Part shown: piece by piece, positions 1 to 34,067 of the stretch
Layout: each line of letters opens with the position of its first letter
Numbering within the stretch: position 1 is the first letter of the stretch
Source of the DNA: an uncultured Verrucomicrobia subdivision 3 bacterium
GTDB lineage: Bacteria > Verrucomicrobiota > Verrucomicrobiia > Limisphaerales > UBA11358
Length of the DNA: 34,067 bases
Reading direction: 5' to 3'
Assembly (NCBI GenBank): GCA_903827955.1
Contig: CAIKKJ010000202.1
Location: 1-34,067, forward strand
The notes under the pieces: generated by a model
Told to the model about the DNA's origin: nothing
Databases searched by the model: none
The model's input: the letters and a program-made list of their open reading frames with translations, nothing else
Program-made: the position numbers and the translations under genes

Positions 1-384
1 ATCGTGCGCCGATGATGGCGTGCCGGTGCTCGGGCCTGACAGCGTTAGCTGGCAGCACGAGCATGAGCGTCCGGCGTCCGCGTGCGCGCCTGATGTGCGG
101 ATCAATGTTCGAGCAGAGCGAGCAAACTTTACTCCGCACAACGTTCGAGCATGGTGACCTGCCACCTAGCGCGTTCAAATTGTGGGTTGAGCAGCGAACT
201 TGTGTAGCGCGAACTAAAATTTAACCGAGCAAAGCGAGCCGTTGTTTTGTGAGTCGGACGAAACTCCGGGAACTTGCAAATCAGATTGAGAGAACAACCT
301 CACCTGGTTCAACTAAATTAGTTGATCAATGGGATTACTCTTTTGCCAAAACAGCAGGAATTACAGGGGACGGAGCGACTTGCA
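1..384. other. No supported gene; left-edge intergenic stretch
   Basis: Short open frames cross this stretch on the plus strand, but none resembles a known protein. They overlap one another or run into the AraC-type gene that ends at 385. The segment contains short echoes such as GTTCGAGC at about 108 and 144 and GAGCAAAGCGAGC near 230, and one clean palindrome at 309-325. The left end is cut by the window, so a gene or mobile element beginning further left cannot be excluded. Confidence 0.5.
309..325. promoter_or_regulatory. 17-bp perfect palindrome, possible operator
   Basis: TCAACTAA-A-TTAGTTGA is an 8+1+8 perfect inverted repeat in locally AT-rich DNA, 60 bp past the stop of the AraC-type gene. 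Its size and symmetry suit a dimeric regulator, but no gene start is visible next to it. As a terminator it is poor, because the stem is AT-rich and no U-run follows. Its function is unknown. Confidence 0.3.
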
Positions 385-852
385 TTAATGCCTGGATGAT
401 ACATTGTTACGCCTCACCTCCGTCTGCTGGGATTGTTGGCAAATCGCGAGCCAATTTAACCGTTGAAATTTTTTCGGGGCAATTCCGACCACCCGCTGAA
501 AGGCCACGCAAAAGGTATTAGCACTGCGAAAGCCAACGCGTTCGGCCAATTCCTTCAAAGACAAATCCTCGGTTACCAACAAATGCCGAGCCTTTTCGAT
601 CCGCATCTGACGTAATACAGCGGCGAGCGGGCGGCCAACATGCTTGTGGAACGCTTTGATTAATCCCCGCCGAGACATGCCGGATTCTACGACCAGATCC
701 TGCAACTGAACCGGAGTCTGAAAATGCGCAGCCATGAATTTCAGACTGCGCGCCACGCCCCGATGTTGCACCGGCCCGTCAACTGGCATGAGGCGCAGCA
801 AAACTACGTCGCCTTTTGCACGGTTCATTGGATGTGGGCTGAGCATGCCCAT
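385..852 (-). CDS. AraC/XylS-type DNA-binding protein lacking a sensor domain
   Basis: This 155-residue protein is essentially one AraC-type DNA-binding domain with two helix-turn-helix units. The first includes VESGMSRRGLIKAFHKHVGR and the second LSLKELAERVGFRSANTFCV, followed by the family-typical F-x-R-x-x-G-x-x-P-x-x-F ending. Relatives in this phylum often carry a sugar-binding sensor of about 250 residues in front, which is absent here. The ATG lies one codon after the TAA of the upstream pectinesterase gene and in the same reading frame, with no room for its own promoter and only a weak AAGAAA upstream. Translation by re-initiation is therefore likely. It may regulate the pectin genes, or be the 3' remnant of a truncated regulator. 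The DNA-binding call is firm; intactness is uncertain. Confidence 0.8.
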   Translation of the reverse strand: MGMLSPHPMNRAKGDVVLLRLMPVDGPVQHRGVARSLKFMAAHFQTPVQLQDLVVESGMSRRGLIKAFHKHVGRPLAAVLRQMRIEKARHLLVTEDLSLKELAERVGFRSANTFCVAFQRVVGIAPKKFQRLNWLAICQQSQQTEVRRNNVSSRH

Positions 853-855
853 CGC

Positions 856-2583
856 TTATGATTTCTTGATGGAGGCGATTGGGAAATCGGGAATCCACCC
901 ATCGGAGCCGCCCAAGATATTGGCCACCGACATCTTGGCCACCTCAACGTCGGTCAGTTGCCGCGACCACTTTGCGCGGCCAGCGGGATTGGCTCCCGGC
1001 CCGGTGCATTGGTATTCGGCATAGCGAGCCGTGCGTTCATTTTCAACTTTCCCCCAATTATCCCAGCCTTCGGGTCGAACTTGGGCGGGCAACTCACAAC
1101 GAATAAACGCCGTGGCTGCAAAGGGCCGCCAGGGTCGTCCGAGAAAAAAACCTTTTTCAACAGCCGGGCCAGCGGTCACTTTGCAATCCAGAAAGACATA
1201 ACCAAAGGGTGCCGTTTCCGGTGTGGAAGCAGCGGTGATATAGCCATCGGCTTTGGCGTGAATGTGGCATCGATCAAAGACCGCCGTGCCGGCGGCATAA
1301 ATAAAATCCACATAGCCTTCGATGTAGCAGTTCGAAAAATATTGCCGCCCCACCCCGCCCCTCGGCGCATCGGCACGGAGCGTATCCTGCCAGCCGAGGA
1401 ACCGGCAGTTGCGAAACACCGCACGATCGGCCTCCACATACATGGCCAGCGCCTGCACGCGATCTTCGCGGGTGGTGGTGTTCTCAAAGGTGATATTTTC
1501 AGCGGTGAAATTTGCGGCCTGCACCAGCACGGTGCTGCTGTCGCGCGTGCTGACAGTTTTGCCATCCGCCGTTGGCGTTTTCACATTCAAACCACCCGTA
1601 ATGATGGTGCGCTCAACTTCCGTCGGCTCGCCCAATAATTTCAGATTCGGACGTTCCTTGGTAACCACCAGATGCTCGCGATAAACGCCCGGCTTGATGA
1701 GGATGACGAAAGGCTTGGTCAAGTTGGCCGGCGCACTATCCACCGCTGCTTGCACCGACGTGTGCGTGCCCGAACCATCGGCCGACACCACGGCATCAAA
1801 CTTTGATTCTTTGGTCACGGGCTGGGCGTTCACCGGCTCATCGCGCAAAACGGGAGCCAGCGCGGGGACCGCCTTGCGCAAGTCTTCCACAACGAGGCGA
1901 GCGAACATCACGTAGCCGACACCTTTCAAATGCGTGCCGTCGTAACCCGCCGTGCCGTCGGAATTAGTTTTGGTCGGACTGAACTCCAGACATTTCTCCG
2001 GCCCCAGCGATTCACACAATGCGATGCTGCTCGCTTGCAGATCCACGAGCGGAACATTTTTCTCGGCGGCGATCTTGCGCACTTCGTCCGCATAGGGCGC
2101 GAGGCTAGATTTGATTTTGCCCGGATGTTCCTTGTCCCACTGGCGGCGCGTGAGCGGCGTGACCAGCACTGGCGTAGCACCAACGGCTCGCGCTTCCTCG
2201 ACGTAGCTGACCATATTGCTGACGAACGTCGGCATATCGGTCGAGCGCCCCGGCTTGCCCGGCTCGTTATTGTGGCCGAACTGAATCAGGTAATAATTTC
2301 CCTTCAACGCCAGCGCATTGGTCCAGCGACCTTCGCGGCGAAAACTTTCGGAACTGCGTCCGCCTTGCGAGGTGTTGATGCACTCGGCGTTGGTGTTCAA
2401 GAATTGCTTGAAGCCCAGTCCCCAGCCGGCGTTATCAGTGACGGTGGAATCGCCGACGAGCACAATTTTAACAGTCGTTGAGTTGGCTGCGTCCGCCCCG
2501 AAAGCCGTGACGCCACAAGCCCCCGTTACCAATGCCGCCATCGCGGCAACCACCAATCGAAACATCGTCATTCTCATAAACAT
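856..2583 (-). CDS. Secreted SGNH esterase fused to pectin methylesterase
   Basis: This 575-residue two-domain enzyme acts on pectin outside the cytoplasm. A signal peptide (hydrophobic stretch FRLVVAAMAALVTG, then AFGADA) leads into an SGNH/GDSL hydrolase of the rhamnogalacturonan acetylesterase type: GDST near residue 44 (nucleophile Ser), GGRSS, QFGHNN, and DGTHL near 215 (Asp-His). From about residue 261 follows a CE8 pectin methylesterase: QALAMY, GWQDTL near 397, GYVDFIY near 423 and LGRPWR near 481. The Gln, two Asp, Arg and Trp of the active site are all present. The expected job is removal of acetyl and methyl esters, giving pectate for a lyase. I chose ATG 2583 because it overlaps the stop of the preceding gene (TGATG) and begins the signal peptide. 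A longer frame to 2730 only overlaps the upstream coding region. ATG 2577 is an alternative start. Confidence 0.92.
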   Translation of the reverse strand: MFMRMTMFRLVVAAMAALVTGACGVTAFGADAANSTTVKIVLVGDSTVTDNAGWGLGFKQFLNTNAECINTSQGGRSSESFRREGRWTNALALKGNYYLIQFGHNNEPGKPGRSTDMPTFVSNMVSYVEEARAVGATPVLVTPLTRRQWDKEHPGKIKSSLAPYADEVRKIAAEKNVPLVDLQASSIALCESLGPEKCLEFSPTKTNSDGTAGYDGTHLKGVGYVMFARLVVEDLRKAVPALAPVLRDEPVNAQPVTKESKFDAVVSADGSGTHTSVQAAVDSAPANLTKPFVILIKPGVYREHLVVTKERPNLKLLGEPTEVERTIITGGLNVKTPTADGKTVSTRDSSTVLVQAANFTAENITFENTTTREDRVQALAMYVEADRAVFRNCRFLGWQDTLRADAPRGGVGRQYFSNCYIEGYVDFIYAAGTAVFDRCHIHAKADGYITAASTPETAPFGYVFLDCKVTAGPAVEKGFFLGRPWRPFAATAFIRCELPAQVRPEGWDNWGKVENERTARYAEYQCTGPGANPAGRAKWSRQLTDVEVAKMSVANILGGSDGWIPDFPIASIKKS

Positions 2584-5500
2584 CAAGGGTAGACCAATCG
2601 GAAAAATACGCTGCCGTTGGTCGAATTCATCGGAATCCAAATCTGATTGGTAAGCGCTGAACCGGACACGGTGGACCAGTTTGTTCCCAGCCCCGCGCCA
2701 ATGCCGTTCGTCTGCGTTTCCAGCCGCCAACCGGTGTGATCGTTCGGCCAGGAAAGTTGAAGCTGGGCGCCATTGACAGCGTAACCCAGATTGGTCACCG
2801 CCGTATTCACCGGCGAAATCACGGCGAGCGTGCCATTCAGCGCGAGCTTGTTGGTCCAGAAAAGATTTCCGGTCAACGCCGGCAGCGAGATGCTCGTAAA
2901 CGAATTGTTGTAACTGCCGGCACTAAATAATTTGAAGCTGTCGCCCGCCGCCAGTGTGCCGCCTAAATTGGTTACGATCAATTTGCCGCCGTAGCTCACA
3001 CTGGCCATGCTGGCGATCAGATCGTTGGTATGGGTCGCGGCATTGATCTCCATGAAATTGGTGCTGCCAGACTGAAACGTCAGCGCGTTGGTAATGACCA
3101 GCGTGCCGATGGAAAATCCGGGGGAAATCGTCGCTCCGCTCGCAGCGATGACGCTACCGCGCACGATCCCGTTGCCGATGAGCGCTTTTCCGGTAGACAG
3201 CAACTGCGTGCCGTCCGCGCGGGCAGACACATCCAATACAGCATTGTTGCTTAAGATAATTTGCGGACTATTGGTCAACAGACCAGCAGCTCCCAAAGCG
3301 AGCACGCCGTCGCCGATGATTGTGTTGCCTTTGTAATTGTTCGTCGCGTTGAACTGCAACATGCCGGAGCCCAATTTGACCAAACCGCCCGAACCGCTAT
3401 TTCCAATGCGGTTGGCGAACGTGACATTGTTCGCGCCCACGTCGAACGTCGCGCCGTTGCTCTGGATCGTGACGGTGCGCGGCGAAATGTCAGCGGTGTT
3501 GCCCGCCGCCCAGCGCAAGCCGCCGCCATTGAATTCGATCCTGTCTCCGTCGCCGATGCTGCCAGGTTGATTGGTGGCGAGCGATTTGAATTGCACCATT
3601 CCGCCGTCGAGTTTGAGCCAGCCGGTAAACGGATTGGTGCCATTTAGCGTGAGCAAACCCGCTCCCTGCTTGATCAGGCAATACTCGGAAAAATAGGTGG
3701 GGCTGTTGGTGCCGGTGAGATTGCCATTGATGACCAGCGAACCAGACGGCGAACTGACATTCACATAGCGGTTACTCGAGTAATGAAACAAACCGTAAAT
3801 AAAATCCAAATTGGCATTGATGGTTTGAACCGACGAGCTGTCGTCCGTGATGCTCCCGCCAAAGTTGAGGAGGCTGCCCCCCAGCACGAACGCCCCGGCA
3901 TTGTTGCTGAAGACAAGGCTGTCGAATTCCGCACCGACGGCGAGATTGTTGTTCGGCGCCAAACGCGTGCTGCCGGCAAAGACCAGCGTGTCCCAGTATT
4001 TCGGGATTTCATTGAACCCCCAGTTCCCGCTCGTGGACAAATTATTGTTGGCCCCGCCACCGTCCCAGATCTTCGGCGGAACCGGCAACATGTCCGGCCC
4101 CGCAGCTCCTGCGCCAGCCATGACGATTGCGGGCACATCCGCAGTGGCATCCAGCAAGTAACCGTAGGGCGGAGTGAAAACCGTGTCGTTGCCGTCATCA
4201 ATCGAACCCGTGCAACCGGAATAAATATTGCCGCTCGACTGGATCAATTCATCCGGGTTGCCCGTGTTTTTGTAGAGCGGATTATTGACGCCCGAGTAGT
4301 AATTGTTTTGCGACAAAATTTGCGTATCCACGCGCGCCAGCGAGGCGTAGGAGTTGTTCGTGCAATTCCAATAATTGTTGTAGTAGTGCAACCGACCGTA
4401 GCTGGAAGAAGCCTGACGCTGATCGCAGCGGGTGGAAAACCAGTTATGATGAAAAGTGTAGTAACCGTAGGTGACGACGTGAGCCGTGGTGTTGGTGTAG
4501 CCATCGGAGATGGACACGAAACGATGCTCGAGCTGGTTGGTGTAAAAAAATTTGCACCAAGAGACGGTGACGTATTGCGAGCCGTTATTCATGTCCACCG
4601 AGCCGTCGCCACAATCATAAAACGTGCAGTGATCCACCCAGACATTAGTCGCACCCCAGATGGTCAAGCCGTCGGCACCCGGACAGGAAATGCGCAGATT
4701 TTGAATGATGACATTCGTGGCGCCCTTGGAATCGGAAAGGTTGAGGTTGCCCAGCAGCATGGCGTTGGTGCCCAAACCAACGATGGTTTTGTTGGCCGTA
4801 GTGAATGAACGGCCATCGCCGGTTCCCTCGCTGATGCTGATGACACCTTGCACCTGAATAATGCGCGGGCCGGCAATGTTGATTTGCGTGTTGAAATCCG
4901 TGCCGTTGGTCACCGTCACCACGGTGCCACCCGTCCCGCCGATTGTGGTGCCGTTGACCATCGCGAAACCATTCGCGCCGGTGAGATTGAACGTGGCGTT
5001 GCTGCTGGTGGCGCTGCCGATACTGTTGGACACCACCACGCTGTATGTGCCGATGTCTGTGACCTGCGCGTTCGTCAAGGTGAGCGAGGCATTGGTCGCG
5101 CCGGAAATGACGGTGCTGTTTTTGCGCCACTGATAGACCGGCGCGGGAACGCCAGAAGCAGCGACCGTAAACGTAGCATTTGATCCAAACGCAGCCGTGG
5201 TGTTAGTCGGTTGCGTGGTGATTTGCGGCGCGGTAAATCCAATGGCCGCAAGCGTAGCGGTGCTGCTGGCAACCGCACCGGCGCTGTTGGAAACAATAAC
5301 GGAATACGCACCGACGTCAGCCAAGGACACGTTGGTCAGCGTCAGGGTGGCGTTGGTTTGGTTCAGGAGATTTGTCCCGACGTGCTTCCATTGATAGGTC
5401 GGCGCGGGCAGTCCCATCGCGGTCACGCTGAACGTCGCCGTATCCGTGGCGTTGACAGTCAGATTGGTGGGCTGCGCGAGAATCACCGGCAAATAAGCTG

Positions 5501-8500
5501 GTCGCCAGGTGCCGAGACTGAAATAGGCGTTGCCGAAAATCGCATCGAGCGTGTAGTCAGCGGGATTCACGGTGACGGCCACGCGATTGCCGGTGCCGGT
5601 GTCGGGCGCGACCAACGGATCGAGCGGCTGCATCGGCGGACCAGTGTAATCAGGGTCAATCGTATTGAGCCAATAGGCTCCCGCCGTCTGACGTTGCGCG
5701 GGCGTCGGCGCGGCCCCGCCCCCGATCAACGTCGAACCATATTCACGTGCGCGACAAGTGACTTCCTTCGCGCCTTCGGCTCCGACCCATTCGCTCCAGC
5801 CTTTGGTAGATAGTTGCGAACCGAGCTGGCAATTGATGATGGCTGTCGCGCCGTCTTGCTGCCATGGGCGCTGGAACGTTGTGGTGCTCGTGCCCACATC
5901 GTAGGGATAACCGTTGGCAATCAGCGCGCGCGGAAAGGTGCAATTCAGAAACACGAGTCCATACGGCTGGGCATAGGCCGTATTGGGCGCAGTGATCGGG
6001 CCGCCAGTGGAACGGATCTCGACAATGTTGCACTGGTCATACACTGCCAAGCTGGTGCCGTAAATGTAATCTACGCTGCCCCAGACTTCGCAGTTACGGA
6101 AGTAAACCACACCCGTGGTGCTGTCGTGGTAGATCGTGTCCTGACCGCCCTTGATCAAAACATTGTCCAACACGATACGCCGTCCGGTGGTGGCCAGTGT
6201 GTTAATCGCGCCGGCAAACGCGCCCACTGCGCCGCTCGATGGATCACCGGTGGGGTGATATTCCTGATAGATGATGTTGTCGAGCGTGAGGTTCAAAACA
6301 GTGACATCCGAACTCTCGATGCGCAGTGAACCGGCGGTGAATGGCGTGGTAAAATACGCAAACGGGTAAATGAGCTGGGCATTCGTCCGGCTCGTGCCGT
6401 CGCCTACAATCGTCACAAAGTTGCGATTCTGCGCCAGCGTGGCGTTGTCGCGATAGATGCCGGCTTTCACGCGAATGGTGCGCGCGAGCGTGTTGTTCTG
6501 CGGAATCCAATCGAACGCGCCTTGAAACGTAGCAAAGTCGCCGGTGCCATCCTGACCGATGAAAATATTGGTTGGGCCGGTGGACGTGGTAGGAGACGCG
6601 AGGCCGGAACTCTTGGTCGAAAATCTCCAAGTGTTCGTGCCGGTCACGGCGGCAATAGAATCGTTGTTGGTGTCGCGCAACAAACCGGCATCCATCGTCA
6701 CATAGTAAGTTTTGTTGTAGGCAAGCCGGTTGGTGAACGTGATCCACGCCTCGTTGCCGTAAATAGCAATCGGCATGTAGTAATAATTTGCGCCTTGGAC
6801 GGTGCGGACGGCAGCATTGGGGATGGTGGCGGATGCGTTGCCCGGAACAAACGTCACGAACTGCGACGCGTCAATGGTGGCCACGACAGAGTTATTTGCC
6901 AAATCGCGCAACTGGAAAATGCCGTTGGTGAACAATTTTATAGGACTCGGGAAAACCAGTCGCAATTGCTGATCCGGGGCAATGCCGGTGGCGTTGTTGG
7001 TCGGCAGAAACACGCCGGTCATCGTGGAAAGCACGGTGAGCACGGCATTGCTGCTGGTGACGGAACTGACGCTGTTGCTGACCACGACTGAAAACACCGC
7101 ACCGTTGTCGGCGCCGGTCACATTCGGCGTGGTGTAGCTGGCGTTGGTGGCATTGGCAATCGGGCTGCCATTCTTGCGCCATTGATATTTTACCGACGGC
7201 ACACCGCTCGCCGTGACGCTGAACACCGCAGCACTGCCGACGTAAGTTGAAACATTCGTCGGCTGCTGCGAGATGGACGGCGGCACCAACACGAATAACG
7301 TCGCACTATTCGTCGCCGACCCAACGCTGTTGCTGGCCACGAGCGAATAGACAAAGCCGTTCTGGGCAAATTGCACGTTCGTAACGGTCAGCGACGAACC
7401 GATAGCGCCGGGAATATCGGTTCCATTCACGCGCCATTGCAACGTCGGCACGGGCAGTCCCGATACGGAGGCGGTGAATGTGGCGTTGTTGCTTTGCACC
7501 ACGGTCTGATCTGAAGGGCCGGTGATTTGCGGCGCGACATTGCCGGACGAAACCGTGAGCGTCATGCTGTTGGTCACAATGCCCGCGCTGTTGCTGGCGA
7601 TGAGCGAGTAAGAACCGCTATCAGCAACCTGCGAGTTGAGCAACGCCAGCGTGCTCGTCGCGCTGCCGGAAAGTGTGGAGCCGTTGCCGGTCGCGCCATC
7701 GGCCAAATTTACGCCGTTGAACTGCCAGCGCAATGTGGGCGCGGGAACACCCGACACCGACGGAGCATTCGTCACATTCGCGCCGACGGCGACGGCTTGA
7801 TTGTTCAAACCTGTGATGGCGGGCGGAACGATGACGGTGAGCGTCATCGAGTTCGTCACCGAGCCGACCCAATTGCTGGCAATGAGCGAATAGGCCGTGC
7901 CATTTTGCGTGGACTGGACATTGTTCAACGTGAGAGAAGAATTCGTTGCTCCCGCGATGGCGATGCTGTTGGAGCGCCATTGATAGGACGGCGTCGGCAC
8001 GCCCGTGACGACGGGATTCAATACCGCGTTGCTGCTGGCAACAACCGTTTGGTTGGTAAGATTGCTGATGACCGGAGCCGAAGCCGGCTGCAATTGGAAC
8101 GCGTTCAAATATGCGCGCCCGCTGCCGCCAGTGACCACCCCGCCGGATTCCGTTGCGCCTAATTTGCAAACGCGAAACGTCAACACACCCGCCGCCGTGG
8201 TGGTGGCGGGAATTTTCACGAAGCAAACGCTTTCATTGGTCGCCGCCGTGGCATCGCGGGCGCCGAGCGGCGTGCCGCTGGTGAAGTTCGCCGTGCAGGT
8301 GGCGCTGGCGTGACCGTTCGCGGTGTCGGCCCACCAGGTAGTCCCTTGTCCCTGCGCGTTGCCGGTGCCCATGCCGCAAATCAGGTATGGCTTGTTCGCG
8401 GGCAGCCCGGAAAAAACGACGGTGTAATAATCGCCGTTCCCGTCGTAGATGTAATTCTGCATGATCGCCAGCGGATTCGGATTGAAGGCCGTGGAACTGA

Positions 8501-8786
8501 ATCCCGACAGCGGCTGCGTGGTAGTAGCGATTGCCAGCGTCATGGAAACTCCGCTCAACGTGGCTCCCGAAGAATCTTTGATCGTCGCTGCGTTGGTGAG
8601 GAAGCCGGTGCTATTCGTTTGCAGATTGCCGAAGAGGTTCCAGGCATCGCCGGCGGTGCCAACGACCGCCGCGCCACTGATGCCGGACAATGAACTGTTG
8701 TAGGGTTTTATGTTAATCAAATTCTGCGCGCTGCCATTTAGCATGGTAGCCGCCAGCAAGAATCCTGATGCCAACCAACTTTTCAT
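2583..8786 (-). CDS. Giant secreted pectin methylesterase / PL1 pectate lyase with Ig-like and beta-strand repeats
   Basis: This 2067-residue modular exoprotein begins with the signal peptide MKSWLASGFLLAATMLNGSA. Rough order: an unrecognised N-terminal module (to about 230); four Ig-like domains (236-586, repeating YQW...VASNS); a Big_5-like domain (about 590-730, ending TNTWRFST); a CE8 pectin methylesterase (740-1066) with GGQDTIY, GSVDYIYG and QRPW; two more Ig-like domains; a PL1 pectate lyase (1270-1560) with NVWVDHCTF, DGSVDMNNGSQYVTVSW and YTFHHNWF; autotransporter-type beta-strand repeats (1570-1975, for example GLVKLGSGMLQFNATNNYKG); and a C-terminal module ending FFRLVYP. One chain thus both demethylates and cleaves homogalacturonan. 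No outer-membrane barrel translocator is present. ATG 8786 is chosen because the longer frame starts with GTG inside a terminator stem (8829-8862). The leader is AT-rich without Shine-Dalgarno. Confidence 0.9.
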   Translation of the reverse strand: MKSWLASGFLLAATMLNGSAQNLINIKPYNSSLSGISGAAVVGTAGDAWNLFGNLQTNSTGFLTNAATIKDSSGATLSGVSMTLAIATTTQPLSGFSSTAFNPNPLAIMQNYIYDGNGDYYTVVFSGLPANKPYLICGMGTGNAQGQGTTWWADTANGHASATCTANFTSGTPLGARDATAATNESVCFVKIPATTTAAGVLTFRVCKLGATESGGVVTGGSGRAYLNAFQLQPASAPVISNLTNQTVVASSNAVLNPVVTGVPTPSYQWRSNSIAIAGATNSSLTLNNVQSTQNGTAYSLIASNWVGSVTNSMTLTVIVPPAITGLNNQAVAVGANVTNAPSVSGVPAPTLRWQFNGVNLADGATGNGSTLSGSATSTLALLNSQVADSGSYSLIASNSAGIVTNSMTLTVSSGNVAPQITGPSDQTVVQSNNATFTASVSGLPVPTLQWRVNGTDIPGAIGSSLTVTNVQFAQNGFVYSLVASNSVGSATNSATLFVLVPPSISQQPTNVSTYVGSAAVFSVTASGVPSVKYQWRKNGSPIANATNASYTTPNVTGADNGAVFSVVVSNSVSSVTSSNAVLTVLSTMTGVFLPTNNATGIAPDQQLRLVFPSPIKLFTNGIFQLRDLANNSVVATIDASQFVTFVPGNASATIPNAAVRTVQGANYYYMPIAIYGNEAWITFTNRLAYNKTYYVTMDAGLLRDTNNDSIAAVTGTNTWRFSTKSSGLASPTTSTGPTNIFIGQDGTGDFATFQGAFDWIPQNNTLARTIRVKAGIYRDNATLAQNRNFVTIVGDGTSRTNAQLIYPFAYFTTPFTAGSLRIESSDVTVLNLTLDNIIYQEYHPTGDPSSGAVGAFAGAINTLATTGRRIVLDNVLIKGGQDTIYHDSTTGVVYFRNCEVWGSVDYIYGTSLAVYDQCNIVEIRSTGGPITAPNTAYAQPYGLVFLNCTFPRALIANGYPYDVGTSTTTFQRPWQQDGATAIINCQLGSQLSTKGWSEWVGAEGAKEVTCRAREYGSTLIGGGAAPTPAQRQTAGAYWLNTIDPDYTGPPMQPLDPLVAPDTGTGNRVAVTVNPADYTLDAIFGNAYFSLGTWRPAYLPVILAQPTNLTVNATDTATFSVTAMGLPAPTYQWKHVGTNLLNQTNATLTLTNVSLADVGAYSVIVSNSAGAVASSTATLAAIGFTAPQITTQPTNTTAAFGSNATFTVAASGVPAPVYQWRKNSTVISGATNASLTLTNAQVTDIGTYSVVVSNSIGSATSSNATFNLTGANGFAMVNGTTIGGTGGTVVTVTNGTDFNTQINIAGPRIIQVQGVISISEGTGDGRSFTTANKTIVGLGTNAMLLGNLNLSDSKGATNVIIQNLRISCPGADGLTIWGATNVWVDHCTFYDCGDGSVDMNNGSQYVTVSWCKFFYTNQLEHRFVSISDGYTNTTAHVVTYGYYTFHHNWFSTRCDQRQASSSYGRLHYYNNYWNCTNNSYASLARVDTQILSQNNYYSGVNNPLYKNTGNPDELIQSSGNIYSGCTGSIDDGNDTVFTPPYGYLLDATADVPAIVMAGAGAAGPDMLPVPPKIWDGGGANNNLSTSGNWGFNEIPKYWDTLVFAGSTRLAPNNNLAVGAEFDSLVFSNNAGAFVLGGSLLNFGGSITDDSSSVQTINANLDFIYGLFHYSSNRYVNVSSPSGSLVINGNLTGTNSPTYFSEYCLIKQGAGLLTLNGTNPFTGWLKLDGGMVQFKSLATNQPGSIGDGDRIEFNGGGLRWAAGNTADISPRTVTIQSNGATFDVGANNVTFANRIGNSGSGGLVKLGSGMLQFNATNNYKGNTIIGDGVLALGAAGLLTNSPQIILSNNAVLDVSARADGTQLLSTGKALIGNGIVRGSVIAASGATISPGFSIGTLVITNALTFQSGSTNFMEINAATHTNDLIASMASVSYGGKLIVTNLGGTLAAGDSFKLFSAGSYNNSFTSISLPALTGNLFWTNKLALNGTLAVISPVNTAVTNLGYAVNGAQLQLSWPNDHTGWRLETQTNGIGAGLGTNWSTVSGSALTNQIWIPMNSTNGSVFFRLVYP

Positions 8787-8820
8787 AATAATAATTTTGC
8801 AACCCCGACACAGTAACTTG

Positions 8821-8862
8821 AATAAAAAGGGCGAGCAACCGACCCATAACGGTTGCCCGCCC
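8821..8862 (-). terminator. Rho-independent terminator between surface protein and pectinase genes
   Basis: On the minus strand GGGCGGGCAACC (8862-8851), a 10-nt loop, then GGUUGCUCGCCC (8840-8829) form a 12-bp stem with one G-U pair. UUUUUAUU (8828-8821) follows directly. It lies 51 bp after the stop of the beta-strand-repeat gene and 34 bp before the ATG of the pectinase gene. Transcription from upstream should largely stop here, so expression of the enzyme genes needs read-through, attenuation or a promoter downstream of the stem. Confidence 0.88.
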
Positions 8863-8913
8863 ATAACCACCCTTGCACCCGCAACCTGACGGATGCCGAA
8901 CTAACTCCCATCC

Positions 8914-11900
8914 TCACGGATAAGGATAAACCATCTTGAAGAAGACGTTGGTCTTCGTGGGATCAATCGTGATGTTCACATTGGTCAGGTTCGCCGAATT
9001 CGGATACGGGAACCACTGATTTGTTTGGCTCAAACTCACGCTGTTGGTGAGCAACGTCCAGCCCGCGTTTGTCGGCCAAGCGAGGCTCAAAGTGCTGCCA
9101 GAAACAGACACCTGAACGGTTGGCGCATTGGTGTTCACCAGCGGCACAACGGACGCGACAGTGATTTTGCCGTTCGAGCCGAGGGTGTTGTTCCAGGTGT
9201 ATTGGACATTGTTCGCCGCATCTACAGTTTGGAGGTTCACCGTGCCGAAGCCGCTGACCGCGCCGGGGAACAATTGGAAGCTGTTACCAACGGCGAGGAC
9301 CGGTCCGAGGTTCGTTACCGTGAGCGTGCCGCCAGCGGTGAACGTGCCGCTGACCGCAACGGAATCATTGGTGGCCGGAGCGTTGGTGCGATTCAATCCC
9401 AAGAGCACCACGCCGGAACCGACGGTCACATTACCGGTCACCGTGATCGGGCCGACACTGGCGCCGCTGTGCTTCAAGGTCTGACCGGAGTTCAGGGACA
9501 AGGTGCTATCACCGCGACCGCTGACATCCAACGTCGCGCCCGTGCCCACGGCAATCGTCGCCGCATTGCCAAAGGAACCGGTGCCGGTCAGCGCCAGCGT
9601 GCCACCATCCACAGCTACCGTGCCGGTGTTCGTGCTGGTCGCGGAGAGCGTCATGATGCCAGCGCCAACTTTCTTAAGATTTAGCGCACGGTTTGCCCCG
9701 TCGCCAAACGTGCCGTTGAACGTGGTGTTGGAATCATCACCACCGACCACGACCGTTCCCACCGCCGCCGTGCTCTTGTTGTAAACCGCACCCGCGCCGC
9801 CCGATCCGTCAACGAGACTGTTGACAGCAACGGTGTTGCCGAAGGCGTTCAACTCGCCATTGATATCAATCGTCATAGCGTTGGTGCTGATGCTGTTCGG
9901 ACCCAGCGCGCGGATGCCGCCGGAAGTCACCAGCGTGTTGCCCCAGGCGTTGGCGCTATTGCTCAGGCTCAATGTGAACGTATTTGCACCGCCGTTAACT
10001 TCAAGCGTATAGCTGCCGCCGGAAATCGGTCCGACGATCGTGCCGCTGCTGATGGAGCCGCCGATACGGGTGTCGCCCAAAAGCGTCACGGGGCCGCTGA
10101 CCGTGCAGCCGAAGATGCGCATGGCTCCGAAGGGATAGCTGGTGCCACCGTTGCCGGAGAGGAAGAACGCCTGATTGTAAGTGGTGGTCGAGCGATCAAG
10201 CCAGACCTGACCGTCACCGGTCGTGGCAATCACCACGCCGCCATTGCCAAGGGCATAGCCGGAGTTATTGTCCGCTGCGTGGAGGCAAACGTTGGCCCCT
10301 ACGATATTCGTGCCGGCAAAGTTCAAATTAGTGAGTGTAGTGGTCGTTGTATATGTCCTGGCGCTGAACGCAGGGGCGTCATAACGAACCGTCCCGTTAC
10401 CACTAATGGTGTTATTAATCGTCTGGGACGAATTTTTGGCAAGATATTTGAGCGTAGCCGCGCTATTGACATTGATGTCCGCCGTGATTGACCCATCCGC
10501 AGTGGTGCCGTCGCCCAACTGGAAGATGCCGCTGGCGTTAGTCACACGACCGCTGAAGGTTGAAGCCACGGGGAAAATCAGATCACCGGAACCGGCGTGG
10601 ACAAAGGCTCCCGCGCCGATCAGCGTGTTGGTGAATGTCCAAGCATCGGAGCGGCTGTGCGCCAAAATGCCGTTGGTTTGGACGGCAATCGGTCCGGTCA
10701 GCGAGCCTAAAGTGTCGTTGGTGCCGATTTGCAGCGTGCCTTGATAAACAATGGCGCTGCCAGAGTTGTTGCCGCTGACGTCCGCCACCAAAGTCAAAGT
10801 GCCCGTGTTGGTCTTGTTGATAATCATCGGCCCGGCCAAACTACCGGAGCCGCCAAACAAGACATAATTCTTGCTGGCATTGGCGGTGATTGTATTCGGA
10901 CTCAAAGCCCCCACCAAGTTCACCGGAATATTGTTTGAACCCGTATCGTCAAACGTCACTTTATCACCATCGGCGTAAGTGGTCAGGCTCGGCCCATTAG
11001 TTGACCAATCAATCGTAATCCCATAATCCCAATTGTTGTCTGTGCCATTTCCGCGCCAGGTCAGGTTGCGCGCGCTGGTAGCCTGGGCTTGGATCATGAT
11101 ATCGTTGCCATTGCCGACACCGGCATCAAATGTTGTTCCTTCCGCGCGATAACTGATCTTGAAAGCCACACCGCCGTTGGTGAAGGTCGCCCCTTGTGAG
11201 AGATCCGTTGGAAAGCCATTCAGATTGGTGAAAATGCCAACATTATTTGCCGGGCTTGTTCCCTGAACCTTAACAATGGTGAATTTATCGCCAGCGGCCG
11301 GAGTATATCCGACATCAAGCGCCAGTTGAAGATTGCCGTAATTATTTGAAAAGGTGCCGCTTCCAGCAATCACCACTTGATCATAGCCAGTGCCGGGCGT
11401 TGTGCCGTTGAGGTGAATATCAACCGTCGAAGTATTAGTGGCCAGAGTGACCGTATTGCTAAAAGTCAAAATAGCTAGGCTTTCGGCGAATGTGGCGGTA
11501 TGCACGCCTTCATTCGTTGCAGTCAGAGACTGCACACCGCCGGGGGCGAGGAAAGCATTGTCAAGGATGTCAACCTTACTGGCAGAAATGGCGCCCTTCC
11601 CGCAGAGAGCGGCCTGCTGCGCCGTATTGGCCGGATTGCCGCTGACCAGATATGCTCCAGCACCGGTATGGATTCCGTCCATGATCAGGCGGGAAATGCC
11701 AGTTGTGCTGTTGTTTGTGACCGTCGTAGTTCCGGTGTAAGTGTTCGTTCCCGCCAACGTCTGCCAAGTCGCGCTCCGGACACGGAACGACAACGCACCA
11801 GCCCCACCATCTCGCATGGAGCCGGCATAGTAACCGCGCGATGAGGCGGATTCGCCAACGCCCAGCAATACCGGCCCAATCGAAGAACCATTCTCAACCA

Positions 11901-12720
11901 TGGCATTTGTGGCAACATACATTGATTTCAGGGATTGAACCTCCTCAAATGAGCCTACGCCCAAGGCGTTAGTGGTCTGAATCTGAATTTTACCGCCGTT
12001 CACGAAGAAAATATCCTTGCTGGCAATCTGGTTGGAATTGATTCCGGTTAGTTGAACCACACCGTTTAAATTGATTGCCAAGCCTTGGCCGATCACACCG
12101 CAGCCCGGTGCCGAGTTAAACACCATCGTCCCTCCATCAACACCCAAAACCTGGCCATTGGCAGCGATTACCACCGAGTTTGAGACAATGAGATTATATG
12201 GACCATGCTTATACCAGCGCCAGTCCCACACCCGTTGGAGGCTGACGATGTTATTTGATAAGCAGGTAATGTGAGTTGTCCGGTCATTTTCAATTTGCAG
12301 GTTAAATGTTTGCACATAGGCTGACGACCGGTTTGTGATTCCGCCAGTGCCGTTGGCTGTGCCTGTCCCCAAACCATTAGCCCCCACCTTGATCCCGTTG
12401 CCATTAAGAACAAACGCACCGCCAGCATTCGTGTTGAATGTGATTGCGCTGAAAGATGTATATGCCGTCAAGTCGTTGGTGTTGTTCAGACCCACCGAGC
12501 CTTCGAAGACAAGATAATCACCCGCCACCGGGGCGTTGGTATTGCCATTCCAGTTGGCTGGATTGGACCAGTTGAAGTCCGGATTGCCGGCGCCGGTCCA
12601 GGTGCGAACCGCAGCCGCGTTTACGTTTGCCATTCCTGCCGCCAGCATCAAGCCAGCGGAAAAGACCGCCATCAAGCGCCCCATTGATTTTTTAGGTTGG
12701 TCCAGTTTTATTGTTTTCAT
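8914..12720 (-). CDS. Secreted beta-strand-repeat (autotransporter-associated repeat) surface protein
   Basis: This 1268-residue protein has a Sec signal peptide (core LMAVFSAGLMLAAGMANVNA) and then WTGAGNPDFNWSNPANW, a typical start of the beta-helix repeat proteins common in Verrucomicrobiota. Repeats of the autotransporter-associated beta-strand type recur, for example LKKVGAGIMTLSATSTNTG and TGTLTLVADVSGNNSGSAIV. The protein is rich in Asn, Thr and Gly and almost free of Cys, as expected for an extended extracellular solenoid. No catalytic motif and no C-terminal outer-membrane barrel can be seen. The C-terminus (LSLAWPTNAGWTLL ... VFFKMVYPYP) matches the end of the neighbouring pectinase. 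It may be an adhesin or scaffold near the substrate; that is inference. There is no Shine-Dalgarno; the leader is A-rich. Confidence 0.82.
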   Translation of the reverse strand: MKTIKLDQPKKSMGRLMAVFSAGLMLAAGMANVNAAAVRTWTGAGNPDFNWSNPANWNGNTNAPVAGDYLVFEGSVGLNNTNDLTAYTSFSAITFNTNAGGAFVLNGNGIKVGANGLGTGTANGTGGITNRSSAYVQTFNLQIENDRTTHITCLSNNIVSLQRVWDWRWYKHGPYNLIVSNSVVIAANGQVLGVDGGTMVFNSAPGCGVIGQGLAINLNGVVQLTGINSNQIASKDIFFVNGGKIQIQTTNALGVGSFEEVQSLKSMYVATNAMVENGSSIGPVLLGVGESASSRGYYAGSMRDGGAGALSFRVRSATWQTLAGTNTYTGTTTVTNNSTTGISRLIMDGIHTGAGAYLVSGNPANTAQQAALCGKGAISASKVDILDNAFLAPGGVQSLTATNEGVHTATFAESLAILTFSNTVTLATNTSTVDIHLNGTTPGTGYDQVVIAGSGTFSNNYGNLQLALDVGYTPAAGDKFTIVKVQGTSPANNVGIFTNLNGFPTDLSQGATFTNGGVAFKISYRAEGTTFDAGVGNGNDIMIQAQATSARNLTWRGNGTDNNWDYGITIDWSTNGPSLTTYADGDKVTFDDTGSNNIPVNLVGALSPNTITANASKNYVLFGGSGSLAGPMIINKTNTGTLTLVADVSGNNSGSAIVYQGTLQIGTNDTLGSLTGPIAVQTNGILAHSRSDAWTFTNTLIGAGAFVHAGSGDLIFPVASTFSGRVTNASGIFQLGDGTTADGSITADINVNSAATLKYLAKNSSQTINNTISGNGTVRYDAPAFSARTYTTTTTLTNLNFAGTNIVGANVCLHAADNNSGYALGNGGVVIATTGDGQVWLDRSTTTYNQAFFLSGNGGTSYPFGAMRIFGCTVSGPVTLLGDTRIGGSISSGTIVGPISGGSYTLEVNGGANTFTLSLSNSANAWGNTLVTSGGIRALGPNSISTNAMTIDINGELNAFGNTVAVNSLVDGSGGAGAVYNKSTAAVGTVVVGGDDSNTTFNGTFGDGANRALNLKKVGAGIMTLSATSTNTGTVAVDGGTLALTGTGSFGNAATIAVGTGATLDVSGRGDSTLSLNSGQTLKHSGASVGPITVTGNVTVGSGVVLLGLNRTNAPATNDSVAVSGTFTAGGTLTVTNLGPVLAVGNSFQLFPGAVSGFGTVNLQTVDAANNVQYTWNNTLGSNGKITVASVVPLVNTNAPTVQVSVSGSTLSLAWPTNAGWTLLTNSVSLSQTNQWFPYPNSANLTNVNITIDPTKTNVFFKMVYPYP

Positions 12721-12779
12721 TGTTTGTTTTTTGTTGGAGTTGTTTGGGGTAATAAGCTTTTACGAAATGCTAATGTTCA

Positions 12780-13622
12780 TCATTTGGCGGTGCTGTGCTG
12801 CCATAGCCAGTCCGCGTCGCTCAGCCCCGGGTATTGCGTATTGCCGCCAGCGGTCAAGGTGATAAAAAATCCATCATGCCACCGGTGAAGCTCCGCATGG
12901 CCATCCGCATAGGCAAAGGAGGAACTCTGGTTGTGGAAGATGGCGGGCAAATCCCGCAAATTGTATTGCTGGCCCGGCGACCAGAAGAAACTGTCGTTTA
13001 TGCTGTCGGTTCGTTCATCCACGAAGATGAAAACATCCGTGGCCGGCCGTTTATGAAAACTGGTATCCTTGGGATAATACTCATTGCCACTGGTGAGAAC
13101 GGAGGCGCTGATGGTGGCAACCCCGTTGTTTAACATGTGGGGGGCAAGGTAACTATTCATCGTGCAGGAACGGACCCGTTCTGGCTGCCCCGGGGCGGCA
13201 AATTTATCCGCCGGACAGTGGTAAACTTTCGCGCTCTTCGTGTAGGAACCCAGTGAACCGTATTGCACATACATGTCGCCGATCAACTTGAGTTCATTGG
13301 TGTTGTCGGCGCTGGCGGTGAGACTCATTCTGCCGGCGACCCATGCGGGGCGCAACGGGTCTTCCCCCGGGTTGGGCGGGGCCCCGGCGCCATCCGGATT
13401 GGGGGCCCATTTGCCGCCATTGTCTCCAGCATACATGATATCCGCCAGACCCAGTTGCTTCATATTATTCATGCAGGATATCCCCTGGGCCTTCTGCTTC
13501 GCCTTGGTCAAGGCCGGCAGAAGCATCGCCGCCAGAATAGCGATGATGGCAATGACAACGAGCAGTTCGATCAGGGTAAAAGCATGGCGACGATGCTGCA
13601 CAAGGGCGTTACGAAGGGACAT
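12780..13622 (-). CDS. Type II secretion pseudopilin-like protein (prepilin-type N-terminus, ADGH C-terminus)
   Basis: The 280-residue product starts with a basic leader and the prepilin peptidase site [20 protein letters not shown], with Phe following Ala at the cleavage point and Glu at mature position +5. The hydrophobic helix runs on to [14 protein letters not shown]. The globular part ends with [15 protein letters not shown], the H-x9-DG-type signature of the planctomycete/verrucomicrobial pseudopilin family. An AGGA sequence stands 7 nt before the ATG, one of the few Shine-Dalgarno sites in the window. The gene sits between a two-component regulator and secreted polysaccharide-active proteins. 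A role in a type II-like secretion or surface-display system is plausible, but no other pilus or secretion gene is in view. Confidence 0.88.
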
Positions 13623-13658
13623 GATTCCATCCTAGTTCAAAGGCAGATGAAAAATCTA

Positions 13659-13695
13659 CTGACCAGAACTCACATTCTGACCATGACTAAAGTCA
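13659..13695. promoter_or_regulatory. Repeat-bearing leader of the pseudopilin gene, candidate regulator site
   Basis: The 148-bp gap between the response regulator and the pseudopilin contains CTGACCA twice (13659-13665 and 13677-13683, 18 bp apart), then TGACT-AA-AGTCA (13684-13695). These short repeats could be contact sites for the NarL-type regulator encoded just upstream. No confident -35/-10 pair was found, so this is a pattern and not a demonstrated promoter. Confidence 0.3.
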
Positions 13696-13770
13696 CATCG
13701 GAAACTTTATGACTCGCCACGAAATGTTCGGAAAACATCGCATAACGACGCCTCCGCCACTTGGAAAGCC

Positions 13771-14412
13771 TTAATCCAACTGAACCAATTGCCGTTTGAC
13801 CGCGATGGTTAGAGCTTGAGCGCGATCCACCGCCCCTAATTTGGTGAAGATATTGGTGAGATGATTTTTGACGGTTCCCTCGGAGATGCCCAGTTTGACC
13901 CCGATCTCTTTGTTGGCCTTGCCCTGCGCGATGAGCCGGAGCACTTCAATTTCTCGGGGCGAGATGTCGGATTGAATGCGCTGGTTCACACGATCAGAAA
14001 TTTCGCGCGGAAAATATTGTCCACCCGCATGGACGACGCGCACCGCTTGCAACATCTGTTCCAGTGGCATGCTTTTCAGGACATAGCCCGAGGCGCCGCT
14101 TTGGATGGCGCTAGTGATATCGTCCCCGCCACCATAACTGCTCAATACCACGATCCGGACTTCCGCTGCCTCCTGCCTGAGTTGTTTGATAATCTGAATG
14201 CCGTCCATGCCGGGCAAGCGGAGGTCCAACAGGACGACATCCGGCTTGTGGCGGCGATAATTTTCTAGCACCTGTCGGCCATCCGCCACCTCCGCGATCA
14301 CTTCCATGTCCGGTTCACCTTCGGCGGTGGTCTTCAATCCCACGCGCATCAAGATGTGGTCTTCCACCAGCATGACGCGGATTTTTTTGGACGATTCAGA
14401 TTTGGTGCTCAT
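13771..14412 (-). CDS. NarL/FixJ-family response regulator
   Basis: This 213-residue regulator has a CheY-like receiver (about 10-130) followed by a LuxR-type helix-turn-helix (about 145-208). The acidic pair VEDH is at 17-18, the phospho-acceptor is Asp63 in VVLLDLRLPGMDG, the switch Ser lies in VVLSSYGG, and the conserved Lys in YVLKSMP. The output domain shows the SPREIEVLRLIAQGKANKEI and GTVKNHLTNIFTKL signatures. I used ATG 14412 (MSTKSESSKK). Upstream in-frame codons lie inside the kinase gene. It starts 37 bp after the histidine kinase stop, so the two form one operon and a cognate pair. Targets are inferred to be the extracellular pectin genes immediately downstream. Confidence 0.93.
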   Translation of the reverse strand: MSTKSESSKKIRVMLVEDHILMRVGLKTTAEGEPDMEVIAEVADGRQVLENYRRHKPDVVLLDLRLPGMDGIQIIKQLRQEAAEVRIVVLSSYGGGDDITSAIQSGASGYVLKSMPLEQMLQAVRVVHAGGQYFPREISDRVNQRIQSDISPREIEVLRLIAQGKANKEIGVKLGISEGTVKNHLTNIFTKLGAVDRAQALTIAVKRQLVQLD

Positions 14413-14449
14413 TGCCGGTTTTAATTTAATCCTACCAAGCTCGTAAAGT

Positions 14450-17400
14450 TTAGTTTTTTCCGCACGGGACGACCAACTCGATGCGGGTTCCGCCGCCAAC
14501 TTTGCTCTCGATGGAAATGGTCGCGTGGATTTTTTGCGCCCGCACTTGCATGCCGTGCAGGCCAAAATGGCCGCCACTGGTGGAAACTTTGCCGGGAACA
14601 AATCCCGAACCATCATCCGCAATCGTCAGCGCCACTCGGTCCGCCTGATAGCGCAATTGAATCGCGATGTTCTGCGGATCGCCATGTTTGACGGCGTTAG
14701 TTATGGCTTCCTGTGCGATGCGCAACAAATGATGTTCCACGGTCGAGGTCAACGGCTGCACCACGCCGTCGATGTTCACCGTCAAGCGCGGGCGATCGCC
14801 GGCGCTGATGCCTTGCGAAACCCGCTGCAGCGCTCCGGGCAAATCAATATTTTCCAGCATGGGCGACTGCATATCCCAGACGGCATTCTGAACTTCCGTG
14901 CGGCTGTAGGTCGCCATGCTTTTGGCCATGTCCATGTGGCGCTTGGCCTGATCGGGGCGCTCAAAATGTTTCATTGCGGATTCTATCTGGATGACGATGG
15001 CGCTCAAACCCTGCTCGATGCTGTCATGGATTTCTCCCGCCAGACGGTCGCGCTCGGCGAGCGTCGCCGACACGCGGGTTTCCTTTTCAAGTTTGTTCAT
15101 GGCTTCATTTAGTTGAAGCGTCCGCCGCGCGACTTTGCGGCGGAGATAACGAATCCAGAGCATGGCTGCGATCAGCACGAAACTTAAAGAACCGATGACG
15201 AGGGCGGCATGTTTCCAAGCCCACCATGGCGGTCGCTCCAAGACCACTACGTCCCAGGGGTTCCGCAACAGAATGCCGAAGGAAGCCGCCGCTGATTCAC
15301 CATTGCCCCCCATCAAAAAATCCGACTTAACCCTTTCCAGCAACGATACGCCGGTCACTTGCAAACGGCTGCCCACAGGGATTTGTGGCAAGCGACCCGC
15401 CTTGCCCGCCGGTAGTTCTGCGCGGAAGATTCTTTGTCCGGATTGCAGTTCAAGCACTTGATTGCCGTCCAAAATTTTCTGCGCCAGCAACTCCCCCGAT
15501 AGCTGGACCACCTGCGCGCCATATCGACCGGAATACAATTCTTCAGAAGCGATCATCCGTGGCTCCGGCAGCGAAGCCTGACCCGTTTTAAGCACCAACG
15601 CCTGCATCAATGTCAACGAGCCCCGCTCCATTTCGGGGAATCCAACCACTTCCACCCGGTCGGAAACTTTAACATCAGCAGCGTCAAACTTTTTTACCTG
15701 CACACCTCCCGATTCATCCTGAACAATCATCAGTTTGTCGCCAACACTCGTGACCACGCCGCCGACTTTCACTCGATGGGAAGCGGTCGGCGACCGTGCA
15801 AAGCTGGCCACCTTGTCGATCGCAATGGCCGGCAGCGCAAACGGATCAGCCGGCGCGGGCTCCACCACTTCCAGAAATTCCATTGATGGTAAAAACAACA
15901 TTGCCCGGTCATCCCGGTAAATCAACACACCGCGAATGTTCACGAGCGTGTCGATCAACTGTTTGAACTGATCGGCGGAACCAGCGCCAACCCGAACCGG
16001 GATTTCTCCATTCCGCGTCTCCAGCAGCAAGACCTGATTGGTCTTGGCCTCACGAACAATGCCCTGACATTCCACCCAGCGATATTCGCCACGCCGGATT
16101 TGGGAGTTGGCCGCCGCGAGACTCAACGGCTCCGGCATCTGCGCTGATCCGAGAATCTGCATTCGATTCGGGTCCAGCGGCATCGGCCATTTTTCGTTCC
16201 GACTTTTGATTTCAAATTCGACCCGCTCACCCACGCGCGGGCTGTGGCGGCTGAACCGGGTGTTCATCCGCACCAACGCACTGGCCGATTCATCTTGTAT
16301 CACCAAATGATCTGCTCCCAGCGGAGGGCCGACGAACGTCACTACGCCGCGAACGATGATGGAGCCAACTCCTTCGCGCGGCCGCTCGTTCCGGTCAGGA
16401 ACAATCCGGGAAATGGGCGTAAGCACGGCCACATCTGTGAACTGCGCCGAAATCTTGGCTGGCTCGATCCGTTGCAGTTGATCCAAGCTGGTCACATCGG
16501 CAATGACGGGAGTTCCATTTTCCCATTTTATTGTTCCGACCAGATCCACGGTTTTCCCCACCTCGGCAATCAGGTTGGTTCCCGCCTGCACTTCAACCGT
16601 CGGATAAATCCGCTTCAGTTTCAGCCAGCAAGGCAAAGGCAATGAAATGGGGTGGACCATTTCGTCGCGCTCGCCCGGCAGTTGGCGGAAACGAAAGTTG
16701 ATGCCCCCGCTGGCATCCATTGTCAGGCTGACAAAGCGGTCACGCGCTTCGGCTGAGGCGCGGATCATGATCCCCGCCACCGCCCCATCTTCAGGAGATT
16801 TCAAATCAATCAACCGGGCAACGATCTCCGATTTATCGGCCAGCGTTTCACAATAAAAATGAACCCGCTCGAATCCGGAACCGAAACCCGTGCCGCCGCC
16901 TGCCACTTCGAGCAGGCCGCCGGATTTAACCGTCGTCTTTCCCGTCGGAACCGCGCTGGAAATCTCGGTGTCTTGCGCCCGCTCAGACACGCCGCTCACT
17001 TTGTCAAACTGCGCCGATGTCAATTCTCCTGATTTGAGGGAGCTGACGACCAGACCAACCGCTGCCGAATCGTCCATGGGAACATCCACCGGCGACGCGA
17101 TAGGCATCCAGGAAATTCCATTGGTCGAAATGAATGCGCCGAACCGAGAAGCTCCCTGAACCACCCACCGCCCTTGGCTATGCTGAAGAATCTTGCCGCG
17201 AATACGGATTTTTCTTCCGGCAGCCAGCAATGGATTCTCCGGGGCCAATTCGCCAACGGACAATGGTTTGATGTTTTGAAGTGTTTCAATGTCGGCACCG
17301 ATGGACGCGATTTCAGCCGCAGAGGGCACCCACAAGACTCCCAGCTTGCGCGTTCCATCTCCGACAAACACCGTTTCGCCGACGCCTCTGGCCCGCACCT

Positions 17401-18508
17401 TTTTGCCGGACAGTGCCGCGAGATTCAGTTGGACGCTCGCGGGCAATTTGAGTTTCAAGTGCTCGTCGTCTTGCGCCAATTCCAAGGACCAGCCATCACT
17501 CTCCTTGGCGGCGAAACTCACCACGCCCGCCACCTCGCACCAGCGGAAATTTTGCGATGGCGACAACAACTCTCCCACCTCAACCAAGAGGGGCTCAGGA
17601 AACGAAGCCTCCCCAAGAATATCGATATGGGGAGCGCTTGCCACAATTTCGCAGGTATCCATATCCCCGGTGGTCAACGGCTGAACCGACGCGAGGAGAT
17701 AGTCATTCCAATACTCACAAAAAATGCCGTTTGTTTGGGATGCGGCATAAGGAATCAGGTGGCGACCGTCAATCACCTCCAAATTCCTGCCAGGTATTTG
17801 CCAGGCCACAGCAATGGTGTTCTCGCCGCCGGCACGATGTTCCTGCATCACATCCAACAGGCACGGCTGCCCCGCCTGAAGTTGAATCACCTCAGAAGCT
17901 TGGGCCGGAAATTTATCCCACTGCAACGGCCTGGTCGGCTTGCCCGTCGGCACAGAGGCTATCTGGCGCAATGCGCTCGCGCTGGCATTGGTGCTCAACC
18001 AAAGTTCCGCCGAATTTTTGCCCGCAATCCAAAAGCGATAGTCACCCGAGACCGGTGGGATCAAATAACCGTGAATCCGCGCCACATAATAGCCACCCCA
18101 GTTCAGCGGTGTGGAAAGATTCGTTAACCATAGACTGGTGGATGGATTAAGGGGAAATTCTGGAAAGGCGCGAGCCCAACCCGCTGCTTTGTCCGCCCGC
18201 AACCGGATCGCTTGGCCGGGCCGCACATCCAGCGACTTCAAATCCGAATGGATGGCCACGCTGCCGTTAGCATTTTGCAAAACCAAAACTCCGCGAACTT
18301 TGTCCACCCGGGTCACCACGCCTTCCAATTGAACTGGCCTCTGTTGATTGGCCTGAATCCGCGAAAGACCCAAAAAGTAAGCGCTATTCGTGATGGGCAC
18401 CAAAGAATCGGGCAAGCCAGACCCGTCCGAAGTAACTTCGGCACCAAACAGCAAAATCATTTTGCTGTTCAACACCAAAAGCAGAAGCAGGCAGGCCAGT
18501 CGCGACAT
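14450..18508 (-). CDS. HisKA_3-type sensor histidine kinase with large PA14/OB-fold extracytoplasmic sensor
   Basis: This 1352-residue membrane kinase begins with an N-terminal signal or anchor (LACLLLLLVL). An OB-like strand set follows (58-105, EGVVTRVDKVRGVLVLQ), then a PA14 module (about 138-253, containing GYLIPPVSGDYRFWIAG and ENTIAVAWQ), known in other proteins as a glycan binder. Several further OB-like repeats (GVVTFVGPPLGADHLVIQDE, GGVVTSVGDKLMIVQDESGG) and a concanavalin-like stretch (GIMIRASAEARDRFVSL) come next. One transmembrane helix lies near 1096-1120 (ALVIGSLSFVLIAAMLWI). The cytoplasmic part has ERDRLAGEIHDSIEQG with phospho-acceptor His1161, AQEAITNAVKHG (N box) and IADDGSGF (G box). 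This is the NarX/DegS-like kinase layout. It probably senses an extracellular or periplasmic carbohydrate, plausibly a pectin fragment; the ligand is inference. The kinase call is firm. Confidence 0.92.
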   Translation of the reverse strand: MSRLACLLLLLVLNSKMILLFGAEVTSDGSGLPDSLVPITNSAYFLGLSRIQANQQRPVQLEGVVTRVDKVRGVLVLQNANGSVAIHSDLKSLDVRPGQAIRLRADKAAGWARAFPEFPLNPSTSLWLTNLSTPLNWGGYYVARIHGYLIPPVSGDYRFWIAGKNSAELWLSTNASASALRQIASVPTGKPTRPLQWDKFPAQASEVIQLQAGQPCLLDVMQEHRAGGENTIAVAWQIPGRNLEVIDGRHLIPYAASQTNGIFCEYWNDYLLASVQPLTTGDMDTCEIVASAPHIDILGEASFPEPLLVEVGELLSPSQNFRWCEVAGVVSFAAKESDGWSLELAQDDEHLKLKLPASVQLNLAALSGKKVRARGVGETVFVGDGTRKLGVLWVPSAAEIASIGADIETLQNIKPLSVGELAPENPLLAAGRKIRIRGKILQHSQGRWVVQGASRFGAFISTNGISWMPIASPVDVPMDDSAAVGLVVSSLKSGELTSAQFDKVSGVSERAQDTEISSAVPTGKTTVKSGGLLEVAGGGTGFGSGFERVHFYCETLADKSEIVARLIDLKSPEDGAVAGIMIRASAEARDRFVSLTMDASGGINFRFRQLPGERDEMVHPISLPLPCWLKLKRIYPTVEVQAGTNLIAEVGKTVDLVGTIKWENGTPVIADVTSLDQLQRIEPAKISAQFTDVAVLTPISRIVPDRNERPREGVGSIIVRGVVTFVGPPLGADHLVIQDESASALVRMNTRFSRHSPRVGERVEFEIKSRNEKWPMPLDPNRMQILGSAQMPEPLSLAAANSQIRRGEYRWVECQGIVREAKTNQVLLLETRNGEIPVRVGAGSADQFKQLIDTLVNIRGVLIYRDDRAMLFLPSMEFLEVVEPAPADPFALPAIAIDKVASFARSPTASHRVKVGGVVTSVGDKLMIVQDESGGVQVKKFDAADVKVSDRVEVVGFPEMERGSLTLMQALVLKTGQASLPEPRMIASEELYSGRYGAQVVQLSGELLAQKILDGNQVLELQSGQRIFRAELPAGKAGRLPQIPVGSRLQVTGVSLLERVKSDFLMGGNGESAAASFGILLRNPWDVVVLERPPWWAWKHAALVIGSLSFVLIAAMLWIRYLRRKVARRTLQLNEAMNKLEKETRVSATLAERDRLAGEIHDSIEQGLSAIVIQIESAMKHFERPDQAKRHMDMAKSMATYSRTEVQNAVWDMQSPMLENIDLPGALQRVSQGISAGDRPRLTVNIDGVVQPLTSTVEHHLLRIAQEAITNAVKHGDPQNIAIQLRYQADRVALTIADDGSGFVPGKVSTSGGHFGLHGMQVRAQKIHATISIESKVGGGTRIELVVPCGKN

Positions 18509-18792
18509 CGGTGCCGCATCTTATGGGCATGGACATAAGTTTAAAAAGACAAATTCTAACTAGATGCATCATTGCCGCCTACCGCTTATCTTATGTTCAG
18601 CACTCCATTTGAATCAGTTGCCACCGGTTGCCATATATGACTTTTTAGTCCCCATTGAGGTGGATTTTGGCGGATTGAAGGCAGGCAGGCGCGAAGCGCT
18701 ATGCACCCTTATTTGACAATGGTTTTATCAGATTTTGCGAGATGTATTTACTAAGAGTCAGGCGAATGAATGCTGTCCCAACGGGATTTCAT

Positions 18793-18863
18793 CCTTCAGC
18801 CCAGGGTTGCGCGGCACGCGCCACCCTGGGTCAACGCCCCAAACCTTTCCTCAACCCTGAAGG
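18793..18863. repeat. Palindromic interspersed repeat (REP-like)
   Basis: CCCAGGGTTGCGCG (18800-18813) pairs with CGCGCCACCCTGGG (18817-18830) around a 3-nt loop, giving a 14-bp stem with one mismatch. An outer pair CCTTCAG (18793-18799) and CTGAAGG (18857-18863) frames it. The nested arrangement resembles palindromic repeats scattered between genes in planctomycete and verrucomicrobial genomes, a comparison from memory. No U-run follows on either side, so it is not a terminator. Confidence 0.7.
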
Positions 18864-18978
18864 CGGTTGCCTCGCCTCTGCCAGAGCTACCAATCGGCCC
18901 GTTTTTGCAAAATTTACCGGTCTCCGACCCTTTTCGGCGGTTTTTAATGCTATTATCGGCCAACCGCCGTCCCGCTCG

Positions 18979-19209
18979 GCCAAAACGACGGTAGTTTGGG
19001 TGCTTGGCGATACCCGACTGGGCAAAACGACGGTCATTTCGGCATTCCGGCAACGCGGGCGGGCAAAACGACGGTCGTTTGGGCGCTTGGAGACACTCGG
19101 GACGGCAAAACGACGCTCGTTTCGGGGCTTGGAGATGCTTGTCGGGGTGAAATGACGGTCGTTTCGGCAATCCGGCGGCGCGGCAGGGTAAAATGACGGT
19201 CGTTTTGGG
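18979..19209. repeat. Tandem array of 41-42-bp units, each with a 15-bp palindrome
   Basis: Units start at 18979, 19021, 19062, 19104, 19146 and 19187 (a partial last unit), with steps of 42, 41, 42, 42 and 41 bp. Each opens with about 22 bp of conserved sequence built on AAACGAC-G-GTCGTTT, a 7+1+7 palindrome in the consensus; single changes break it in several units. About 20 bp of more variable sequence follow. The variable parts fall in two classes: class A containing GCTTGG (units 1, 3, 4) and class B containing ATTCCGG or AATCCGG (units 2, 5). The period is four turns of B-DNA, so the palindromes face the same side of the helix. The similar spacers argue against CRISPR. Confidence 0.88.
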
Positions 19210-19518
19210 TGAGGAGCAACTCCACCCTACGAATTTTTTATCCGGCAGAGCAGCACCACGCCGCTTTCGCACACACGAGACAGATGGAAATCCCCAAGCT
19301 CAACGTCCGCCTGAAAGCGGTGTCGCCGCTCCCGCTCTGCCACCGCACTCCAAGACGCTTCGCGTTATCGGAGGCCACAGCCATTCGCGCCAGCGTCCTG
19401 AACTGCGGCGGCCCTCCGCCGCTTTTCTTCAAACCCGTCCGTCGGCGGGAAGTTTGGGCAGAGGAGCGCTTCCACCCTGCCAATCTTTATCCGGTAGGGC
19501 AGAGCTGCCGCTCTGCCC
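19203..19518. repeat. Diverged direct repeat pair with terminal hairpin
   Basis: Copies at 19203-19260 and 19453-19510 share TTTGGG, GAGGAGC, TCCACCCT, TTTATCCGG and AGAGC in the same order, 250 bp apart. The second copy leads into the hairpin GGGCAGAG-CTGCCG-CTCTGCCC (19497-19518). Between the copies is GCGGCGG-CCCT-CCGCCGC (19405-19422), followed by TTTTCTTC. The first copy begins inside the last unit of the 42-bp array, so the two repeat systems may be parts of one composite element. Confidence 0.6.
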
Positions 19519-19554
19519 ATGCTAATTCCCCAACCTCGGCGCGCCGCAGATTGA

Positions 19555-21771
19555 TCACTGCTGCGACTGATTTTGAATCGGGCTGTTCGTGGGAATCGAT
19601 GACGTTCCGTTTTCCCCGGGAGCCATGGTCGGGCTGACACTATTTGGGTTCCGGAGAAACGTGCTCCACGGCAATGGAATGAGTTTTTCAGGCAGCGAAT
19701 CCAGACCGTTGATTCCGTTCCAAGCCGCGGACCAATGGCTTTGAAACCACGCGGCGGCGATCGCTTCCAAAGCCGCGCCAAACATTTCGGGATGTTGACC
19801 GGCGAACTGCGTGGCCGCCTGCGGATCTTGGCGCGCCCAGTTGGCGACGACTTGGTTGATGGCGGCCACCTGCCCGGCCGCGGCTGGCTGGGCCAATGCG
19901 GGCAAAAATTTTTCCAGCGCGTGCGTCCGGAAGTCGGTGTCAGGCGTTTCGCAAACCCAGTTGAAGGCGCCGGGCAAATCGGTCTGCATCAAACGATCCA
20001 GCACGGCGAGCTGAAAGTAACTGCGCTGCGGTTCGTTCACGATGATGGCGGACGCATTCAGGGCTTCGGGAATTTCTGCACGCGAAATGGCGGCGGCCAG
20101 TTGATCAAAACTGCGACACCGGTTTGCATCCTGCTCCGCGCCGCCAATTTTTTCCAGCGCCGCGCGAATCTGTGACTGATTCAACGTGCCGGCGGCGACG
20201 TCAAATTTCCCGGCCGCCTCCGCCGTCGCCGTGGCCAGGGCTTGGCTGGCGAGTTGACGTTGCTCGCTGACCTTCTGCGCCGCCAGTCCCGCCGCCAGCA
20301 AAGCCAGCACCGCCAGGACGGCAAAAACCTGGTTGAGGCGGCGCGCCGTCCGGCTTTGGTTTTGGGTTGGCTGAACCTGATTGCGGGCGGTGTCGATCTG
20401 GCGTTGCGCGTCGCGCGTCTGGTTTTGAATTTCCTGAATTTTGCTTTGCGCGTCGCGAACTTCATTGCGCGCGGCGGCCAGCTGACTTTGCGCGGATTGA
20501 GCCTGGTTCTGCCAGACTTGAACTTCGTTTTGCGCGGCTAACAATTTATTCTGCGCATCGTGAGCGTCCTGGCGAGTAGCGGCCAGCTGGCTTTGAATGT
20601 TCTGCACCTGACTCTGCGCCGCCAGCAATTGGTTTTGCGCGGCCTGAGTTTTTTCAATCTGGTCGGGCGCGACGGACGGCAAACTCTGTATTTCCAGAAT
20701 TGTATTTTGGGCGATGCGCGCCTGATGACGGGCTGCTTCCAATTGGTTCTGGGCCTCGCGCGCTTGCGCTTGCGCTTCCGAAGCTTTGGTTTCGGCGGCC
20801 TGCGCGCGGTGGCGGACGGCCTCCAATTGAGTTTGCGTGTCGCGAACCTGGTTTTGAAATTCCTGAAGCTGTTGGCGAGCGTCGCGCGCCTGCTGCTGCG
20901 CGGCTAAAGCTTGAGCTTGCGCGGCTTGAATCTGGCCATGAACGTCGCGCGGCAGATTCTGGGACGCCAACGCCTGCGCCTGCGCCGCGCGCGCCTCGCG
21001 CTGGGCGTCCTGCAATTGCCGCCGGACTTCCTCGACTTGATTCAAGGCTTCGCGCGCCTGATGTTGGGCGGCGGCAAAATCAAAGAAGTGACGCCGCTGC
21101 TCACGCCACCACAGCCCGTTGAAGCCAACGCCAAGCAGCAAGGCGATCAGTTGGATTTTAGCCATCTCCAGATCGGCTTCGGCGTTGCGGTCATCTTTGG
21201 CGAGAATTTCCCGCTTCTCCGCGCCATGCCGGGCGTCAACGAAAATAAATTTCCCGGCGCGCCGGGCGGTATCCAAAGTTCCGTCCGGCGCTACCGGATG
21301 CCGCAGCGCGGGAACGAAACACTCCGCTGACGTTGGGTCACCAGACTGGTGGTCATCACTGACGTTGGGTTCGCCGGCAATGACGACGGGCAAAATATTT
21401 TTGTCGCGCCCGAGCTGCTTGAAATAACGGACGACTTCATTGACCTGCTCACTTTGGGCCGAACGCGGCGAACAGATCACGATCAGACATCTTGCTCGCT
21501 CCAAGGCCGTGCGCGTCTCCGCGCTCAAGGTGGCAGCCGCGGACGAGGCTGCTTCACTCCGGAAAACCGGATCGATCCGCTCGGGAATGTTTTCGCCACG
21601 CCCATTGATCTGGCCGACGAATTCGGCGGGGATTGAAAAAGCCTTCAGCGCGGCATGCAGCCAATCACCCCAGCACAAGCTGCCCGCAGCCGGTGGATCC
21701 GCGCGTTGCGCGCGATTGTCGGGTTCGCTGTAACTAAGGAACGCCCAATATTTATTTTCGTTTTCGGTCAT
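19555..21771 (-). CDS. TIR-domain membrane protein with long heptad coiled coil
   Basis: This 738-residue protein begins with a TIR domain (about 1-180): KYWAFLSYSEPDN, WGDWLHAALKAFSIP, CLIVICSPRSAQSEQVNEVV. Glu in the last motif sits where TIR NADases carry their catalytic Glu, though alignment is needed. A hydrophobic segment (about 204-220, LIALLLGVGFNGLWW) is followed by an Ala/Gln-rich coiled coil (about 228-470) in almost unbroken heptads (AQNQLLA, AQSQVQN, IQSQLAA). A transmembrane helix (about 478-498, VFAVLAVLALLAAGLAA) precedes a C-terminal helical region with WARQDPQAATQFAG, like DPxAA repeats common in Verrucomicrobiota. No effector partner is adjacent. It could be a signalling scaffold or a stress or defence sensor; the sequence does not decide. 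Confidence 0.8.
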   Translation of the reverse strand: MTENENKYWAFLSYSEPDNRAQRADPPAAGSLCWGDWLHAALKAFSIPAEFVGQINGRGENIPERIDPVFRSEAASSAAATLSAETRTALERARCLIVICSPRSAQSEQVNEVVRYFKQLGRDKNILPVVIAGEPNVSDDHQSGDPTSAECFVPALRHPVAPDGTLDTARRAGKFIFVDARHGAEKREILAKDDRNAEADLEMAKIQLIALLLGVGFNGLWWREQRRHFFDFAAAQHQAREALNQVEEVRRQLQDAQREARAAQAQALASQNLPRDVHGQIQAAQAQALAAQQQARDARQQLQEFQNQVRDTQTQLEAVRHRAQAAETKASEAQAQAREAQNQLEAARHQARIAQNTILEIQSLPSVAPDQIEKTQAAQNQLLAAQSQVQNIQSQLAATRQDAHDAQNKLLAAQNEVQVWQNQAQSAQSQLAAARNEVRDAQSKIQEIQNQTRDAQRQIDTARNQVQPTQNQSRTARRLNQVFAVLAVLALLAAGLAAQKVSEQRQLASQALATATAEAAGKFDVAAGTLNQSQIRAALEKIGGAEQDANRCRSFDQLAAAISRAEIPEALNASAIIVNEPQRSYFQLAVLDRLMQTDLPGAFNWVCETPDTDFRTHALEKFLPALAQPAAAGQVAAINQVVANWARQDPQAATQFAGQHPEMFGAALEAIAAAWFQSHWSAAWNGINGLDSLPEKLIPLPWSTFLRNPNSVSPTMAPGENGTSSIPTNSPIQNQSQQ

Positions 21772-21870
21772 GTGCAGCGGGGCAGAATAAATTCTTTGCG
21801 CGGAAGAATCAATTCTCCGCCGAAAACTTTATCCGCCGGCCCCAAAGCGCTGCCGGCACCGGCAAGCTTC

Positions 21871-21897
21871 ACGAACGCTTGCTGCGTGCGCGTTCGT
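21871..21897. promoter_or_regulatory. Inverted repeat upstream of rex, candidate operator
   Basis: ACGAACGC (21871-21878) and GCGTTCGT (21890-21897) are exact inverted copies, 11 nt apart, ending 17 bp before the chosen rex GTG. It lies in the divergent gap between the TIR gene and rex. It does not match the TTGTG-N6-CACAA-like site known for Rex proteins, so autoregulation by Rex is not supported by sequence alone. Confidence 0.35.
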
Positions 21898-21914
21898 CGC
21901 TTAATTTGCCGGCG

Positions 21915-22547
21915 GTGAAAAAAACCGGACGCCCCATCATCCCGCGCAAGACGATTTATCGGCTCTCGATCTATTCGCGCTGCCTAGCGCGGCTGCGCGA
22001 GAACGAGATTGGCACAGTTTCGAGCGAGGCGCTGGCCAAGGCCGCCGGTGTCAAGCCCACGCAATTGCGCAAAGACCTCGCCTACTTCGGCACGTTCGGC
22101 ACGCGCGGGTTGGGCTATGACGTGGCGGAATTGTCCGGGAAAATCTCCGACGAACTCGGCACTTCGAGTTTGCAGCCGGTGATTCTCGTCGGGGTGGGAC
22201 ATCTCGGTCTCGCGCTGATTTCGTATCGCGGATTTGAAAAGGAAGGGTTTGAGATCATCGCCGCGTTCGACGCCGAACCGGGTCGCAAGCGCGACAAAAA
22301 AATTTCCCAACCGCTGCTGCCGATGGCGGAAATGCCGGGCTTCATCGCAGAGCACAATGTGAAGATGGCCATTCTCTCCGTGCCCGCCGCCGTGGCGCAG
22401 GAAGTGGCCAACACGCTGATAGATTGCGGCGTCGCGGGCATCCTGAACTTCGCGCCCATCGTGCTGGCCGTGCCGGAAGATGTGATGGTCAACAACGTCA
22501 ACCTCGCCATCGAGTTGGAGAATTTGAGCTACTTCATCCAGGGGTGA
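21915..22547 (+). CDS. rex: Redox-sensing transcriptional repressor Rex
   Basis: This 210-residue regulator binds DNA when NADH/NAD+ is low and releases it when NADH rises. The N-terminal winged helix shows VSSEALAKAAGVKPTQLRKD followed by LAYFGTFGTRGLGYDV, which is nearly diagnostic of the family. A Rossmann fold follows with ILVGVGHLGLALISYRGF (GxGxxG). The stretch ILNFAPIVLAVPEDVMVNNV and ending LAIELENLSYFIQG complete the Rex pattern. GTG 21915 (MKKTGRPIIP) fits family lengths. A TTG at 21879 extends the frame by 12 codons but lies inside an inverted repeat. It is the only plus-strand gene I support, divergent from the TIR gene and convergent with the ABC permease (10 bp between stops). 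Nearby cbb3 oxidase genes are plausible targets. Confidence 0.95.
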   Translation: MKKTGRPIIPRKTIYRLSIYSRCLARLRENEIGTVSSEALAKAAGVKPTQLRKDLAYFGTFGTRGLGYDVAELSGKISDELGTSSLQPVILVGVGHLGLALISYRGFEKEGFEIIAAFDAEPGRKRDKKISQPLLPMAEMPGFIAEHNVKMAILSVPAAVAQEVANTLIDCGVAGILNFAPIVLAVPEDVMVNNVNLAIELENLSYFIQG

Positions 22548-22557
22548 CCTGGAAAAA

Positions 22558-23379
22558 TCAAATCACATCCGCAAACGTGCGTTCCATCTTGCGGAAATAC
22601 CACACGCCGCTCACCAGCAACAGAACTACCACCGCCACCGAAGTCAGCACCGTCTGAAAATCCAGCGGCGTCTTCCCCGCCAACAGCGACCAGCGGAAGC
22701 CTTCAATCACGCCGACCATCGGATTCAATGCGAACAGCCACCGCCATTTTTCCGGCGTCATGTAAAACACGGGCGAGACATACATGCCGAGCTGCACGAT
22801 GAACGGCACGATGTAGCGGAAGTCGCGATACTCCACATTCAGCGCACACAACCACAGCCCGATGCCCAGCGACGCGCCGAGCGCGAGCAGCATGAACAGC
22901 GGCAGAAACACCAGTTGCATCCCCGGCATGAACCGCAGCCAGACTAGCGAAATCGCCAGCAACACCAGCGTGATGAGAAAATCCACAAAGCTCGTGATGA
23001 CCGCCCCCGCCGGCACCACGAGACGCGGAAAATAAACTTTGGAAATCAAATTTGCGTTCGTGATCAGGCTGTTACTCGCCTCGCTCATCGAGGTGGAAAA
23101 AAACTGCCACGGCAGCATCGCCGCGAGGATGATGAGAAAATACGGCACGTCCGCCGGCACGGGAAATTTCCCGATTTTGCCAAACACCGCCGTGAAGATG
23201 AACGTCATCAGCAACGGCCGGATCACCGCCCACGCCACGCCGATGGCCGTCTGCTTGTAGCGCACCAAGATGTCGCGCCACGCCAGAAAATAAAACAGCT
23301 CACGGTAATGCCACAGGTCGCGCCAGTAATTTTTACCGGCGCGTCCGGGTTCGATGAGCAGTTCCGGCAATTCTTGCAC
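22558..23379 (-). CDS. ABC-2 type polysaccharide/lipid export permease (Wzm/TagG-like)
   Basis: The protein is an integral membrane subunit of an ABC exporter. It carries the family opening LWHYRELFYFLAWRDILVRY with KQTAIGVAWAVIRPLLM, about six hydrophobic helices, and VYFPRLVVP and YVSPVFYMTPEKWRW, all typical of O-antigen, teichoic-acid or capsule exporters. The start is uncertain. GTG 23379 gives 273 residues and the usual spacing to WRD. TTG 23436 overlaps the stop of the preceding gene as TTGA and would give 292. Longer extensions only overlap the preceding gene. The ATPase partner (Wzt-like) that normally follows is not here; the next gene is rex on the other strand. The permease must use an ATPase encoded elsewhere or be a displaced gene. 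Confidence 0.87.
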   Translation of the reverse strand: MQELPELLIEPGRAGKNYWRDLWHYRELFYFLAWRDILVRYKQTAIGVAWAVIRPLLMTFIFTAVFGKIGKFPVPADVPYFLIILAAMLPWQFFSTSMSEASNSLITNANLISKVYFPRLVVPAGAVITSFVDFLITLVLLAISLVWLRFMPGMQLVFLPLFMLLALGASLGIGLWLCALNVEYRDFRYIVPFIVQLGMYVSPVFYMTPEKWRWLFALNPMVGVIEGFRWSLLAGKTPLDFQTVLTSVAVVVLLLVSGVWYFRKMERTFADVI

Positions 23380-23432
23380 GTCGGAAAGATGACGGGAATC
23401 CAGCGGGAAAACAAGGCGGGTTCGCAGGAACT

Positions 23433-24116
23433 TCAATGCACCGTGCAGCAAACTCCCGTCGCTAGATCCGGGCTTAGGAAGGGAATGCCCAGCGCCATGC
23501 CGCGCAGGATGAGCAACGTCGCCAGCAGACAGACGCTGAAGGGAATGGCACGCCGCAGTTTCATCCGGAACGTGGGCGGCAGAATTTTTCCAGAAAGACT
23601 GATGCCCAGCATCATCGGCAACGTGCCGAGACCAAACGCCAGCATCCAGCCGACGCCGGATAAAATGGTGCCGCGCGCCACCGCTCCCGCCAGCGCGACG
23701 TAAACCAGACCGCACGGCAGCAGGCCGTTCAACATGCCGAGCAACACAAGCGAACGGAAGGATCGTTGTTGGAGCTGCGCGCCCATCGCGGATTTGAGTT
23801 TACCGACCAACCGCACGACGGGCGCGGCGAGGGCAATTTTTTTGGAGCACAGCAAGCCAGTTAGAATTGCCACGCCGAGCGCGATGGATAACCAGCGCTG
23901 CGCGCCGATGACAAAAAGGGATTTGCCCGCGAGTCCGGCGATGACGCCGAAGAGCGCGTAGGTGGTGATGCGGCCAAACTGGTAAACTACGCGACCCGCG
24001 ACAAACCGCCCTGCCCCGCCGGGCGGCACGGGCAGCGCGAGCAGCAACGGCCCGCACATGGCGGCGCAGTGCAGGCTGCCGAGCAATCCGAGCGCGAGGG
24101 CGAGGGCGTAGTCCAT
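23433..24116 (-). CDS. SafE/DsbD-like membrane protein of the cbb3 locus
   Basis: This 227-residue protein has about six transmembrane segments. The motifs GSLHCAAMCGP near the N-terminus and NGLLPCGLVYVAL near the middle mark the TauE/SafE-DsbD_2-like group that regularly follows fixH in cbb3 loci of Bacteroidetes and relatives. The paired Cys-containing half-motifs suggest metal or thiol handling, and copper delivery to the oxidase is the usual proposal. The chain ends in CCTVH, a further possible metal ligand set. Sulfite export should not be taken literally from the family name. It lies 117 bp after fixH; an inverted repeat fills that gap. Confidence 0.85.
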   Translation of the reverse strand: MDYALALALGLLGSLHCAAMCGPLLLALPVPPGGAGRFVAGRVVYQFGRITTYALFGVIAGLAGKSLFVIGAQRWLSIALGVAILTGLLCSKKIALAAPVVRLVGKLKSAMGAQLQQRSFRSLVLLGMLNGLLPCGLVYVALAGAVARGTILSGVGWMLAFGLGTLPMMLGISLSGKILPPTFRMKLRRAIPFSVCLLATLLILRGMALGIPFLSPDLATGVCCTVH

Positions 24117-24127
24117 TTTAGTTTTTT

Positions 24128-24222
24128 ACCACGGATAAACACTGATAAACACGGATAAGAAATTCGACGGCGTCAGCATCGGACGGTTTTTAATCTGTGT
24201 TTCATTCGTGCCCATCTGTGGC
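24128..24222. repeat. Imperfect long inverted repeat between fixH and the SafE-like gene
   Basis: The left arm (24128-24156) begins ACCACGGATAAACACTGAT; the right arm (24193-24222), read on the minus strand, begins GCCACAGATGGGCACGAAT. Over about 29 positions nearly all differences are A/G exchanges plus one insertion. Transcribed from the plus strand many of these can pair as G-U; on the minus strand they would be A-C mismatches. Each arm is itself made of short repeats of the type ACACGGAT. Similar elements occur between genes in other verrucomicrobial genomes, a recollection. Confidence 0.7.
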
Positions 24223-24233
24223 CAATTCTTAGG

Positions 24234-24683
24234 TCAGAATTTAATCTTCTGCTCCAGAAAATAATTTTTCCCGCCCGCGTTCCAGCTCACGCGCACGGCC
24301 CACGCGCCGGCGGCCAGTTGCGACACATCGAGCGTTTGCGTGCCATCGGCTTGCGGTGTTAGAGCGAGCGTGCGGTCGAGTCCGGGGGCGGATGGACGGT
24401 AAAGCTCCACCGTGCCGGAAAGTTTTTGCGCGAGCTGCGCGGTAGGCAGGCGGATGAAGATTTTGCCGGCGGCGGCATCGTGCGCCAGAGTCGCGCCGGA
24501 TTTTTCCGCCCGCGCGGCGCTCTCGATCTGATCCTGAAATTTTAATTCCTGCTCGTAGTAGTTGTTGCTGACCAGATGGTCGGTGTGAGCGCAGGCGATG
24601 AAGACGGCGGTGGTCATGATGCCGATGAAGATCACGAAGGCGAACACGATGCCGAGCGGCCAGGGATTGAATTTAGTTTTCAT
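24234..24683 (-). CDS. fixH: FixH-family cbb3 oxidase accessory protein
   Basis: The 149-residue protein has one N-terminal membrane helix (WPLGIVFAFVIFIGIMTTAVF) and then the family motif NNYYEQELKFQDQIE, followed by a periplasmic beta-rich domain ending SWNAGGKNYFLEQKIKF. FixH/CcoH proteins are needed for assembly or stability of cbb3-type oxidase in several bacteria. It starts 3 bp after the ccoG stop, which supports the call and co-translation. Length and layout are normal. Confidence 0.92.
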   Translation of the reverse strand: MKTKFNPWPLGIVFAFVIFIGIMTTAVFIACAHTDHLVSNNYYEQELKFQDQIESAARAEKSGATLAHDAAAGKIFIRLPTAQLAQKLSGTVELYRPSAPGLDRTLALTPQADGTQTLDVSQLAAGAWAVRVSWNAGGKNYFLEQKIKF

Positions 24684-24686
24684 AGT

Positions 24687-26156
24687 TTAATTGCGCGGCC
24701 CGATAAAGGCCGTCTTGAGGGTTTGCAGTTTTTTGCCGTTGGAATAAACGCCGAGCACGAGCGGCGTGGTGCCGGAGTGCATGGCTGCCGGTTCAAGCTC
24801 GATGATGATGGAATCTTCAAACGTCTTTTGCGGCGCGACGGCGAGATAACCTTCACCCATCACGCGCAAATCGCCATGCGGATTTTCGAGGAGCAGTTCC
24901 ACGGGCATCGCGCGCGAAGTTTTGTTCACGATGCGCACGGTGTAGAGATTACTGAAACGTCCATCAGGCATCTGCTGAAACAGCGCGCCGGGCGCGCGGA
25001 GCAGTGTGGCCTCGACATCGGAACGCGTCAGCAACAACACCGCGAGCAACGTGCCGAGCGCGAGCAGGATCGCCGAGTAGCCGATAATGCGCGGCGTGAC
25101 GCGGAGATGTTCGCCACGCTCGATACCGTTCAGCGACGCGTAACGGATGAGGCCGAGCGGCGAACCAACTTTTTTCATGACGCCGTCGCAGGCATCCATG
25201 CAGGCGGTGCAATGGACGCATTCCATTTGCGTGCCGTTGCGGATGTCAATGCCGGTCGGGCAGACGACGACGCATTGGTTGCAATTCACACAGTCGCCGA
25301 AGCCCGCGAATTTGCGCTCGCCAAATTTCTGGTCGCGTTTAAGCGGGCCGCGTTTTTCGCCGCGCTTGTGGTCGTAGGCCACGACAATGGAATTTTCATC
25401 GAGCAACAACGATTGCAGCCGGCCATACGGACAGACAAACGTGCAGGCCTGTTCGCGAAAGCGAGCGAAGATACCGTAGAATAAAAGCGAGAACGCAATC
25501 ATGAAGCTCAAGCCAGCGAGATGTTGCGCGGGCGGGTCGGTGATAATCTGGTAAAGCGACTGCCAGCCGATGATGTAGCTCAAGAGCACATTCCCGACGA
25601 GAAACGAGAGCGCGTAAAAAATTCCGTGTTTGAAAAGTTTGGTCGCAATTTTTTTGGCGGTCCACGGCGCGGCGTTCAAGGCGCGTTGCTCGTGCGCGTC
25701 GCCTTCGATGGCGTATTCGATTTTGCGGAAGACCATTTCCATCATCACCGTTTGCGGGCAGGCCCAGCCGCACCAGAGCCGGCCGAACGCGGCGGTGAAG
25801 ACAAAGATGCCGACGAACACAATGAGCACGGTGACGGCAAAGATGATCATGTCCTGCGGCCAGAAAATCTGGCCGAGCACGACAAACTTGCGTTCGACGA
25901 TGTTCATCATCAGGAGCGGATTGCCACCGATGGTGATGAACGGACCAGCAAACATGATGAAGATGAGCAACCAACTGAACCACGAGCGCAGCTGGAAATA
26001 TTTTCCATCCACTTTTTTCGGATAGACCCATTTGCGGGCGCCAGATCTTTCGGCGGTGGCGATGTGGTCGCGGAAGTCTGACCAGTCCACCGCCTTCAGC
26101 GTCGACTTGGCGTCGGCTGCTCCTTTTTTGTCGGGCGAGGCTGGGTCGGGGTTCAC
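24687..26156 (-). CDS. ccoG: CcoG (FixG/RdxA) membrane ferredoxin-like protein
   Basis: This 489-residue iron-sulfur protein of cbb3 maturation is reported in other bacteria to act as a cupric reductase. Membrane helices surround GRLWCGWACPQ and FREQACTFVCPYGRLQS, characteristic of the NapH/CcoG group. A cytosolic bis-[4Fe-4S] segment follows: CVNCNQCVVVCP near 290 and CVHCTACMDACD near 318. A last helix (IIGYSAILLALGTLLAVLLL) leads to a C-terminal Ig-like periplasmic domain. The start is GTG 26156 (MNPDPASPDKK), with no Shine-Dalgarno. It is 54 bp downstream of ccoP; a GC-rich hairpin fills most of that gap. Confidence 0.95.
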   Translation of the reverse strand: MNPDPASPDKKGAADAKSTLKAVDWSDFRDHIATAERSGARKWVYPKKVDGKYFQLRSWFSWLLIFIMFAGPFITIGGNPLLMMNIVERKFVVLGQIFWPQDMIIFAVTVLIVFVGIFVFTAAFGRLWCGWACPQTVMMEMVFRKIEYAIEGDAHEQRALNAAPWTAKKIATKLFKHGIFYALSFLVGNVLLSYIIGWQSLYQIITDPPAQHLAGLSFMIAFSLLFYGIFARFREQACTFVCPYGRLQSLLLDENSIVVAYDHKRGEKRGPLKRDQKFGERKFAGFGDCVNCNQCVVVCPTGIDIRNGTQMECVHCTACMDACDGVMKKVGSPLGLIRYASLNGIERGEHLRVTPRIIGYSAILLALGTLLAVLLLTRSDVEATLLRAPGALFQQMPDGRFSNLYTVRIVNKTSRAMPVELLLENPHGDLRVMGEGYLAVAPQKTFEDSIIIELEPAAMHSGTTPLVLGVYSNGKKLQTLKTAFIGPRN

Positions 26157-26170
26157 GGCGATAGATTTTT

Positions 26171-26202
26171 TCCTGTCCCCGACGGCATTGCCGGGGACAG
26201 GA
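26171..26202. repeat. Hairpin between ccoP and ccoG
   Basis: TCCTGTCCCCG (26171-26181) and CGGGGACAGGA (26192-26202) form a perfect 11-bp stem with a 10-nt loop. On the transcribed (minus) strand the stem is followed by AAAAAA, not U, so it is unlikely to terminate. It may protect or separate mRNA segments, or be an inserted interspersed repeat. Confidence 0.8.
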
Positions 26203-26210
26203 ATGGATGT

Positions 26211-26804
26211 TTACTCGAAGTTGCTTGGGCCAGCCGGTTTGGCGGGCTGCTGGTTTTCCGGTAATTTTCCGGGCGTGGCAAGTTTTGCACCGCGCAGCGT
26301 GTAGATGTAGCTCGCGACGGCTTGAATTTCGTCCGGCTTGAGCACGGTTTTCCAAGTCACCATGCCTTTCGCAGGCACACCGTCCCAGATGACTTTCACG
26401 CTGTCGGTATAAGTGCTGCCGTGAATCCAATAATCATCCGACAGGTTCGGTCCGACCAGTCCGCCGCCGTCCACGCGATGACAGGGCGCGCAAAACTTGT
26501 TGTAGATGACGCGGCCATTTTCGAGCACGGCGTTTTCCTTGGATGCCTGCAACGTGGCGATGGAGGATTCAAATTTGCCCATCGCGGCGGATTTCACGGC
26601 ATCGCCGGCTTTCATTTCATTTTTATACTCGGCGGCCGACAGGTCGCCGGTGCAGGTGACGTGGTAATACACGAGATAAATCGCGGCGTAGATGATGGTG
26701 AGATAAAACAACCAGACCCACCAGCGCGGCAGGTTGTTGTCGAGTTCCTGGATGCCGTCGTATTCGTGGTCGAGCAGCAAGGGTTCTTTGGGATCGTTGC
26801 TCAT
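26211..26804 (-). CDS. ccoP: cbb3 oxidase subunit CcoP, single-haem form
   Basis: The 197-residue protein starts with the CcoP hallmark EYDGIQELDNNLPRWWVWLF, then one membrane helix (to about residue 47) and a periplasmic cytochrome c domain with CAPCH at 105-109 and a candidate axial Met in KGMVTW. Proteobacterial CcoP has two haem c domains and about 300 residues. This one has a single haem, as is usual in Bacteroidetes-type loci. It delivers electrons to the CcoO haem and the catalytic subunit. It starts 5 bp after the ccoQ stop. Confidence 0.95.
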   Translation of the reverse strand: MSNDPKEPLLLDHEYDGIQELDNNLPRWWVWLFYLTIIYAAIYLVYYHVTCTGDLSAAEYKNEMKAGDAVKSAAMGKFESSIATLQASKENAVLENGRVIYNKFCAPCHRVDGGGLVGPNLSDDYWIHGSTYTDSVKVIWDGVPAKGMVTWKTVLKPDEIQAVASYIYTLRGAKLATPGKLPENQQPAKPAGPSNFE

Positions 26805-26809
26805 AATTT

Positions 26810-27001
26810 TCAGCGTTGAATTTTTTCGTTGGGATTTTTCTCACCGCCGTCGAGCGGCAGCGCACTCATCTGGTTCAGGTAATTTTTCTTTTGCAGGAAC
26901 GTCCAGACGAGCATGCCCGTAAAGAAACCGAAAAAGATGCAGATGGAGATGACACCGTAAATGCCGATGCCATCGATGCCTTTGAGAACATTTTGATACA
27001 T
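26810..27001 (-). CDS. ccoQ: Small cbb3 subunit CcoQ-like
   Basis: This 63-residue protein has one membrane helix (GIYGVISICIFFGFFTGMLVW), then a short charged tail LQKKNYLNQMSALPLDGGEK. Position between ccoNO and ccoP, size and topology fit CcoQ, whose role is to stabilise the complex. I use ATG 27001; upstream in-frame codons lie within ccoNO. GGAG sits 7 nt before the ATG, a good Shine-Dalgarno. Confidence 0.88.
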   Translation of the reverse strand: MYQNVLKGIDGIGIYGVISICIFFGFFTGMLVWTFLQKKNYLNQMSALPLDGGEKNPNEKIQR

Positions 27002-27014
27002 AATTTTTCTCCGG

Positions 27015-29150
27015 TTATTTGGTGGCGGTTGAAACGGGCAGGCCTTTGATGTCGGTGCCCAGCCGTTGCATATAAGCGATGAGCGCGATGATTTCCTTGT
27101 CCGCGTCGGCGGTGACGGAACCCTGCTTGAGGTTCGTGACAATCTTTGCCGCCTGCGCGTCGAGGTCTTTTTGCGCCGGGCCGTTTTCGTAACCGGCGGG
27201 ATACGGCACGCCGACTTTGCGCAACGCGTTCAAACGCGCGGGCAATGATTCCTTGTCCAGCTTTTGCGATAACAACCACGAGTAGCGCGGCATGATGGAG
27301 CCGGGCGACGTGGCGCGCGGGTCGTCCATATGGTTGAAATGCCACGCGTCGGGATACTTGCCGCCCTCGCGCGCGAGATCCGGACCTTTGCGTTCGCTGC
27401 CCCACAGGAACGGATGGTCATAGACGTATTCGCCGGCCTTGGAATATTCACCGTAGCGTTCCGTCTCGCTGCGGAACGGGCGGATCATCTGCGAGTGGCA
27501 GCCGACGCAGCCTTCGCGGATGTAAATGTCGCGGCCCAAAACTTCGAGCGGCGTGTAAGGTTTTACGCTCGCGATGGTCGGAACATTTTCCTTGATGAGG
27601 AACATCGGGATGAGTTCGATCAATCCGCCGATGAGCACCGCCACGACGGCGAGCACCGTAAAGAACATCGGCTTGCCTTCGAGCATCCGGTGCCAGGAAA
27701 CTTTTCCGTGCGGGGCAGAAACTTTTTCCAAGGCCGGAGCCTGCGCCTCGGTGTCGGGCTCAAATTTGCCAGCTTTGGCCGTGCGATAGAGGTTGTAAGC
27801 CATGAGCAACACGCCAATGATGTAAAGTGATCCGCCCACCGCGCGCAGCCGGAACATGGGCACGACCTGCACGATGGTTTCTAGGAAATTCGGGTATTGC
27901 AGGAAGCCGTCTTTGTTGAATTGCTTCCACATCAAACCTTCCGTCAGGCCGGCGACGTAAATCGGGATGCAATAGAAAACAATGCCGAGCATGCCCAGCC
28001 AAAAATGGTAATTCGCCAGCTTCGTGGACCAGAGCTTGGTGTTGTAAAGTTTTGGATACAGAAAATATAACATCGAGAACGTGAGAAAACCATTCCAGCC
28101 CAGCGCGCCGGCATGGGCGTGGGCGATGGTCCAATCCGTGTAGTGCGTCAGGCCGTTGACCGCTTTGATGGACATCAGTGGGCCTTCCAATGTGCTCATG
28201 CCGTAAGCCGTGATGGCGGCCACCATGAATTTCAACATCGGATCCGTGCGCACTTTATCCCAGGCCCCGCGCAAGGTGAGCAGGCCGTTCAACATACCGC
28301 CCCAGCTTGGCGCGATGAGCATCAGCGAGAACACCATGCCGAGCGATTGCGCCCAGTCCGGCAGCGCGGTGTAAAGAAGATGATGCGGGCCAGCCCAGAT
28401 GTAGAGAAATACCAGCGCCCAAAAGTGAATGATGGACAAACGATATGAAAACACAGGGCGATTCGCCGCCTTCGGCAGGAAGTAATACATCAGCCCGAGA
28501 TACGGCGTGGTGAGAAAAAATGCGACGGCGTTGTGGCCATACCACCATTGCACGAGCGCGTCCTGCACGCCGGCATACATTGAGTAACTCTTGAACCAGC
28601 CCGCCGGCATCTCCATCGAGTTTGTGATATGCAGCACCGCGATGGTGATGACTGTGGCGATGTAAAACCAGATTGCCACATACATGTGTTTCTCGCGGCG
28701 CTTGATGATCGTGCCAAACAGATTCACCGCGAACGCCACCCAGACAAGCGTGATGGCGATGTCAATCGGCCATTCGAGTTCCGCGTATTCCTTGCTCGTC
28801 GTCAGACCGAGCGGCAGCGTCACCGCCGCTGCAACGATGATGGTTTGCCAGCCCCAGAAATTGAACCAGCTCAACCAGTCGCTGAACATGCGCGCCTTGC
28901 ACAGCCGCTGCAGTGAGTAGTAGATGCCCATGAACATGCCGTTGCCGACGAAGGCGAAGATGACGGCGTTCGTATGCAACGGGCGGATGCGCCCGAAGGT
29001 GATGAACTGGAAATTTAAGTTCGCCTCCGGGAAAAACAACTGCACCGCCGCCAGCAGGCCGGCGAACATCCCGACGATGCCCCAGACGACCGTCGCGATG
29101 GCAAACGCCCGCACGATCCGATTGTCGTATTTGAAGGTTTCTACGTTCAT
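27015..29150 (-). CDS. ccoNO: Fused cbb3 cytochrome oxidase subunits I and II (CcoNO)
   Basis: This 711-residue fusion reduces O2 to water with high affinity and conserves energy. Residues 1 to about 480 are CcoN, with about twelve helices and haem/CuB ligand motifs [38 protein letters not shown] and [13 protein letters not shown]. After a short linker ([18 protein letters not shown]) comes CcoO: one helix ([20 protein letters not shown]), [12 protein letters not shown] near 548 with haem c, and the axial Met in [10 protein letters not shown]. In Proteobacteria these are two genes; fused forms are known from Bacteroidetes and relatives. It is the first oxidase structural gene; ccoI, ccoS and an outer-membrane gene precede it. 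Confidence 0.96.
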
Positions 29151-29189
29151 AATTTTTTCAATTGGTTGCCAAAAACTTTCCGTTCATCG

Positions 29190-29219
29190 CCGGCGGCGCG
29201 GGTTTGGCCGCGCCGCCGG
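29190..29219. other. Strong GC hairpin in the ccoNO leader
   Basis: CCGGCGGCGCGG (29190-29201) and CCGCGCCGCCGG (29208-29219) give a perfect 12-bp stem with a 6-nt loop, in the 83-bp gap between the outer-membrane gene and ccoNO. On the minus strand no U-run follows, so it is not a standard terminator. It could slow or stabilise transcript ends and set different levels of the two genes. Function is inferred. Confidence 0.75.
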
Positions 29220-29233
29220 AATAGTTTTTAATT

Positions 29234-30142
29234 TCAGAAGCGCCAGACCACGTCCGCCGTGAGGCGACTATCAAAGATACCGACCGGGGCGGCCACACCC
29301 GCCTCATACGCCACACCGACATCCAGATTTTTCAAGATGCGCGAGCGAAGCCCGCCGCCGACCGTGAGCTGCGTGCGACCAGCCGCTTGCGTGCTGCCAG
29401 CATCAATGAGGTCATACATCTCCGTCTGCAACGACACACCGATGATGTTGCCGCTGCCTTTGGTAAGCGTCGTGTAACCGTTCACCGCGAAGAACGGGAT
29501 GAAGTATTGGTGGACGTAATAATCCAGTTGCAGGCTGTAATGCGCCTGCGCCGTGTCATCGGCAAAGTTGTTCGGGATGCGGAAACCGAGGTTGCCGAGG
29601 ATGTGGAATTTGCCAAAACCTTTTTCTGCCGAAACGAACACGTCTTCCACCCCGGCACCATGGCCTTGCATCACCGAACGGTTGCCCGTGGGAATCGTCA
29701 CCGTGAAACCCGGCGTGACGAGCAATTGCGCATCGTCATTTTTCACCACGGCATATTTCAAACCCGCCGCGAGGTCGGCCCAACCATAGGAACGGCCCAG
29801 GGTATTGTCCGGCTGGAACTGAACGTAACCATCCTTGGTCGCAATGATGGCCAGCCGGTCATTCACCGCGTAGCGCGCCTGCACCGCCATGACTTGCACA
29901 CCGCCGCCGAGCTTCACCGTTCCGCCCGCGTAATCAAAAGTATCCGGCAACCAGTGATACATGTAGAACGGATGGATCTCGCTGTTGATCTTGGCGTCCT
30001 CGAAAAAAATCGGGTTCGCCACCGGCGAAATGGTCTGATCCAGCCAGGTTTCCGCCTTCTGGTCGGCAGCCAAGGCCGTCGTGGTCGTCAGCGCCAAGGC
30101 TGCGGCACTGGTTTTTAATATGATGCTGATGTGTTGTTTCAT
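29234..30142 (-). CDS. Outer-membrane beta-barrel protein, MetA-pathway/transporter-like
   Basis: This 302-residue protein has a signal peptide (MKQHISIILKTSAAALALTT ... ALAAD) and a run of amphipathic strands, ending in VVWRF, the C-terminal aromatic signature of outer-membrane barrels. Phrases such as YGWADLAAGLKYAVVK and LLVTPGFTVTIPTGN resemble the Phenol_MetA_deg-like channel family. The substrate is unknown. Its place between ccoS and ccoNO, on the same strand, suggests a link to oxidase assembly or to supply of metal or another small molecule. ATG 30142 is preferred; GTG 30166 is in frame but lies inside ccoS. Confidence 0.78.
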   Translation of the reverse strand: MKQHISIILKTSAAALALTTTTALAADQKAETWLDQTISPVANPIFFEDAKINSEIHPFYMYHWLPDTFDYAGGTVKLGGGVQVMAVQARYAVNDRLAIIATKDGYVQFQPDNTLGRSYGWADLAAGLKYAVVKNDDAQLLVTPGFTVTIPTGNRSVMQGHGAGVEDVFVSAEKGFGKFHILGNLGFRIPNNFADDTAQAHYSLQLDYYVHQYFIPFFAVNGYTTLTKGSGNIIGVSLQTEMYDLIDAGSTQAAGRTQLTVGGGLRSRILKNLDVGVAYEAGVAAPVGIFDSRLTADVVWRF

Positions 30143-30144
30143 TT

Positions 30145-30378
30145 TTAGTTTTTTATTTTTGGCCACCCCGTGGTTGTCTGATCAGGAGCCGGATACGGAG
30201 CAGCTTGTTCTCCGGCTTGCGGTAAATTTTTCTGAATGGTGGCGTCGTCCAACAACACGCGCATCGCGGGCGTCAACGTGTCCTCATATTGCCCGCCGCG
30301 CACGGCCCACACGAAGGCACCAACGAAAACCAACCCGATGGCCAGGCTCGCCAGAATGAGAACAATGACCACGCTCAT
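30145..30378 (-). CDS. ccoS: cbb3 oxidase maturation protein CcoS
   Basis: The 77-residue protein has a single helix and the CcoS signature: SVVIVLILASLAIGLVFVGA, then FVWAVRGGQYEDTLTPAMRV and LLDD. CcoS is needed for haem and copper insertion into cbb3 oxidase. The ATG overlaps the ccoI stop by 4 nt (ATGA). The strongest Shine-Dalgarno of the window, AAGGAGG (30383-30389), lies in the last codons of ccoI, 4 nt before the ATG. The tail after LLDD (about 35 residues) is longer than in compact homologues. Confidence 0.94.
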   Translation of the reverse strand: MSVVIVLILASLAIGLVFVGAFVWAVRGGQYEDTLTPAMRVLLDDATIQKNLPQAGEQAAPYPAPDQTTTGWPKIKN

Positions 30379-32897
30379 GCGGCCTCCTTGGCAATGGGTT
30401 GAAGGTTGAAAGTTGAAGCTGGAAGATTCGCGCGCTGAAAACTTGCAACTTGCGATTTTGCGAATTGCAACTTCCGACCCAGCCACGCCGTCGTGCCGCA
30501 CGCGAACAACACAACCGTCGCCGAGCTGATGGGCATCAAAATCGCGCACACCATCGGCTGCAACAGTCCCGCCGCCGCGATGCTCACGCCGACGACATTA
30601 TAGAGCGCCGAAATGACAAAGCCCGTGCGCACCACCCGCGTCGCGTGACGGGAAAACGCCAAAACCTTTGCCAGACGTGGCAATTCGGCGGCATCCAGAA
30701 TCACGTCACTCGCCGGCGAAAAAATTCCCACTTGCTCCACGACCGCCACGCCGACGTCCGCCTGCTTCAATGCACCCGCATCATTCAAGCCGTCGCCAAC
30801 CATCATCACCCTGCGGCCGCGCGCCTGGAGTTCGCGGATGAAATTTAATTTGTCCGCCGGGCTTTGGTTGAATTTTAAAACCGCGTGGCTACCGAAAATA
30901 TTTTTGAAACGCTCCGCCTCGCGTTCGTTGTCGCCGCTCAACAACGCGAGTTCAAAACGTCCGCCGAGTTGCGAAATCAGCTGCGCCACTTCCGGTCGCA
31001 GTGAATTTTCCAGCGCAAACACACCGCGCACCGCACCATCAATGGCCACAAAAACTCCACCCGTTCCGCTGGGCCGAACGTCCCCGCGAGTGGCTGAAAC
31101 AACCCAATCGCACGAGCCGAGACGAAGCTTATGCCCGTCAACTTCGCCCTCGACCCCACAACCGGGCGTCTCTTTGAAATTGGCCACGGGCTGCGGCTTC
31201 ATTCCCAGCACGCGGGCAATCCGCACCGAGTTCGGGTGCGTGGAATGGCGGGCGAGCGAGCCGATCAAATCCGCTTCACGCGGCGTCAGCGGTTTGGCCG
31301 CGACAAATTCCACGCCGCGCGCGTCGGCTGTAGTGAGTGTGCCCGTCTTGTCCAAAACAATCGTGTCTACTTCGGCCATGCGCTCGACGACCAGTGCGTT
31401 CTTCAAAAAAATATTTAGCCGTGCCAAAACCCGTTGCGCCGTGCCGTGTGTGAGCGGCGCGGCCAACGCCAGCGCACACGGACAAGCGACAATCAAAACC
31501 GAGGTGAACACTTTTAACGCTTTGCTCGCATCGGCAAAAATCCAGAACGTAGCCGCCGCGAACGCCACGCCGATGACGAGTTTGGTGAAGCGACGGCTGT
31601 AACGATTCGTAAGGGAGTCGAGGTCGTGGTCGCGATTTTTGCGAAACGCCTCGTGGTTCCAAAGCGTCGCGAGATAGCTTTGCGCCACGGGTTTCACCGT
31701 CTCGACTTCAATCGCGCCGCCGACTTGGCGGCCACCGGCGTAAAGATGCGCGCCGATTTCGCAGGCGACCGGCTCGGATTCGCCAGTCACAAAACTGTAA
31801 TCCAGACACGCCGCGCCGCCCGCGAGTTTCGCGTCGGCCGGCAACAATTCGCCGTTGCGTAAAATTATTTTGTCGCCAACTTGCAAGCGCGAGATGGCCA
31901 CGGACTCCTCGCCGTTCAAAGTTTTGCGGACGACGGATAAGGGAAAAAAGCCTTTGTAATCGCGGTCAAATGTGAGGCGATCGTAAGTTTTTTTCTGGAA
32001 CAACCGTCCGCAAAGCAGAAAGAAAATCAGGCCGGTCAGCGAATCGCAGTAGCCGGGGCCGCGTTGCGCGAGGACTTCCCAGACGCTCGTGAGATAAATC
32101 GCCGCGAGGCCGATGACGATGGGAACTTCTAGCGTGAGCGTGCGTTGCCGCCAGCCAAGCCACGCCGCGCGCCAAAAATCCGCCGCGCTGAAGGTCACAA
32201 CCGGCAGCGTCATCGCCAGGCTCAACCACCCCGCGAGCAGCTTGAACCACGGCGCGTTGAACGAGTCGAGGCCGAGATAAAACGGCAGCGACATCAGCAT
32301 GATGTTGCCGAAGCCGAACGCCGCGATGCCGATTTGCAGCCACGCTTTTTTGGCGAGCGGGGAAGTTTTTGGCTTGTCCGTTTCGCCAAGCGTGAGCAGC
32401 GGTTCGTAGCCGATGGACGCCAGCAGCGCGGCGAGTTCGCTAAATTTTATTTTGTCCGGCGCGAACGTAATGGCGGCTTCGCGCCGCGAAAAATTTACCA
32501 GCACTTTGCCGACGCCGGGATGCAGCTTGAATAAATTTTCCAGCAGCCACACGCACGCGACGCAATGGATTTTCGGCAAATACAAGGTGACGCGCGCCCT
32601 GATTTTGTCAGCGAAATCGAGCAGTTGCTCCGCCACCGCCGGGTCGTCGAGGAATGCCCACTTGGTTTTGGCCACGGCGTTACGGATACGCGTGCCGGGC
32701 GCGGCTTGAAGCTGATAAAATTGTTCCAGCCCGTTTTCGCGCAGCAGGCTAAAGACGGTCTGGCAGCCGAAACAGCAGAAGTTTTTTCCGTCGAGCGCAA
32801 AGGCGTCGCCGGGGCACGGCTCGCCGCAATGAAAGCATCCGCCCGCCGCGAGGATGGCGGCGGTGGTGGCGGCTGGCTGTGCGTTGGCGACCGGCAT
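30375..32897 (-). CDS. ccoI: CcoI (FixI) copper-exporting P1B-type ATPase
   Basis: This 840-residue copper pump supplies the cbb3 CuB centre. The N-terminus has a Cys-rich part (CFHCGEPCP, CCFGC), then a heavy-metal domain with HCVACVWLLENLF. The membrane copper site is VACPCALALA; the A-domain motif is FVTGESEPV; the phosphorylated Asp is in DKTGTLTT; HP is in HSTHPNSVRIARV; and the hinge is VGDGLNDAGALKQADVGVA. About eight helices are visible. ATG 32897 (MPVANAQ) is chosen; TTG and GTG codons upstream at 32921 and 32918 are in frame. The last 30 residues (QVASFQRANLPASTFNLQP) are encoded by low-complexity repeat DNA and are not family sequence. Confidence 0.95.
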   Translation of the reverse strand: MPVANAQPAATTAAILAAGGCFHCGEPCPGDAFALDGKNFCCFGCQTVFSLLRENGLEQFYQLQAAPGTRIRNAVAKTKWAFLDDPAVAEQLLDFADKIRARVTLYLPKIHCVACVWLLENLFKLHPGVGKVLVNFSRREAAITFAPDKIKFSELAALLASIGYEPLLTLGETDKPKTSPLAKKAWLQIGIAAFGFGNIMLMSLPFYLGLDSFNAPWFKLLAGWLSLAMTLPVVTFSAADFWRAAWLGWRQRTLTLEVPIVIGLAAIYLTSVWEVLAQRGPGYCDSLTGLIFFLLCGRLFQKKTYDRLTFDRDYKGFFPLSVVRKTLNGEESVAISRLQVGDKIILRNGELLPADAKLAGGAACLDYSFVTGESEPVACEIGAHLYAGGRQVGGAIEVETVKPVAQSYLATLWNHEAFRKNRDHDLDSLTNRYSRRFTKLVIGVAFAAATFWIFADASKALKVFTSVLIVACPCALALAAPLTHGTAQRVLARLNIFLKNALVVERMAEVDTIVLDKTGTLTTADARGVEFVAAKPLTPREADLIGSLARHSTHPNSVRIARVLGMKPQPVANFKETPGCGVEGEVDGHKLRLGSCDWVVSATRGDVRPSGTGGVFVAIDGAVRGVFALENSLRPEVAQLISQLGGRFELALLSGDNEREAERFKNIFGSHAVLKFNQSPADKLNFIRELQARGRRVMMVGDGLNDAGALKQADVGVAVVEQVGIFSPASDVILDAAELPRLAKVLAFSRHATRVVRTGFVISALYNVVGVSIAAAGLLQPMVCAILMPISSATVVLFACGTTAWLGRKLQFAKSQVASFQRANLPASTFNLQPIAKEAA
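30397..30473. repeat. Degenerate heptamer repeat inside the 3' end of ccoI
   Basis: The plus strand reads GGTTGAA, GGTTGAA, AGTTGAA in tandem (30397-30416), followed by TTGCAACTT-like repeats (AACTTGCAACTTGCG and AATTGCAACTTC, 30449-30473). Such GTTGAA-type simple repeats normally occur between genes in these genomes (recollection). Here they are translated as the C-terminal tail of CcoI. Confidence 0.65.
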
Positions 32898-32967
32898 TTG
32901 GTGTTCCGTTTCGGACACCAAAATCGGCGAAGGAAATTTTTTGGACTAACCGTCTTTTACCAAAGTA

Positions 32968-32983
32968 TGCACCTATCTTGCAC
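32968..32983. promoter_or_regulatory. Direct TGCAC pair upstream of ccoI
   Basis: TGCAC occurs at 32968-32972 and 32979-32983, 11 bp or one helical turn apart, in the 104-bp gap between the glycoside hydrolase and ccoI. The gap should hold the cbb3 promoter. No FNR-like TTGAT-N4-ATCAA or full Rex site is seen. This is a weak candidate regulator site only. Confidence 0.22.
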
Positions 32984-33001
32984 AAGGACGGCAAATGGCC
33001 T

Positions 33002-34067
33002 TCACGGCGCGAAGCGCAAATTTTCCCACTTCACATTCCACTGGCCGTTGTGGGGAAAGCCGGGCGCATTTTTTTTCGTCGCACCGTCCCAGCCGGCCGC
33101 CATCAGCGCGACGGCGTAAAGCAAGCCGCCATTCGCCGGCAAATAAATTGTAAGGCCGGGCCGCTGATAAACATGGCCGTTCAAGCCGTAATGATTTTTC
33201 GGCGTGTCGAGCAACAGCGCGTCAATCGCGCGTTCCGGTTCGCCGAGGCGCGCGGCGGTCATCGCGAGCATCGGATAATCCCAGCCCCAAGTGTCCGGCC
33301 AGTTCCAGTTCGCCCAAATCCAGTCCAAAGAATTTTTCATGGCGCCAAAATCAATCTGCGGGCCGGGCACAAAACTTAACGCGCCAACAACGGACGGATG
33401 ATCGGCGTTCCATTTTGGATTCGTGTAGCAATCCGGCGTGGACTCGGCGAAGGCGTATTTGTTTTCTACCATCGGCGGCTTGGCTAGTTTTTGCAAAACG
33501 TCGTCCCACTTTTTCTCGCGCGGCAGCTTCAGGCGTTCGCGCCATTGCTGCGCGGTTTCCAACGCCCAGCGAAAATACGTCAGCTCAAACGTCGGGTTGA
33601 AAGTTTTGTCCTTGGGGAAAATTTCCTGCGCGCATTGCAACACCGGGCCAAGAACGTAACGGCTGGTGTTCGTGTCCCACGTCGCGTAGCTCGCCATAAA
33701 ATCCGCCGTCTCGAAAACAATGTCGCGGAATTTTTTCAGCGTCGTCTTGTCCTGATGCTCGCGCCAGCAAAGCTCCGCGTAGAAAATCGGATGCGGCTGC
33801 TGCCACACGAGAAACGGCCCGACGGGCGAAGGCGATTCCGCGCCGCTGGGACTCGTCATCTTCGGCCAGCGCGCGCCGGCGTAGCCTTGGCGTTTGGCCG
33901 TGCCTTCCGCGCGCGGAAGAATTTTTTGATAGTAGTCCAAAGATTTTTCCAGCATCGGCAAACGATTCCACAACGCGAACTGCGCCTCGTGCCACCAGTG
34001 CATTTCGAGATGGAACTTCCCTTCCCAAGTGTTGTAGGTCAGCCCGGTTTCCTGCGGCGGATTTTTG
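33002..34067 (-). CDS. Six-hairpin-type glycoside hydrolase, 5' part outside the window
   Basis: At least 355 residues of C-terminal catalytic sequence are visible; the frame is open to the right edge, with GLTYNTWEGKFHLEMHWWHE just inside it. The pattern of Trp- and Glu-rich helices, WGWDYPMLAMTAARLGEPER and IYLPANGGLLYAVALMAAGW resembles (alpha/alpha)6-barrel enzymes of the GH65/GH95 kind, but I cannot assign the family. The acidic residues in FHLEMHWWHE and WGWDYP are candidates for catalysis. An internal ATG at 34003 is not the start, because similarity continues upstream. Whether it is secreted cannot be seen. It lies 104 bp upstream of ccoI on the same strand; co-transcription is possible but the functions differ. 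Confidence 0.75.
   Translation of the reverse strand, partial: KNPPQETGLTYNTWEGKFHLEMHWWHEAQFALWNRLPMLEKSLDYYQKILPRAEGTAKRQGYAGARWPKMTSPSGAESPSPVGPFLVWQQPHPIFYAELCWREHQDKTTLKKFRDIVFETADFMASYATWDTNTSRYVLGPVLQCAQEIFPKDKTFNPTFELTYFRWALETAQQWRERLKLPREKKWDDVLQKLAKPPMVENKYAFAESTPDCYTNPKWNADHPSVVGALSFVPGPQIDFGAMKNSLDWIWANWNWPDTWGWDYPMLAMTAARLGEPERAIDALLLDTPKNHYGLNGHVYQRPGLTIYLPANGGLLYAVALMAAGWDGATKKNAPGFPHNGQWNVKWENLRFAP

Follow-up and report, generated by a model that had tools for sequence, protein, structure and literature searches.

A phased palindromic array in a Verrucomicrobia subdivision 3 genome and similar, mostly intergenic arrays of differing sequence in its relatives

Why would a short stretch between two bacterial genes hold six palindromes at a nearly constant distance from each other? 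The stretch lies in the window, the whole 34,067-bp piece of DNA analyzed here, which is contig C202 of the 3.86-Mb draft genome of a freshwater-type Verrucomicrobia bacterium. A first-pass annotation had described six units of 41–42 bp sharing a 15-bp palindrome, and our analysis confirmed that this array is real. The palindrome AAACGACNGTCGTTT, with 0–1 mismatch, opens each of the six units at steps of 42, 41, 42, 42, and 41 bp, and the last unit extends to approximately position 19232 (Table 1). Dinucleotide shuffles contained 0.02 such sites on average and never six. At ≤1 mismatch, these six were the only sites in the whole genome of the host, and a DNA search of that genome found no second copy of the array. 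The mean column majority was 0.94 in the palindrome versus 0.64 in the spacer (p = 3e-6). The unit profile was palindromic when compared with column permutations (p = 0.0005), and the palindrome runs to a 1-bp centre without a hairpin loop.

Table 1. Coordinates of the array, its units, its predicted curvature peak, and the gene family repeatedly found downstream of such arrays
Feature	Position	Strand	Description
Whole phased palindrome array, 6 units	18983..19232	.	250 bp, between two genes
Unit 1	18983..19024	.	42 bp, spacer class A; palindrome 18983-18997 AAACGACGGTAGTTT
Unit 2	19025..19065	.	41 bp, spacer class B; palindrome 19025-19039 AAACGACGGTCATTT
Unit 3	19066..19107	.	42 bp, spacer class A; palindrome 19066-19080 AAACGACGGTCGTTT, exact
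Unit 4	19108..19149	.	42 bp, spacer class A; palindrome 19108-19122 AAACGACGCTCGTTT
Unit 5	19150..19190	.	41 bp, spacer class B; palindrome 19150-19164 AAATGACGGTCGTTT
Unit 6	19191..19232	.	taken as 42 bp; palindrome 19191-19205 AAATGACGGTCGTTT; spacer divergent
Strongest predicted curvature of the window	19005..19173	.	168-bp frame centred at 19089
'MASN' family members	L029:4623-5549, L268:1501-2424, and homologs		repeatedly preceded by a phased array

The spacers had been described as alternating between two classes. Two classes were indeed found, and unit 6 diverges from both. Strict alternation was not found, as the order is A-B-A-A-B-x. Because of this order, TRF called the array (18977-19209) as a 125-bp super-period of three units. 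The mixing of 41- and 42-bp units and the lack of a codon-like column pattern agreed with the earlier statement that no reading frame is kept. The units stand head to tail, are longer than approximately 10 bp, and lie outside genes, so that, of the three readings put forward in the annotation (binding platform, chromosome-organising element, and minisatellite), the term minisatellite (intergenic, VNTR-like) was right as a description. A CRISPR array, whose repeats are identical and at least about 23 bp long and whose spacers are unique, was rejected; here a 15-bp near-identical core is combined with two related spacer classes.

The genes on both sides were compared with those of relatives. The kinase ATG (18508) is 475 bp from the array, close to the 470 bp given in the annotation. 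In G068, 'uncultured Verrucomicrobia subdivision 3 bacterium KT_bin-0898', there is a 95% identical counterpart of the kinase/regulator stretch (12796-18373), with a response-regulator gene that is 99% identical. Identity ends sharply at 18373, inside the kinase 5' region, and this stretch looks horizontally exchanged. The relative's copy adjoins a tRNA-like sequence. No array was present upstream of the kinase cluster in G068, and the tie to the sensor kinase was rejected. Orthologs of the TIR-like gene, which lies on the other side, occur in many species. None of the relatives with enough flanking sequence had an array beside it, and this tie was rejected as well. Therefore, the array is conserved with neither neighbour, and it is missing from its position in relatives. 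Repeats of 21 bp in the TIR-like gene (19555-21771) encode a long coiled coil. Other repeats had been noted near the array. Both flanks (18611-18884 and 19244-19430) matched dispersed repeats that many genomes of the genus carry, and the array is flanked by two families of them. A search next to the array gave no sigma-70-like promoter. Pfam analysis of the main neighbours returned kinase, regulator, TIR-like, Rex-like, ABC transporter, and other domains. No parA/parB-like gene was found among these neighbours, a subset of the ORFs.

The palindrome was then searched for at 41–42-bp spacing in the host and related genomes, as the annotation had proposed. It recurred at a 41–42-bp step or its multiples, in otherwise different sequence, in three other species of the same genus (G010, G019, and G027), and weaker variants were present in G013. 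A second, array-specific palindrome often lay half a unit from the shared one in the arrays of these congeners. The annotation had allowed that the palindrome might be confined to this site with random unit lengths elsewhere, or that the units might be fragments of a decayed gene or transposon. The recurrence at 41–42 bp was contrary to the first, and neither a coding signature nor a transposon origin was found.

Arrays of any sequence were surveyed in sampled stretches of genomes. Eighteen of the 20 strong arrays in 344 kb of G019 had a lag of 21/42/63 or 41–42 bp; most of these arrays were not targeted by the pattern search, and their density is inflated because several regions were chosen for pattern-search matches. 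G040, from another family of the same order, was picked because two arrays lay on the first of its contigs to be sampled, and every array of measurable lag in 319 kb of it had 41–43-bp units. The other congeners had a handful of such arrays in 399 kb. In 223 kb of the host genome, one weak possible 21-bp repeat was seen and none at the survey threshold. No arrays like these were found in most other families sampled. Thus, mostly intergenic arrays are numerous in several Verrucomicrobia subdivision 3 genomes, with approximately 21-bp units in one species and 41–43-bp units in another family. The window array, with its palindromic 41–42-bp units, belongs to this class. No account of the class was found in the literature searched, which comprised open-licence papers.

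The arrays share symmetry and unit length rather than sequence. Most have units unrelated to those of the others, and a given unit sequence is specific to one array or small family. Palindromicity exceeded that of column permutations in 11/15 G040 arrays and 11/16 G019 arrays (Fisher 3e-15 and 2e-14, respectively), in 4/5 gene-associated arrays, and in none of six coding 21-bp repeats. Codon periodicity in column entropy was absent in noncoding arrays and present in the coding coiled-coil control. For a few arrays translation is possible: the one at L094:12012-12278 continues into a long frame. In 24 noncoding 21-bp arrays (5578 bp), 1345 mismatches to the consensus were accompanied by a single phase shift, with 4 of the 24 coming from a spacing-anchored pattern search and hence being biased to intact spacing. 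Arrays simulated at an indel/substitution ratio of 0.03–0.12 and passed through the same pipeline had 9–21 phase shifts per 1345 mismatches. Compensatory covariation of the palindromes gave no general signal across arrays.

Several individual loci had features of their own. L353:10798-11178 and L356:9201-9388 of G040 carry the same 42-bp unit family at two loci with a shared flank. Their unit-junction palindrome seems to have changed on both sides together in several units, with the general covariation test not being significant. L091:2654-2863 has ten 21-bp units, each a constant 12-bp AAGCTCCCGCTT plus 9 freely varying bases, and superficially resembles a repeat/spacer array. At L088:1-2681, a Cas9-like frame (identified by eye, with a RuvC-like start) adjoins a 21-bp array that is not CRISPR-like. 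L108:13248-18433 is a 312-bp tandem repeat of 16.5 copies with one frame open throughout, as in coding sequence.

Some arrays lie repeatedly upstream of the same genes. An uncharacterised gene family encoding proteins of approximately 308 aa that start with MASN or MGSN, often in several copies per genome, has at least 10 copies in eight species with an array ending within about 200 bp upstream of the start. The units of these arrays are mostly unlike in sequence. This 'MASN' family had no Pfam or NCBIfam match. At L262:1-750, a 210-bp (10 × 21) tandem repeat, 94% alike, precedes one copy of the family. The window contains no homolog of it, and the window array was rejected as a 'MASN' cassette remnant. 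Arrays of unrelated sequence were also found upstream of uvrA in three species (30 loci) and upstream of rlmN in two species (30 loci), both genes being named by eye from sequence. The G019 arrays had no clear orientation preference in a simple ORF-based analysis of context.

Curvature was predicted with two published wedge models and a simple AA-wedge model, all with approximate parameters. In all three models, the window array was more curved than each of 100 versions with its unit permuted, and a change of ±1 bp per unit lowered its predicted curvature. By two of the models it was the most curved DNA of the window, with a peak of 0.371 versus 0.172 for the next peak and a window mean of 0.046 (sd 0.035). 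The array thus counts as intrinsically curved by prediction, above both the genomic background and unit-permuted sequence. Among arrays of approximately 41.5 bp, 14/16 were at or above the 98th percentile of their own permutations. Intergenic regions of G019 with an array were predicted to be more curved than array-free ones (p = 4e-7), also when the latter were restricted to ≥300 bp (p = 8e-5). The 21-bp arrays were just mildly above permuted ones, and several 42–43-bp arrays of G040 were predicted to be straight. The predictions suggested that curvature is strong in the window array and many of its relatives and is not class-wide, and curvature as the sole cause of the class was rejected on the straight G040 arrays. 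High predicted curvature was also seen around position 7601 of L110 and at L065:14423-14583, at or near degenerate ~21-bp repeats missed by stricter tandem-repeat settings.

These results tentatively favour, as the best of the explanations considered though somewhat short of probable, the reading that the window array is one of a set of noncoding, mostly intergenic, fast-evolving phased palindromic minisatellites kept as double-stranded DNA architecture. Unit sequences would be renewed by unequal exchange or slippage, and selection would purge changes that move dyads off one face of the helix. What would be kept over time is dyad symmetry together with a near-whole number of helical turns (two for ~21 bp and about four for 41–43 bp), while the letters of the units would be largely free to change. 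The array would then line up its two-fold sites along one face of the helix, and the DNA here is predicted to be curved as well. Dimeric nucleoid or regulatory proteins might be loaded cooperatively on the dyads; alternatively, the array might provide a fixed bend or a supercoil apex near promoters. The reader of the geometry could be a nucleoid protein, a regulator, or DNA topology itself. We infer that proteins may bind at the array and that neighbouring genes may be affected. The helical repeat is matched less closely by the 43-bp units and by one 22-bp array, which count against the architectural reading.

The main rival is that the arrays have no function. A repeat-making process of the clade, by slippage or rolling-circle-like copying of palindrome-prone DNA, would emit ~21- and ~42-bp units with no later selection. 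We consider this a serious but less likely explanation. It accords with the gain and loss of arrays, with differences between the arrays that different species carry at one locus, and with a very uneven density that includes the array-free 223 kb of the host genome at the survey threshold. Some G040 unit families occur at two loci, like spreading repeats, and many G040 arrays consist of recent units that are 83–95% alike. However, neutral simulations gave 9–21 phase shifts against the one counted in the diverged arrays, the palindrome of the window array is kept while its spacers diverge, and arrays of unlike sequence recur before the same gene family.

The architectural reading can be taken further. 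A structure-reading, largely sequence-independent dimeric protein could form filaments on dyads lying on one face. The genome would keep dozens to hundreds of arrays that drift freely in sequence and pass on nothing but their spacing and symmetry. This would be a chromatin-like code held in phase and not in letters, and we regard it as unlikely.

More doubtful is a protein dedicated to AAACGACNGTCGTTT in this array, either a dimeric regulator or a centromere-like binder, which would recognise the site as SopB/ParB does the repeats of sopC. The centromere sopC/parS of the F plasmid has twelve tandem 43-bp repeats with 16-bp inverted repeats (PMC6238139). The 41–42-bp units and 15-bp palindrome of the window array come close to this architecture, and both unit lengths are near four helical turns. 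The far better conservation of the palindrome than of the spacer and its reuse in phased arrays of other species also agree with such a binder. On the other hand, sopC/parS is a plasmid partition site with cognate SopB, whereas no partition genes were present among the tested neighbours of the window array; the site has no other copy in the genome, and, unlike sopC/parS, the arrays of the clade vary in sequence. The palindromes of most other arrays are unrelated to this one, so a single dedicated regulator cannot account for the class. For the window array alone it is possible, and with it a sequence-specific form of the binding platform of the first-pass annotation.

An RNA-level element is very unlikely. 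In that case, the transcribed array would fold into tandem hairpins that control an mRNA or yield small RNAs, and its folding energy was below that of dinucleotide shuffles on both strands (z about −3.9). This excess is equal on both strands, as for any palindrome, and the predicted fold pairs distant units instead of forming local hairpins, which makes an RNA function less likely. The 1-bp centre leaves no loop, palindrome variants in the window are not compensated, and there was no Rfam match (E ≤ 1). The annotation had placed any selection on DNA or RNA structure; dyad symmetry, length constancy, and predicted curvature argue for the DNA part, and its interpretation overall was partly supported. 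A decayed coding repeat (heptads, 21 bp being 7 codons) or a mobile-element remnant such as REP/BIME or MITE can be practically dismissed: coding 21-bp repeats do lie next door in the TIR-like coiled coil and dispersed repeats on both flanks, but the 41/42 mixing breaks frames, the third-position signal of the coding control is absent from noncoding arrays, the coding controls are not palindromic, and the array is single-copy in the genome, so that coding heptads were rejected on the frame and entropy tests and on palindromicity.

Other known repeats resemble the arrays in part. BrickBuilt of Porphyromonas gingivalis is a minisatellite/MITE with a 23-nt unit, many intergenic loci, and promoter activity (PMC4596501). 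It is likewise an intergenic tandem repeat with a short fixed unit, but it has one shared sequence, a leader and tail, and terminal inverted repeats (PMC4596501), whereas the clade arrays mostly have their own sequences, palindromic units of ~21 or 41–43 bp, and no common ends that we saw. REP elements, which like BIMEs are short intergenic palindromes that are sometimes clustered, share a genome-wide consensus with a GTAG or CGTC tag at the end of the palindrome (PMC3733652). The window palindrome is confined to one array in its own genome (≤1 mismatch), and inspection of the six units found no such tag at the palindrome end. The array class thus lacks one defining feature each of sopC, BrickBuilt, and REP. 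The Mannheimia leukotoxin promoter has 2–3 copies of a 10-bp phased A-tract with inherent curvature (PMC2697988). Like the window array with its predicted curvature, it is a curved tandem repeat in helix register upstream of a gene; the difference is that it consists of A-tracts at one promoter, and here a clade-wide class has longer palindromic units.

In these arrays, unit length and dyad symmetry recur across species and in two families, and the sequence does not. Intergenic repeats in bacteria usually belong to families with a shared sequence. If the arrays are selected, they would be a cis-element conserved in shape and not in sequence, of a kind missed by alignment-based searches. The class offers a testable case for selection on DNA curvature or helical phase in bacteria.
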